A stretch of DNA of 50,229 nucleotides from positions 279,766 to 329,994 of the forward strand of contig NZ_KE387027.1 in NCBI RefSeq assembly GCF_000430045.1, read 5' to 3'. Below, in pieces: positions 1 to 50,229 of the stretch (position 1 is its first letter; the number at the start of each line of letters is the position of its first letter). The notes under the pieces are model-generated. The model was given only the letters and a program-made list of their open reading frames with translations. It was not told the origin of the DNA and did not search any database. A program made the translations under genes and the position numbers. Origin of the DNA: Calidithermus chliarophilus DSM 9957. Lineage in GTDB: Bacteria > Deinococcota > Deinococci > Deinococcales > Thermaceae.

Positions 1-164
1 AGGGGTGCGGGGCTGTGGGCCGGCGGGGCGGGCGGGGCGCTCAGGTTGAAGTAGGCGATCAGCCCGCCCAGGGCCGCCACCAGGAAGACCAGCCAGCCGG
101 TGCGGCCGGAGGGGCGGGCCCGGGTGGCTCTGCGGGCGGGGCGGGGCGCGGGCTTGCGGGGCAT
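1..164 (-). CDS. N-terminus of an unknown membrane-anchored protein (cut by window edge)
   Basis: Reading leftwards from an ATG at 164, the frame stays open to the window edge. The visible 54 residues have a very basic Arg/Pro/Ala-rich cytoplasmic start (about residues 1-22), one hydrophobic segment (about residues 24-40, WLVFLVAALGGLIAYF) and then a Pro/Ala-rich linker. This is the topology of a type II membrane-anchored exported protein whose catalytic or binding domain lies outside the window. It is divergent from the carboxyltransferase gene, with 85 bases between the starts. Many cell-wall hydrolases begin this way, but nothing visible identifies the family. Confidence 0.55.
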   Translation of the reverse strand, partial: MPRKPAPRPARRATRARPSGRTGWLVFLVAALGGLIAYFNLSAPPAPPAHSPAP

Positions 165-234
165 CGGACCCATTGAACACCAAAAGCGTCCCGGTTGCAT
201 CCGGGCGGGGACAAAGCGCCGAGGCGGCTTTGGG

Positions 235-240
235 TATGAT
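235..240 (+). promoter_or_regulatory. Putative -10 box of the carboxyltransferase gene
   Basis: TATGAT lies 9 bases before the ATG at 250, with no Shine-Dalgarno sequence between. This fits near-leaderless transcription. No convincing -35 box is seen. Confidence 0.4.
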
Positions 241-249
241 GCCCTCACT

Positions 250-1815
<1,566 letters not shown>

Positions 1816-2041
1816 GGGTTCTCCTCGTCCGCGCCCCAGCCCATCCCGGAGAACGCTGCGGGAGGGAATTCTGGGCCTACAAAATCGTTGCTCCAGCCAG
1901 CTCGAGGGTCACCTTTCCGCCGGATGACCCCCGGTTTTCCTCATGAGCAGGGGCACTAGGCTCCCTTAACTCAGCGGGGCCTCAGCTACGGCTCTGATTG
2001 GCCTCAAGCCCTGTAAACATGCTATGGCCCAGAGGTAAGCG
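1816..2041. other. Intergenic stretch without recognisable gene
   Basis: Between the carboxyltransferase stop and a possible small reading frame at 2042. I see no strong hairpin with a T-run, no tRNA and no repeat copy here. Base composition is less GC-rich than the flanking genes. Confidence 0.4.
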
Positions 2042-2149
2042 ATGGAGACCTGGAGCGACAACCGCTGGATCGTTGTGGGACGCCGACTGACCCTGGGTTT
2101 GGGAACCGCCTTCATCGTCGCGAGCGTATTCATTGCCTCGATGGGCTGA
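2042..2149 (+). CDS. Possible 35-residue single-pass membrane peptide
   Basis: ATG at 2042 is preceded by AGAGG with a 6-base spacing, a reasonable ribosome site. The 35-residue product starts METWSDNRWIVVGRRL and continues as a hydrophobic segment of about 17 residues (LGLGTAFIVASVFIASM), then stops. A short charged start plus one membrane helix is typical of bacterial small membrane proteins. No family is recognised. It lies in a gap upstream of the uracil-DNA glycosylase gene and could also be chance; conservation in relatives would decide. Confidence 0.35.
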   Translation: METWSDNRWIVVGRRLTLGLGTAFIVASVFIASMG

Positions 2150-2189
2150 GGCTTGCCTAAAAACCGACTTGGTCGCAGGCTGGGAAGGC

Positions 2190-2867
2190 ATGAGCCTGGA
2201 CCGCTTGCACGATGAACTGATCACGTGCCGCCGCTGCCCGCGCCTGGTGGAATGGCGCGAACGGGTAGGGCGGGAGAAGCGTGCGGCCTATCGCGAGTGG
2301 GAGTACTGGGCGCGGCCGGTGCCGGGGTTCGGGGACCCGCAGGCCCGCCTGCTCGTTTTCGGACTAGCTCCCGGAGCGCACGGCTCGAACCGCACCGGGC
2401 GGCCCTTCACCGGCGACGCCTCGGGCGACTTCCTCTACCCCGCGCTCTACCGGGCCGGCCTCGCCAACCAGCCCCTCTCCCGCCACCGGGGGGACGGCCT
2501 CGAACTGCACGGCGTCTACATCACCGCCTCGGTGCGCTGCGCCCCGCCCGACAACAAGCCCCTCCCCGAGGAGAGCCGCAACTGCTCGAGCTGGACCGAC
2601 CTCGAGCTCCCCCTCCTCCCGCAAGTGCGGGTCTACCTCGCCCTCGGCAAGATCGCCCACGACGCGCTGCTGGCCTACCACGGCCTGCGCAAGGCCGCCT
2701 ACCCCTTCGCCCACGGCAGCGAGCACGACCTCGGCGGCCGAGTACTCCTCAGCAGCTACCACGTCTCGCGCCAGAACACCAACACCGGCAAGCTCACCGC
2801 ACCCATGTTCGACGCGGTGCTCGAGCGCGCCAAGGCACTGGCCGGGCTCAGCGGCAAGAAGGGATGA
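2190..2867 (+). CDS. Family 5 uracil-DNA glycosylase (UDGb)
   Basis: The 225-residue product closely matches the family-5 uracil-DNA glycosylase pattern described from Thermus and Pyrobaculum. It has an N-terminal CRRCP pair with downstream cysteines for a 4Fe-4S cluster and the motif I region GLAPGAHGSNRTGRPFTGD. This lacks the catalytic Asp/Asn of families 1-2, as is normal for family 5. It also has VRCAPPDNKP and the C-terminal motif SSYHVSRQNT. It removes uracil, and in this family also hypoxanthine and other deaminated bases, from hot GC-rich DNA. The ATG at 2190 is chosen because homologues start at this point; its ribosome site is poor (GGGAAGG directly adjacent). Confidence 0.93.
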   Translation: MSLDRLHDELITCRRCPRLVEWRERVGREKRAAYREWEYWARPVPGFGDPQARLLVFGLAPGAHGSNRTGRPFTGDASGDFLYPALYRAGLANQPLSRHRGDGLELHGVYITASVRCAPPDNKPLPEESRNCSSWTDLELPLLPQVRVYLALGKIAHDALLAYHGLRKAAYPFAHGSEHDLGGRVLLSSYHVSRQNTNTGKLTAPMFDAVLERAKALAGLSGKKG

Positions 2868-3125
2868 GCCGTCAGCGGTCAGCTATCAGCCGTCAGCAGG
2901 AGGCTTGTGACTCGTGGTTCACCCCACCCCGTCCCTCCCCGCTGGCGGGGAGGGGGTATCCCCCCCCAGCCCCCCTTGCTAAGGGGGGTGACAAGGCGCC
3001 CCGCGTCTTGCGTTTGGCGTCTTGCGTTTGGCGTTTGGCGTACGACGTACGACCCGCACCCGGCGTTTAGCTATCAGCTATCGGCTATCGGCTATCGGCT
3101 ATCGGCGTTCGGCTACAAGCTATCA
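2868..3125 (+). repeat. Composite heptad-repeat element, copy 1 (full)
   Basis: Starts immediately after the glycosylase stop. Modules in order: A, GCCGTCA/GCTATCA heptads; B, GGCTTGT/GACTCGT heptads; C, two hairpins (2933-2954, CCCTCCCCGC paired with GCGGGGAGGG; 2970-2988, CCCCCCTT paired with AAGGGGGG); D, GCGTCTT/GCGTTTG heptads running into GTACGAC repeats; E, five or more GCTATCG/GCTATCA heptads. The same order recurs at 4153, 15289, 40737 and 43452. It lies between convergent genes, so the hairpins could also stop transcription. Confidence 0.85.
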
Positions 3126-3130
3126 CCCCA

Positions 3131-4126
3131 TCACGGCGCCCGCACCAGCCACGCCGCAGGGTCGGTGGGAACCCCATGGACTCGCACCTCGAAGTGCAGG
3201 TGGGGGCCGGTGGAGAGCCCGGTCGAGCCCACGTAGCCGATGAGGTCGCCGGCCTCGACCCGTTGCCCGGGCTTGACGGCGATCCTCGAGAGGTGCCAGT
3301 AGCCGCTGCACACGCCCAGCCCGTGCTGGAGCACGACGGCGTTGCCGCGCACGAACAGGGCTTCGGCCAGGGCCACCACGCCGGGGGCCGGGGCGAAGAC
3401 GGGGGTGCCGGTGGGGGCGCCGTAGTCGAGCCCCTCGTGGTAGCTGCGGTAGGGGCCGCCGTTGTAGCTGCGGCGGATGCCGAAGATGGTGGTGATGCGG
3501 TTGGAGTCGACGGGTTTTTTCCAGGTGCTCTGCCAGAGCTGTTCGGCCGGGCCGCTCTTGCACAGGTCGGTCAGGCGGGCGAGCTCGGCGGCGATCTTGT
3601 CGGGCTGCAGCAGCGCGGCGGTGTCGGGGGAGAGGGTGAGGGCCTGGCGGCCCTTCTCCACCGCGCGCACCGGCAGCCGGGCCGAGTAGCTCGAGCCCGC
3701 CGCGTCGAAGGCGATGGTGTAGGTGCCCTCCGGGTGGAGCCGCGGGACGGCGATCAGCAAGCTCTCGCCCCGCACCGCGTAGCGCTGGTTGAGGAAGCGC
3801 ACCGTCACCCCCGCTCCGCTTCGCACCCGCAGCCGGAAGGTCTGGCCCTGGCTGACCTCGCGGGGCAGCTCGAGCGTCCCGAAGGGCGCGCTGAGCCGCT
3901 GGACCGCAGGGGCCGGGGGCTGCCCCTCGACCTTGAGCACCTGCCCCACCACGATCTTGGTCGGGTCCTCGAGCCCGTTGAGCACCTGCAAGGCCTCCAC
4001 GGTGGTGCCGAAGCGCTTGGCGATGGAGTACAGCGTGTCGCCAGGCTGCACGGTATAGGTGCTCTGGGCCAGAACCAGCCCGAGCGCGAGTGTGAGAGCC
4101 ATCCAGGAGCGCTTCATCGGGTCCAT
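3131..4126 (-). CDS. Secreted LysM-domain M23 metallopeptidase
   Basis: A 331-residue protein with a signal peptide (MKRSWMALTLALGLVLAQS), a LysM peptidoglycan-binding module (about residues 23-67, TYTVQPGDTLYSIAKRFGTT), a linker or middle domain, and a C-terminal M23 (LytM/peptidase M23) domain. The zinc-site residues are visible: HEGLDYG (H and D) and HLHFEV (HxH). Predicted to cut peptide cross-links in the cell wall or to act in envelope biogenesis outside the cytoplasm. Two in-frame ATGs (4126 and 4117) are possible; the second gives a more standard signal peptide. Neither has a clear ribosome site. Confidence 0.9.
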   Translation of the reverse strand: MDPMKRSWMALTLALGLVLAQSTYTVQPGDTLYSIAKRFGTTVEALQVLNGLEDPTKIVVGQVLKVEGQPPAPAVQRLSAPFGTLELPREVSQGQTFRLRVRSGAGVTVRFLNQRYAVRGESLLIAVPRLHPEGTYTIAFDAAGSSYSARLPVRAVEKGRQALTLSPDTAALLQPDKIAAELARLTDLCKSGPAEQLWQSTWKKPVDSNRITTIFGIRRSYNGGPYRSYHEGLDYGAPTGTPVFAPAPGVVALAEALFVRGNAVVLQHGLGVCSGYWHLSRIAVKPGQRVEAGDLIGYVGSTGLSTGPHLHFEVRVHGVPTDPAAWLVRAP

Positions 4127-4152
4127 GCTATCGAAATCGCATGCCGGCTACT

Positions 4153-4390
4153 AGCGGTAAGGGATGAGTTTTAAGCGGTCAGCTATCAGCCGTCAGCGAA
4201 AGGCTCGTGGCGTGTAGTTCGTGGTTTACCCCACCCCGTTCCTCCCCGCGCGCGGGGAGGGTTTATCCCCCCAGCCCCCCTTGCTAAGGGGGGTCAACAA
4301 AGGGCGTCTCGCGTTTTGCGTTCGGCGTTCGACGTTCGGCGTATTGCGTACGCCGTACGCCCCGCGCCCCGCGTCCGGCTCCCGACCACC
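4153..4390 (+). repeat. Composite heptad-repeat element, copy 2 (full, E module degenerate)
   Basis: Fills most of the 326-base gap between the divergently transcribed M23 peptidase and aroQ. Order: GCGGTAA and GCTATCA/GCCGTCA heptads; GGCTCGT/GGCGTGT/AGTTCGT heptads; hairpin CCTCCCCGC paired with GCGGGGAGG; hairpin CCCCCCTTGCTAAGGGGGG; GCGTTTT/GCGTTCG heptads; GTACGCC repeats. The GCTATCG array seen at the end of other copies is lost. Because it lies between two 5' ends it cannot simply be a terminator. Confidence 0.83.
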
Positions 4391-4452
4391 GACCCCACCC
4401 CTGGCACCCCGCCCTTCCCGCCCGTTAGATTGGGGCCAAAGGGGAGATCCTT

Positions 4453-4887
4453 ATGATCCTGGTGTTGAACGGGCCGAACCTCAACATGCTGGGCACCCGC
4501 GAGCCCGAGGTGTACGGGCGCATGACGCTGGAGGAGCTCGAGGAGCTGTGCCAGAGCTGGGGGGCTGAGCTGGGGCTGGAGGTGGTGTGCCGCCAGTCGA
4601 ACTTCGAGGGGCAGATCATCGAGTGGATCCAGCAGGCCCAGGGCGAGGGCTACGAGGCCATCGTGCTCAACCCGGGGGCGCTCACCCACTACTCCATCGC
4701 CGTGCTCGACGCCATCCGCGCCCAGAGCCTGCCGGTGGTGGAGGTGCACCTCTCCAACATCCACGCCCGCGAGGAGTACCGCCGCCACTCGGTCACGGCC
4801 AGCGCGGCCAAGGGGCTGGTGAGCGGCTTCGGGGCGCTTTCCTACAAGATGGCCCTGGCCTACCTGGCGGACGCCCTCGAGCCTTAA
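4453..4887 (+). CDS. aroQ: Type II 3-dehydroquinate dehydratase
   Basis: A 144-residue protein with full-length type II dehydroquinase features: the N-terminal LVLNGPNLNMLGTREPEVYG with the catalytic loop Arg and Tyr, NPGALTHYSIAVLDAI, and VEVHLSNIHAREEYR with the catalytic His. It catalyses dehydration of 3-dehydroquinate to 3-dehydroshikimate, the third step of the shikimate pathway, in the cytoplasm as a dodecamer. Ribosome site GGGGAG lies 7 bases before the ATG. No other aro genes are adjacent. Confidence 0.96.
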   Translation: MILVLNGPNLNMLGTREPEVYGRMTLEELEELCQSWGAELGLEVVCRQSNFEGQIIEWIQQAQGEGYEAIVLNPGALTHYSIAVLDAIRAQSLPVVEVHLSNIHAREEYRRHSVTASAAKGLVSGFGALSYKMALAYLADALEP

Positions 4888-4939
4888 GCCTCGTTTCAGG
4901 CACCGGCCTTAGCCTCGTTGACAGACGAGGAGGGGAAGT

Positions 4940-6148
4940 ATGCCTGTTCGATTCGGTTATCGCGAGGCGGCGCACCTGCTGCGCCGGGCTGCGGCCCGGG
5001 GGCGCAAGGAGGAGGCGCAGAAGCTGGTGGAGATGGGGCTCGAGGCCGCCGTGGACTCGCTGCTGCGCGACCCGGCGCCGGCCCCGGCCTACACCACCGC
5101 CTTCACCCGCAGCGAGCGCGGGCCGCAGCTCCAGGAGATCACCCGGCTGTGGCTCTCGCACTGGCTCACCACCCCCACCCCGGCCGCCGAGCGGCTGGCG
5201 CTGTTCTGGCAGGGTCACCTCACCTCCGAGTACCGCGAGACCCGGGCGGCGCAGGGCATCGACTTCTACAACCAGCTCGGCACCTTCCGCGCGCTGGGGT
5301 ACGGCCCCTACGGCCAGTTGCTCCGGGCCGTCGCCAAAGACCCGGTGATGCTGCTCTACCTCAACAACGCCGAAAGCCGCAAGGAGCACCCCAACGAGAA
5401 CTGGGCCCGCGAGCTGATGGAGCTCTACACCACCGGCCCCGGGCACTACAGCGAGCAGGACATCCAGGAGGCCGCCCGGGCCTTCACCGGCTGGACCGTG
5501 CGGCTGAAGGGCAACCAGCGGCCCCGCGAGGCGCCCGCCAGCGTGCCCTACGAGTTCGTCTTCCGCGCGCAGTGGCACGACCCCGGCCCCAAGACCTTCA
5601 TGGGCCGCACGGTCCAGAGCGGCGACGAGGTGCTGGACGTCCTCATCGCCCACCCCGAGACCTACCGCTTCGTGGGGCGCAAGCTGCTGGCCTTCTACCT
5701 CACCCCCGAGCCCCCGCAGGCGCTGGTGGAGGAGGGGGCCAAGGTCTTCCGCGACGGCGGGGCCCGCGGGCTGCTGCGCTGGCTCTTCACCCGCGAGGAG
5801 TTCTACGCCCCGCAGCACCGCAACGCCATCGTCAAGAGCCCCGTCGAGTACGTGGTGGGCCTGCTCTACGCCGCCCGCCAGACCGACCCCGTTTTGGGCA
5901 AGAACGACGAGAAGGCCATGGGCCGCACCCTCACCACCTTCGCCGCCATGGGCCAAGTCCCCTTCGACCCGCCCAACGTCAAGGGCTGGGACGGGGGCAT
6001 GAGCTGGCTGGCCGAGTCGCCCTTCCTGGCCCGGCTCAACCTGATCGGGGCGCTGGCCGGCAAGGAGAAGGGCATCGACCTCGAGGTCTTCATGGACGGC
6101 GCCAGCGGGCCGCTCTCGCTGGTCAAGCCCGAGGCCCAGTTGCTCTAG
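4940..6148 (+). CDS. DUF1800 family protein
   Basis: A 402-residue protein of the DUF1800 family (PF08811). It starts FGYREAAHLLRRAA and contains the family hallmarks WLSHWLTTP..AERLALFWQGHLTSE, NAESRKEHPNENWARELMELYTTGPGHYSEQDI, AARAFTGW, and PPNVKGWDGGMSWL. Its biochemical role is unknown. The gene is followed by a DUF1501 gene 14 bases later, the usual pairing in bacteria, so the two very likely act together. The start is an ATG with GAGGAGGGG just upstream. No signal peptide is evident, although the partner is exported. Confidence 0.9.
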   Translation: MPVRFGYREAAHLLRRAAARGRKEEAQKLVEMGLEAAVDSLLRDPAPAPAYTTAFTRSERGPQLQEITRLWLSHWLTTPTPAAERLALFWQGHLTSEYRETRAAQGIDFYNQLGTFRALGYGPYGQLLRAVAKDPVMLLYLNNAESRKEHPNENWARELMELYTTGPGHYSEQDIQEAARAFTGWTVRLKGNQRPREAPASVPYEFVFRAQWHDPGPKTFMGRTVQSGDEVLDVLIAHPETYRFVGRKLLAFYLTPEPPQALVEEGAKVFRDGGARGLLRWLFTREEFYAPQHRNAIVKSPVEYVVGLLYAARQTDPVLGKNDEKAMGRTLTTFAAMGQVPFDPPNVKGWDGGMSWLAESPFLARLNLIGALAGKEKGIDLEVFMDGASGPLSLVKPEAQLL

Positions 6149-6162
6149 AGCGGAGGACGCGC

Positions 6163-7335
6163 ATGGACCGACGTGACTTCATCAAGAAATCGCTGCTGAC
6201 GCTGGCGCTGGGGCAGGGGGCCCCCTCCCTGCTCTCGCGCAGCGCCCTGGCGGCCCAGTCGAAGGACAAGATCCTGGTGGTGGTCAACCTCTTCGGCGGC
6301 AACGACCAGCTCAACACCCTGGTGCCCTACCGCAACGAGCTCTACTACCGCAAGCGGCCCAACATCGCCGTCAAGCGCGAGGAGGTGCTCGACCTTGGGG
6401 CGCGCGGCGAGCGGCTGGGCCTGCACCCCCAACTGCGCCCGCTGATGAGCCTGTGGGACGGCGGCGAGCTCGCCCTGCTGCCGCAGGTGGGCTACCCCAA
6501 CCCCAACCGCAGCCACTTCATCGCCACCTCCATCTGGCACACCGCCGACCCCACCCGCAAGGAGGAGCACGGCTGGCTGGGCCGCTGGGGCGACCTGCAG
6601 GACGACCCCTTCTGCGACACCTTCCTGGGCGGGGCCTCGCCCCAGGCGTTGCAGGGCGATAAGCGCACGGCTCCGGCCATCTCGAGCATCGAGACCTTCA
6701 GCATCCGGCTGCCCAAGGCCTACGAGGAGGAGTTCGACCGCGAGCTCAAGCAGGCCCGCAGCGGCACCGTCGAGGAGGTGCGCCGGGCCATGCTGAGCCT
6801 GCGCGGGGCGCTCGACAAGATCGGGAAGCTGCGCGAGGTGAAGAACAAGGTGCAGTACCCCGACAACAGCTTCGGCAAGAGCATGGCCGACGTGGCCCGC
6901 ATGATCGCGGGCGGGCTGGGCTCGTCGGTCTACTACACCACCCTGGGCGGCTGGGACACCCACGCGGGGCAGCCGCCCCGGCAGGCCGAGCTGCTGGGCT
7001 ACTTAGCCCAAACCCTGGCCGCCTTCCGGCAGGACATGCGGGCCATCGGCCGCGACAAGGACGTGCTGGTGATGGTCTTCAGCGAGTTCGGCCGCCGGGT
7101 GGAGGAGAACGCCTCCTTCGGCACGGACCACGGCAAGGGCGGGCTGATGCTGGTGCTGGGTGGCGGGGTCAAGGGCGGCCTCTACGGCGGCGAGCCCGAC
7201 CTCGAGGACCTCGACGACGGCGACCTCAAGTACCGCACCGACTTCCGCAACGTCTACGCCTCGGCCCTGAGCTGGATTCAGGCCGACGCCCGCACCGTGT
7301 TGATGGGGGACTTCAAGCCGTTGCCCTTGTTCTGA
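6163..7335 (+). CDS. DUF1501 family Tat-exported protein
   Basis: A 390-residue protein of the DUF1501 family (PF07394, alkaline-phosphatase-like fold). It begins with a twin-arginine signal (MDRRDFIKKSLLTLALGQGA, signal region ending near SALAAQS). It shows family motifs VVVNLFGGNDQLNTLVPY, NRSHFIATSIWHTADP, GGWDTHAGQ, and VMVFSEFGRRVEENASFGTDHGKGG. It is predicted to be folded in the cytoplasm, probably with a metal cofactor, and exported. Function is unknown. It is the second gene of a two-gene operon with the DUF1800 protein and is followed by a strong hairpin terminator. Confidence 0.9.
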   Translation: MDRRDFIKKSLLTLALGQGAPSLLSRSALAAQSKDKILVVVNLFGGNDQLNTLVPYRNELYYRKRPNIAVKREEVLDLGARGERLGLHPQLRPLMSLWDGGELALLPQVGYPNPNRSHFIATSIWHTADPTRKEEHGWLGRWGDLQDDPFCDTFLGGASPQALQGDKRTAPAISSIETFSIRLPKAYEEEFDRELKQARSGTVEEVRRAMLSLRGALDKIGKLREVKNKVQYPDNSFGKSMADVARMIAGGLGSSVYYTTLGGWDTHAGQPPRQAELLGYLAQTLAAFRQDMRAIGRDKDVLVMVFSEFGRRVEENASFGTDHGKGGLMLVLGGGVKGGLYGGEPDLEDLDDGDLKYRTDFRNVYASALSWIQADARTVLMGDFKPLPLF

Positions 7336-7363
7336 CCCCGCTTAACTCTAGCGGTAGACTTAT

Positions 7364-7388
7364 GACACCCCCAACAGGGGGTGTCGGT
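7364..7388 (+). terminator. Rho-independent terminator after the DUF1501 gene
   Basis: A perfect 9-bp stem (GACACCCCC, 7364-7372; GGGGGTGTC, 7377-7385) with loop AACA, followed by GGTCTTT, 28 bases after the stop codon. Confidence 0.75.
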
Positions 7389-7657
7389 CTTTACGGCGCA
7401 ACCGAGCATTCTATTACATGCTCTCATGCAAAATTTACCGCGCTTTAGCCGCATAAATAGCGGATTTGTAAGAGGTTGCCTCACGGCGATGGATTATTTC
7501 CAGGTAAAACGTTAGCTTAATGTTACGGCGAAACGCCATCTTTTCCCCCGAAAACCCGCCAATTTTTGGCTATTAATGTCGTCCTTGACGATAATTTCAC
7601 GGCCAGACACATTTGCCTATGCTTCCGTGCGGGAAGTGGTGTAGGGTCGTAGGTGAG
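7389..7657 (+). promoter_or_regulatory. AT-rich leader/promoter region of the pilin-competence operon
   Basis: About 270 bases without a gene and with base composition near 45% GC by eye, against nearly 70% around it. A TTGACG at 7585-7590 with CACATT 17 bases downstream is a weak candidate promoter, putting transcription start about 40 bases before the first pilin gene. No hairpin with a T-run and no repeat copy are visible. The composition suggests a long regulatory leader or an acquired segment. Confidence 0.4.
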
Positions 7658-8134
7658 ATGAGTAAGTCTCACCATGGCTTCACCCTTATCGAGGCGCTGA
7701 TCATCGTAGGCGTCCTGGGGATCTTGCTGGCGATGGCTACGCTGGTGCTGCGCCCCGACCGGACGGCAGTGAACCAGGCGGCTCGAGGGCTGTCGGCCAA
7801 CGTGACCCGGGCGCGGCTCGAGGCCATCAAGTCCAACACCTACGCCGGATTGAGCGTCAATACCTCGCAGAAATCCTATACGGTCTGGGTGGACACCGAT
7901 GGCAACGGGCTCTTCACCTCGGGCACCGACCGGGTGGTCCAGCAGGTGACGCTGGGCCAGGGCGAGCTGGCCCGGGTCACCCTGGGCACGGGCACGACCC
8001 TGACAGGGATCGTGTTCGACTCGAGGGGCATCCCGCAGAACCAAGGAGGAGGGAACGTGGTGTTCACCGACCTCGGGAACAGCTATTCCAAGACCGTGAT
8101 CGTCAATGCTCAGGGGAGGGCGAGGGTCCAATGA
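7658..8134 (+). CDS. pilA1: Minor type IV pilin-like protein, PilA1 type (GspH-like)
   Basis: A 158-residue prepilin. The short basic leader MSKSHHG is followed by the type III signal FTLIEALIIVGVLGILLAMATLVL with the conserved Glu at +5, so cleavage and N-methylation by prepilin peptidase are expected after Gly7. The rest resembles a GspH/FimT minor pilin head. By order (three pilin-like genes then a ComZ-like gene) it corresponds to pilA1 of the Thermus thermophilus natural-transformation cluster. The ATG at 7658 is chosen because it gives the short leader and has AGGTGAG upstream. The stop overlaps the next start by four bases. Confidence 0.8.
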   Translation: MSKSHHGFTLIEALIIVGVLGILLAMATLVLRPDRTAVNQAARGLSANVTRARLEAIKSNTYAGLSVNTSQKSYTVWVDTDGNGLFTSGTDRVVQQVTLGQGELARVTLGTGTTLTGIVFDSRGIPQNQGGGNVVFTDLGNSYSKTVIVNAQGRARVQ

Positions 8135-8784
8135 GAAAGCGCAGTGGCGTGACGGTTATCGAGCTGATGATCGCGCTGGCGATCATCGGCGTGGCCTTCG
8201 GGGCTTTGCTGATGACCCAGGTCAGCAATTTGCGGGCCAGCCAGAACGCGCGCTTGGCGAGCGACGTCAAGGCAGCGGCCAACCGGGTGCTCGAGCAGAA
8301 GATGGCCGAGGTGCTGGCGGTACAGATCGACGACACCAAGGCCACGCCCGCGGGCACCACCGACCAGATCACCAACGACAACTACGTCGACGCCAAGAAC
8401 CCCGACGTGCTGATCTTCGAGAAGACCGGGGTCTGGCAGAGCTTCTGGTTCACCGACTACTACTGGAGCTGCCCGAGCGTGGTGAGCTCCCTCCCGTCTA
8501 CGGTCCGCCCGTACACGACCAGCGGGAAGCTGCGAACCGTGGACTGCTCGGGCAGCCAGACCGACGGGCCCATCGTGACCGAGTGGCGCGTCACGGGCGA
8601 CACCGGAGTCCTGGGCGAGGGGATCCTCGACGTCGTGGTGACGGCCCGGCACGAGAAGGGCATGACGGTGACGGTGGGGAACCGGGTGAGCTGCTACGAC
8701 GTTTACCCCTCCCCCTCGAAGTCGGCGCCCACGCCCTGCCCCGCCCCTTACGACCCGGTGGCGGGCACCGGGGGAGGGAGGTAG
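8131..8784 (+). CDS. pilA2: Minor type IV pilin-like protein, PilA2 type
   Basis: A 217-residue prepilin with leader MRKRSG and signal VTVIELMIALAIIGVAFGALLM (Glu at +5). It corresponds by order to PilA2 in Thermus. The globular part has scattered cysteines (SCPS, VDCSGS, SCYD, PCPAP) that could form disulfides outside the cell. Translationally coupled to the preceding gene through an ATGA overlap. Predicted to belong to the pilus-tip or pseudopilus complex that takes up DNA. Confidence 0.78.
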   Translation: MRKRSGVTVIELMIALAIIGVAFGALLMTQVSNLRASQNARLASDVKAAANRVLEQKMAEVLAVQIDDTKATPAGTTDQITNDNYVDAKNPDVLIFEKTGVWQSFWFTDYYWSCPSVVSSLPSTVRPYTTSGKLRTVDCSGSQTDGPIVTEWRVTGDTGVLGEGILDVVVTARHEKGMTVTVGNRVSCYDVYPSPSKSAPTPCPAPYDPVAGTGGGR

Positions 8785-8790
8785 GACCTC

Positions 8791-9483
8791 ATGCGCAGGC
8801 ACGCGTTTACCCTCATCGAAATGCTGGTCGCGATGGCCATCCTCGGCGTCGTGATGGGCGTGGTGTCCCAATACCTCGTGCGCCAGAACGAGCTCACCCG
8901 CCAGGCACAGGCCAAGAGCGAGGTGCAGGACAAGGTGCGCACGATCATGCAGCTCATCACTCAGGACCTGCAGCTCGCCGGGGCCAGCCAGTACGTCAGC
9001 GGCAACGGCGCTACCAGCAACCTGCTGTCGTGCCCGGGGACCGGGTGCCTGAGCGGGAGCTCGTCCGACGTCAAGGACTCCCTCGACCTCTCCTACGTCA
9101 CCTCGCTGCGCACGGCCAGCGAGGCCTGCCGCCGGGTGAGCTACACCTTTTCCGGGAGCACCCTTCAGCGCGTGGAAACCACCTGCGGTTCCCCCCTGCC
9201 CACGCCCGTCGAGCTCGCGAGCAACATCCTCGCCGTGGACGTCCAGTACGTCTGCAGCAACGGCAACAAGCTGAACAATTACCCCGACACCACCAACTGC
9301 GACCCCAAATATGCCTATCCGCGCTCGGCGCGGGTGTCCGTGGTGGGGCGCTCGGACGCCCCTTACCCCAGCACCTCGTCCAGCACCTACAGGACCCTGA
9401 CGGGTGAGGTCACCTGCCCCAGCGGCTTCGTCTGCTACGCCATGGAGCAAGAGGTCCTGTTGCCCAACTTCAAGAACCAATAA
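8791..9483 (+). CDS. pilA3: Minor type IV pilin-like protein, PilA3 type (PilW-like)
   Basis: A 230-residue prepilin with leader MRRHA and signal FTLIEMLVAMAILGVVMGVV. The residue before the cleavage site is Ala rather than the usual Gly, which prepilin peptidases tolerate. The helix DKVRTIMQLITQDLQLAGASQY is typical of PilW-type minor pilins. Six bases separate it from the preceding gene and the ribosome site GGGAGG lies upstream. By position it is PilA3 of the Thermus competence cluster. Confidence 0.78.
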   Translation: MRRHAFTLIEMLVAMAILGVVMGVVSQYLVRQNELTRQAQAKSEVQDKVRTIMQLITQDLQLAGASQYVSGNGATSNLLSCPGTGCLSGSSSDVKDSLDLSYVTSLRTASEACRRVSYTFSGSTLQRVETTCGSPLPTPVELASNILAVDVQYVCSNGNKLNNYPDTTNCDPKYAYPRSARVSVVGRSDAPYPSTSSSTYRTLTGEVTCPSGFVCYAMEQEVLLPNFKNQ

Positions 9484-9498
9484 GCCGAAGGAGAAGCC

Positions 9499-11313
9499 AT
9501 GAGACGTCAAGGGATTGCCCTGGTTGCGACGCTAGCGGTCATGGTCGTGGTGGGGGTGCTGGCGTTCGGCACCTTCTTCACCACCCAGATCGAGCAGTTC
9601 GTCACCCGCAACGACATCACCTCCACCCAGGCCAACTACGTGGCCCAGGCGGGGATTCAGAAATACAAGGCCGCCCTCTTCCAGAACTACCGCTGGGTCG
9701 AGAACAAGCTGACCATGGCGGAAGACCCTACCGGCTCGAGCGGCACCACCGGCTCGACGGCCTGTTTCAACGCGCTGGGCGCGGGGCTCGACCTCGACCG
9801 CGACGGCGTGCCCACCCCCTTCACCAACAACCGCATCACCCTCAGCCCCGAGGTCGTCAAGGACGCCAACGGCCGGACCATCGGCAGCTACACCATCACC
9901 CTCGTCCGCGACCCCGGCAACGCCCAGATCTTCACCCTCGAGTCCCGCGGCACCTCCGGCGGCGCGACGTCCACCATGCGCATGACCGTGCGCCTGACCA
10001 ACACCGGCTTCCTCTCCAACGCCATCTTCGCCGGGCAGGGGCAGTCCAACAAGTTCATGAACGGCAACACCTCCATCCGCGGGGGCATCTACGTGGTGGG
10101 GACCAACCCCGAGACGCCGGTGATCATCTCCAACGGCAACTTCCAGATGCTCAACGACTACAACGTCCGCACCGGCGAGTACGACCAGGTGGTCCGCGAC
10201 GCGATGGACGACGCCAACGAGAAGGTGGACGACCTCTGCGCGAGCCTGCGCGTGCAGTACGGGAAGGTGGACATCAGCGGCAGCTCGCAGGTGGGCATGC
10301 CGACCAACAAGCTCAAGGGCGTCTACGTGGGCCGGGGACCCCAGGACATCATCGGCACCCCCAACTCCTCCACCGGCTGCCCCGCGAGCCAGAAGTACCT
10401 CTGCACCGAGGACGGCCCCTCCGCCTTCGACATCCTCACCGACCCGCCCAAGTTCCCCACGCTCAACGCCCCCAACGCCGGCTGTGACCCGAACAACCCC
10501 ACCCGGTCGTGGCGGCAGTGCATCAACGCCCAGGCCGAGACCTCGGGCAAGGGGTTGCACCTGAGGTACACCGCTTCGGGGCCGCAGTTGATCGGGCCGA
10601 GCGGCGTGACGCTCCCCCAAAGCTGCGTCGACGCCCTGAAGAACCAGGACATCCCCCTGGGCGTGGGCGACACCAAGAACAAGGGGGGTAGAAACGTCAC
10701 CACCCTGAACAAGGTGGACTGCACCTACACCAACGCCAACGGGCAGAAAGGCGGCTTCCTCTTCGACGCCACCGGCGCCAAGCCGAAGCTCGAGGTCTAC
10801 GGCACGGTGCACCTGGAAGGCTGGGACCTGCGGGTCTTCACCGAGGTGCAGTACGTGGCCCGGACCCACGTCGGCACCGGCAGCGACACCGTGCCCAACG
10901 CCTCGCTGGTCCTGACCAAGCTGGACCCCTCCGACACCGAAGGCGGCAACATCCGCATCGAGGGCAACTTCCTCCCCGACACCACCCGGGGCCTCTTCCC
11001 CCACCACGTGCTGGGCCTGGTGGCCGAGGCCAGCGTGTTCCAGCAGGGGCAGAACATCATGGCGCCCATCTACGCGGGCCAGACCTTCTACACCGGCGAG
11101 AAGCGCAAGCTCTTCGGCTCGGTGGTCTCCAACTACTTCTGCACCACCGACGCCGGGACCAACGGCAACGTGGCCGACTACGGCGGCTGCAACGCCGGCC
11201 AGGGCTCGGAGGTCATCTACGTCAACACCGGCCGCAACAAGCCCTTGATCATGCAGCAGCCCGAGGCCGCCCGCAAGCCTGTCTTCCAGGTGCTCTCCTA
11301 CGAGCGCCGGTAG
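9499..11313 (+). CDS. comZ: ComZ-like competence protein (large tip minor pilin)
   Basis: A 604-residue protein with a PilX-like N-terminus: MRRQGIALVATLAVMVVVGVL is a prepilin-like hydrophobic helix without the usual Glu5, then TQANYVAQAGIQKYKAALFQNYRW. A very long extracellular part follows. It sits directly after three minor-pilin genes, the place of comZ in Thermus thermophilus, where the ComZ protein carries a DNA-binding beta-solenoid inserted in a pilin fold. The Gly/Asn-rich middle (about residues 170-480) fits such a solenoid. It is somewhat longer than Thermus ComZ. Ribosome site AAGGAG. Unlike Thermus, no pilA4 major-pilin-like gene follows. Confidence 0.72.
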   Translation: MRRQGIALVATLAVMVVVGVLAFGTFFTTQIEQFVTRNDITSTQANYVAQAGIQKYKAALFQNYRWVENKLTMAEDPTGSSGTTGSTACFNALGAGLDLDRDGVPTPFTNNRITLSPEVVKDANGRTIGSYTITLVRDPGNAQIFTLESRGTSGGATSTMRMTVRLTNTGFLSNAIFAGQGQSNKFMNGNTSIRGGIYVVGTNPETPVIISNGNFQMLNDYNVRTGEYDQVVRDAMDDANEKVDDLCASLRVQYGKVDISGSSQVGMPTNKLKGVYVGRGPQDIIGTPNSSTGCPASQKYLCTEDGPSAFDILTDPPKFPTLNAPNAGCDPNNPTRSWRQCINAQAETSGKGLHLRYTASGPQLIGPSGVTLPQSCVDALKNQDIPLGVGDTKNKGGRNVTTLNKVDCTYTNANGQKGGFLFDATGAKPKLEVYGTVHLEGWDLRVFTEVQYVARTHVGTGSDTVPNASLVLTKLDPSDTEGGNIRIEGNFLPDTTRGLFPHHVLGLVAEASVFQQGQNIMAPIYAGQTFYTGEKRKLFGSVVSNYFCTTDAGTNGNVADYGGCNAGQGSEVIYVNTGRNKPLIMQQPEAARKPVFQVLSYERR

Positions 11314-11331
11314 GAGGTGCCCGAAGCGCAG

Positions 11332-11355
11332 CCCCCCACCCGCGCGGGTGGGGGG
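11332..11355. terminator. Terminator hairpin between comZ and acpP
   Basis: A perfect 10-bp stem (CCCCCCACCC paired with GGGTGGGGGG) with loop GCGC lies between the convergent comZ and acpP genes. The following ATTGTG is only weakly T-rich. Confidence 0.65.
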
Positions 11356-11369
11356 ATTGTGCTCGAGCC

Positions 11370-11600
11370 CTACTGCTTGCTCTGGATGAAGCTGATCGCG
11401 TCCTGAACGGTGCGGATCTTCTCGGCCTCCTCGTCGGAGATCACGAGCCCGAACTTGTCCTCCAGGCCCATGATGAGTTCGACGGTGTCGAGGCTGTCGG
11501 CGCCCAGGTCTTCGATGAAGCGGGCCTCGGGGGTGATTTTTTCGGCTTCCACGCCGAGTTTGTCGACGATGACTTCTTTGACGGACTCGAGGATATCCAT
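11370..11600 (-). CDS. acpP: Acyl carrier protein
   Basis: A 76-residue acidic protein with the complete acyl carrier signature. [20 protein letters not shown] contains the DSL serine that receives 4'-phosphopantetheine. It carries growing acyl chains for type II fatty-acid synthesis. It is the last gene of the minus-strand fab cluster, after the SH3-GNAT gene. Ribosome site GGAGGG lies 9 bases before the ATG. Confidence 0.97.
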
Positions 11601-11641
11601 GGTTCAAACCCTCCGAAGGGGGATTCTACCACACGGGCCCT

Positions 11642-12379
11642 TCAAGGCCGCTTGAGCCTGCGCAAACCCGCTGGGGTCGGGGTGAAGCCACAGCGACGGT
11701 AGAACGACTCGTGGCGCGGCTCGAAGTCGGCGTGCAGCCACTCGAGGCCCTGCTGCTGCGCGGTGATGGCGGCGATGTCCAGCAGGGCCTTGCCGATGCC
11801 CCGCCGCCGGTAGTCGGGGTGGACGGTGGCGTCGAGGACGAAGCCGTGGAGGCCCCCGTCCCAGGCCAGGTTCACGAAGCCCACCAGCCGCTCGCCGTGG
11901 TAGGCACAGACGTAGGCCAGGCTGCGGCTGAGCACGGGGCCGAAGTCCCTGGGCTGGTGGGCCTCCCAGGCGGCCTCAAACAGCTCGTTGAGGGCTTCGT
12001 CGCTCACTGCCGGGCTCACCCGGTAGGTGATGCTGGGGGACTGGGCGGCCTCGAGGTGATCTGCCGGGACCCACCCGGCCTCGCCGTGGGCGTTGACGCA
12101 CCAGATCCAGCCCCCCACCTCCTCGACGCCCTCGACCACCTTGCCCTCCCGCACGCTGAGCTCGAGGGCGCTGTACGCCCGCACCGCCAGCCCCGTCGTG
12201 CCGTCCACCACCAGGAACTGCTCGTGGACCCAGCCCTCGAGGCCCGAGGGGTGGCGGCACCACACCCAGCCGGGGTACTCGTCGTCCCAGCGCAGCAGGG
12301 TGAGCGGGTCCCCGGCCTTGAAGCGGATGGGGTCTTCGTAGGCCCGCGCGTAGGCCCGGCGCACCCGGTAGGAGAGCAC
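11642..12379 (-). CDS. GNAT acetyltransferase with two N-terminal SH3-like domains
   Basis: A 245-residue protein in three parts. Two SH3-like modules occupy about residues 3-55 (YARAYEDPIRFKAGDPL..GWVWCRHPSGLEGWVHEQFL) and 57-110 (AVRAYSALELSVREGKVVEG..GWIWCVNAHGEAGWVPADHL). A GNAT acetyltransferase fills about residues 112-245, with the acetyl-CoA loop region VHPDYRRRGIGKALLDIA (RRxGxG/A-type). Substrate is unknown. The most likely start is a GTG at 12379, two bases after the fabG stop, so it is probably translationally coupled to fabG. It lies between fabG and acpP, an unusual insertion in this cluster. Confidence 0.8.
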   Translation of the reverse strand: MLSYRVRRAYARAYEDPIRFKAGDPLTLLRWDDEYPGWVWCRHPSGLEGWVHEQFLVVDGTTGLAVRAYSALELSVREGKVVEGVEEVGGWIWCVNAHGEAGWVPADHLEAAQSPSITYRVSPAVSDEALNELFEAAWEAHQPRDFGPVLSRSLAYVCAYHGERLVGFVNLAWDGGLHGFVLDATVHPDYRRRGIGKALLDIAAITAQQQGLEWLHADFEPRHESFYRRCGFTPTPAGLRRLKRP

Positions 12380-12381
12380 GC

Positions 12382-13119
12382 TCAGTGCGGGGTCATCCCG
12401 CCGTCGACGCAGAGGGTCTGGCCGTTGACGTAGGCCGCGTCGTCGGAGACCAGGAAGGCCACCGCCTTGGCCACCTCCTCCGGCTTGCCCAGGCGGCCTG
12501 CGGGGATCTGCTTGAGGTACTCGGCCACCACGCTCTCGGGCAGCTTGGCGGTCATGTCCGACTCGATGAAGCCCGGCGCGACGGCGTTGACGGTGATGCC
12601 GCGGGTGGCGTACTCCTTGGCCACGGACTTGGTGAAGCCGATCAGCCCGGCCTTGGCCGCGACGTAGTTGGCCTGCCCCGGGTTGCCCAGGATGCCCACC
12701 ACGCTGCTGATGTTGACGATGCGGCCCCACTTCGCCCGCATCATGATCTTCACCGCTTCGCGCGTGGCGTGGAAGATGGCCGAGAGGTTGGTCTGGATCA
12801 CCGCGTCCCAGTCCTCGTCCTTCATGCGGATGAGCAGGGTGTCGCGGGTGATCCCGGCGTTGTTGACCAGGACTTCCAGCCCGCCCAAGGCGGCGTTGGC
12901 CTCGCTGACGAGCTGGGCGGCGGCCTGCGGGCTGCTGAGGTCGGCCCCCAGGACCACGGCCTGGGGCGCGCCCTTCTCGCGGGCTTCGGCGGCCACGGCC
13001 TCGGCGGCCTCGCGGCTGGAGGCGTAGTGGATGGCGAGGGAATAGCCTCTGGAGGCCAGCTCCAGCGCGATGGCCTTGCCGATGCCGCGGGATGAACCGG
13101 TTACGAGTGCTTTACGCAT
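12382..13119 (-). CDS. fabG: 3-oxoacyl-[acyl-carrier-protein] reductase
   Basis: A 245-residue short-chain dehydrogenase. It has NADPH-binding TGSSRGIGKAIA, NNAGITRD, catalytic Ser in NISSVVG, and YVAAKAGLIGFTKS (YxxxK). The C-terminal VNGQTLCVDGGM is typical of FabG. It reduces 3-oxoacyl-ACP in the elongation cycle. GGAGG ribosome site 5 bases before the ATG. It lies between fabD and the SH3-GNAT gene in the minus-strand cluster. Confidence 0.95.
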   Translation of the reverse strand: MRKALVTGSSRGIGKAIALELASRGYSLAIHYASSREAAEAVAAEAREKGAPQAVVLGADLSSPQAAAQLVSEANAALGGLEVLVNNAGITRDTLLIRMKDEDWDAVIQTNLSAIFHATREAVKIMMRAKWGRIVNISSVVGILGNPGQANYVAAKAGLIGFTKSVAKEYATRGITVNAVAPGFIESDMTAKLPESVVAEYLKQIPAGRLGKPEEVAKAVAFLVSDDAAYVNGQTLCVDGGMTPH

Positions 13120-13131
13120 GAAACCTCCTGC

Positions 13132-13160
13132 AAATAGCCGATAGCCGATAGCTTATAGCC
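13132..13160 (-). repeat. Solitary GCTATCG heptad array (fragment, inverted)
   Basis: On the minus strand this 29-base stretch reads as heptads GCTATAA, GCTATCG, GCTATCG, GCTATTT, i.e. only the E module of the composite element. It lies inside the fab operon between fabD and fabG, just upstream of the fabG ribosome site. Confidence 0.7.
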
Positions 13161-13187
13161 CACAATCCGGTGGCCTCTTGCCATGGG

Positions 13188-14090
13188 CTACACGCTCTCG
13201 GCGATCTCCTGGGGGGTGGTCAGGCTCTTAGCCTCGACGCCCTCGAGCGTGCGCCCCACCAGGCCGGTGAGCACCCTGCCCGAGCCGAACTCGAGGAAGC
13301 GCGTGGCCCCTTGGGCCTTGAGGTGCTGCAGGATCTCGACCCAGCGCACCGAGTGGGTGATCTGCTCGAGGAGCAGCTCCCGGATCATGCCTGGGCGGTG
13401 TTCGGGCTGGGCCAGCACGTTGGAGAAGACCGGGAAGCGCGGCTCGCGCAGTTCGACCTGGAAAAGGTCGTGGTGCAGGCGGTCGCGGGCGGGGCGCATG
13501 AGCGAGGAGTGGAAGGGGGCCGAGACCGGCAGGGGGACCACCCGCGCCCGGTGCTCCTTGAGGCGCTCGGAGGCCTGGGCCACGCCCTCGGCGGTGCCGG
13601 AGATCACGGTCTGCTCGGGGGAGTTGTAGTTGGCGATCTCCACGCCCTCGATGCCTGCGGTGAGCTCCTGGATGGTCTGGGCGGGCATCTTGAGCACCGC
13701 GGCCATGGCCCCTTTGCCCACCGGGACGGCCTCTTGCATGTACTCCCCGCGCTTGCGCACCAGGCGCAGGCCGTCCTCGAGCGACAGCGTGCCCGCCGCG
13801 ACGTGCGCGGTCCACTCGCCCAGGGAGTGCCCGGCGGCGAAGCTGGGGGGAGCCCCGCCGGCCTCGAGGTAGGCCTGGAAGGCCGCGTAGCCCACCGCCA
13901 GCAGGGCCGGCTGCTGGTTGGCGGTGAGCCTGAGCTCGTCCTCGGGGCCTTCCCACATCAGCTTCAGAAGGCCCGGCAGCGTGGCCTCGGCCCTCTCCAG
14001 CGCTTCACGTGCGGCTTCGGAGCCCTCGTAGAGGGCCTTGCCCATCCCGATTTCCTGTGATCCTTGCCCGGGGAATAGCGCTGCGATCAT
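13188..14090 (-). CDS. fabD: Malonyl-CoA:ACP transacylase
   Basis: A 300-residue protein: ALFPGQGSQEIGMG at the N-terminus, catalytic Ser in GHSLGEWTAHVAAG, Arg in LVRKRGEYMQ, and catalytic His in VSAPFHSSLM. It transfers malonyl from CoA to ACP. The ATG at 14090 is chosen because GGAGG lies 5 bases upstream and the family begins MIAALFPGQGSQ; an upstream in-frame ATG at 14126 lacks this. Follows fabH after a 97-base gap that contains a long hairpin. Confidence 0.95.
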   Translation of the reverse strand: MIAALFPGQGSQEIGMGKALYEGSEAAREALERAEATLPGLLKLMWEGPEDELRLTANQQPALLAVGYAAFQAYLEAGGAPPSFAAGHSLGEWTAHVAAGTLSLEDGLRLVRKRGEYMQEAVPVGKGAMAAVLKMPAQTIQELTAGIEGVEIANYNSPEQTVISGTAEGVAQASERLKEHRARVVPLPVSAPFHSSLMRPARDRLHHDLFQVELREPRFPVFSNVLAQPEHRPGMIRELLLEQITHSVRWVEILQHLKAQGATRFLEFGSGRVLTGLVGRTLEGVEAKSLTTPQEIAESV

Positions 14091-14109
14091 CGGTACCTCC
14101 GGTGTATGG

Positions 14110-14155
14110 CGGATCGCGTCCGTCAACCGCCCGGTGAGCGGCCCGACGCGATCCG
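14110..14155 (-). promoter_or_regulatory. Long hairpin in the fabH-fabD gap
   Basis: An 11-bp outer stem (GGATCGCGTC at 14111-14120 paired with GACGCGATCC at 14145-14154, plus the flanking C-G pair) encloses a smaller CCGC/GCGG stem. There is no T-run, so it is not a typical terminator. It could be an operator, an mRNA processing site or a partial attenuator that adjusts fabD expression relative to fabH. Confidence 0.5.
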
Positions 14156-14187
14156 ATCAACGATGGCTCATTTCCAGCGTATGGCTT

Positions 14188-15171
14188 CTAGCCCCGATCC
14201 GGCTGCCACCAGGTCATCACGCTGGCGGCCCAGGTGAGCCCCGCGCCGAAGGTGACGAAGAGGATGTGGTCGCCGTCGTGGATCTGCCCGGCGTCCAGGG
14301 CTTCCTGCAGCGCGATGGGCATGGAGGCGGTGGAGGTGTTGCCGTAGCGGTCCACGTTCACCCACACCTGCTCCACCGGCAGGCCCAGCCGCTCCCGCGC
14401 CGACTCGATGATGCGGGCGTTGGCCTGGTGGGGGACGAAGAACTTGATCTCCTCGGGGGTGAGGCCTGCTTTCTGGATGGCCTCGAGCGAGGCCTCGTTC
14501 ATCACCCGCACCGCGAACTTGAAGACCTCGCGCCCGTTCATGTAGACCGTCTTGGGCATGGGCAGGTCGCCGGGCAGCCGGGGGTTGAGGCAGCCCAGCG
14601 CCAGCTCCTTCGCGCCCGAGCCGTCGGCGCCGAGCACGAAGGACTTGAAGCCGTAGCCCTCGGGCACCTGCCCGATCACCGCGGCCCCCGCCCCGTCGCC
14701 GAAGAGCACGGCCGTGGAGCGGTCCTGCCAGTTGATGATCTTGGTCAGGGCCTCCGCCCCGATGGCCAGCACCTTCTTGCAGACCCCGCTGTGGACCATC
14801 CCGTAGGCCTGGGCCAGCGCATAGCCCCACCCGGGGCAGCCCGCCAGCAGGTCGTAGGCCCCGGCGTTGAGCTTGAAGTGGTCCTGCACCAAAGCCGCCG
14901 TGGCCGGGAAGAGCGCGTCCGGGGTATTGGTCGCCACGATCACCAGGTCCACGCCCTCGAGCGCCCCCTCCCCGTAGCGCGCGACGAGGTTCTCCACCGC
15001 CCGGATCGCCAGGTCGGAGGTGAACTCGTGCTCATCGGCGATGCGCCGCTCCTTGATGCCGGTGCGGCTGGTGATCCACTCGTCGGAGGTGTCGAGGAAC
15101 TTCTCGAAGTCGTGGTTGGTCATCACCTTCGGGGGCGCATAGGTCCCCAAGGCCAAAATCCCGACGCTCAC
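14188..15171 (-). CDS. fabH: 3-oxoacyl-[acyl-carrier-protein] synthase III
   Basis: A 327-residue ketoacyl synthase III. TSDEWITSRTGIKERRIA, the active-site Cys in DLLAGCPGWGYAL, His in PHQANARI and Asn in RYGNTSTAS make up the Cys-His-Asn triad. The Cys motif (AGCPG) differs slightly from the common AACSG. It condenses acyl-CoA with malonyl-ACP to start fatty-acid synthesis; in this group branched starters are likely. GTG start with GGAGGAG upstream. First of the fab enzymes; plsX, often just upstream, is absent. Confidence 0.93.
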   Translation of the reverse strand: MSVGILALGTYAPPKVMTNHDFEKFLDTSDEWITSRTGIKERRIADEHEFTSDLAIRAVENLVARYGEGALEGVDLVIVATNTPDALFPATAALVQDHFKLNAGAYDLLAGCPGWGYALAQAYGMVHSGVCKKVLAIGAEALTKIINWQDRSTAVLFGDGAGAAVIGQVPEGYGFKSFVLGADGSGAKELALGCLNPRLPGDLPMPKTVYMNGREVFKFAVRVMNEASLEAIQKAGLTPEEIKFFVPHQANARIIESARERLGLPVEQVWVNVDRYGNTSTASMPIALQEALDAGQIHDGDHILFVTFGAGLTWAASVMTWWQPDRG

Positions 15172-15288
15172 GCCACTCCTCCGCGCCGGGCCGGTTGCGT
15201 CATGCGATGTGCAGCCATACCCCGTAAGTTTACCGCTCGAGGCACCGTGCGGTCGTGAACCGCGTTCAATGAAAACGCGCGGGCGGTG

Positions 15289-15533
15289 GCCGTCAGCTTT
15301 CAGCCGTCAGCGGGAGGCTAATAGCTCGTAGCTCGTGGCCTGTGGCTTGTGGTGAAAGGAAGCCCTCCCCGCCCACGGGCAGGGGTATCCCCCCCAGCCC
15401 CCCTTGTTAAGGGGGGTGAAGAAAAGGCGTTTGGCGTCTTACGTTTGGCGTTTGGCGTACGACGTAGGACGTAAGACGCGCGTCCGGCGTTCAGCTATCG
15501 GCTATGGGCTATCAGCTATCGACCATCAGCCAC
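15289..15533 (+). repeat. Composite heptad-repeat element, copy 3 (full)
   Basis: Occupies most of the 414-base gap between fabH and rpmF, where plsX is often found in other bacteria. It has all modules: GCCGTCA/GCTTTCA; AGCTCGT/GGCCTGT/GGCTTGT; the CCTCCCCGCCC hairpin region, here imperfect, and CCCCCCTTGTTAAGGGGGG; GCGTTTG/GCGTCTT; GTACGAC/GTAGGAC; GCTATCG/GCTATGG/GCTATCA. Oriented on the plus strand although both neighbours are on the minus strand. Confidence 0.85.
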
Positions 15534-15535
15534 CC

Positions 15536-15567
15536 AAAACGACAACCCCCTCCGCAACGGGAGGGGG
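15536..15567 (-). terminator. Terminator after rpmF
   Basis: On the minus strand an 8-bp stem CCCCCTCC/GGAGGGGG (15546-15567) is followed by TTGTCGTTTTGG, 19 bases after the rpmF stop. It separates rpmF from the downstream repeat and the fab genes. Confidence 0.65.
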
Positions 15568-15585
15568 CTCATAGGCAGCGCTGCC

Positions 15586-15768
15586 TCAGACTTCCAGCAC
15601 CTTCCGCCCGGCGTAGTATCCGCAGTTGGTGCAGACGGTGTGCGGGGGGATGAGGGTCTTGCACTCGGGGCATTCGCCCAGGGTGGGGGCCTTGAGGGCA
15701 AAGTGGCTGCGGCGGGCATCGCGCCGGGCCTTGGAAGTCTTCTTCTTGGGTACAGGGTGCTTCGCCAT
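15586..15768 (-). CDS. rpmF: 50S ribosomal protein bL32
   Basis: A 60-residue basic protein. It has the conserved start MAKHPVPKKKTSKARRDARR and a zinc ribbon with CPEC and CTNCG pairs, i.e. the four-Cys zinc-binding form. It is part of the large ribosomal subunit. It lies 230 bases downstream of the yceD-like gene and before the fab genes, the widespread yceD-rpmF-fab arrangement. Confidence 0.97.
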   Translation of the reverse strand: MAKHPVPKKKTSKARRDARRSHFALKAPTLGECPECKTLIPPHTVCTNCGYYAGRKVLEV

Positions 15769-15963
15769 TGCGAACCTCTTTCAGCTAGGGAGACGGGGGT
15801 CTCCAAACAAACCGCTCTCGAGTCTACTGTGCAAAAGCGATTTGGTCAACTTCGGGCGAATGCAGGAGACGGGCAGCCGTTTTCCGGTTGCCCGACGTCA
15901 GGCCAATAGGGGTTCCTGGCCTCAGGAGCCCGCGGTCAAAAGCCTTTCCCCACCAGGCCTCTA

Positions 15964-15994
15964 GCTATCGGCCATCGGCTATCGGCTATCGACG
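15964..15994 (+). repeat. Solitary GCTATCG heptad array (fragment)
   Basis: About four heptads (GCTATCG, GCCATCG, GCTATCG, GCTATCG), i.e. only the E module of the composite element. It ends a few bases beyond the stop codon of the yceD-like gene. Confidence 0.7.
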
Positions 15995-15998
15995 TTTC

Positions 15999-16559
15999 CT
16001 ACTCGATCCCCTCGAGGTCGAGCTTCTTGAGCTGCTCGGCCAGCTTGCCCTCCTTGCCCTGCTGGCTGCGCTGGGGGCAGCAGTCCTGGGGGGCACGCTT
16101 GAGGTTGGCCCCGCAGAACTCGCACAAGCCCGGGCAGTCTTCCCGGCAGAGGGTGGTGTAGGGCAGCTCGAGGGCGAAGGCCTCCGAGAGGAAGGGGGCG
16201 AGCTCGAGGTCGGGCTTGCCGAAGAGGAAGATCTCCTCGTCGTCCTCCTCGACGGCCTCGAGGTGCTCGAGGCCCGGCTGGTAGCGCAGCATGTGCTGGA
16301 AGTGGGCGCGCACGGGGGTGGGGGTGGGGTCGAGGCAGCGGCGGCACTCCATCATGGCGTTGCCGGCGATCTCGCCCGACAGCCACAGCTCGTCGTCGCC
16401 CACCGAGGTCACGCTCACCTGCCACAGCGCCTTGTCCTGCAGGGGGATGGTGTCGTTGCCCAGTTCGATCTGGCCGCTGATCTCGCCCTTCGCCTCGGCG
16501 GTGCCGCCCTCGCGCAGCAGGCGGGCCAGGTTGATGCTCTGAATTTCACCGTAGTCCAT
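15999..16559 (-). CDS. yceD: YceD/DUF177 family protein
   Basis: A 186-residue DUF177 protein. CRRCLDP in the middle and C-terminal CREDCPGLCEFCGANL form the Cys-rich motif usual in this family. Homologues are encoded just before rpmF in most bacteria and are linked to 23S rRNA or ribosome maturation. The position here, first in the yceD-rpmF-fab cluster, fits. Exact biochemical role is not settled. Divergent from the arginase gene. Confidence 0.88.
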   Translation of the reverse strand: MDYGEIQSINLARLLREGGTAEAKGEISGQIELGNDTIPLQDKALWQVSVTSVGDDELWLSGEIAGNAMMECRRCLDPTPTPVRAHFQHMLRYQPGLEHLEAVEEDDEEIFLFGKPDLELAPFLSEAFALELPYTTLCREDCPGLCEFCGANLKRAPQDCCPQRSQQGKEGKLAEQLKKLDLEGIE

Positions 16560-16640
16560 TCAAACCACCCTAGCACCGGCCGGGGGCGGGGTCAAGGTGA
16601 AAAAGGTGACGATCCGGCGGCCTCGAGGCGCTTATGCAAA

Positions 16641-16656
16641 GCGTTATGCATAACGC
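16641..16656. promoter_or_regulatory. Perfect 16-bp palindrome upstream of arginase
   Basis: GCGTTATGCATAACGC is a perfect palindrome 46 bases before the arginase ATG, with partial echoes on each side (TTATGCA at 16632, CATGAAT at 16656). The TATGCAT/CATGAAT half-sites recall ArgR-type boxes, but the match is loose. It lies between the divergent yceD and arginase genes. Confidence 0.5.
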
Positions 16657-16701
16657 ATGAATCAAGATACAAACGGCGTTTTTGGCCTATAGCATGGAGG
16701 C

Positions 16702-17595
16702 ATGAAACGCATAGGCGTACTCGGGATGCCGATGGACTTAGGGCAGGGGAGGCGCGGGGTGGACATGGGCCCCAGCGCCATCCGCTACGCCCGTCTGCAA
16801 GCGGTTTTAGAAGAGTTGGGCCACGAGGTGCAGGACTTCGGTGACGTGGACATTCCCATCGCCGAGAGCCTGCGTCACGAGCGCGAGAGCGGCGGCCTGA
16901 GCTACCTCGAGCCCATCCGCCGGGCCTGCGAGGACGCCATCCGGGGCTTCGCGGCCATGCCCGAGGACGCTTTCCCCGTCCTGCTCGGGGGCGACCACTC
17001 GGTGGCCATGGCCTCAGTGACGGCAGCGAGCCGCGGGCGGCGCGTCGGGGTGATCTGGGTGGACGCCCACGCCGACTTCAACACCCCCGAGACCTCCCCC
17101 AGCGGCAACATCCACGGGATGCCGCTGGCCCACCTGTGCGGGCTGGGCGACCCCCGCCTGGTCAACCTGGGCTGGGAGGGGGCCAAGGTGCGCCCGGAGG
17201 ACGTGGTGCTCATCGGCATCCGCAGCCTCGACCCCGGCGAGGTACGCCTGCTGCGCGAGCGCGGCGTGACGGTCTACACCATGAAGGAGGTGGACACCCT
17301 GCGCGTCCCGGCCATCGCCCGGGCCGTGGCCGAGAAGTTCCGCGGCTTCGAGCGCGTCCACGTCTCCCTCGACGCCGACGTGCTCGACCCCGAGATCGCC
17401 CCCGGCGTGGGCACCCCGGTGCCCGGCGGCCTCACCTACCGCGAGGCCCACCTGCTGATGGAGCTCCTCTCCGACACCGGCCTCGTGACCAGCCTCGACC
17501 TCGTGGAGGTCAACCCCATCCTCGACATCGCCAACCGCACCGCCCGCATCATGGTCGAGCTCGCCAGCAGCCTGCTGGGGAAGAAGATTTACTGA
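16702..17595 (+). CDS. rocF: Arginase
   Basis: A 297-residue ureohydrolase with the dimanganese site motifs GGDHSVAM, WVDAHADFNTPETSPSGNIHGMPL and SLDADVLDPEIAPG. The NIHGMPLAHLCG loop and overall length are those of bacterial arginase rather than agmatinase. It hydrolyses L-arginine to ornithine and urea. GGAGG ribosome site 2 bases from the ATG. A palindrome upstream may be an operator. It is followed by the clpS promoter. Confidence 0.93.
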   Translation: MKRIGVLGMPMDLGQGRRGVDMGPSAIRYARLQAVLEELGHEVQDFGDVDIPIAESLRHERESGGLSYLEPIRRACEDAIRGFAAMPEDAFPVLLGGDHSVAMASVTAASRGRRVGVIWVDAHADFNTPETSPSGNIHGMPLAHLCGLGDPRLVNLGWEGAKVRPEDVVLIGIRSLDPGEVRLLRERGVTVYTMKEVDTLRVPAIARAVAEKFRGFERVHVSLDADVLDPEIAPGVGTPVPGGLTYREAHLLMELLSDTGLVTSLDLVEVNPILDIANRTARIMVELASSLLGKKIY

Positions 17596-17615
17596 GCAGC
17601 CCTCCTTGATACACT
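17588..17615 (+). promoter_or_regulatory. Putative leaderless promoter of clpS
   Basis: TACACT (17610-17615) lies 7 bases before the GTG start at 17623. A loose -35 (TTTACT, 17588-17593) is 16 bases upstream and overlaps the arginase stop. No ribosome site lies between. Confidence 0.5.
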
Positions 17616-17622
17616 CGAGCTT

Positions 17623-17922
17623 GTGAGCACCACGGGCGACACCAAGACCAAAACCCACACCCGCACCCGTACCCCCGAGCAGTACAAGGTGCTGCTGCTC
17701 AACGACGACTACACCCCCATGGACTTCGTGGTAGACGTGCTGATGCGTTTTTTTCGCAAGAGCGAGCTCGAGGCCACCCGCATCATGCTGGCGGTGCACC
17801 AGCAGGGCGTGGGGGTGTGCGGGGTCTACCCCTTCGAGATCGCGGAGACCAAGGTGAACCAGGTGCTGGAGGCGGCCGCCGAGGAAGGCCATCCCCTGCA
17901 ATGCATCATGGAACCGGAGTAG
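17623..17922 (+). CDS. clpS: ATP-dependent Clp protease adaptor ClpS
   Basis: A 99-residue protein (GTG start). The Thr-rich flexible N-terminus is followed by the ClpS fold: [24 protein letters not shown] (NDD..M substrate pocket), [22 protein letters not shown]. It delivers proteins bearing N-terminal Leu, Phe, Tyr or Trp to ClpAP. It is 81 bases upstream of clpA, and the Aat transferase that makes such ends is also in this window. Confidence 0.96.
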
Positions 17923-18003
17923 GGGAAAGGTGAACCTGTACCTAGGCAGCCGGGGGCAGGGCTGACATCCTGTAGCCTGGAAGCCACGGCTGGCTCCGTC
18001 GCT

Positions 18004-20217
<2,214 letters not shown>

Positions 20218-20241
20218 CCGGAGCGCTTTCCGAGGGCGACC

Positions 20242-20970
20242 CTACTCGAGGCGGTCGCCCCCGCGCACGTAGGCCCCGTCCCGGAACACCGGGACACACT
20301 CGCTGACGTCGAGGGCCGAGGCCAGCGCCACGTCTTCCTCGAACCCACGCTCGAGCAACTCCTTGCCCGAGCTGCACGAGCGCAACCGCTCCGCCAGGTC
20401 GCCCTGCAAAGCTTCGAAGGCGGCAGCGGCGGCCTGGGCTTCCGGGGAGCGGTGGCCCTCCAGGTGGCGGATGATGGCCCCCGCGCCCAGCCAGTCCTCG
20501 AGCGCGGGCCGCAGGCTCCGGTCCTGCCAGCGCTCGCCCGCGGGGATGACGGCGATGCGACGCCCGTAGCGCCGGGCCGCGTCGGCCACCGCCCGGGCGT
20601 TGCGGAGGCACCCGGCCAGGGTGGGGACTGCGCCCGTGCCCAGGGTGAGGGTCGCGCCGTTGGGGGAGGGCAGGACGAGGCGGGTGGTAGGGGGGATCTC
20701 CAGCAGCGACCGCGGTGAGAGCGAGTAGCCACGGCCCCCACTACGGGCCTCGGCCACGACGGCCCCCACGGACGCGGCGAAGCCGGCGGCGGAGGCATCC
20801 TTCCAGGGGTAGGGGAACACCACCGCGCCGCGGCCAGTGGCGATGTCCACGCAGGTCGAGAAGGACAGCACGTCCACGATGACCACTACGTCGCTGAGGG
20901 GGGCCAGTTGCGCGACCCCCTGTTCGCCCCACTCACAGCGCACCTCGAACTCGGACTGGTCGTAGGTCAT
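20242..20970 (-). CDS. 2-phosphosulfolactate phosphatase family protein (ComB-like)
   Basis: A 242-residue member of the ComB family (PF04029). It has VVVIVDVLSFSTCVDIA near the start, LPSPNGATLTL in the middle and a C-terminal EDVALASALDVSECVPVF. Archaeal and bacterial ComB removes phosphate from 2-phosphosulfolactate in coenzyme M or sulfolactate synthesis. In bacteria without that pathway the substrate is unclear; no other com genes are here. Convergent with clpA. Confidence 0.85.
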   Translation of the reverse strand: MTYDQSEFEVRCEWGEQGVAQLAPLSDVVVIVDVLSFSTCVDIATGRGAVVFPYPWKDASAAGFAASVGAVVAEARSGGRGYSLSPRSLLEIPPTTRLVLPSPNGATLTLGTGAVPTLAGCLRNARAVADAARRYGRRIAVIPAGERWQDRSLRPALEDWLGAGAIIRHLEGHRSPEAQAAAAAFEALQGDLAERLRSCSSGKELLERGFEEDVALASALDVSECVPVFRDGAYVRGGDRLE

Positions 20971-20984
20971 GCCCCGGGCCCCTT

Positions 20985-21182
20985 ATACCGGATTCAAAAA
21001 GATGATCACCCGATCCAAAGACCCCCGGAGGCCATCTTTTCGGATTCCAGAGCACACCCCTCCCTGACGGCCGGCGAAGCAAGCGTATCCCTCCCGAGGG
21101 GCGGCACCGCCCTCCGCCACGCGGATAACTTCGGTCGGGTTAGTTCGTCACCGAACGGTGACGAACTAACCGAATCTGGTAT
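20985..21182. mobile_element. MITE-like intergenic segment with terminal and internal inverted repeats
   Basis: ATACCGGATTC (20985-20995) at the left is the inverse of GAATCTGGTAT (21172-21182) at the right with one mismatch. Next to the right end is a very long hairpin: 16 bp perfect, GGTTAGTTCGTCACCG (21138-21153) paired with CGGTGACGAACTAACC (21156-21171), loop AA. At the left AAAAGATG and CATCTTTT form another pair. The segment has no open frame of note and lies between two starts or stops with lower GC than its surroundings. A transposable-element remnant is plausible but not proven from one copy. Confidence 0.45.
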
Positions 21183-21218
21183 TACCCGGTGAACATCGTA
21201 CCGGGAACGGGCCTCGAG

Positions 21219-21434
21219 CTATCCCTCCGGCTCGAGAGGATAGAGTTCACCCCCGCAGCGCGGGCAGACGGGGCTCGAGCCCGCCAGCGTGTAGACCGTG
21301 CTTCCTTCGGACTCCTGCAGCAGCCACAGGCCCTCCGCCTCGCGCCCGACCCTCCAGCTTCTGGGGGCGCAGCGCGGGCCGTAGCACACCCGAATGTCTC
21401 GGGAAATGCTGGAAGTTCCAATCTTGCCGGTCAT
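21219..21434 (-). CDS. Small zinc-ribbon-like hypothetical protein
   Basis: A 71-residue protein beginning MTGKIGTSSISRDIRVCYGP with CPRCGGELYPLEPEG at the C-terminus. CxxC plus an upstream Cys pair (VCYGPRC) could bind one zinc. Ribosome site GGAGG is 5 bases before the ATG. It follows the internally deleted flavoprotein gene by 12 bases, so the two are probably one transcript. No family recognised. Confidence 0.6.
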   Translation of the reverse strand: MTGKIGTSSISRDIRVCYGPRCAPRSWRVGREAEGLWLLQESEGSTVYTLAGSSPVCPRCGGELYPLEPEG

Positions 21435-21446
21435 GATGCCCTCCTC

Positions 21447-22178
21447 TCAGGCTTTTTGCAGCCTGGGTTCGGCGGCAGCCGCTCTGGGTGGGAACAGGTT
21501 GCCCCGGAGCACCCGCCACAACACCCTGGGGTGCAACAGGCTCTTGGGGCGGTCACGGAAGTTGACGACCTTGCCGAAGGCCATCGCCACGGCGGGGTCG
21601 TGCCGGGCGGCCCTGGGCAGTTTGCCCAGGTACCAGTTGACGAAGTGGCTCGTGGCACTGCGCTTTCCCTCCACCTCCTTCAGGCGCAGGTCGCGGCCCA
21701 CCACGATGCTCCAGGGGGAGTCTATGAGGGCGCTGGCGTCCACCACCAGCTCGGCCCCCAGCAGTTGTTCCACACCGCTCTCGCGCTGGGCCAGCCGCAC
21801 GCCGGTGACGCGCTCCTTCTGTCCGTCGGTGGTCAGGCCCAGCACGTCGCAGCGCTCGATGGCCCGCAGGTTGGGCAGGGCCAGCACCCGCTGGCGCACA
21901 TGGCCCTCGAGCAGCGGTCGGCTGGCGTAGAGCGACTTCACCCCGCCCTGGGCCACCACCTCCTGGCTGAAGCCGGGGAACAGCTCCTCGAGCACCTCCC
22001 GTCCGATGGAGAGCAGGCTGTGGGCGTGGCGGCCCTGGGGAACGCCCTTGCGGTGCTCGCCCATTGCCGGGAAGGTGTCGCGCTCGAGCACGGTGACCCG
22101 TTCGTAATGGTCGGCCAGTGCCCGGGCCGCGAGCAGCCCACCCATGCTCGCCCCGATGACCACGGCGTGCTTTCCCAT
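21447..22178 (-). CDS. Internally deleted FAD-dependent oxidoreductase (remnant)
   Basis: A 243-residue protein aligning along its whole length with the 451-residue flavoprotein at 32106-33461. It keeps VVIGASMGGLLAARALADHY and GEHRKGVPQGRHAH but lacks about 24 residues before SRPLLEG. It also lacks a block of about 184 residues: VVDAS is joined by a single Ala to LIDSPWS, which corresponds to residues 170 and 356 of the paralogue. The lost part contains the second FAD motif (GDA, residues 310-312 there) and most of the substrate domain. Both deletions are in frame, start and ribosome site (AGGAGG) are intact, yet normal FAD-monooxygenase activity is unlikely. Probably a decaying duplicate. 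Confidence 0.75.
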   Translation of the reverse strand: MGKHAVVIGASMGGLLAARALADHYERVTVLERDTFPAMGEHRKGVPQGRHAHSLLSIGREVLEELFPGFSQEVVAQGGVKSLYASRPLLEGHVRQRVLALPNLRAIERCDVLGLTTDGQKERVTGVRLAQRESGVEQLLGAELVVDASALIDSPWSIVVGRDLRLKEVEGKRSATSHFVNWYLGKLPRAARHDPAVAMAFGKVVNFRDRPKSLLHPRVLWRVLRGNLFPPRAAAAEPRLQKA

Positions 22179-22230
22179 GCCTACCTCCTGTGCCGGTCTG
22201 AACTGGCCGACTCGAAGGTAGGCGGCCCCT

Positions 22231-22248
22231 GGTAACGCCAGGGTAACG
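22231..22248 (-). promoter_or_regulatory. 11-bp-period direct repeat (CGTTACC) upstream of the flavoprotein remnant
   Basis: On the minus strand CGTTACC occurs twice with an 11-base period, spacer CTGG, 53-70 bases before the start at 22178. Almost the same sequence occurs at 23474-23491. The layout resembles operators of OmpR/PhoB-type response regulators. Confidence 0.5.
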
Positions 22249-22282
22249 CGCGGGCCTGCGGCCCCTTCGGCAAGCCGCCGTG

Positions 22283-22288
22283 TAGAGT
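22283..22288 (+). promoter_or_regulatory. Putative leaderless -10 box of the M24 peptidase
   Basis: TAGAGT ends 7 bases before the ATG at 22296. No clear -35 box. Confidence 0.4.
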
Positions 22289-22295
22289 GAGGGTC

Positions 22296-23450
22296 ATGTC
22301 CGAAGCCCAGCTTTACGCGGAGAAACTGGCCCAGGCGCAGGCCTTACTGGGGCCCGGCGACCTCTGGCTGATCGCGGCGCGCGAGACCCTCGAGCGCCCC
22401 GAGCCGGGGCTGGCGCTCGTCAGCGGGGCCGACCTCACCTGGGACGCCTTCTTCCTGGTGACCCGCGACGCCGCCACGGCCATCGTGGGGCGCTTCGACG
22501 CGCCGGGCCTCGAGCCCACATGGCGGGTGCTGCCCTACGACGAGGACTACGCGGGGCTGCTGCTGCAGGAGGTGCGGGCGCTGGGGCCTCGCCACGTCTT
22601 CCTGAACTACGCCAGCGACAACCCCCTGCTGGACGGGCTGAGCTATGGGATGTACCTCGAGCTGCGCTCCGTGCTGCCCGACCTCGCCTTCGAGTCGGCG
22701 GCGGGCTTTCTCGGGCGGCTGCGCTCGGTCAAGACCCCGGCCGAGCAGCGGCGCATCAAGGCCGCCGTGGACCGCGCCGAAGAACACTTGCACGAGCTTT
22801 CCCGGGTCATCCGTCCCGGCTGGTCGGAGGCGCAGGCCGCCGAGCACCTGCACCGCAAGCTGCGGGCGGAGGGCCTGGGGCCCGCGTGGGGCTGGAAGGG
22901 CTGCCCCAACGTGAGCTTCGCCCGCATGCCCAGCCACGCCGGGGCCACCGGGGCGGTGCTGGAGCCGGGAATGCTGATCCACACCGACTACGGGGTGAGG
23001 CTGGAGGGCTACTGCTCCGACCTCCAGCGGGTGTACTACTGGCCCGAGCCGGGCCGGGGCGTGCCGGGGGAGCTCGAGGCCGCCTTCCGCACGGTGCGGG
23101 CGGCCATGGACGCGGCAGGGGAGGCCCTGCGGCCCGGGGTGAAGGGCTACGAGGTGGACGCGGCGGCCCGCCGGGTCGTGACCGCGGCCGGCTACCCCGA
23201 GTACAAGTACGCCACCGGGCACAGCCTGGGCCGCGCCACCCACGACGGGGGCACCCTGCTGGGTCCGCGCTGGCCGCGCTACGGCCAGACCCCCGAGGGC
23301 ATGGTGCAAGAGGGGGAGGTCTACACCCTCGAGCTCGGCGTGATGCTGGAGGGCGTGGGCTACGTGGGGCTCGAGGAGGACGTGGTGGTGCGGGCCCACG
23401 GTGCCGAGTGGCTCTCCCGACGGCAGGAACAGCTCTACGTGCTGGGGTAG
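22296..23450 (+). CDS. M24 family metallopeptidase (Xaa-Pro aminopeptidase-like)
   Basis: A 384-residue creatinase/prolidase-type protein. The N-terminal domain covers about 1-165; the C-terminal pita-bread domain carries the five metal ligands: Asp in HTDYGV, Asp in YCSDLQRV, His in GHSLGRATH, Glu in YTLELGV and Glu in LEEDVVV. It is expected to remove N-terminal residues before proline from peptides in the cytoplasm. ATG at 22296 preferred over the GTG at 22287 because a -10 box lies right before it. Specificity not readable. Confidence 0.88.
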   Translation: MSEAQLYAEKLAQAQALLGPGDLWLIAARETLERPEPGLALVSGADLTWDAFFLVTRDAATAIVGRFDAPGLEPTWRVLPYDEDYAGLLLQEVRALGPRHVFLNYASDNPLLDGLSYGMYLELRSVLPDLAFESAAGFLGRLRSVKTPAEQRRIKAAVDRAEEHLHELSRVIRPGWSEAQAAEHLHRKLRAEGLGPAWGWKGCPNVSFARMPSHAGATGAVLEPGMLIHTDYGVRLEGYCSDLQRVYYWPEPGRGVPGELEAAFRTVRAAMDAAGEALRPGVKGYEVDAAARRVVTAAGYPEYKYATGHSLGRATHDGGTLLGPRWPRYGQTPEGMVQEGEVYTLELGVMLEGVGYVGLEEDVVVRAHGAEWLSRRQEQLYVLG

Positions 23451-23473
23451 CCGGGCGAGCGGCTCGGCCTCCT

Positions 23474-23491
23474 CGTTACCGCGGCGTTACC
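23474..23491 (+). promoter_or_regulatory. 11-bp-period direct repeat (CGTTACC) upstream of the di-heme lipoprotein
   Basis: Two copies of CGTTACC with an 11-base period (spacer GCGG), followed by AG, 83 bases before the start at 23574. Matches the repeat at 22231-22248 at 18 of 20 positions when that one is read on its minus strand. Confidence 0.55.
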
Positions 23492-23573
23492 AGCCTTTCC
23501 CTAACCTCGAGGCCTCAGAGGAGCAACACGTCCTTCGGGCATTCGGGTCCATCAGGGAAAGGAGCACACGCGC

Positions 23574-25970
23574 ATGAGAATTCCCATGGTTCAACGGGGG
23601 CGGCCCCTGGCAGGTGCGGGGCTGCTGCTTCTGGCCTCGCTGCTGGCGGGCTGCCCGTCGCAGGAGAAGCCGCCGCCCGCCAACGTCCCCGTCCTCAAGC
23701 GGCCCTCCAAGGCGGGCACCATCGCCATCACCGGCGACGACAAGCGGGTGCTGGTGGTCAACCCCGAGAACGACTCGCTCTCCGTCATCGACACCGCCAG
23801 CGACGCCGAGGTCGCGGAGGTGCCGGTGGGGGACGAGCCCAGCGCCGTGGTGATCGCCCCGGACGACAAGGTGGCCTACGTGGCGCTCAAGGCCGAGGCG
23901 CGGGTGGTGCGGGTGGTGGGGATCGACGGCTCGAGCCCCGCCGTCAGCGGCTCGGTGGCGGTGGGGTCGGAGCCGGTGGGCCTCGCCCTCTCCCCGCGCG
24001 GCGACCGGCTGGTGGTGGCCGAGTGGGCCGAGGGCCGGGTGGCGCTCGTCGACACCAAGACCCTCAGCGTCGTCGCCTCCAAAGCCGTCCCCAACCCGCG
24101 CGGCCTCGCCGTCTCCAACAACGGCGACCAGAGCGACGCCGACGAGAAGGTGGTGGTCACCGAGTTCTACGGGCGGCCCGGCCCCGGCCCCGAGGCCAGC
24201 GACACCAGCCGCACCGGCGCGGTGCGCGTCCTCAAGCTGGGCGACCTCTCCGAAGTAGCCACCGTGCTCTTCGAGCCCACCGCCACCGGCGACGCGGGTT
24301 TCCCGGCCCAGACCACCTCGCCCAACCAGCTCTACTCGGTGGCCGTCGCGGGCAACAAGTTCTTCGCCACCGCCATCGGCGCCTCGCCCGACGGGGCCCC
24401 GGTCTTCAACGGCAACGTCTTCCCGCTGGTGCTGGTGGGCGACCTCGGCGGCAACAAGCTCGGCAGCATCAGCCTGGCGGCGGCCATCAAGCAGCAGGTG
24501 AGCGCCCCCCGCCTCTTCATGGCCGACCTGGTGGACGTGGCGCTGGTGGGCAGCGACATCCTCTACCTCGTGGCCCGCGGCGCCGACGCGGTGCAGCGCG
24601 CGGTGCTCACCAGCGACACCACCGTGAGCCTGGGCACCCCCACCGTCAAGCAGCTCGACCTGCTCGCCAACGCCAACAACACCGGCTGCCAGGCGCCCAT
24701 CGGCATGGTCACGCCCCACGACACCTCCCAGACCACCAAGGCCTACGTCAACTGCTGGGTGAGCCGCACCGCCACCGTCGTCGCGCTCGACAGCCAGACC
24801 CCCAGCAAGAAGATCGCCACGGGGGCCGCGCCGGCGGGCCTCGAGGCCCAGGTCAACAAGGGCCGCCGCTTCTTCTTCACGGGCCGGGCCCGCTGGGCCA
24901 ACGAGGCCTGGTCGAGCTGCGGCTCCTGCCACAGCGACGGCCTCTCCGACAACGTCACCTGGCGCTTCGCCGCCGGGCCGCGCCAGAGCACCGACATGAG
25001 CGGCACCTTCAGCCACGGGCCCGGGCCGCAGAAACAGCGTATCCTCAACTGGACGGGCATCTTCGACGAACTCCACGACTTCGAGCGCAACACCCGCGGG
25101 GTCTCGGGCGGCAAGGGGGCCATCACCACCGACAACTGCGGCAACTTCGCCCCCGAGGACCAGGGCGGCGAGAAGCAGGCCAGCCTCAACCCCGCCGACG
25201 CCACCGACAAGAACGGTATCAAGGTCCAGCTCGGCATCCCGGTGCGCGAGATCCAGGACGCGCTGGGCGCGGCGCTGTGCACGGTGCAGCTCACCGGTGG
25301 CAAGGACTGGGACGACATCGAGGAGTTCGTCAAGACCATCCGCCCGCCCAAGGGCAAGCAGTTCCTCGACGCCGGCTCGGTGGCGCGGGGCCGCGCCCTG
25401 TTCGAGCAGACCGGCCAGGGCAGCTGCGCCTCCTGCCACGGCGGTCCCGGCTGGACGCTGTCGCGGCTGTTCTACACCCCCTCGAGCACCAACAACGCCA
25501 ACCTCGCCAACACCCCCTTCAGCGCCCCCGGCAGCCCCCACACCAAGCAGATCGAGCAGGAGCCCAAGGCGGGCGGCGGCTTCGTCGCCCCGGCCCAGGT
25601 GTCGTGCGTGCTGCGCAACGTGGGCAGCTTCGGGGTCCCGGGCAACGCCGCCGAGACGGACGCGCTCGAGAAAAAAGCGGGCAACCCCCCCACCGACCGC
25701 GCCCAGGGCGAGTTCGCCGGCTACAACATCCCCTCGCTCTACGGCCTCGCCCTGGGAGCCCCCTACCTGCACCACGGCCAGGCCAAGACCCTCGCCGAGC
25801 TCTTCACCGACCCCAAGTGGAGCGTGCACCTGCGCGCGGGCAACGCGGTCTTCACCCCTAGCGCCGGGCAGATCCAGGACCTCGCCAACTTCCTGCTCTC
25901 CATCGACGCCGCCACGCCCGAGGCCGCCGTGCCCGGCGGGGCCGACCAGTGCCTCATCAGCTTCCCCTGA
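23574..25970 (+). CDS. Di-heme c-type lipoprotein with beta-propeller (YVTN-like) domain
   Basis: A 798-residue exported protein. Lipoprotein signal with lipobox LLAG-C27. Residues about 45-400 contain repeated propeller strands (VLVVNPENDSLSVIDTAS, AVVIAPDDKVAYVALKA, GLALSPRGDRLVVAEW). The C-terminal part has two haem c motifs, CGSCH (449-453) and CASCH (618-622), in a layout like the MauG/cytochrome c peroxidase group (HSDGLSDNVTW after the first). Likely an electron-transfer or peroxidase-type protein anchored on the cell surface. Preceded by the CGTTACC direct repeat, followed by a terminator. Partner and substrate are unknown. Confidence 0.85.
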   Translation: MRIPMVQRGRPLAGAGLLLLASLLAGCPSQEKPPPANVPVLKRPSKAGTIAITGDDKRVLVVNPENDSLSVIDTASDAEVAEVPVGDEPSAVVIAPDDKVAYVALKAEARVVRVVGIDGSSPAVSGSVAVGSEPVGLALSPRGDRLVVAEWAEGRVALVDTKTLSVVASKAVPNPRGLAVSNNGDQSDADEKVVVTEFYGRPGPGPEASDTSRTGAVRVLKLGDLSEVATVLFEPTATGDAGFPAQTTSPNQLYSVAVAGNKFFATAIGASPDGAPVFNGNVFPLVLVGDLGGNKLGSISLAAAIKQQVSAPRLFMADLVDVALVGSDILYLVARGADAVQRAVLTSDTTVSLGTPTVKQLDLLANANNTGCQAPIGMVTPHDTSQTTKAYVNCWVSRTATVVALDSQTPSKKIATGAAPAGLEAQVNKGRRFFFTGRARWANEAWSSCGSCHSDGLSDNVTWRFAAGPRQSTDMSGTFSHGPGPQKQRILNWTGIFDELHDFERNTRGVSGGKGAITTDNCGNFAPEDQGGEKQASLNPADATDKNGIKVQLGIPVREIQDALGAALCTVQLTGGKDWDDIEEFVKTIRPPKGKQFLDAGSVARGRALFEQTGQGSCASCHGGPGWTLSRLFYTPSSTNNANLANTPFSAPGSPHTKQIEQEPKAGGGFVAPAQVSCVLRNVGSFGVPGNAAETDALEKKAGNPPTDRAQGEFAGYNIPSLYGLALGAPYLHHGQAKTLAELFTDPKWSVHLRAGNAVFTPSAGQIQDLANFLLSIDAATPEAAVPGGADQCLISFP

Positions 25971-25995
25971 CCCTTCGCCAAGCCTCCCTCCAGGT

Positions 25996-26025
25996 CCGGC
26001 CTCCCCAAGGGGAGGCCGGGTCTTT
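25996..26025 (+). terminator. Terminator after the di-heme lipoprotein gene
   Basis: Perfect 11-bp stem CCGGCCTCCCC/GGGGAGGCCGG with loop AA, followed by GTCTTT. Confidence 0.75.
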
Positions 26026-26061
26026 GGGCCGCGCCAGGGTCGCCCGGTACACACTCCGGGG

Positions 26062-26411
26062 ATGACCCTCGAGGACACCCTGACCTGCCTGCTGGGCTTC
26101 GCCGGGGTGGGCAAGTACACCGTGGCGAAGGAGCTGCACCGCCTCACGGGTGCCCGCATCGTGGACAACCCCTACATCCTCTGCGGCTGTTGTGCGAGGC
26201 CGAGGATCTGGCCCGCCGCATCGCCCACCCCGAGCGGCGCGAGCGCGCGAAGTCGCTGAGCCCGGAGGAGGCCCGCCGCACCCACGCCCGCCTCCAGGTC
26301 TACCGACCCCGCCACCCCAACACCCTCACCCTCGACGTGACCCACCTGCGGCCCGAGCAATCCGCCCGGGCCATCCTCGAGCACGTCCAGCGCTTGAAGC
26401 CCGGGCGGTAA
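26062..26411 (+). pseudogene. Broken P-loop (AAA/kinase-like) ATPase gene
   Basis: The N-terminal part (ATG 26062) has a clear P-loop, CLLGFAGVGKYTVAKELHRLTGARIVDN. At about 26183-26190 the frame changes (+2) and continues as LLCEAEDLARRIAHPERRERAKSLSPEEAR, ending in LTLDVTHLRPEQSARAILEHVQRL. Both halves belong to one type of small AAA/kinase-like protein (about 170-190 residues), but only about 115 residues remain. Thus a central piece of roughly 60 residues, including the region after the P-loop, was deleted with loss of frame. Non-functional as read. A sequencing error could explain the frame change but not the missing segment. Confidence 0.7.
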
Positions 26412-26426
26412 GCGCGCCGTCCTGGG

Positions 26427-26870
26427 TCAGCGGTACCCGGTCGCGAACACCACCCCGTCGCGCACCTCGAGCGCGATGGCCCGCAGGGGCGGGTTGGGCC
26501 GCCCGTCGGCGGCGCGCCCGTCGAGGGCATGGAAACGCGAGCCGTGGCAGGGGCACACCAACTGGCGCTCGGCGTTGGGGGTGGACGGGGTGCAGCCCAG
26601 GTGGGTGCAGATCAGGTGGTAGGCCACCAGGTAGACCGTCGCGCCCTGGGCCTCGACCGCCAACGAGCGGGTGTCGCCCTCCGGCGGCCTGGGCACCCGC
26701 AGCAGCAGGGCGTGGCGGCCGTCGAAGGGGAACTGGAAGAAGGACCACTCGGCCTCGAGCTTCGCCACCTCCACGACGCGGTAGGGGCGCGGCGGGGCGG
26801 CTTGGGCGCGGGCCAGGGGCGTGGCGAGGGCGGCGGTGGCCAGGTGTCGGAGGGCTTTCCTTCGGTTCAT
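26427..26870 (-). CDS. Rieske 2Fe-2S protein
   Basis: A 147-residue protein with an N-terminal twin-arginine-like export signal (MNRRKALRHLATAALATPLARAQ) and a Rieske domain with both cluster motifs, CTHLGC and CPCHGS. An electron carrier outside the membrane is expected. No cytochrome b is adjacent, so it is probably not part of a bc1 complex. The di-heme lipoprotein gene nearby is a possible partner by context only. Follows the two tandem FDFW-family genes on the same strand. Confidence 0.87.
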   Translation of the reverse strand: MNRRKALRHLATAALATPLARAQAAPPRPYRVVEVAKLEAEWSFFQFPFDGRHALLLRVPRPPEGDTRSLAVEAQGATVYLVAYHLICTHLGCTPSTPNAERQLVCPCHGSRFHALDGRAADGRPNPPLRAIALEVRDGVVFATGYR

Positions 26871-26886
26871 GGGTTGCCTTTCTGCC

Positions 26887-27363
26887 TCAACCCGCGCGTT
26901 CGTAGAGGCCGTCGAAGACCACTTCCCAGGTCTGGCCGCCGTCGCGGGAGACCTCCCATAGCTGGCGCACCTGGTCCTTGTCGCCGTCCAGCAGGCTCCA
27001 GGTGATGCGGTCGAGCATCCTCACACCGGGCTGGCTTCCGGGGCGGCTGCCAGAGAGCACCATCTCGCCGTCCCTGAACTCGCCCGACAGCAGCAGCACG
27101 GTGCCGTTTTCGTCCACCCAGGTCTGGTGCCACTTCCCTTCGGGGGCGAAGTAGGCGTTGTAGCTGGTGCCCCGGTTGCCCTGGACACTCTCCCAGTTCT
27201 CCTGTAGCGCGCAGTCCTTCATGATCTTGACGATGCGGTTGTGGCCCACGCGGCGGCCTTTTTGCCCGCTCGAGTAGTCGTAAACCTCCCATTCGCCCAC
27301 CCAGAAGTCGAACTGGCGGTGCTCGGGGGTGCTGCACGGCGGGGCTTCGGCCACGGCGCTCAC
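26887..27363 (-). CDS. Hypothetical protein, FDFW/GEW family, second tandem copy
   Basis: A 158-residue protein, clearly a paralogue of the preceding gene. Shared blocks are TPEHRQFDFWVGEWEV, NWESVQGNRGTSYNAYF, KWHQTWVDENG, and DGDKDQVRQLWEVSRDGGQTWEVVFDGLYER. It has no signal peptide at the most likely start, a GTG at 27363 that overlaps the stop of the first copy (GTGA), so translation is coupled. The family resembles DUF1579-type lipocalin-like proteins; function unknown. Confidence 0.7.
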   Translation of the reverse strand: MSAVAEAPPCSTPEHRQFDFWVGEWEVYDYSSGQKGRRVGHNRIVKIMKDCALQENWESVQGNRGTSYNAYFAPEGKWHQTWVDENGTVLLLSGEFRDGEMVLSGSRPGSQPGVRMLDRITWSLLDGDKDQVRQLWEVSRDGGQTWEVVFDGLYERAG

Positions 27364-27866
27364 TTCCTGCGCACGTACAGCCCGTCGAAGCCGGGGCTCC
27401 AGGTCTTGCCGCCGTCGCGGGACTGCTCGGAGAATTGCCGCACCCGGTCCTTGTCGCCGTCTACCACGTTCCAGGTGTAGCGGATGATCAGGGGCGCGCC
27501 CTCGGCGGAAGGGGTCTCCAGCACCATCTTGCCGTTCTGGAAGGTGCCGTACATCTCCAGGGTGCCCCCGTTGCTCGCTACCCAGAACTGGTGCCACTTC
27601 TTCAGGGGTACGACGTAGGCGTTGAAGCTCTTCCCGCCGCCCCCACCGGCGGCCTGCCAGTTCTCCACGAGCGCGCAGCCGTCCAAGATGCCCTCGACGG
27701 TGCTGCTCCCGATCCTGGCGCCGCCGGGGCTGAAAACGTCCCACTCCCCGATCCAGAAGTCGAACTGCCGGTGTTCGGGGGTTTTGCAGCCCGCGGGCGG
27801 CTGCCCCTGAGCCACCAGCGACAAGCCCACGACCGCCAACCCCAGACTGAGCCAGATGCGTTTCAT
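27360..27866 (-). CDS. Hypothetical secreted protein, FDFW/GEW family, first tandem copy
   Basis: A 168-residue protein with signal peptide (MKRIWLSLGLAVVGLSLVAQG). The body is KTPEHRQFDFWIGEWDVFSPGG, NAYVVPLKKWHQFWVASNGG and DGDKDRVRQFSEQSRDGGKTWSPGFDGLYVRRK. Similar to DUF1579-like proteins in the beta-rich core. ATG at 27866 is chosen for the signal peptide. Divergent from the MocR regulator across an 82-base gap, so MocR may control it. It is the exported member of the tandem pair. Confidence 0.75.
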   Translation of the reverse strand: MKRIWLSLGLAVVGLSLVAQGQPPAGCKTPEHRQFDFWIGEWDVFSPGGARIGSSTVEGILDGCALVENWQAAGGGGGKSFNAYVVPLKKWHQFWVASNGGTLEMYGTFQNGKMVLETPSAEGAPLIIRYTWNVVDGDKDRVRQFSEQSRDGGKTWSPGFDGLYVRRK

Positions 27867-27899
27867 TGGCGTGCCTCCAGGGTTCAGGCTAGGCGATGA

Positions 27900-27947
27900 A
27901 CTGGTGGGTACACAAGGGCCAGTTTTTGTTAGAGTTGGGGTACCAGT
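27900..27947. promoter_or_regulatory. Divergent promoter region between FDFW gene and MocR gene
   Basis: ACTGGT (27900-27905) and ACCAGT (27942-27947) form a 6-bp inverted pair 36 bases apart, and TTTTTGTTAGAGT lies between. MocR-type regulators often control the divergent gene from such a site. No proof here. Confidence 0.35.
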
Positions 27948-27948
27948 C

Positions 27949-29409
27949 ATGCCCCAGCGCAGCCGGCTCCCCCTGTCCCTGGCGCTCGAGCCCGCCGGAG
28001 CCGAGCCCCTGTACCGCCAGCTCTACGGCGCCCTGAAGCAGGCCATCCTGGACGGGCAACTCCCCCCGGGGACCCCGCTGCCCTCGACCCGGGTGCTCGC
28101 CGCCGAGCACCGGCTCTCCCGCAACACGGTGCTCGCGGCCTTCGAACAGCTCGAGGCTGAGGGCTACATCCAAAGTTTCCCCCGGGCCGCGACCTGCGTG
28201 GCCTGCCTGCCCGCGCCCGAGGAAGCACCCCGCCCGGCCTCCCGTACCCCGCGCTCCCCCTCGCGCCGGGGCCTGGAGCTGCTGGGCCGCGCCGATCGGC
28301 TGGCGCAGCAGGGGAGGCCCCCGCTGCGGGCCTTCGCGGTGGGGCAGCCCAGCCTCGAGGACTTCCCGCGGGAGCTGTGGGCCCGCCTGCTGGCCCGCCA
28401 GGCCCGCCGCCTCGACCACGCCGGGCCTTTTTCGCCCCTGGGCTACGGCCCCTTGCGCGAGGCCATCGCCGAATACCTGGCGACGGGCCGGGGCCTGCGC
28501 TGCTCTGCCGAACAGGTCGTGGTCACGGCGGGGTCGCAGCACGCCCTGACCCTGGCCGCGCGGGTGCTGCTGGACGTGGGCCAGCAGGCCTGGGTCGAGG
28601 AGCCGGGCTACGTCGGGGCGCACCGGGCCTTCGCGGGGGCGGAGGTGGAGATGGTGCCGGTCCCGGTGGACGGGGAAGGGCTGGCGGTGCAGGCCGGGCG
28701 AAGGCTGGCCCCCCAGGCCCGGCTGGCCTACGTGACCCCCTCGCACCAGTTCCCCCTGGGCATGACCCTCAGCCTCGGCCGCCGCCTCGAGCTGCTGCGC
28801 TGGGCCAGCGAGGCCGACGCCTGGGTGCTGGAAGACGACTACGACAGCGAGTTCCGCTACGCCGGGCGGCCTTTGGCTTCGCTGGCGAGCCTGGACCGCG
28901 AGGGGCGGGTGATCTACGTGGGCACCTTCTCCAAGGTGATGCTGCCGGGGCTGCGGCTGGGCTATGTGGTGGTCCCCCCCGACCTGGTCGAAGCCTTCGC
29001 CGCGGCGCTGGTCTCGAGCGTGGGCTACGCGCCGCGGCTCGAGCAGATGGCCCTGGCCGAGTTCATCACCCAGGGGCATTTCTTTCGCCACCTGCGCCGG
29101 ATGCGCCAGCTCTACGCCCGGCGGCAGGAATGCCTGCTCGAGCTCGCCGAAAAGCACCTGCGGGGCCTGCTCGAGCTGGTCCCCCGCGAGAGCGGGATGC
29201 ACCTGGTGGGCTGGCTGCCCCCCGGTCTCGACGACCGCACGGCGCGCCGCCGCGCCCTGGCCGAGGGGGTGAGCCTCGAGGCCCTCTCCGACTTCGCGCT
29301 GGCCCCGCTGAGCCGCAAGGCCCTGTTGCTGGGCTACGCCGCGGCCGGCGAGGCCCAGTTGCGCGAAGGGGTGCTGCGGCTGGCCCAGGTGTTGCGGGAG
29401 CTGCTTTAG
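27949..29409 (+). CDS. MocR-type transcriptional regulator (GntR HTH + PLP aminotransferase domain)
   Basis: A 486-residue protein. The N-terminal winged helix of GntR type (about residues 15-85: [42 protein letters not shown]) is followed by a linker. A class-I aminotransferase-like domain (about 120-486) has the pyridoxal-phosphate lysine in [15 protein letters not shown] and [12 protein letters not shown]. Such regulators sense pyridoxal phosphate or amino acids. ATG at 27949 chosen because the fold starts just after it. Overlaps the Aat gene by four bases in convergent orientation. Confidence 0.9.
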
Positions 29410-29978
29410 TTAAAGCGCGGCTCCAGGCCCACCGCCTGCCGCAACAGCCGCCGGTACTCCCCCTCCGGGACCTCGTAGGCGCCGAAGCGCTCGAGGTGCG
29501 GGTTTTGCACCTGGGCGTCGAAGAGCGCGAAGCCCCGGCCCCGCAGATGCTCCACCAGCCGCACCAGCGCCACCTTGGAGGCGTCGGGGACGTGGTAGAA
29601 CATGCTCTCCCCGATGAAGGCCCCGCCGATGGCGATGCCCAGGATGCCCCCGGCCAGCCGACCCTCGTGCCAGGTCTCGAAGCTGTGGGCGTGGCCCGCC
29701 CGGTGCAGCACCGCGTAGATCTGCCGCAACTCGTCGGAGATCCAGGTCTCGCGCCGGTGCGCCGTAGCGCAGCCCTCGACCACCCCGGCGAAGTCGTGGT
29801 TGATCCGCACCTCGAAGGCCCCCGAGTTGAGCGCGCGGCGCAGGCTGCGGGGCACGTGGAAACGCTCGTCCAGCGGGATCAGCGCGTGGCGGCGGGAGGA
29901 GTACCACTGCAGCCCGTCGCCGTTGTCCATCAGGAAGTAGCCCTGGGCGTAGAGTTGGAGGATCGAGTCCACGACCAC
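29406..29978 (-). CDS. aat: Leucyl/phenylalanyl-tRNA-protein transferase
   Basis: A 190-residue Aat protein. It has [85 protein letters not shown] and [15 protein letters not shown]. It lacks part of the N-terminal domain of the E. coli enzyme (234 residues). It adds Leu or Phe to N-terminal Arg or Lys, making substrates for ClpS, which is encoded in this window with ClpA. GTG start at 29978. Confidence 0.92.
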
Positions 29979-30124
29979 GAGCCTTACCTTAGCCTCTGGT
30001 GCGGGGGGTCAACAACGTGGGGAGCCTGAAGCAGGCCCTTTTAGCGGCTTGTTGGTATTTTGTCGCTTCTTCCAACGCCAAAACCGGCTGTGGAACGGCA
30101 GCTCCACCCGCCTGCGCCGGACAA

Positions 30125-31003
30125 TCACTCCGCAAAGACCTCCTTGTGAATGTCCTGCATCAACCGGAGGAAGTCGGGGAAGTCGTCGTCTGAGCTCCGG
30201 TGGTGGTCGGCCCGGACCAGGCGCACGCCTACGAGCTCTGTGGGCGGGAATATCACGAGCCATTGGCCGAGGTAGCCGTTGGCCTGCCAGCCGATGACCT
30301 GCCCCCCCTCCCGGATCGGCCACAGCGAGTAACCGCGGTAGGGTTCTGGGGGCACGGCGAGCAGCTCGTCCAGGGCTTCCTTCGACAGCAACCCTCCCGC
30401 ACGATCCGAGGCGATCCGGGAACCCAGCCGCGCCAGGCCCCGCGCCGAAAGCTCGAGCCCCGCCATCCCCTGCGCGTTGCCGGCGGCGTCCTTCGCCCAC
30501 CGGAACTCCTCCTCGAGCAGCAGGGCCCAGCGCACGTAGTGCTCGAAAGGTTGCCCCGTAGCGCGCTCGAGCAGGGCCGGGACCAGATTCATGGCCTTGT
30601 TGTTGTAGGCGAAGACCGTACCGGGCTCGGCCTCGAGCTCGGCGGCCAGCGCGAGTTTTACGAAGTCGGGGGCGGGGTAGATCTCCTGGCGGGCATCCGG
30701 CACGTTCTGCAAGCCCGAGACGTGGCCGAGCAGGTGCCGAACGGTCACGGCCTGCTTACGCCCTTGCCGCCACTCGGGGAAGAAGCGGCAGACGGGGGTG
30801 TCCCAGCCCAGGAACCCCAGCTCCACCGCGCGGGCTGCCGCGAGGGTGACGACGAACTTGGTCACCGACATCAGGTGCATGGCCTCGTCCACCCGGCCGT
30901 AGGCGAGCCATTCCTCCGCGCCCCGCAGGACCAGGCAGGCGCTCGTGTTCGTCTCGGTGAGCCGTTTCTCCAGGAGTTTCCGGAGGGGGGAGGGTTGTTC
31001 CAT
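30125..31003 (-). CDS. Serine hydrolase of the beta-lactamase/class C family
   Basis: A 292-residue protein of the beta-lactamase-like (AmpC/esterase) fold. SVTK holds the active-site Ser and Lys (SxxK), YNN gives the YxN tyrosine, and VTVRHLLGHVSGLQN is the typical class C block. No signal peptide is seen, so an intracellular esterase or peptidase is more likely than antibiotic resistance. GGAGG ribosome site 5 bases before the ATG. Stands alone on the minus strand. Confidence 0.85.
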   Translation of the reverse strand: MEQPSPLRKLLEKRLTETNTSACLVLRGAEEWLAYGRVDEAMHLMSVTKFVVTLAAARAVELGFLGWDTPVCRFFPEWRQGRKQAVTVRHLLGHVSGLQNVPDARQEIYPAPDFVKLALAAELEAEPGTVFAYNNKAMNLVPALLERATGQPFEHYVRWALLLEEEFRWAKDAAGNAQGMAGLELSARGLARLGSRIASDRAGGLLSKEALDELLAVPPEPYRGYSLWPIREGGQVIGWQANGYLGQWLVIFPPTELVGVRLVRADHHRSSDDDFPDFLRLMQDIHKEVFAE

Positions 31004-31096
31004 AACGACCTCCGCGAAGGCCAGGAGTGGGTTACCGCTCTGTCCGACGATTCACAGGCGTCTGTCGGGGGTGGGGCCGTCGCCGCCCTGCCCCGG

Positions 31097-31597
31097 TCAT
31101 GGCCCGCCGGACAGCTCGAGCTGGTACCGGGCGGCGTGAAAGCTGCCCAGCCACCAGTCGCTGTGGTACTCGAAGCCCAGCGACTCGTAGAAGGCCCGCA
31201 GCTTGGGGCGCTCGGCGGCGCAGTCCATGCGCAGGTAGCGCTTGCCCGCGGCCCGGGCCTGCTCGAGGGCCCACCCCACCAGCGCCCTCGAGACCCCGCG
31301 CCCCGCCACCCCGCGCCGCACCGCCAGCTTGTGGAAGAAGGCCGACTCGCCCGCGGGCACGTCGGGCCAGAAGGGCTCGTCCTCCCACTGCAGGGTGATG
31401 GTGCCCACCGGCTCGCCCTCGAGCCAGGCCAGGTACAGCTCCCCCCGCTCGGCCACCGGGCGCAGCTTCTCGGGGGTGAGCCACTCCGGCTCCCACAGCT
31501 TCTCGCCGCGCCCGATGAGCCAGGCGGCGGCTTCGGTCAGGATGGCGCTGGCCAGGGCGGCCTGCTCAGGGGTGGCACGGCGGATTTCCAGCTCCAC
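31097..31597 (-). CDS. GNAT family N-acetyltransferase
   Basis: A 166-residue GNAT protein. Acetyl-CoA binding region FFHKLAVRRGVAGRGVSRALVGWALEQARAAG and the C-terminal CAAERPKLRAFYESLGFEYHSDW. GTG start, the ATG nearby is out of frame. Last gene of the flavoprotein-SRPBCC-GNAT run on the minus strand, 25 bases after the SRPBCC gene. Substrate unknown. Confidence 0.83.
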   Translation of the reverse strand: MELEIRRATPEQAALASAILTEAAAWLIGRGEKLWEPEWLTPEKLRPVAERGELYLAWLEGEPVGTITLQWEDEPFWPDVPAGESAFFHKLAVRRGVAGRGVSRALVGWALEQARAAGKRYLRMDCAAERPKLRAFYESLGFEYHSDWWLGSFHAARYQLELSGGP

Positions 31598-31622
31598 CCG
31601 CCCATGCTACCGCCCCGGCCGT

Positions 31623-32081
31623 TCAGTACCAGGGGGGCAGCCCCCCGGCCTCGCCCACCGGCCGCAGCCAACTGCCCTGCTCCTTGAGGCACAGCCCCAG
31701 GTGCCGGGCCAGGCCCTCCGCCCCGGCGCGCAGCAGCGGGGCCCAGGCCGCCGCTCCCTCCGCGGCCCAGGTGTGGTGGACCAGGGTGAGGCCGCCCTCC
31801 TCGGCCAGCGTCCAGCGGCTGAAGCCGCGCGAGGTGTGCAGCTCGAGCAGGTGCGGGGCGATCGCCTCGCTGACCTGCACCTCCAGCGCCACCGCCTCGG
31901 AGGGCGCCAGCCGCCAGACCTGGCCGAAGCGGGCCCCCACGCCCCAGGGGTCACCCGCCTCCAGCCGCTCGCAGCGCTCGAGGCCGGGCCACCAGCCCCC
32001 CCACCGCCCCACCTCGTTCAGGGCGTCCCAGAGGGGCTCGAGGGGGCTTTCGAAAACCCAGGCGGTTTCGAGGCTGTGCAT
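31623..32081 (-). CDS. SRPBCC-fold (polyketide cyclase-like) protein
   Basis: A 152-residue protein with the START/Bet v1-like fold. The typical first strand is ETAWVFESPLEPLWDALNEVGRWGGWWPGL, followed by a hydrophobic ligand pocket and a C-terminal helix (APLLRAGAEGLARHLGLCLKEQ). Binds small hydrophobic ligands or acts as cyclase or aromatase. GGAGG ribosome site. 24 bases after the FAD monooxygenase gene, so the two may modify the same compound. Confidence 0.8.
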   Translation of the reverse strand: MHSLETAWVFESPLEPLWDALNEVGRWGGWWPGLERCERLEAGDPWGVGARFGQVWRLAPSEAVALEVQVSEAIAPHLLELHTSRGFSRWTLAEEGGLTLVHHTWAAEGAAAWAPLLRAGAEGLARHLGLCLKEQGSWLRPVGEAGGLPPWY

Positions 32082-32105
32082 GGTGGCCTCCGGGCTCGAG
32101 GGGCT

Positions 32106-33461
32106 TCAGGCCGTGGGCGCCTGCCGGGGGCCGGGGGGCCGGGCCGCGGCGCCGTGCGGTTTGAGGTTGCCCCACAGTACCCGCAAGGCCAGCTTCGGGG
32201 CAAGCAGGCTGGGCGGCGGGGCCATCAGGTTGGCGACCTTCTGGAAGGCCAGCACTAGCGCGCGGTCGCGGCGGGCGGCGACGTGCAGCCGGGCGACGTA
32301 CCAGTTGACGAAGCTCACCACCGGGCCGCGCGGCCCCCGCACCTGCGGGTAGCGCAGGTCGGCCCCCACCGCGATGCTCCAGGGGCTGTCCACCAGGGCG
32401 GCGGCTTCGCGGAAGAAGCGCCGCGCCAGGTTCTTGGTCCCGGCCTCGAGGCACCGCGCGAGCGCCTTGGCCTCGGCGGCGGCCACCGTCATGCCCTGGC
32501 CGAAGACCGGGTTGAAGCTGCACAGGGCGTCGCCCGTGACCAAAAAGCCCTCCGGGAAGCGCGCCAGCCGCTCGTAGCGCCGGCGCTGGCTGCCGGGGAA
32601 TTTGTAGGGCACGATCCCGGAGAGCGGCTCGGCGTCCTTGACCAGCTCGTAGACGTCGGGCACCGGGAGGCTGCGGGCGAACTCGAGGAAGCCCGCCTCG
32701 TCGGTGGGCGGGTGGTCGCCCAGGAAACCCGCCAGGGTCACCACCCAGCGGTCGCCCTCCATGCCCAGCACCACCCCGCCCCGCGCCTCGGGCGCGTTGG
32801 AGCCGATGACGAAGGCGTCGTTGCCCCCCAGGTCCTGCGGGCGGCGGCGGTAGACGCGGGTGGCGTAGGCCAGGTCGATCCGCACCAACTCCTCGGCCGG
32901 GCGCTCGTAGCCCAGGGCCTCGAGCCACTTCGGCGCCTGCGAGCCGCGCCCGCTGGCGTCCACCACCAGATCGGCCCGGAGGTCGCTGAGGCCCTCGTCG
33001 TCGAGCCGCACCCCCGTCACGTGCCCGCCCCCGCCCAGCAGGCCCCGCACGCTCACGCCGGTCAGGGCCCGCACGCCCGGCAGGGCCAGCACCCGCCCGC
33101 GGACGTAGCCCTCCAGCAGGGGGCGGCTCAGCAGCAGGCCCATCAGCCCGCTGGGGAACTGGGCGTGGAACCCGCCGTTCTGGTACCAGCGCGCGCCCTC
33201 GACGATGTCGCCCTCCTTGGCCCCCTGCGCCACCAGGTCGCGGGTGAGGCCGGGGAAGAACTCCTCCAGCACCGCGCGGCCCTGGGCCAGCAGCCCGTGG
33301 GCGTGGCGGCCCTGCGGCACGCCCTTGCGGTGCTCGCCCACGGCGGGGAAGTGGTCGCGCTCGAGCACCGTCACCTCTTCGTAGTGGTCGGCCAGCGCCC
33401 GCGCCGCCAGCAGCCCGCCCATGCTCCCGCCGATCACGACGGCTCGTTTTCCCTGGTGCAT
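32106..33461 (-). CDS. FAD-dependent oxidoreductase/monooxygenase (full-length paralogue)
   Basis: A 451-residue flavoprotein of the PHBH/geranylgeranyl-reductase type. N-terminal dinucleotide-binding region VVIGGSMGGLLAARALADHYEEVTVLERD, then GEHRKGVPQGRHAHGLLA, VVDASGRGSQ (S at 170), and the second FAD motif VTGDALCSFNPVFGQGM (GDA at 310-312). Likely hydroxylates or reduces a hydrophobic substrate; downstream SRPBCC and GNAT genes suggest small-molecule tailoring. ATG at 33461 has AGGAGGAG upstream. A shortened paralogue lies at 21447-22178. Confidence 0.88.
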   Translation of the reverse strand: MHQGKRAVVIGGSMGGLLAARALADHYEEVTVLERDHFPAVGEHRKGVPQGRHAHGLLAQGRAVLEEFFPGLTRDLVAQGAKEGDIVEGARWYQNGGFHAQFPSGLMGLLLSRPLLEGYVRGRVLALPGVRALTGVSVRGLLGGGGHVTGVRLDDEGLSDLRADLVVDASGRGSQAPKWLEALGYERPAEELVRIDLAYATRVYRRRPQDLGGNDAFVIGSNAPEARGGVVLGMEGDRWVVTLAGFLGDHPPTDEAGFLEFARSLPVPDVYELVKDAEPLSGIVPYKFPGSQRRRYERLARFPEGFLVTGDALCSFNPVFGQGMTVAAAEAKALARCLEAGTKNLARRFFREAAALVDSPWSIAVGADLRYPQVRGPRGPVVSFVNWYVARLHVAARRDRALVLAFQKVANLMAPPPSLLAPKLALRVLWGNLKPHGAAARPPGPRQAPTA

Positions 33462-33501
33462 ACGCTCCTCCTGGTGTTGCTGGGAGCAGTGTGCAAGGGG
33501 A

Positions 33502-33523
33502 GGCGTGAAAAGGGCGTAAAAAG
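33502..33523. promoter_or_regulatory. 11-bp-period direct repeat between flavoprotein and histidine phosphatase genes
   Basis: GGCGTGAAAAG followed directly by GGCGTAAAAAG (10 of 11 identical), period 11, lying between two divergent starts. Layout as for OmpR/PhoB-type operators; sequence differs from the CGTTACC repeats. Confidence 0.45.
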
Positions 33524-33581
33524 GGCTCGAGTCGCCCGTTCGGTGGATTCGCGCCCGGCGGGGTCCCCCCGACACTGGAGC

Positions 33582-34196
33582 ATGGCACCCCGACTGCTGT
33601 TGTTGCTATGGCTCGGCCTGGTGGTGCTGGGTCAGAGCCTTCAGGGCCCGGAGTTGCTGGGTGAGCTGCGCGAGGGCGGCTACGTGATCTACTTCCGCCA
33701 CGCCGAGACCGACCAGAGCCAGGGGGCTACCGAACTCGCCAACAAGGACCGCATCCCCGCCGACTACCTCGACTGCTCCCTGCAGCGCAACCTCAACGCC
33801 CGGGGGCGCGAGCAGTCCCTCGCCATCGGGCAGGCCTTCCGCGAGCTGGGCATCCCGGTGGGGGCGGTGCTCTCGAGCCCCTACTGCCGCTGCCGCGACA
33901 CCGCCGAACTGGCCTTCGGCCGTTCCACCCGCAGCGACCTGCTGCTGGGGGTGGGCATCACCGAAGGGGAGATGCAGGCCAAGCTACCGGAGTTCCGCCG
34001 GCTGCTCTCTACCCCGCCTGCCCCCGGCACCAACACCGTGCTGGTAGCCCACCTGGGCCCGCTTAACTACCTCACCGACCGCGCCATCGAGCTCGAGCAG
34101 GGCGAGGCCGCCGTGATCCGCCCGCTGGGGGAGGGGGGCTACGAGCTGGTGGCCCGCCTCGAGCCCGGGGGGTGGGCCCGGCTCGCCGCCCGCTGA
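33582..34196 (+). CDS. Exported histidine phosphatase family protein
   Basis: A 204-residue protein with a signal peptide (MAPRLLLLLWLGLVVLGQS) and the phosphoglycerate-mutase-like fold: catalytic VIYFRHAETDQ (RHxE) and later His in LVAHLGPLNYL. Removes phosphate from small molecules outside the cytoplasm, or acts on an envelope component. Divergent from the flavoprotein operon, convergent with the cupin gene, which ends 3 bases later. Substrate unknown. Confidence 0.85.
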   Translation: MAPRLLLLLWLGLVVLGQSLQGPELLGELREGGYVIYFRHAETDQSQGATELANKDRIPADYLDCSLQRNLNARGREQSLAIGQAFRELGIPVGAVLSSPYCRCRDTAELAFGRSTRSDLLLGVGITEGEMQAKLPEFRRLLSTPPAPGTNTVLVAHLGPLNYLTDRAIELEQGEAAVIRPLGEGGYELVARLEPGGWARLAAR

Positions 34197-34199
34197 GGA

Positions 34200-34664
34200 C
34201 TAGCGGGGAGGGGAGAAGTAGACGCCGAGCTCGCCGAAGATGCGGGCGATCTCGGGGAAGCCGGGGACTTGCTCGGGCGGCGGGGGCAGCAGCGACTCGC
34301 TCAGCGCCACGCCGAAGGCCTTGAAGCCCCGCTCGAGCCCGCCCGGCGAGAGCCTCACCAGCAGCCGCACCTCGGGGGTGAGGCAGCGGAAGTAGTGCTC
34401 CTGCCGGCGGGGCATGAGGCAGTGCTCCCCGGCCCCCAGGCGCTCGCGGCAATCGCCGTACCGGACCTCGAGCTCCCCCTCCAGCACCAGCAACTCCTCG
34501 TCCTCGTAGGTGTGGGTGTGGGGCGGGGGCTCGGTGCCCTGCCGCACCACCCCCTCGACGAGCGTGAATTCGCCGCCGGTGTCGGGGGCCTCGGCCAGGA
34601 AGTGGAGGTAGAGCCCCGCGCACCAGTAGCGGCGCTCGAGGGGTGAAGGGGTTTCGGGGGTCAT
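34200..34664 (-). CDS. Cupin domain protein
   Basis: A 154-residue protein with one cupin core: EPPPHTHTYEDEELLVLEGELEVRYGD (HxH..E metal-binding motif 1) and a later AGEHCLMPRRQEHYFRC motif 2. Could be a small metal-dependent dioxygenase, isomerase or ligand sensor. Preceded by a gap holding a strong hairpin. No operon partner is clear. Confidence 0.8.
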   Translation of the reverse strand: MTPETPSPLERRYWCAGLYLHFLAEAPDTGGEFTLVEGVVRQGTEPPPHTHTYEDEELLVLEGELEVRYGDCRERLGAGEHCLMPRRQEHYFRCLTPEVRLLVRLSPGGLERGFKAFGVALSESLLPPPPEQVPGFPEIARIFGELGVYFSPPR

Positions 34665-34770
34665 CGGGTCGCTCGCCTTCTCGCCGCGCGGCCCTCGCGG
34701 GCACTGCGGCCATGATGCCCCGCCCCCCTGCTCACCCGCCAGGCCAAAAAGTGCTCATCGCGTCTCCTGT

Positions 34771-34798
34771 AGACACCCTCCGGGACCGGAGGGTGTCT
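34771..34798. terminator. Terminator-like hairpin between VOC and cupin genes
   Basis: A perfect 13-bp stem (AGACACCCTCCGG paired with CCGGAGGGTGTCT) with loop GA, 45 bases after the VOC gene stop (minus strand). CAGGAGACG occurs on both sides of it on the minus strand, and a tiny frame MSTFWPGG (34758-34732) follows one copy. There is no T-run, so termination is likely but not certain. Confidence 0.55.
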
Positions 34799-34843
34799 TA
34801 CCCCGTCTCCTGGCCCGGTGCGGAGGATTCATGGGAACCGCTC

Positions 34844-35203
34844 TCAGGCCTCCTGGAACTCGAGCCGGTTGCCGAAGGGGTCGGTGGCGTAGAAGCGGCG
34901 CACCTCGGGGATCGCGTCGTCCCAGGTCACCGGGTGCCCGGCCTGCTCGAGGCGCCGCGCCAGGGCCTCCAGGCCGTGGGCGCGGAAGGCGGGGTGGGCC
35001 TTCTTCGCCGGGCTGAAGCCCTCTTCCACCCCCAGGTGCAGGCCGCGCCCGTCGGGCAGGGCGAACCAGACCCCGCCCCGCGCCGCCAGGACCGGGGGCT
35101 TGGGCACCTCCTCGAGCCCCAACACACCGCCGTAGAAAGCCCGGGCTTTCGGCTCCTCGCCCCTGGGCATCGAAAGCTGTAGGTGATCCAGGCCGGTGAT
35201 CAT
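34844..35203 (-). CDS. VOC (glyoxalase/bleomycin resistance-like) family protein
   Basis: A 119-residue VOC protein: GLDHLQLSMPRGEE..ARAFYGGVLGLEEV at the start, VWFALPDGRGLHLGVEE, and the C-terminal VRRFYATDPFGNRLEFQEA. The His and Glu metal ligands of the family are visible. Function unknown. ATG at 35203; divergent from the amine oxidase gene. Followed by a strong hairpin. Confidence 0.85.
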   Translation of the reverse strand: MITGLDHLQLSMPRGEEPKARAFYGGVLGLEEVPKPPVLAARGGVWFALPDGRGLHLGVEEGFSPAKKAHPAFRAHGLEALARRLEQAGHPVTWDDAIPEVRRFYATDPFGNRLEFQEA

Positions 35204-35278
35204 GCGGCCAGCCTAAAGCTAGGCTACTCTGAAGCCAAGCCTGGATTGGAGGTGCGAACCGCCTTGGAGCGAGATGCT

Positions 35279-36634
35279 GTGCGGGAGTGCGACGTGGTGA
35301 TCGTAGGCGCGGGGCTGGCCGGGCTGGTGGCGGCCCGGACCCTGGCGCAGGCGGGGCGTTCGGTGCTGGTGCTCGAGGCCCAGGGCCGGGTGGGCGGGCG
35401 CGTGCTGAACCACACCCTGCCGGGCGGCACGGCGCTCGAGCTCGGCGGGCAGTGGATCGGCCCCACCCAGGAGCGCATGTACGCGCTGTGCCGCGAGCTG
35501 GGCCTGGAGACCTTCCCCACCTACAACCAGGGCGAGCACGTGGTGCACTTCGGGGGCCGCCTCAGCCGCATGGCCCCCGCCCGCGACGCGGCCCCCAAGT
35601 TCCCCCTGTGGGCCCTGCTCGACATCCTGCGGGCCTCGCGGCGCCTGAAGGCGATGGCCGAGGAGCTCGACCTCGAGGCCCCCTGGACGCACCCCAGGGC
35701 GCTGGAGTACGACAGCCAGACCCTCTATAGCTGGCTGCGGCGCCACACCCGCACCCGCCACGGCCGGGGCTACTTCGAGCTCGTCACCGAGGCGGTGTTC
35801 TCGGCGGAGCCCAACCAGATGTCGCTGCTGCACTTTCTCTTCTACCTCAAGTCGGGCGGCGGCCTGGAAAACCTCGTCAGCGTGGACCGGGGCGCCCAGG
35901 CCGAGCGCGTCGTGGGCGGCACCCAGCGCATCGCCCAGCGCCTGGCCGAGGGTTTGGGCGGGCGGGTGCTGTGCTCGAGGCCCGTCCACAAGATCGCCCA
36001 GGACCCGGGCTCGGTGCGGGTCGAAGCCGAGGGCCTGAGCGTGCAGGCCCGTTACTGCATCGTCACCCTGCCCCCCGCCCTGGCCGGCCGCCTGGCCTAC
36101 GACCCCCCGCTGCCCGGCCTGCGCGACCAGCTCACCCAGCGCCTCCCGATGGGCTCGGTGATCAAGCTGATGGTGGTCTACGCCGAGCCCTTCTGGCGCA
36201 GGGAGGGCCTCACCGGCCAGGCCTTCAGCGACGAAGGCCCCGTGCGCGTCACCTTCGACAACTCCCCGCCCTCCGGCTCCCCGGGCGTGCTGCTGGGCTT
36301 CATGGAGGGCGAGGACGGGCGCCGCATGCACCGGCTGACCCCCGCCGAGCGCGAACGCGCCGCCGTCGCCTGCTTAGTGCGCTACTTCGGCCCCCAGGCT
36401 GCCCGGTACGAACAGTACGTGGAAAAAGACTGGATGGACGAGCCCTGGGCCAGGGGCTGCTACGGCGCCCACTTCGGTCCCGGCGTCTGGACCGGCTACG
36501 GCGAGGCCCTGCGCCAGCCCGTCGGGCGCATCCACTGGGCTGGCGCCGAGACCGCGGCGGTGTGGAACGGCTACATGGAGGGGGCGGTGCGCGAGGGGGA
36601 GCGGGCGGCTCGAGCCCTGGCGGACCTGCTCTGA
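35279..36634 (+). CDS. Flavin amine oxidase family protein
   Basis: A 451-residue monoamine-oxidase-like flavoprotein. N-terminal VVIVGAGLAGLVAARTLAQAG and LEAQGRVGGRV, GGQWIGPTQERMYAL, and C-terminal IHWAGAETAAVWNGYMEGAVREGERAA. Oxidises amines to imines, with hydrogen peroxide. The start is uncertain: GTG at 35279 (GGAG upstream) is chosen, TTG at 35264 is an alternative. Divergent from the VOC gene; followed 21 bases later by an antitoxin gene. Confidence 0.88.
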   Translation: MRECDVVIVGAGLAGLVAARTLAQAGRSVLVLEAQGRVGGRVLNHTLPGGTALELGGQWIGPTQERMYALCRELGLETFPTYNQGEHVVHFGGRLSRMAPARDAAPKFPLWALLDILRASRRLKAMAEELDLEAPWTHPRALEYDSQTLYSWLRRHTRTRHGRGYFELVTEAVFSAEPNQMSLLHFLFYLKSGGGLENLVSVDRGAQAERVVGGTQRIAQRLAEGLGGRVLCSRPVHKIAQDPGSVRVEAEGLSVQARYCIVTLPPALAGRLAYDPPLPGLRDQLTQRLPMGSVIKLMVVYAEPFWRREGLTGQAFSDEGPVRVTFDNSPPSGSPGVLLGFMEGEDGRRMHRLTPAERERAAVACLVRYFGPQAARYEQYVEKDWMDEPWARGCYGAHFGPGVWTGYGEALRQPVGRIHWAGAETAAVWNGYMEGAVREGERAARALADLL

Positions 36635-36655
36635 TAGCCAGGTTGGAGGGGTGCC

Positions 36656-36931
36656 GTGCCCAAGACGTGGCAATTGCAGGAAGCCAAGAACAAGCTCAGC
36701 CAGGTGGTCAACGAAGCCTTAGAGGACGGCCCGCAGATCATCACCCGGCACGGGGAGGAGGTGGCGGTGCTCCTCTCGATGGAGGACTACCGCAAGATCG
36801 CCCCCAAGCCGCGCAACCTCTATGAGCTGTTTCACGACTCGCCGCTCGTCGGCGTTGACCTCGACCTGACCCGCGACAAGAACGACCTTGGCCGCCCGCC
36901 CCTCGACTTCAGCGAGCGCCAGAGCGGATGA
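36656..36931 (+). CDS. Phd/YefM family antitoxin
   Basis: A 91-residue protein of the Phd/YefM antitoxin fold: TWQLQEAKNKLSQVVNEALEDGPQIITRHGEEVAVLLSMEDYRKI, then a charged C-terminal tail of the kind that wraps a toxin. GTG start. Its stop overlaps the start of a VapC-type toxin gene by four bases (ATGA), as is normal for such pairs. Because the toxin is broken, it may be an orphan or may neutralise other toxins. Confidence 0.85.
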   Translation: MPKTWQLQEAKNKLSQVVNEALEDGPQIITRHGEEVAVLLSMEDYRKIAPKPRNLYELFHDSPLVGVDLDLTRDKNDLGRPPLDFSERQSG

Positions 36932-37447
36932 GCTACCTCCTCGACGCCTGCGTTCTCTCCGACACCGTCGCCAAGCAGCCCAACCCGGGGGTGCGGGAGT
37001 GGCTGCTGGAAACCGACCCCTGGCTGACCTAATCGCGCCCTTCACTCGCGTTGCGTCCTATCCCGGACGCAACTGCCCCGACCCTGACCCCAAGCCTTAG
37101 ACGGCTGCATGGCCTAAACCCCGTGAAGAGCGCTCTAGCGTCCTGAGCATCGGGAGCTGCGGCGGGGCGTCGAGCGGCTCGAGGAGTCCCGGCGCAAGCG
37201 AGCCCTCGCGGAATGGCTCGATCAGACCGTGCTGCGAGACCTTGGCGACCGGCTTTTCGACGTGGACATCAAGGTTATCGACCACTGGGCGAGGCTGATG
37301 GCGCGGCTCGAGCGCGCAGGCAAGCGCATGCCTGCCGTAGACTCGCTCATTGCCGCTACCGCCCTGGCGCACGGTTTGGTGCTCGTCACCCGCAACGTGG
37401 CCGGCTTCGAGGCCGCGGGCGTCAGGTTGCACAACCCCTGGACTTAG
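36928..37447 (+). pseudogene. VapC-type PIN-domain toxin, split by an insertion
   Basis: N-terminal part MSYLLDACVLSDTVAKQPNPGVREWLLETDPWLT ends at a stop at 37030-37032. The remainder resumes beyond about 37138 as an interrupted SVLSIG then ELRRGVERLEESRRKRALAEWL. The run continues to AVDSLIAATALAHGLVLVTRNVAGFEAAGVRLHNPW. The PIN-domain acidic residues (D6, Glu of GELRRG, Asp of AVDSLIAA) are in the two parts. In addition one G is missing in GGGG before AGCTG, which shifts the frame. Toxin is therefore inactive in this strain as read. Confidence 0.8.
37032..37137. mobile_element. ~106-bp MITE-like insertion inside the vapC-type toxin gene
   Basis: Imperfect terminal inverted repeats GCGCCCTTCAC (37035-37045) and GTGAAGAGCGC (37123-37133; 10 of 11 complementary), with a possible CTA target duplication (37029-37031 and 37135-37137). 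Inside, GTTGCGTCC and GGACGCAAC form a 9-bp hairpin with a 6-base loop. No coding capacity. The inserted place is clear because the two halves of the toxin flank it. The family of the parent element is unknown. Confidence 0.6.
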
Positions 37448-38979
37448 GGCTTGGCTTTGGGCCGGGGTTTGCCTTTGCCCCGGGCCCCAGGCCCCGAGGT
37501 TGTCGCGCCGGGCATGGCCCCCGCCACGAAGGCCGCGAGGTCCTGCTTCATCTGCTGCAGGCTCGGCCGGTGCACGTACATCATGTGGCCGGCCTCGTAG
37601 TAGCGGGTCTGGAGGTTGGCCTGGAGGTGGGGCTCTAAGCCCAGGTGGGCGAAGGTGTAGTCGGTGGCGAAGTAGGGGGTGGCGAGGTCGTAGTAGCCCG
37701 AGCCCACGAAGACCTTGAGGTAGGGGTTGAGGTTCATGGCCTTGCGCAGGGTCTCGGCCACGTTGAGGTACTGGTTCTCGTACTCCTTGTAGCTCCAGTT
37801 CTGGTAGAGCCCGGTGAGCACCTCGTAGGGCAGGTCGCTCTCGAAGCCCAGTTCCTCGCGCACGTACTGGTTGAAGGTGGCGGTGTAGGGGCCCTGGATG
37901 GTGGCGTAGCTGGGGTCGTACTCGCTGTTCTCGCCCGCCGCGTCGCGGTCGTATCCGGTGAAGCGGGAGTCGAGGCGGCCTACCGTCTTGCGCTCGGGGC
38001 GCAGCAACTCCTTGCAGAAGCGGTAGATGCCGACGCGCAGGTTGGTCTGCTCGAGGTACTCCCGCGAGAGCCCGGTGTAGCGCGAGAGCTTCTCGAGCAC
38101 CCCCTCGCGCTCGGCCTCGGGGAGGGCGCTGCCCTTGAACAGCGCCCTCAGGTACTCGCCGCCGGCGAAGGCCTCCACCTCGTCGAGGAAGGCCCGCAAG
38201 GGCTTCTTCTGCAGGTCGGGCGGCAGCTTCTTGTGGTACCACGCGGTGGCGGCGTAGGTGGGCAGGAAGAGCACGTGGGGCAGGTCGTGGCCGGGGGCGA
38301 AGCGGGCGGTGGCGAAGTCGAGGATGCTGCTAACGAGCATGACCCCGTTGAAGTACATGCCGTGGCGCTCCTGCAGGTGGCCGCTGAGCCCGGCGGCGCG
38401 GGTGGTGCCGTAGGACTCCCCGATGAGGAACTTGGGGCTCGTCCAGCGCCCGTAGCGGCTGGTGTAGAGCCGGATGAACTCGCCCACGCTCTCGACGTCG
38501 CGCTTGTAGCCGTGGTACTCCTTGGTCTTCTCGCCGGGCACCATGCGGCTATAGCCGGTGCCCACCGGGTCGATGAACACCAGGTCGCTCACGTCGAGCA
38601 GCGAGTGTTCGTTGTCCACGAGGCGGTAGGGCGGCGGGGTGGGGTTGCCGGCGTCGTCCATCAGCACCCGCCGGGGGCCCAGCACGCCCAGATGCAGCCA
38701 CACCGAGGAGGAGCCCGGCCCCCCGTTGAAGGAGAAGGTGATGGGGCGGCGGCTCCTGTCGGGCACGTCGTCGCGGGTGTAGGCGATGAAGAACACGCTG
38801 GCCTTGGGCTTCTCGCCCTCGCTCGAGCCCTCCTTCTCGCTCTCCTCCTTCAGCACGATGGTCCCGCAGGTGACGGTGTAGCTCACCTCCTGCCCGCCGA
38901 TGCGGACGGTGTGGCGGCTGATGACGAGGTTGTCCTGGGGCGCGGGCTTGGCGTCGGCGGGCTTGGTCTCCTCGGGCAT
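37444..38979 (-). CDS. S10-like serine carboxypeptidase family protein
   Basis: A 511-residue protein of the S10 alpha/beta-hydrolase group. FNGGPGSSSVWLHLGVLGPRRV, catalytic Ser in LIGESYGTTRAAGLSG, Asp in VFVGSGYYDLATP and His in YEAGHMMYVHRPS. It carries no clear signal peptide at the ATG (38979); an upstream TTG would add only five residues. Predicted to release C-terminal residues from peptides. A basic Lys/Pro/Gly tail (GARGKGKPRPKAKP) is unusual. Its stop overlaps the remains of the toxin gene by four bases. Confidence 0.88.
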   Translation of the reverse strand: MPEETKPADAKPAPQDNLVISRHTVRIGGQEVSYTVTCGTIVLKEESEKEGSSEGEKPKASVFFIAYTRDDVPDRSRRPITFSFNGGPGSSSVWLHLGVLGPRRVLMDDAGNPTPPPYRLVDNEHSLLDVSDLVFIDPVGTGYSRMVPGEKTKEYHGYKRDVESVGEFIRLYTSRYGRWTSPKFLIGESYGTTRAAGLSGHLQERHGMYFNGVMLVSSILDFATARFAPGHDLPHVLFLPTYAATAWYHKKLPPDLQKKPLRAFLDEVEAFAGGEYLRALFKGSALPEAEREGVLEKLSRYTGLSREYLEQTNLRVGIYRFCKELLRPERKTVGRLDSRFTGYDRDAAGENSEYDPSYATIQGPYTATFNQYVREELGFESDLPYEVLTGLYQNWSYKEYENQYLNVAETLRKAMNLNPYLKVFVGSGYYDLATPYFATDYTFAHLGLEPHLQANLQTRYYEAGHMMYVHRPSLQQMKQDLAAFVAGAMPGATTSGPGARGKGKPRPKAKP

Positions 38980-39104
38980 GCCCCAATCTATCAAGCCTCA
39001 ATTCCGCTCGACACGGGGGGGCTCGAGTAGCGGTGGGGTCGCCCGGCTGAAGCCGTATTAATCCGTCTCCCAGGGATGAGTGCTACCGTGGCCTTAGCGA
39101 TCCT

Positions 39105-39791
39105 ATGAAAAGTCTGTGGTTCGTGCTCTTGGGCAGTACCAACGGGCTGCTGGTCGCGCTCTACCTCGCTCACGCGGTGGCGGTGAGCCATCCCGGCTGG
39201 GCGCTGGCCGGGCTGTTCAGCGACCCGCGCATGGCGCTGGACACGGACCGGGGCTATGCGGAGGTGTTCGGCTACGTCCAGGAGTTCTGGGTGGTGCTGG
39301 CCGCCCTCGGCCTGGCCTGGCTGCGCCGCGCCCCGGCCTACCTGGCGTGGGCGTTGCTGTTCACCTACTTGCTGCTCGACGACTTCTACGGCCTGCACGA
39401 GGCCCTGGCCCCGGTCGTGGCCGAGCGGGCGGGGCTGGGGCCGCTGGGGGGCCTCGAGCCCGCCGAGGCCGCCGAATTGCTGGTCCTGCTGGGCGTCGGC
39501 CTGGTGCTGGCCGGGGCGGTGGCGCTGGCCTACGGGCTGGCCGGGCCCGAAACCCGGGCACAGTTCCGCCAGGTCGTGCCGCTGGTGCTGCTGCTCCCCG
39601 TCTTCGGGGTCGTGGTGGACGCCGTGCACGAGAATTTCGTCGAGGGGCGCTTCAACCTCTGGCTCGGGCTGCTCGAGGACGGGGGCGAGATGGCGGCGAT
39701 CAGCCTGGTGTGCTGGAAGTTCCTGGAGCTGTTGGCGGGTGCGCTCGAGGCCGGGCGCGTCGCCCCCTCCGAAACGGGGCTGCCGCACTGA
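39105..39791 (+). CDS. Multi-pass membrane protein with conserved-looking DD..HE, DAVHE and EDGGEM motifs
   Basis: A 228-residue protein with roughly six hydrophobic segments. Polar residues inside or next to helices stand out: D92, D93, H98, E99 (LLLDDFYGLHE), D172, H175, E176 (VVDAVHENF), and E191-E195 (LEDGGEM). Such His/Glu/Asp clusters in membrane helices suggest a metal-binding or hydrolase-like site. No family name is recognised with confidence. ATG start; the AEC transporter gene follows after 33 bases. Confidence 0.75.
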   Translation: MKSLWFVLLGSTNGLLVALYLAHAVAVSHPGWALAGLFSDPRMALDTDRGYAEVFGYVQEFWVVLAALGLAWLRRAPAYLAWALLFTYLLLDDFYGLHEALAPVVAERAGLGPLGGLEPAEAAELLVLLGVGLVLAGAVALAYGLAGPETRAQFRQVVPLVLLLPVFGVVVDAVHENFVEGRFNLWLGLLEDGGEMAAISLVCWKFLELLAGALEAGRVAPSETGLPH

Positions 39792-39824
39792 GCCCCGGGG
39801 AGGGCGGTGTATGGTGAGGGCCGC

Positions 39825-40733
39825 ATGGAGGCCATCGCCAGCGCCCTCATCCCCCTCTCCCTGCTGATCGCGCTCGGCTTCGGGCTGCGCCGGCGCAACT
39901 TCGTGGCGGAGGGCTTCTGGCCCCAGCTCGACCGCGTCAACTACTGGATCCTCTTCCCCTCGCTGCTGTTCATCAACCTCGCCACCGCCCGGCTCTCCGA
40001 GGTGCCCGGCTGGCCGCTGGTGCTGTCGGTGTGGGGCGGCTTGCTGGGCTGCTCGCTGCTGATGCTGCTCCTGCGGCCCTGGCTGGCCGCCACCCCCCAG
40101 GCCTTCACCTCGGTGTTCCAGGGCGGCATCCGCTTCAACAGCTACGTGGCGCTGGGCACCCTGCCGGTGCTGTTCACGGGCGGCGGGGCGCTGGCCGCCG
40201 TCCTGGTGGCCGTCACCGTGCCGCTGGTCAACGTGCTGTGCGTGCTGGTGCTGTCGGTGTTCGCCTCCCACCAGGCGCTGTGCTGGAGGGAGGTGCTGCG
40301 CTCGGTCCTGACCAACCCCCTGATCGTGGCCTGTGTGCTGGGGGCTCTGTTCAACCTGACCGGGCTGGGGCTGGGGAGCCTCGAGCCCACCCTCAGGGCC
40401 CTGGGCCAGGCCTCGCTGGCCTGCGGCCTGATGTCGGTGGGTGCCACCCTCCGCTTCGAGCACCTGCGCGAGGGGATCGGCCCCATCCTGGCCTCGATGC
40501 TCTTCAAGTTCGGCGCCCTGCCCGCCCTCAGCGCCGGGCTCGGCCTGCTGCTGGGCGTCCCCGCCCCCGTGCTGGCGGCGGTGACCTTCTTCCAATCCCT
40601 CCCCACCGCCTCCGCCTCCTTCGTCCTCGCCCGCCAGATGGGCGGCGACGAAAAGCTCATGGCCGCCATCCTCACCGTGCAGACCGTGGCGGCCTTCGCG
40701 ACCATGCCGCTTTTGTACTGGTGGCTGGGGTAG
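39825..40733 (+). CDS. AEC family transporter (auxin efflux carrier-like)
   Basis: A 302-residue membrane protein with about ten hydrophobic segments in the AEC (PF03547) layout: N-terminal ALIPLSLLIALGFGLRRR, NYWILFPSLLFINLA, RFNSYVALGTLPVLFTGGGAL, TNPLIVACVLGALFNLTGLG, and C-terminal SLPTASASFVLARQMGGDEKL. Probable organic acid or malonate-type exporter. ATG at 39825 has GAGGG 5 bases upstream. Confidence 0.88.
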   Translation: MEAIASALIPLSLLIALGFGLRRRNFVAEGFWPQLDRVNYWILFPSLLFINLATARLSEVPGWPLVLSVWGGLLGCSLLMLLLRPWLAATPQAFTSVFQGGIRFNSYVALGTLPVLFTGGGALAAVLVAVTVPLVNVLCVLVLSVFASHQALCWREVLRSVLTNPLIVACVLGALFNLTGLGLGSLEPTLRALGQASLACGLMSVGATLRFEHLREGIGPILASMLFKFGALPALSAGLGLLLGVPAPVLAAVTFFQSLPTASASFVLARQMGGDEKLMAAILTVQTVAAFATMPLLYWWLG

Positions 40734-40736
40734 GGG

Positions 40737-40905
40737 GTGGCGTGTGGCTTGTGGTCCCCCCTCCCCAACCCTCCCCTCCGGAGGGGAGGGTTTATCCCCC
40801 CAGCCCCCCTTGCTAAGGGGGGTGACAAGGCGTCTTGCGTTTTGCGTTTGGCGTTTAGCTATCGGCTATGGGCTATCGGCGTTGGGCGTTCGGCTATCGG
40901 CGCTA
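40737..40905 (+). repeat. Composite heptad-repeat element, copy 4 (A module lost)
   Basis: Between convergent AEC and enoyl-CoA hydratase genes. B: GTGTGGC/TTGTGGT; C: CCCTCCCCTCCGGAGGGGAGGG and CCCCCCTTGCTAAGGGGGG hairpins; D: GCGTCTT/GCGTTTT/GCGTTTG; E: GCTATCG/GCTATGG/GCGTTGG/GCTATCG. The first module (GCCGTCA) is missing. Confidence 0.82.
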
Positions 40906-40908
40906 CCC

Positions 40909-41676
40909 TCACCCGAACCGCGGCGCCCGCTTCTCGAAGAACGCCGCGATGCCCTCGGCCAGGTCGCCAGTCTCGCGCACCCAGGCGTTGGCGATGGAGG
41001 CCAGGCGCAGGCCGTCCTCCAGGCCCATCCCCGGCAGGGCGTTGAGCAGTTCCTTGGTCAGCGAGACCGAGGCAGGGGCGTTGGCGGTGATCTCGCGGGC
41101 GAAGGCCAGAGCCTCCTCGAGCACCTGCTCGGCAGGCACCAGCTTGTTGACCAGCCCCATGCGGAAAGCCTCCTGCGCACTGACCAGCTTGCCGGTGAGC
41201 AGCAGCTCGCGGGCGTGCTTCTCGCCCACCGAGCGGATGAGGATCACGCCCACCAGCGCGGCCACGAAGCCGATCTTGACCTCGGTGTAGCCGATGCGGG
41301 CCCCCTCGCTCATCACCACCACGTCGCAGGCGGTCGCCAGCCCCGCGCCCCCGGCCACGGCGGGGCCGTTGACGGCGGCCACGGTGGGCTTGGGGAAGGT
41401 GTAGAGGCGGTGGAAGAGGCGCATCAGCTCGCGGGAGTGGGCCAGGTTGGCCTCGGCGCCCATCTGGGTGACGTTCTTGAGGAACTCGAGGTCGGCCCCC
41501 GCACTGAAGGCCTGCCCCGCGCCGGTGAGCACCACGGCCCGCACGCCGCCGTCCTTCTCGGCCTGGTCCAGCGCCTCGAGCAGGCCGGAAACCATGGCGG
41601 GGGAGAGGGGGTTGCGCCGTTCGGGGTCGGAGAGGGTGAGAACTCGGATGGAACCCTGGTCGCTGCTAGTAACCAT
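40909..41676 (-). CDS. Enoyl-CoA hydratase/isomerase family protein
   Basis: A 255-residue crotonase-fold protein. VVLTGAGQAFSAGADLEFL and NGPAVAGGAGLATACDVVVMSEGARIGYTEVKIGFV are the CoA-binding and oxyanion-hole blocks. Glu in GYTEVKIG and the region after it suggest hydratase activity. Could act in fatty-acid beta-oxidation or branched-chain amino acid breakdown; substrate not readable. Stands alone between a repeat copy and the M14 peptidase gene. Confidence 0.9.
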   Translation of the reverse strand: MVTSSDQGSIRVLTLSDPERRNPLSPAMVSGLLEALDQAEKDGGVRAVVLTGAGQAFSAGADLEFLKNVTQMGAEANLAHSRELMRLFHRLYTFPKPTVAAVNGPAVAGGAGLATACDVVVMSEGARIGYTEVKIGFVAALVGVILIRSVGEKHARELLLTGKLVSAQEAFRMGLVNKLVPAEQVLEEALAFAREITANAPASVSLTKELLNALPGMGLEDGLRLASIANAWVRETGDLAEGIAAFFEKRAPRFG

Positions 41677-41708
41677 GCCTCAATCCTATCGGGCGGGGGC
41701 AGGCCCCG

Positions 41709-41714
41709 TATACT
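41709..41714 (+). promoter_or_regulatory. Putative -10 box of the M14 carboxypeptidase gene
   Basis: TATACT 27 bases before the ATG, followed by a normal leader with AAAAAGGAG as ribosome site. Confidence 0.5.
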
Positions 41715-41741
41715 GACCGAGACAGCGAAAAAGGAGCCGCC

Positions 41742-43451
41742 ATGCCCGAACTCGACCTATCCCGTTTTTACCTCTACGACGAACTCACCGCCTACTTGCA
41801 GGCCGTGGCCGCCGAGTACCCCCACCTGGCGCGGCTGGAGTCCATCGGCAAGAGCTACCAGGGCCGCGACATCTGGGTGATGACCCTCACCAACTTCGCC
41901 ACCGGGGGCGACCCCGAGAAGCCCGCCTACTGGATCGACGCCAACATCCACGCGGGCGAGGTCACCGGCGGGGCCACCGCGCAGTACACCATCCACTACC
42001 TCACCACCCGCTACGGCTCCGACCCCCAGGTCACCCGGCTGCTCGAGCGCTCGGCCTTCTACGTCTGCCCCCGCGTCTCGCCCGACGGCGTCGAGCAGTA
42101 CCTCACCACGCCCCACCAGGTGCGCTCCTCGCTGCGCCCCTACCCCTTCGAGGACGAGCGCGAAGGCCTCTACCCCGAGGACGTGGACGGCGACGGGCGC
42201 ATCCTCCAGATGCGCGTTCAAGACCCCAAGGGGGCCTGGAAGGTCTCCGACAAGGACCCCCGCCTCATGCGCCCCCGCGAGGTGGGGGAGGAGGGGGGCA
42301 CCTACTACCACCTCTACCCCGAGGGCCTGATCCGCGGCTGGGACGGCTACACCGTCAAACCCGCCCCGCCCCGCCACGGCCTCGACCTCAACCGCAGCTT
42401 CCCCGCCGACTGGGGCCCCGAGAGCCAGCAGCGCGGCGCCGGGCCCTTCCCGCTCTCCGAGCCCGAGACCCACGCCCTGGCCCAATTCTTCGCCCGGCAC
42501 AAGAACATCAACGGGATGCAGGCCTATCACACCTACTCCGGCGTGATCCTGCGCCCCTACTCCGGCAAGCCCGATGACGCCCTGCCCACCCACGACCTCA
42601 CCGTCTTCAAGCGCCTGGGCGACAAGGGCACCGAGCTCACCGGCTACCCCCACACCTCGGTCTTCCACGGCTTCCGCTACGACCCCAAGACCACCCTGCG
42701 CGGCGGCTTCTTCGACTGGCTCTACGAGGACTTAGGCATCTTCGGCTTCTCCACCGAGCTGTGGGACGTGATCAGCCTGGCGGGCATCGGGGAGAAGCAG
42801 CCCAACGGAGTCCTCAAGCGCGACTTCATCGGCTGGTTCCGCTCCCACCCCGAGGAGGACGACCTCAAGCTCTTGCAGTTCAACGACGAGCACGGCCTCG
42901 AGGGCTTCAGACCCTGGACTCCCTTCGAGCACCCCCAACTCGGGCCCGTCGAGATCGGGGGCTGGGACTACAAGCGCTTCTGGGGCAACGCCCCGGCCAA
43001 GTTCCTGCCCGACATCGCCCACAAGAACACCCTCTTCACCCTGCTCCACGCCGAGGTGAACCCCCGCCTCGAGCTCAAGCTCGCCAAGGTCGAGCCGGTG
43101 AGCGAGGGCGTCTGGCGCCTGATCGCGGTGCTGGAAAACACCGGCTTCCTGCCCACCTACACCAGCGCCAAGGCCCTGGAGAAGAAGGCGGTCGAGCCCA
43201 TCCGCGTCAAGCTTCACCTGGGCGAGGGGGCGCGGCTGGTCTCGGGCGAGGCGGTGCAGGAGATCGGGCACCTCGAGGGCCGCTCCAACAAGATCGAACT
43301 CTTCGGCGCCCTGCCCTTCGGCGACCAGGAGAAGAAGCTCGAGTGGGTAGTCGCAGCCCCCAGCGGCAGCACGGTCACGCTCGAGGCCATCGCCCAGCGG
43401 GCAGGTACGGTGCGGCAGGAGATCCGGTTGGCGGCGGGGCAAGAGCAATGA
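41742..43451 (+). CDS. M14 family zinc carboxypeptidase
   Basis: A 569-residue protein with a metallocarboxypeptidase domain in about residues 8-330. Zinc ligands H70 and E73 are in NIHAGEVTGG. GLDLNRSFPADWGPES (Asn/Arg substrate-binding) follows, and later FSTELWD with a catalytic Glu. A C-terminal beta-rich part covers about 420-569. It has no signal peptide, so it likely acts on peptides in the cytoplasm. ATG start with AAGGAG 7 bases upstream. Downstream gap holds a repeat copy. Confidence 0.9.
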   Translation: MPELDLSRFYLYDELTAYLQAVAAEYPHLARLESIGKSYQGRDIWVMTLTNFATGGDPEKPAYWIDANIHAGEVTGGATAQYTIHYLTTRYGSDPQVTRLLERSAFYVCPRVSPDGVEQYLTTPHQVRSSLRPYPFEDEREGLYPEDVDGDGRILQMRVQDPKGAWKVSDKDPRLMRPREVGEEGGTYYHLYPEGLIRGWDGYTVKPAPPRHGLDLNRSFPADWGPESQQRGAGPFPLSEPETHALAQFFARHKNINGMQAYHTYSGVILRPYSGKPDDALPTHDLTVFKRLGDKGTELTGYPHTSVFHGFRYDPKTTLRGGFFDWLYEDLGIFGFSTELWDVISLAGIGEKQPNGVLKRDFIGWFRSHPEEDDLKLLQFNDEHGLEGFRPWTPFEHPQLGPVEIGGWDYKRFWGNAPAKFLPDIAHKNTLFTLLHAEVNPRLELKLAKVEPVSEGVWRLIAVLENTGFLPTYTSAKALEKKAVEPIRVKLHLGEGARLVSGEAVQEIGHLEGRSNKIELFGALPFGDQEKKLEWVVAAPSGSTVTLEAIAQRAGTVRQEIRLAAGQEQ

Positions 43452-43692
43452 GCGGTAAGCGATAAGCCGTCAGCGTTCAGCCGTCAGCAGAAGGCTCGTG
43501 GCTCGTGGTGGAAAGAAGCCCCACCCCAGCCCTCCCCGCCCGCGGGGAGGGTTTATCCCCCCAGCCCCCCTTGCTAAGGGGGGTAAGGAAAGGGCGTCTT
43601 GCGTTTTGCGTTTTGCGTACGACGTACGACGTACGACCCGCGCCCGGCGTTTGGCGTTCGGCTATCAGCTATCAGCGTTCGGCCATCAGCAT
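43452..43692 (+). repeat. Composite heptad-repeat element, copy 5 (full)
   Basis: Begins directly after the M14 peptidase stop codon. GCGGTAA/GCGATAA/GCCGTCA/GCGTTCA; GGCTCGT twice; hairpins CCTCCCCGC/GCGGGGAGG and CCCCCCTTGCTAAGGGGGG; GCGTCTT/GCGTTTT twice; GTACGAC three times; GCTATCA/GCGTTCG/GCCATCA. Covers most of the 336-base gap before infC. Confidence 0.85.
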
Positions 43693-43776
43693 TCCACCTC
43701 CCGCCCCCGCTCCCCCTTCCCGAGCGTGGTAGACTCGAGGACAGGGCGTACAAGTCTGCAACATAGGCGTATGCCC

Positions 43777-43784
43777 GGAGGTGA
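43777..43784 (+). promoter_or_regulatory. Strong ribosome site GGAGGTGA that defines an AUA start of infC
   Basis: GGAGG ends 6 bases before ATA at 43788. The first in-frame ATG/GTG/TTG start candidate, GTG at 43821, is 39 bases from the GGAGG and would cut off the conserved INERIR motif. The in-frame TGA at 43782-43784 rules out any earlier start. A mini-frame ATG (43771) MPGGDV with stop TAA (43789-43791) overlaps the ATA. Confidence 0.65.
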
Positions 43785-43787
43785 CGT

Positions 43788-44342
43788 ATAAGGGACGTTC
43801 CAATCAACGAGCGGATTCGGGTGCGGCAGGTTCGCCTGATCGACGAGAACGGTACGCAGGTGGGCATCGTGGATACCCGCGAGGCCTTGCAGATGGCCAA
43901 GGAGCGCGAGTACGACCTGGTGCTGGTTTCGCCGACGGCGGTGCCGCCGGTGGCCCGGCTCCTGGACTACGGCAAGTGGCGCTACGAGCAGCAGCAGGCC
44001 GAGAAGGAGGCCCGCAAGAAGGCCAAGCGCACCGAGGTCAAGAGCATCAAGCTGCGCCCCAAGATTGACACCCACGATTACAACGTGAAGGTCGGGCACG
44101 TGCGGCGCTTCCTCGAGGAAGGCCACAAGGTCAAGATCACCATCATGTTCCGCGGGCGCGAGATGGCCCACCCCGAGCTGGGCTACAAGCTCCTCGAGCG
44201 CGTTGCCAAGGACATGGAGGGTCTGGGCTTCGTGGAGATGCGCCCCGAGATGCTGGGCCGCGACATGAACATGGTCATGGCCCCGGGCTCCAAGCCTTCG
44301 GCGCAGCCCCAGGCGCAGGCCTCTGCTCCGCAGTCCAACTAA
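43788..44342 (+). CDS. infC: Translation initiation factor IF-3 (AUA start codon)
   Basis: A 184-residue IF-3. N-terminal domain with (M)RDVPINERIRVRQVRLIDENG and LVLVSPTAVPPVARLLDYGKWRYEQ. Linker EARKKAKRTEVKSIKLRPKID. C-terminal domain HDYNVKVGHVRRFLEEGHKVKITIMFRGREMAHPELGYKLL, then an Ala/Gln/Pro/Ser tail. It dissociates ribosomes and checks the initiator codon. infC commonly uses AUU-class starts to regulate itself; here the only start compatible with the INERIR motif, the in-frame stop and the GGAGGTGA site is AUA. Followed by a terminator, then rpmI and rplT. Confidence 0.9.
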   Translation: MRDVPINERIRVRQVRLIDENGTQVGIVDTREALQMAKEREYDLVLVSPTAVPPVARLLDYGKWRYEQQQAEKEARKKAKRTEVKSIKLRPKIDTHDYNVKVGHVRRFLEEGHKVKITIMFRGREMAHPELGYKLLERVAKDMEGLGFVEMRPEMLGRDMNMVMAPGSKPSAQPQAQASAPQSN

Positions 44343-44356
44343 CCGCGTGCAACTCC

Positions 44357-44385
44357 AGGCTGGGCCGACGCCCAGCCTGTTTCGT
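44357..44385 (+). terminator. Terminator or attenuator after infC
   Basis: Perfect 9-bp stem AGGCTGGGC/GCCCAGCCT (44357-44378) with loop CGAC, followed by GTTTCGT. Confidence 0.7.
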
Positions 44386-44407
44386 CCTGCCGCGACGCCT
44401 CGAGGGC

Positions 44408-44437
44408 TTGGCTGAGGGGGCCTGCGGATGCTATACT
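44408..44437 (+). promoter_or_regulatory. Promoter of rpmI-rplT
   Basis: TTGGCT (-35, 44408-44413), 18-base spacer, extended -10 TGCTATACT (hexamer 44432-44437). A leader of about 98 bases with GC-rich hairpin potential precedes rpmI, as seen with L20-regulated leaders elsewhere. Confidence 0.65.
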
Positions 44438-44541
44438 CGCAAGGCTGCCGAGCCATCAAGACCCCTCGCGGGCGCTCGAGGCAGCCGCTAAAGCCGCCGA
44501 CGCGGCCCGGCGAACTCCGCCGGAAGACAAGGAGAATCACG

Positions 44542-44742
44542 ATGCCGAAGATGAAGACCCACAAGGGCGCCAAGGGCCGTGTCAAGGTCACGGCCGGTGG
44601 CAAGGTGATCGCCAAGAAGCCCGGCAAGCGTCACCTCAACTACCACAAGTCCGGTTCCTCGATCCGCAGCAAGGGCCGCAGCTTCACCATGGCCGAGGGC
44701 GATGCCCGCCGCATGATCGAACTGCTGAGGGGTGAGGGCTAA
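44542..44742 (+). CDS. rpmI: 50S ribosomal protein bL35
   Basis: A 66-residue basic protein with the conserved start [17 protein letters not shown] and [20 protein letters not shown]. Component of the large subunit. ATG with AAGGAG upstream. The rpmI stop and the rplT start overlap as TAATG. Confidence 0.97.
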
Positions 44743-45089
44743 TGCCGCGCGCCAAGACCGGTGTCGTACGCCGCCGCAAGCACAAGAAGATCCTCAAGCT
44801 GGCCAAGGGCTTCTGGGGCCTGCGCTCCAAGAGCGTCCGCAAGGCCCGCGAGACCCTGTTCAGCGGCGCCATGCGCTCCTTCAACGACCGCCGCGAGCGC
44901 AAGGGCGACATGCGCCGCCTGTGGATCGTGCGTATCAACGCCGCTGCCCGCCAGCACGGCCTGAGCTACTCGGTGTTCATGGGCGGCCTCAAGAAGGCCG
45001 GCATCGAACTCGACCGCAAGATCCTCGCCGACCTCGCCGTGCGCAACCCCGAGGCCTTCGCCGCGCTCGTCGAGAAGGCCAAAGCCTAA
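44742..45089 (+). CDS. rplT: 50S ribosomal protein bL20
   Basis: A 115-residue basic protein: [71 protein letters not shown]. Needed for 50S assembly and, in several bacteria, binds the rpmI leader to repress its own operon. Starts by overlapping the rpmI stop codon, so it is translationally coupled. Confidence 0.97.
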
Positions 45090-45106
45090 CCGCCGGCTGA
45101 AAACCG

Positions 45107-45142
45107 CAGGGGCGCAGCACGCTGCGCCCCTGATCCTTTTTT
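45107..45142 (+). terminator. Terminator after rplT
   Basis: Perfect 12-bp stem CAGGGGCGCAGC/GCTGCGCCCCTG with loop AC, then ATCC and six T. Confidence 0.9.
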
Positions 45143-45427
45143 CCGGCATCGCCGCTTGCTCGAGCTGATGCGCCCCGGATTGTAGGGCAGTATAGCCGGA
45201 AGGGACCGGAACGCAAGCTACCCTATCGCCGCCGGGTTTCGCCTAGCCTGCTCCGGATGACGGAGACCTTCCCGACTTCTACATCACGGGCCTGGGCGCC
45301 GCTCAGGCTCCTCCGCCCCGTCTCGGGCTCAACCGTTCCGCCCCTGGCGCCGTCCCCGGCGTCCCTGCCCGGCTCGAGCCCGGTGAGGGGCGCTCCGTTC
45401 GCGGGACCTGGAGCAATAAACTCAGGC
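45143..45427. other. Intergenic stretch without recognisable gene
   Basis: 285 bases between the rplT terminator and the thioesterase gene. Only a weak promoter near the end (TAAACT, 45417-45422, 5 bases before the ATG) is supported. No RNA gene, heptad element or long hairpin with a T-run is seen. Confidence 0.4.
45417..45422 (+). promoter_or_regulatory. Putative leaderless -10 box of the thioesterase gene
   Basis: TAAACT ends 5 bases before the ATG at 45428; no ribosome site. Confidence 0.45.
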
Positions 45428-45841
45428 ATGGACTTCCGCGACCGGCACACCCTGCGCATCCGGGTCGTCCCCGAGGACATCGACGAGCTCGAGCACGTCA
45501 ACAACACCGTCTACCTGCGCTACATCGAACAGGCGGTCAAGGCCCACGCCGAGCGGGTGGGGATGGGCTTCGCGGTGCTCAAGGGGTTGGGAGTGATCCC
45601 GGTGGTGCGCCGCCACGTCATCACCTACCACCGCCCGGCGCTGCTGGCGGAGGAGCTCGAGGTCTCCACCCGCATTACCGCCTTCAGCGGCTTCCGCGCC
45701 ACCCGCCACAACGAGGTGCGCCGGGCGGGCGACCAGGCCTTGCTGGTGGAGGCCGAGACCGACTGGGTGTGGCTGGACGCGGAACGTGGCCGGCCAAAGA
45801 ACGTGCCGCAGGCGGTGCTCGAGGCCTTCGGCTTGCTCTGA
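45428..45841 (+). CDS. Acyl-CoA thioesterase (hotdog fold, 4HBT-like)
   Basis: A 137-residue protein. VVPEDIDELEHVNNTVYLRYIEQAVKAHAE is the hotdog helix with the Asp/Asn pair of 4-hydroxybenzoyl-CoA-thioesterase relatives, and VRRHVITYHRPALLAEELEVSTRI follows. Hydrolyses acyl-CoA thioesters in the cytoplasm. The SbtA transporter gene follows 6 bases after the stop, suggesting co-transcription, though a functional link is not clear. Confidence 0.88.
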   Translation: MDFRDRHTLRIRVVPEDIDELEHVNNTVYLRYIEQAVKAHAERVGMGFAVLKGLGVIPVVRRHVITYHRPALLAEELEVSTRITAFSGFRATRHNEVRRAGDQALLVEAETDWVWLDAERGRPKNVPQAVLEAFGLL

Positions 45842-45847
45842 ACGCCT

Positions 45848-46816
45848 ATGGAAACCCTCGAACTCGTACGACTCAACCTGCTCTCGCCGATGGTGCTGGC
45901 CTTCGCGCTGGGCATCGTGGCTACGCTGGTGCACAGCGACCTCAAGATCCCCGAGGCCCTCTACACCGCCCTCTCCATCTACCTGCTGCTGGCGATCGGG
46001 CTCAAGGGCGGGGCCGAGCTCTCCATCACCCCGCTGGCGGCCTTCTGGAAGCCGGCGCTGGTGACGCTGGGGCTGGGCGTCGTGACCCCGCTTCTGGCCT
46101 ACGCCGTCCTGCGGCGGCTGGGGCGCTTCGACGTGGCCGACGCCGCGGCCATCGCCGCGCACTACGGCTCGGTCTCCGCCGTGACCTTCATCGCCTCCCT
46201 CACCTTCCTCCAGGCCGCGGGAATCCCCTACGAGGGCTTCATGCCCACCCTGGTGGCGATCCTCGAGGTCCCCGCCATCGTCATCGCCCTGCTCATCGCC
46301 CGGCAACGCCTGGGCGGGGCCGAGACCCTGGGCGAGGCCATCCGCGAGGTCTTCTCGGGCAAGAGCATCCTGTTGCTGGTGGGGGGGCTAGTGATCGGCT
46401 TTTTCTCGGGCAAGCAGGGGCTCGAGCAGGTGGCCCCGCTCTTCGTCGAGCCCTTCAAGGGGGCGCTGGTGCTGTTCTTGCTCGAGATGGGGATGGTGGC
46501 GGCCAAGCGGCTGCGCGACCTGCGCAAGGCGGGGGGATTCTTAGTGGCCTTCGGCCTGCTGATGCCGGTGTTGCAGGGGGCTTTGGGGGTCTGGCTGGGC
46601 AGTTGGGCCGGGCTGTCGCTGGGCGGGGCCACGGTGCTGGGCACCATGGCGGCCAGCGCCTCCTACATCGCCGCCCCGGCGGCGGTGCGCATCGCCCTGC
46701 CGCAGGCCAACCCCAGCTATTACCTCACCGCCGCGCTGGGCATCACCTTCCCCTTCAACCTCACCCTGGGCATCCCGCTCTACTTCGCGCTCTCGCGCCT
46801 GTTCCACGGAGGCTAG
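45848..46816 (+). CDS. sbtA: SbtA-type sodium-dependent bicarbonate transporter
   Basis: A 322-residue membrane protein with about ten helices of the SbtA family (PF05982): LKIPEALYTALSIYLLLAIGLKGGAEL, AAIAAHYGSVSAVTFIASLTFL, FLLEMGMVAAKRL and MAASASYIAAPAAVRIALPQANPSYYLTAALGITFPFNL. Takes up bicarbonate with sodium. The adjacent PII-like gene is the typical regulator. In a presumed heterotroph it may supply bicarbonate to carboxylases such as the one at 250-1815; that link is inference. Confidence 0.9.
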   Translation: METLELVRLNLLSPMVLAFALGIVATLVHSDLKIPEALYTALSIYLLLAIGLKGGAELSITPLAAFWKPALVTLGLGVVTPLLAYAVLRRLGRFDVADAAAIAAHYGSVSAVTFIASLTFLQAAGIPYEGFMPTLVAILEVPAIVIALLIARQRLGGAETLGEAIREVFSGKSILLLVGGLVIGFFSGKQGLEQVAPLFVEPFKGALVLFLLEMGMVAAKRLRDLRKAGGFLVAFGLLMPVLQGALGVWLGSWAGLSLGGATVLGTMAASASYIAAPAAVRIALPQANPSYYLTAALGITFPFNLTLGIPLYFALSRLFHGG

Positions 46817-46818
46817 CC

Positions 46819-47121
46819 ATGCAGACCGTGCCGCTCAAACTCGTCACCATCATCGCCGAGGCCTTTCTCGAGGAAAAGCTCGTCCGCGAGGTCAAGAAGC
46901 TGGGGGCCAGCGGGTACACCCTGAGCCCGGCCCGTGGCGAGGGCAGCCGGGGGGTGCGCGCGAGCGAGTGGGAAGGGGGCAACGTGCGGCTGGAGGTGGT
47001 GGCGAGCCCGCAGGTGGCCGAGCGCATCCTCGAGCGCCTGGCCGAGGTCTACTTCCCCAGCTACGCGGTGATCGCCTTCACCCAGACCGTCGAGGTGGTG
47101 CGGGGCGAGAAGTACGCCTGA
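46819..47121 (+). CDS. sbtB: PII-like regulator SbtB
   Basis: A 100-residue PII-like protein: VPLKLVTIIAEAFLEEKLVREVKKLGASGYTLSPARGEGSRGVRASEWEGGNVRLEVVASPQVAERILERLAEVYFPSY. The loop GEGSRGVR matches the T-loop region, which in SbtB binds adenine nucleotides. The C-terminus ends VVRGEKYA without the Cys-containing R-loop of cyanobacterial SbtB. Encoded 2 bases after SbtA, whose activity it likely controls. Confidence 0.88.
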   Translation: MQTVPLKLVTIIAEAFLEEKLVREVKKLGASGYTLSPARGEGSRGVRASEWEGGNVRLEVVASPQVAERILERLAEVYFPSYAVIAFTQTVEVVRGEKYA

Positions 47122-47161
47122 AGCGGCGGGCATCTGAGCCTCCCGCTTGGGCCGGGCGCAC

Positions 47162-47167
47162 TATAAT
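47162..47167 (+). promoter_or_regulatory. Leaderless -10 box (TATAAT)
   Basis: Consensus TATAAT ends 8 bases before the ATG at 47176, no ribosome site between. No -35 seen. Confidence 0.6.
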
Positions 47168-47175
47168 CCTGAGCG

Positions 47176-47613
47176 ATGCGCCCCCTCGCTTTGGTCGGCT
47201 GGTTAATAGTCGCGTTCAGCGGCTTCTTCGTGTTGGCGGCCATCGGTGACCTGCTCGGCGGCTCGGCCGGGGAGGACGTGGAGCCGGGGGTCGTCGCCGG
47301 GCTGGCGGTGTTCTTCGCCGTCGTGGGCTACCTGGGCTACCGGCTCGCGGTGAGCAGGCCTGCGGGGGCGGCTGCCCTTTTGCCCGAGCAGCGGGTGCTC
47401 GAGCTCGCGCAGCGCATGCAGGGCCGGCTGACCCTGGCCGAGGTGGTGCTGCACTGCAAGATGCCCGTCCCTCAGGCCAAAGAGGTCATGAAAACCCTGG
47501 TGCGCCAGGGCCTGGCCGAGCTGCACCTCACCGACGGCGGGGAAGAGGTCTACGCCTTCGGCGGCTTCATCCCCGAGGAGAAGGCCAGCGCTAAGGACCC
47601 CTTCGAGACCTGA
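47176..47613 (+). CDS. Membrane protein with C-terminal winged-helix-like domain
   Basis: A 145-residue protein. Two hydrophobic helices (about 4-26 ALVGWLIVAFSGFFVLAAIGDLL and 38-57 GVVAGLAVFFAVVGYLGYRLAV) are followed by a cytoplasmic part RVLELAQRMQGRLTLAEVVLHCKMPVPQAKEVMKTLVRQGLAELHLTDGG. The second part reads like a MarR/Lrp-type winged helix (AEVVLHCKMPVPQAKEVMKTLVRQGLAEL). Membrane-bound HTH proteins of this size are known as small regulators. Function unknown. Convergent with the next small gene. Confidence 0.75.
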   Translation: MRPLALVGWLIVAFSGFFVLAAIGDLLGGSAGEDVEPGVVAGLAVFFAVVGYLGYRLAVSRPAGAAALLPEQRVLELAQRMQGRLTLAEVVLHCKMPVPQAKEVMKTLVRQGLAELHLTDGGEEVYAFGGFIPEEKASAKDPFET

Positions 47614-47618
47614 GGGCG

Positions 47619-47852
47619 CTAGCGCGACCAGCGCAAGTCCATCTCCTCACGCTCGCCCAGCGCTTTGCGCAGCAGCTCGAGCAGCGTGGGGTCGGCCCCC
47701 TGCTCGGCGAAGTAGTCGAGGGTGGCGCGGTTGATGTAGTAGTCCTGGTCGTCGGCGGCTTCTTCCTCGAGCTGATCGAGCATGAACCGAAGCTGCTCCT
47801 CGCTGATGCTCCCCAGGCTGGCCCCGTTGGCGGCGTCGAACAGTTGCACCAT
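47619..47852 (-). CDS. Small conserved-type acidic hypothetical protein
   Basis: A 77-residue protein: VQLFDAANGASLGSISEEQLRFMLDQLEEEAADDQDYYINRATLDYFAEQGADPTLLELLRKALGEREEMDLRW. Acidic, helical, no signal. It resembles a small family found in many bacteria of unknown function. The ATG at 47852 is preceded by a TATACT box 6 bases upstream (minus strand), so the transcript is probably leaderless. Confidence 0.7.
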   Translation of the reverse strand: MVQLFDAANGASLGSISEEQLRFMLDQLEEEAADDQDYYINRATLDYFAEQGADPTLLELLRKALGEREEMDLRWSR

Positions 47853-47858
47853 GGCTCG

Positions 47859-47864
47859 AGTATA
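47859..47864 (-). promoter_or_regulatory. Leaderless -10 box (TATACT) on the minus strand
   Basis: TATACT on the minus strand, 6 bases before the ATG at 47852. Confidence 0.55.
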
Positions 47865-47941
47865 GCCAGCCCGAGCAATTTTCTGAAATAAAGTGCATAT
47901 TCCGCTCGGTTTCCCGGCGCCCTCGGTCACAATGAGAGCCG

Positions 47942-49159
47942 ATGCACGAGATGGACTGGCAGCTCCTGGCCCCGATCTCCATCGAGGGCAGCAACCTGAT
48001 CGTGGAGTACTGCGAGCACGAGGGCCGTATCGCCATCCGGCTGGGGGGCTTCGCCGGGGTGGTGTTGCCGCTGTCGGAGTTCGAACTGCTGATCCAGCAC
48101 CTCACCAGCGGGCGCGGCTGGGGCGGCAACGGCGTACACTGGTCGCCGCCTTTTCTGAAGGTGGGTTCGCGCACCTTCACCCTCAAGGACGCCGGCAAAC
48201 GGGCGTTGGTGGAGACCCTGGCCCGCGTCCCCGGCCTGACCACGCACCCGGCCCCGCGGCCGGAGGCCAACCCCTGGCAGCAACGGCTCGTCGAACTGCT
48301 GCATAGCCCGCCCGAGGGCCTCCCGTCCGCCCTGGCCCATCTCGCGGCCCTTGCCTTCGAGCGGCTCGACCTGCAGGGCCTGAGCCTGTGGGTGCACGAC
48401 CCGGCGGCCAGCAGCTACACCCTGGCGGTGCGGGTGCCCAAGCTGCTCGAGCCCTGCGTGCTGAGCCCGCGCGGCTACCCCGACCTCCTCGAGCAGTCCC
48501 TGTTGCTCCCGCTGCACAACCTCCAGGCCGACGGCCGCGCGGCCGAGTTGCGCGCCGTCGGCGAGGCCTGGTGCTTCTCCGCGTTGCTGCAGGTGCCCAT
48601 CCGGCTCGAGCGCGAGGTGAGCGCCGTGCTCTGGCTCGAGCGGCGCGAGAGCCAGCCCTGGAGCGAGCTCGACCAGTTCATCGCCCTCCAACTCGCCGAG
48701 GCCCTGCGGCCCCACGTGGCGGCGGCCCTGACCCAGGGGTACCAGCCCAGCTCGCCGGAGGCCTTCCGGCGCTACCTCGAGCAGGCCGTGGCCCGGGCCC
48801 GCCGGTACGGTCACTGGGTCGGGCTGGTCTGGTTCAAGAGCCCGGGCCTCAGCGAGGTGCAACGAGCCCGCGTGCTCGACGTGCTGCAGCGCTCGCTGCG
48901 CTACTCCGACGCCGCCATCGAGGCCAGCCCCGAGGACTTCCTGCTGCTCCTCTCGACCCTGCGTGCCCCGAGCGGGGCGGCCCGCGCCGCCGAGCGGATC
49001 GTGGCGCGGTTGCAAATCGTCATGGGCAGGCTCCCGGCACTGGGGGTCGCGGTCCTGCCCGAGCAGGCGAGCACTCCCGAGGAGCTCTGGCAGCAGGCCG
49101 AGCAGGCTGCCGTGAAGGCGCTCCAGAGCGGTCAGGGCGACCTGGCCCGGGTCGAGTAG
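47942..49159 (+). CDS. GAF domain protein with degenerate GGDEF-like domain
   Basis: A 405-residue cytoplasmic protein. An N-terminal region (about 1-105) is of no known family. A GAF-like sensor domain covers about 115-265 (LVELLHSPPEGLPSALAHLAALAFERLDLQGLSLWVHD, SALLQVPIRLEREVSAVLWLERRESQPWSELDQFIALQLAEALRPHV). The C-terminal GGDEF-like domain has a SPEDF motif in place of GG(D/E)EF (SPEDFLLLLSTL). With the Gly-Gly lost it cannot make cyclic di-GMP; it may act as a binding or sensory module. ATG start with a weak -10 upstream. Confidence 0.75.
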   Translation: MHEMDWQLLAPISIEGSNLIVEYCEHEGRIAIRLGGFAGVVLPLSEFELLIQHLTSGRGWGGNGVHWSPPFLKVGSRTFTLKDAGKRALVETLARVPGLTTHPAPRPEANPWQQRLVELLHSPPEGLPSALAHLAALAFERLDLQGLSLWVHDPAASSYTLAVRVPKLLEPCVLSPRGYPDLLEQSLLLPLHNLQADGRAAELRAVGEAWCFSALLQVPIRLEREVSAVLWLERRESQPWSELDQFIALQLAEALRPHVAAALTQGYQPSSPEAFRRYLEQAVARARRYGHWVGLVWFKSPGLSEVQRARVLDVLQRSLRYSDAAIEASPEDFLLLLSTLRAPSGAARAAERIVARLQIVMGRLPALGVAVLPEQASTPEELWQQAEQAAVKALQSGQGDLARVE

Positions 49160-49252
49160 GCGGGCGGCCGAGCTCATGAGCAAGTGGTCCTCGAGGGCTT
49201 CCCCCTCGCATTCGGGGCCGGCAGCACCGAACCCGCCGCGGCGCGACTTAAA

Positions 49253-49285
49253 GCCGAGTCCCGCCCAGCGCGGGCGGGACTCGGC
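49253..49285. terminator. Bidirectional terminator between GAF and Nudix genes
   Basis: Perfect 14-bp stem GCCGAGTCCCGCCC/GGGCGGGACTCGGC, loop AGCGC, between convergent genes; GCGACTTAAA on the left and ACTAAAGTT on the right flank it. Confidence 0.75.
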
Positions 49286-49295
49286 GGACTAAAGT

Positions 49296-49811
49296 TCAGG
49301 AAGCAGGGGAGACCTTGGCCCCGATCTCCCAGCGGGCCAAAGCCTTGAGCAGGACGTCCCGCTCGTTCTGGTGGGACAGGCGGGTGAGGGCTTCGGACAC
49401 CGGGAACCAGGCCGCGTCGTCCACCTCTTCTTTCTGCGGCCGGGGTTGGCCGGACACGTACTTCATCAAGAAGTGATGGACCTCCTTGGTCACGGTGACC
49501 GGGGTGGCGTCGTCCTTGACGGTGAAGTGGTAACGAATGCTCCCCAGGGGGGCCAGGACCCGCGCTTCGATGCCGGTCTCCTCGCGCACCTCGCGCACCG
49601 CCGTCTGGGGGTAACGTTCGCCCTGCTCGACCTGCCCCTTGGGCAGGCTCCACATGCGCCCTTCCTTAATGGCGATCAGCAAGGCCTCGAGGGCGCCCTC
49701 GTTGGAGCGCAACACCACGCCCCCCGCCGACACTACCCGCCGTTTCACGGTCGGATGAGCGGAAGGCTTTTTGGTTTTGCGGCGACGTCTCGAGGAAGTG
49801 GTGAAATGCAT
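49296..49811 (-). CDS. Nudix hydrolase
   Basis: A 171-residue protein with the complete Nudix box GQVEQGERYPQTAVREVREETGIE (GX5EX7REUXEEXGU). It has a basic, Arg/Lys-rich N-terminal extension of about 25 residues. Cleaves nucleoside diphosphate-linked compounds. ATG at 49811 chosen because GGAGGGAAGAAGG lies just upstream. It ends before a terminator shared with the GAF gene, next to the 16S gene end. Confidence 0.9.
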   Translation of the reverse strand: MHFTTSSRRRRKTKKPSAHPTVKRRVVSAGGVVLRSNEGALEALLIAIKEGRMWSLPKGQVEQGERYPQTAVREVREETGIEARVLAPLGSIRYHFTVKDDATPVTVTKEVHHFLMKYVSGQPRPQKEEVDDAAWFPVSEALTRLSHQNERDVLLKALARWEIGAKVSPAS

Positions 49812-49901
49812 GGGCAAAACCTTCTTCCCTCCAGTGTAAGCCCCGCAGGGTGTTCTTGGGGTGTATATCCCCACACACTAAGGCTTACGGAGTGAGGCAG
49901 T

Positions 49902-49929
49902 AAAAAAAGGACGCCCTCAGGCGTCCTTT
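49902..49929 (-). terminator. Terminator of the 16S rRNA transcript
   Basis: On the minus strand a 10-bp stem AAAGGACGCC/GGCGTCCTTT with loop TGAG is followed by a run of T (TTTTTTTA). It lies about 85 bases after the 16S 3' end with no 23S, 5S or tRNA between. Confidence 0.85.
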
Positions 49930-50010
49930 CATGGTCGAAACTTTGAGAAGAGAGAGTCAGCAGCCAGAGATTCGAGTTTCGAGATGCTCCTCTTTCGAGG
50001 ACGAGAAACT

Positions 50011-50229
<219 letters not shown>

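Follow-up and report, generated by a model that had tools for sequence, protein, structure and literature searches.

Tandem CGTTACC repeats one helical turn apart: promoter elements scattered over a 4.69-Mb genome and candidate operators of a SARP-type activator

The window analyzed here is the whole stretch of 50,229 nucleotides at C7:279766-329994 of a 4.69-Mb genome, designated G000, presumably of a Thermaceae-like member of Deinococcota. It contains two direct repeats of the heptamer CGTTACC, one preceding the remnant of a flavoprotein gene and the other preceding the gene of a di-haem lipoprotein (Table 1). Genes were called with our own codon-usage script, and start positions are rough; the lipoprotein, whose translation reads a lipobox-like LLAGC, may start at the ATG at 23586. 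The intact paralogue of the flavoprotein is itself preceded by a pair of hexamers, followed after 10 bp by CACACT (33488-33493, minus strand). This arrangement has the same layout as the CGTTACC sites with a different half-site, and is given as a lead only.

Table 1. Genes, repeats, and putative -10 hexamers in the window (window coordinates)
Feature	Position	Strand	Basis or remark
FAD-dependent oxidoreductase remnant, 243 aa	21447..22178	-	Lacks internal stretches of the 451-aa paralogue
Putative -10 hexamer TACCTT, 10 bp past the second repeat of operator 1	22215..22220	-	Read from sequence
Operator 1, CGTTACC-CTGG-CGTTACC, 11-bp direct repeat	22231..22248	-	Sequence, pattern search, flank scan
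Operator 2, CGTTACC-GCGG-CGTTACC, 11-bp direct repeat	23474..23491	+	Sequence, pattern search, flank scan
Putative -10 hexamer TAACCT, 10 bp past the second repeat of operator 2	23502..23507	+	Read from sequence
Di-haem lipoprotein, N-terminal beta-propeller and two CxxCH haem motifs	23574..25970	+	Weak matches to di-haem peroxidase and MbnH families
Intact 451-aa flavoprotein paralogue	32106-33461	-	Alignment to remnant
TTTACG-CCCTT-TTCACG before the intact paralogue (lead)	33504..33520	-	Hand-counted from start codon

The original prediction placed two almost identical copies of CGTTACC-N4-CGTTACC in this region, and both are there: each has no mismatch to the pattern CGTTACCNNGGCGTTACC, and by eye CGTTACC-CTGG-CGTTACC-AG and CGTTACC-GCGG-CGTTACC-AG share 18 of 20 bases. 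The window by itself is weak evidence for the repeats. When up to three mismatches are allowed, it holds two matches to CGTTACCNNGGCGTTACC against 0.35 expected, and 5 of 100 shuffled windows also reach two, a point in favor of chance, or of a repressor site or other element without this promoter role. The genome-wide count is not weak. Across G000, CGTTACC-N4-CGTTACC with up to two mismatches occurs 18 times (reversed control, 1), and exact TTACC-N6-TTACC occurs 14 times (control, 0). Additional upstream copies are thus present beyond the window, as the original prediction required, and the observation is correct, with a better case than was first made for it.

The 18 sites also show a favored distance to a -10-like hexamer. 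With distances of 0-29 bp past the second repeat scanned in the CGTTACC direction, TAnnnT lies exactly 10 bp downstream in five sites (both window sites, C3:572960, C3:18437, and C7:344556), and the lone other TAnnnT lies at 5 bp in a single site. In the opposite direction, TAnnnT occurs at 9 bp in three sites and at 10, 22, and 23 bp in one site each; half of the sites (9/18) have none at 9 or 10 bp in either direction. At the frequency with which TAnnnT occurs in the flanks, finding five of 18 at one position has a probability of about 2e-7. Because the 10-bp distance was first spotted by eye in the same sites, the fairer figure is the one that excludes the two window sites (3/16, P about 2e-4). 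The favored distance implies that at least some repeats span roughly -40 to -23, where an activator replacing the -35 contact would bind, and the CGTTACC repeats are inferred to be an activator-type promoter element. Both the genome-wide enrichment and the distance argue against chance or an element without this promoter role, which is highly improbable. Both window copies are genuine promoter elements, belonging to a set scattered over G000.

The genes behind the GTTACC sites of G000 are varied. They comprise the flavoprotein remnant, the di-haem lipoprotein, hemA (behind a third site at C7:344540-344572, minus strand), an EamA-type transporter whose site has a degenerate second repeat, an exported protein, and a protein without a Pfam match. 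The last, behind C3:572961, has a paralogue (64% identical over 236 aa) that follows a mixed GTTACC/GTAACG site at C3:2091553. The suggested regulon linking flavin and haem proteins is, on this evidence, suggestive only. A haem link among the targets has some support from hemA and the di-haem lipoprotein, but the flavin side consists of one broken gene and the other sites precede unrelated genes; a flavin-haem regulon is not established. None of the other 49 genomes of the family yielded a full-length relative of this lipoprotein, and its relatives (53 loci) belong mostly to Myxococcota/Deltaproteobacteria and Deinococcales MAGs; for these two reasons, the gene may have been acquired. No repeat was found at three Deinococcales promoters of such relatives, and none was reported at the other 50 loci by a crude scan of a fixed stretch that covered the upstream side in some but not all of them.

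The 14 exact sites divide into two kinds. Seven contain at least one ATTACC, which reads GGTAAT on the other strand, and seven contain GTTACC twice. Promoters of the GGTAAY kind were sought in 50 family genomes with the pattern GKTAMY-N5-GKTAMY-N11-AnnnT and were found in 15 (G000, G001, G009, G011, G021, G022, G024-G027, G029, G030, and G032-G034). This count of 15 with and 35 without leaves out an identical repeat (GGTAATTTCCC...) in G001, G004, G007, G009, G011, G023, and G030, which lies within a called ABC-transporter gene in G001 and G004 and was judged coding by identity in the other five genomes, as well as non-GGTAAY matches in G000, G002, G003, G005, G022, G032, and G054. A SARP-type protein, L023:11956-12786, has a BTAD match (E 3.8e-14) and an OmpR-type C-terminal domain (E 0.00095, below the Pfam cut-off). 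Close relatives of this protein (E 9.8e-39 or lower) occur in exactly the 15 genomes with GGTAAY promoters, and the best match in the remaining 35 is 4.9e-16 or weaker, or absent. Once the repeat judged coding is dropped, the promoter therefore occurs in 15/15 genomes with the SARP and 0/35 without it. The corresponding chance of 4.4e-13 assumes independent genomes and, because the genomes are related, overstates their independence; within the genus that contributes 18 of the 50 genomes (13 with, 5 without), the chance is still 1 in 8568. In 14 of the 15 genomes, the SARP gene has a GGTAAY site no more than 5 kb away, the exception being G021.

GGTAAY sites stand mostly at stress genes. In G000, the genes that follow them include those of Hsp20, a MalK-like ABC ATPase, two universal stress proteins, and a phosphoribosyltransferase with a hemerythrin next in line; in G022, the genes identified by eye include ferredoxin, P-type ATPases, and a universal stress protein. 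A set of Hsp20, universal stress proteins, P-type ATPases, and ferredoxin recalls the mycobacterial dormancy (DosR) set, although the class of regulator is different. Promoters of this kind can be seen at L023:6808-7822, L071:13167, and L375 and L376 (G022:C113).

A single regulon for all 14 exact sites was considered and rejected because the GGTAAY and GTTACC kinds differ in their distribution among genomes. It is also conceivable that the SARP of the GGTAAY sites reads the GTTACC sites in the other direction: CGTTACC is the reverse complement of GGTAACG, GTnAC is nearly palindromic and a site could thus serve either direction, the hexamer lies 10 bp before the -10 in both kinds, and the mixed site at C3:2091553 precedes a paralogue of a gene behind a GTTACC site. 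However, the 14 other genomes that have this SARP and GGTAAY sites lack a GTTACC-N5-GTTACC-N10-YAnnnT promoter, and a sigma contact of the type described for AfsR would imply one orientation. One protein serving both kinds is thus improbable.

Proteins with the same domain architecture are numerous in G000. There are 20 BTAD matches, of which about 18 are convincing; the doubtful ones are C3:2596114, inside a TPR/cytochrome c protein, and C7:717935, where the called gene has no BTAD and the genome match contains an internal stop. Near 19 of these matches (the twentieth, in L023, was scanned separately), 50 kb of intergenic sequence holds 12 promoters with period 11 and TAnnnT at 10 bp, distributed over eight neighborhoods, as compared with nine in 176 kb elsewhere. 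Control periods of 9, 10, 12, and 13 give 1, 1, 0, and 1 near BTAD matches and 2, 0, 5, and 0 elsewhere, the five at period 12 being a point against a SARP-type reading. One of the 12 promoters is a GTTACC site and one lies near the doubtful C7:717935, and the comparison is partly post hoc because it was framed after the earlier scan of L023 had been seen. The half-sites differ between BTAD loci (GTCACA, CTAACG, GTCATC, GTAACG, and others).

The spacing itself recurs in larger samples. Among exact hexamer repeats before TAnnnT in a systematic 800-kb sample, with tandem arrays of period 7 and 14 set aside, period 11 is commonest, giving six at 10 bp and six at 11 bp against 0-2 each for periods 8, 9, 10, 12, and 13 at these two distances; at other distances, period 11 gives four or five up to 14 bp and three or four at 5-6 bp. 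This contrast is lost in a looser scan (repeats agreeing at six of seven positions, YAnnnT), in which period 11 at 10 bp gives 15 and the off-period mean is 10.3, with a maximum of 47 from tandem arrays, and this also weighs against a SARP-type operator.

Within G000, the wider pattern GTWACS-N5-GTWACS-N10-TAnnnT with one mismatch has 24 matches against one in the control, and two sites of this kind precede a small SARP gene at C7:70.6-71.4 kb, at 86 and 408 bp. This small SARP is the best candidate regulator in G000, albeit unproved. Other candidates, none of them proved, are the TPR-wHTH-BTAD-like proteins at C8:15129, C3:2727070, and C3:2899974. An attempt to name the regulator of the GTTACC sites from its recognition helix allowed no choice.

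Of 111 genomes of the phylum, three have GTTACC-N5-GTTACC-N10-YAnnnT: G000 (five sites), G005 (one), and G083 (one). In searched stretches of eight other genomes, GTTACC pairs were found at nine places (two in G004 and one each in G005, G009, G012, G017, G018, G020, and G083), with TAnnnT at 10 bp in G005 and G083 alone. The sole pair of G005 heads a run of genes (radical SAM protein, ABC transporter) that also includes, 3.3 kb further on, a TPR-wHTH-BTAD-like regulator. In G018, four tandem CGTTACC/T units start about 175 bp past the end of a TPR-wHTH-BTAD-like gene. The G005 protein, with a C-terminal winged helix and a BTAD-like part, is 38% identical to that of G018, in which Pfam calls no BTAD and the kinship to SARPs is one of alignment. 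Such a regulator is present at two of the seven places searched (G005 and G018), the 3-kb loci L042 and L057 falling outside the count. Against a link between this subfamily and the repeats, it also occurs in G001 and G011, which lack GTTACC-N5-GTTACC-N10-YAnnnT, and the best homologue of the G018 regulator in G000 (C8:15129-16646) has no GTTACC site nearby. The G005 genome also contains two paralogous TPR-wHTH-BTAD-like genes (L274:12568 and L275:3704), each directly followed by CGTAACC-TGGA-CGTAACC with TACCCT 10 bp on. The G083 site (L222, G083:C44:6928-6960) precedes a gene named by eye as tail-sheath-like; contractile-tail sheath-like genes, by eye, stand behind both this GTTACC site and a GTAACG site, L314 (G000:C3:1036999-1037031).

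The original prediction assigned the repeats to a two-component response regulator of the OmpR/PhoB family. The part that is supported is the geometry, an operator whose two half-sites are spaced by one helical turn, as is typical of those bound by OmpR-type winged helices; PhoB-like control of phosphate genes is not supported. Response regulators of the PhoB/PhoP type (Streptomyces PHO box, GTTCACC) and GlnR have an OmpR-type winged helix, and GTTCACC and GlnR boxes are 11-bp direct repeats, so that both the DNA-binding fold and the spacing are the same. Elsewhere, a GTTACC-N5-GTTACC pair in G017 (G017:C4, L083:4651-4667), lacking TAnnnT at 10 bp, lies 31 bp before a Response_reg/Trans_reg_C gene, which also tells against a SARP as the reader. 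In G001 and G004 (L066:4324, G001:C97; L078:3850, G004:C8), CTTTACC-N4-CTTTACC stands just upstream of OmpR-type response regulator genes whose products are 92% identical, with a -10-like hexamer 9 bp downstream of the repeat. In G000, however, none of the 14 exact sites is within 5 kb of any of the 13 non-BTAD Trans_reg_C matches, and these 13 loci have no GTTACC pair with TAnnnT. The expected clustering at phosphate genes was not seen either, as no phosphate or nitrogen gene was recognized downstream of the annotated sites (mostly by eye, some by Pfam). A pho box was rejected as a candidate for these reasons, a phosphate regulon is not shown, and a response regulator as the reader of the repeats, the leading alternative to a SARP, is rather unlikely.

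SARP activators are familiar chiefly from actinomycetes, as switches for antibiotics. The CGTTACC sites resemble the operators of this family (AfsR and its afs box, and the ActII-ORF4 and DnrI type) in that 11-bp direct repeats cover the -35 region at a favored distance from the -10, and wHTH-BTAD proteins are both numerous in G000 and found near such repeats. At published SARP sites, direct repeats recur at 11 or 22 bp, the last lying 8 bp from the -10 (PMC10936776, PMC10972967). AfsR units read CGTT(T/C)ATCGNN (PMC10972967) and occupy -40 to -30 and -29 to -19 (PMC10936776), with Arg92 of the recognition helix contacting T-38 and T-27 (PMC10936776, PMC10972967). At afsS, AfsR and PhoP have a common binding sequence (PMC10972967). 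The CGTTACC unit likewise begins with CGTT. The gap between heptamer and -10 is 10 bp in the G000 sites, in contrast to the 8 bp reported for SARP heptamers, a difference that perhaps reflects how the unit is cut; the 17 bp from the start of the CGTTACC unit to the -10 would match the AfsR register if the -10 hexamer is taken as -12 to -7.

Several features set the present system apart from these SARPs. The host is presumably not an actinomycete, several kinds of half-site occur in one genome, and the sister GGTAAY sites lie at stress genes rather than in an antibiotic cluster. At E ≤ 0.01, the sole PDB match to the SARP L023:11956-12786 is EmbR (PDB 2fez; residues 6-248 of 277), a weak match (E 0.006) to a protein that has an extra FHA domain. 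A SARP response regulator of Deinococcus deserti is described in the literature, and a search of open-licence paper listings found no SARP/BTAD regulon of the present kind in Thermus, Meiothermus, or Deinococcota.

Geometry and linked regulators together favor a SARP (wHTH-BTAD) over PhoB-like control, and we consider it somewhat probable that the CGTTACC repeats are SARP/AfsR-like activator operators read by a wHTH-BTAD protein of G000, for which candidates exist. On this model, the repeats would be operators of a winged-helix activator of the OmpR type that binds as two adjacent protomers, one on each 11-bp unit, the units beginning near -40 and -29. The bound protomers would make up for the lack of a good -35 element and keep RNA polymerase on the -10 hexamer, which lies 17 bp from where the downstream unit begins; SARP activators work in this manner, AfsR on the afs box among them. 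The reader of the GTTACC operator would likely be one of the SARP-type wHTH-BTAD proteins of G000. Activation, dimer binding, and the family of the regulator of the GTTACC operator are here inferred.

More broadly, and more tentatively, this lineage may possess promoter "dialects" of the SARP type, in which close to 20 wHTH-BTAD activators each have their own tandem half-site (GTTACC, GGTAAY, GTAACG, GTCACA, CTAACG, GTCATC, and so on) at the same place before the -10, half-site and recognition helix co-varying; CGTTACC would then be a dialect that G000 gained recently. A CTAACG repeat lies near both C3:577427 and C3:873645, which are separate loci whose BTAD proteins have near-identical helices (NNLRQALFxLRR). 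A GTCACA repeat lies near C3:488479 and C3:481529 (helix NNMRQLLRRLR), which count once because they share one neighborhood, and no such repeat was found near C3:796285, which has a similar helix. BTAD paralogues of this sort provide material for reading how the SARP recognition helix selects its half-site. The co-occurrence of operator and regulator over 50 genomes suggests that the SARP promoter design serves stress and accessory genes outside actinomycetes, and provides a directly testable regulon; for the CGTTACC repeats, the guessed haem-flavin regulon gives way to a testable activator class. A further locus of G000, L178 (G000:C3:2500-12500), combines a small peptide gene, an MFS-like exporter (by eye), a TPR-BTAD regulator, and a TCAATAC/GCAATAC repeat promoter, and may be a ribosomal-peptide locus.
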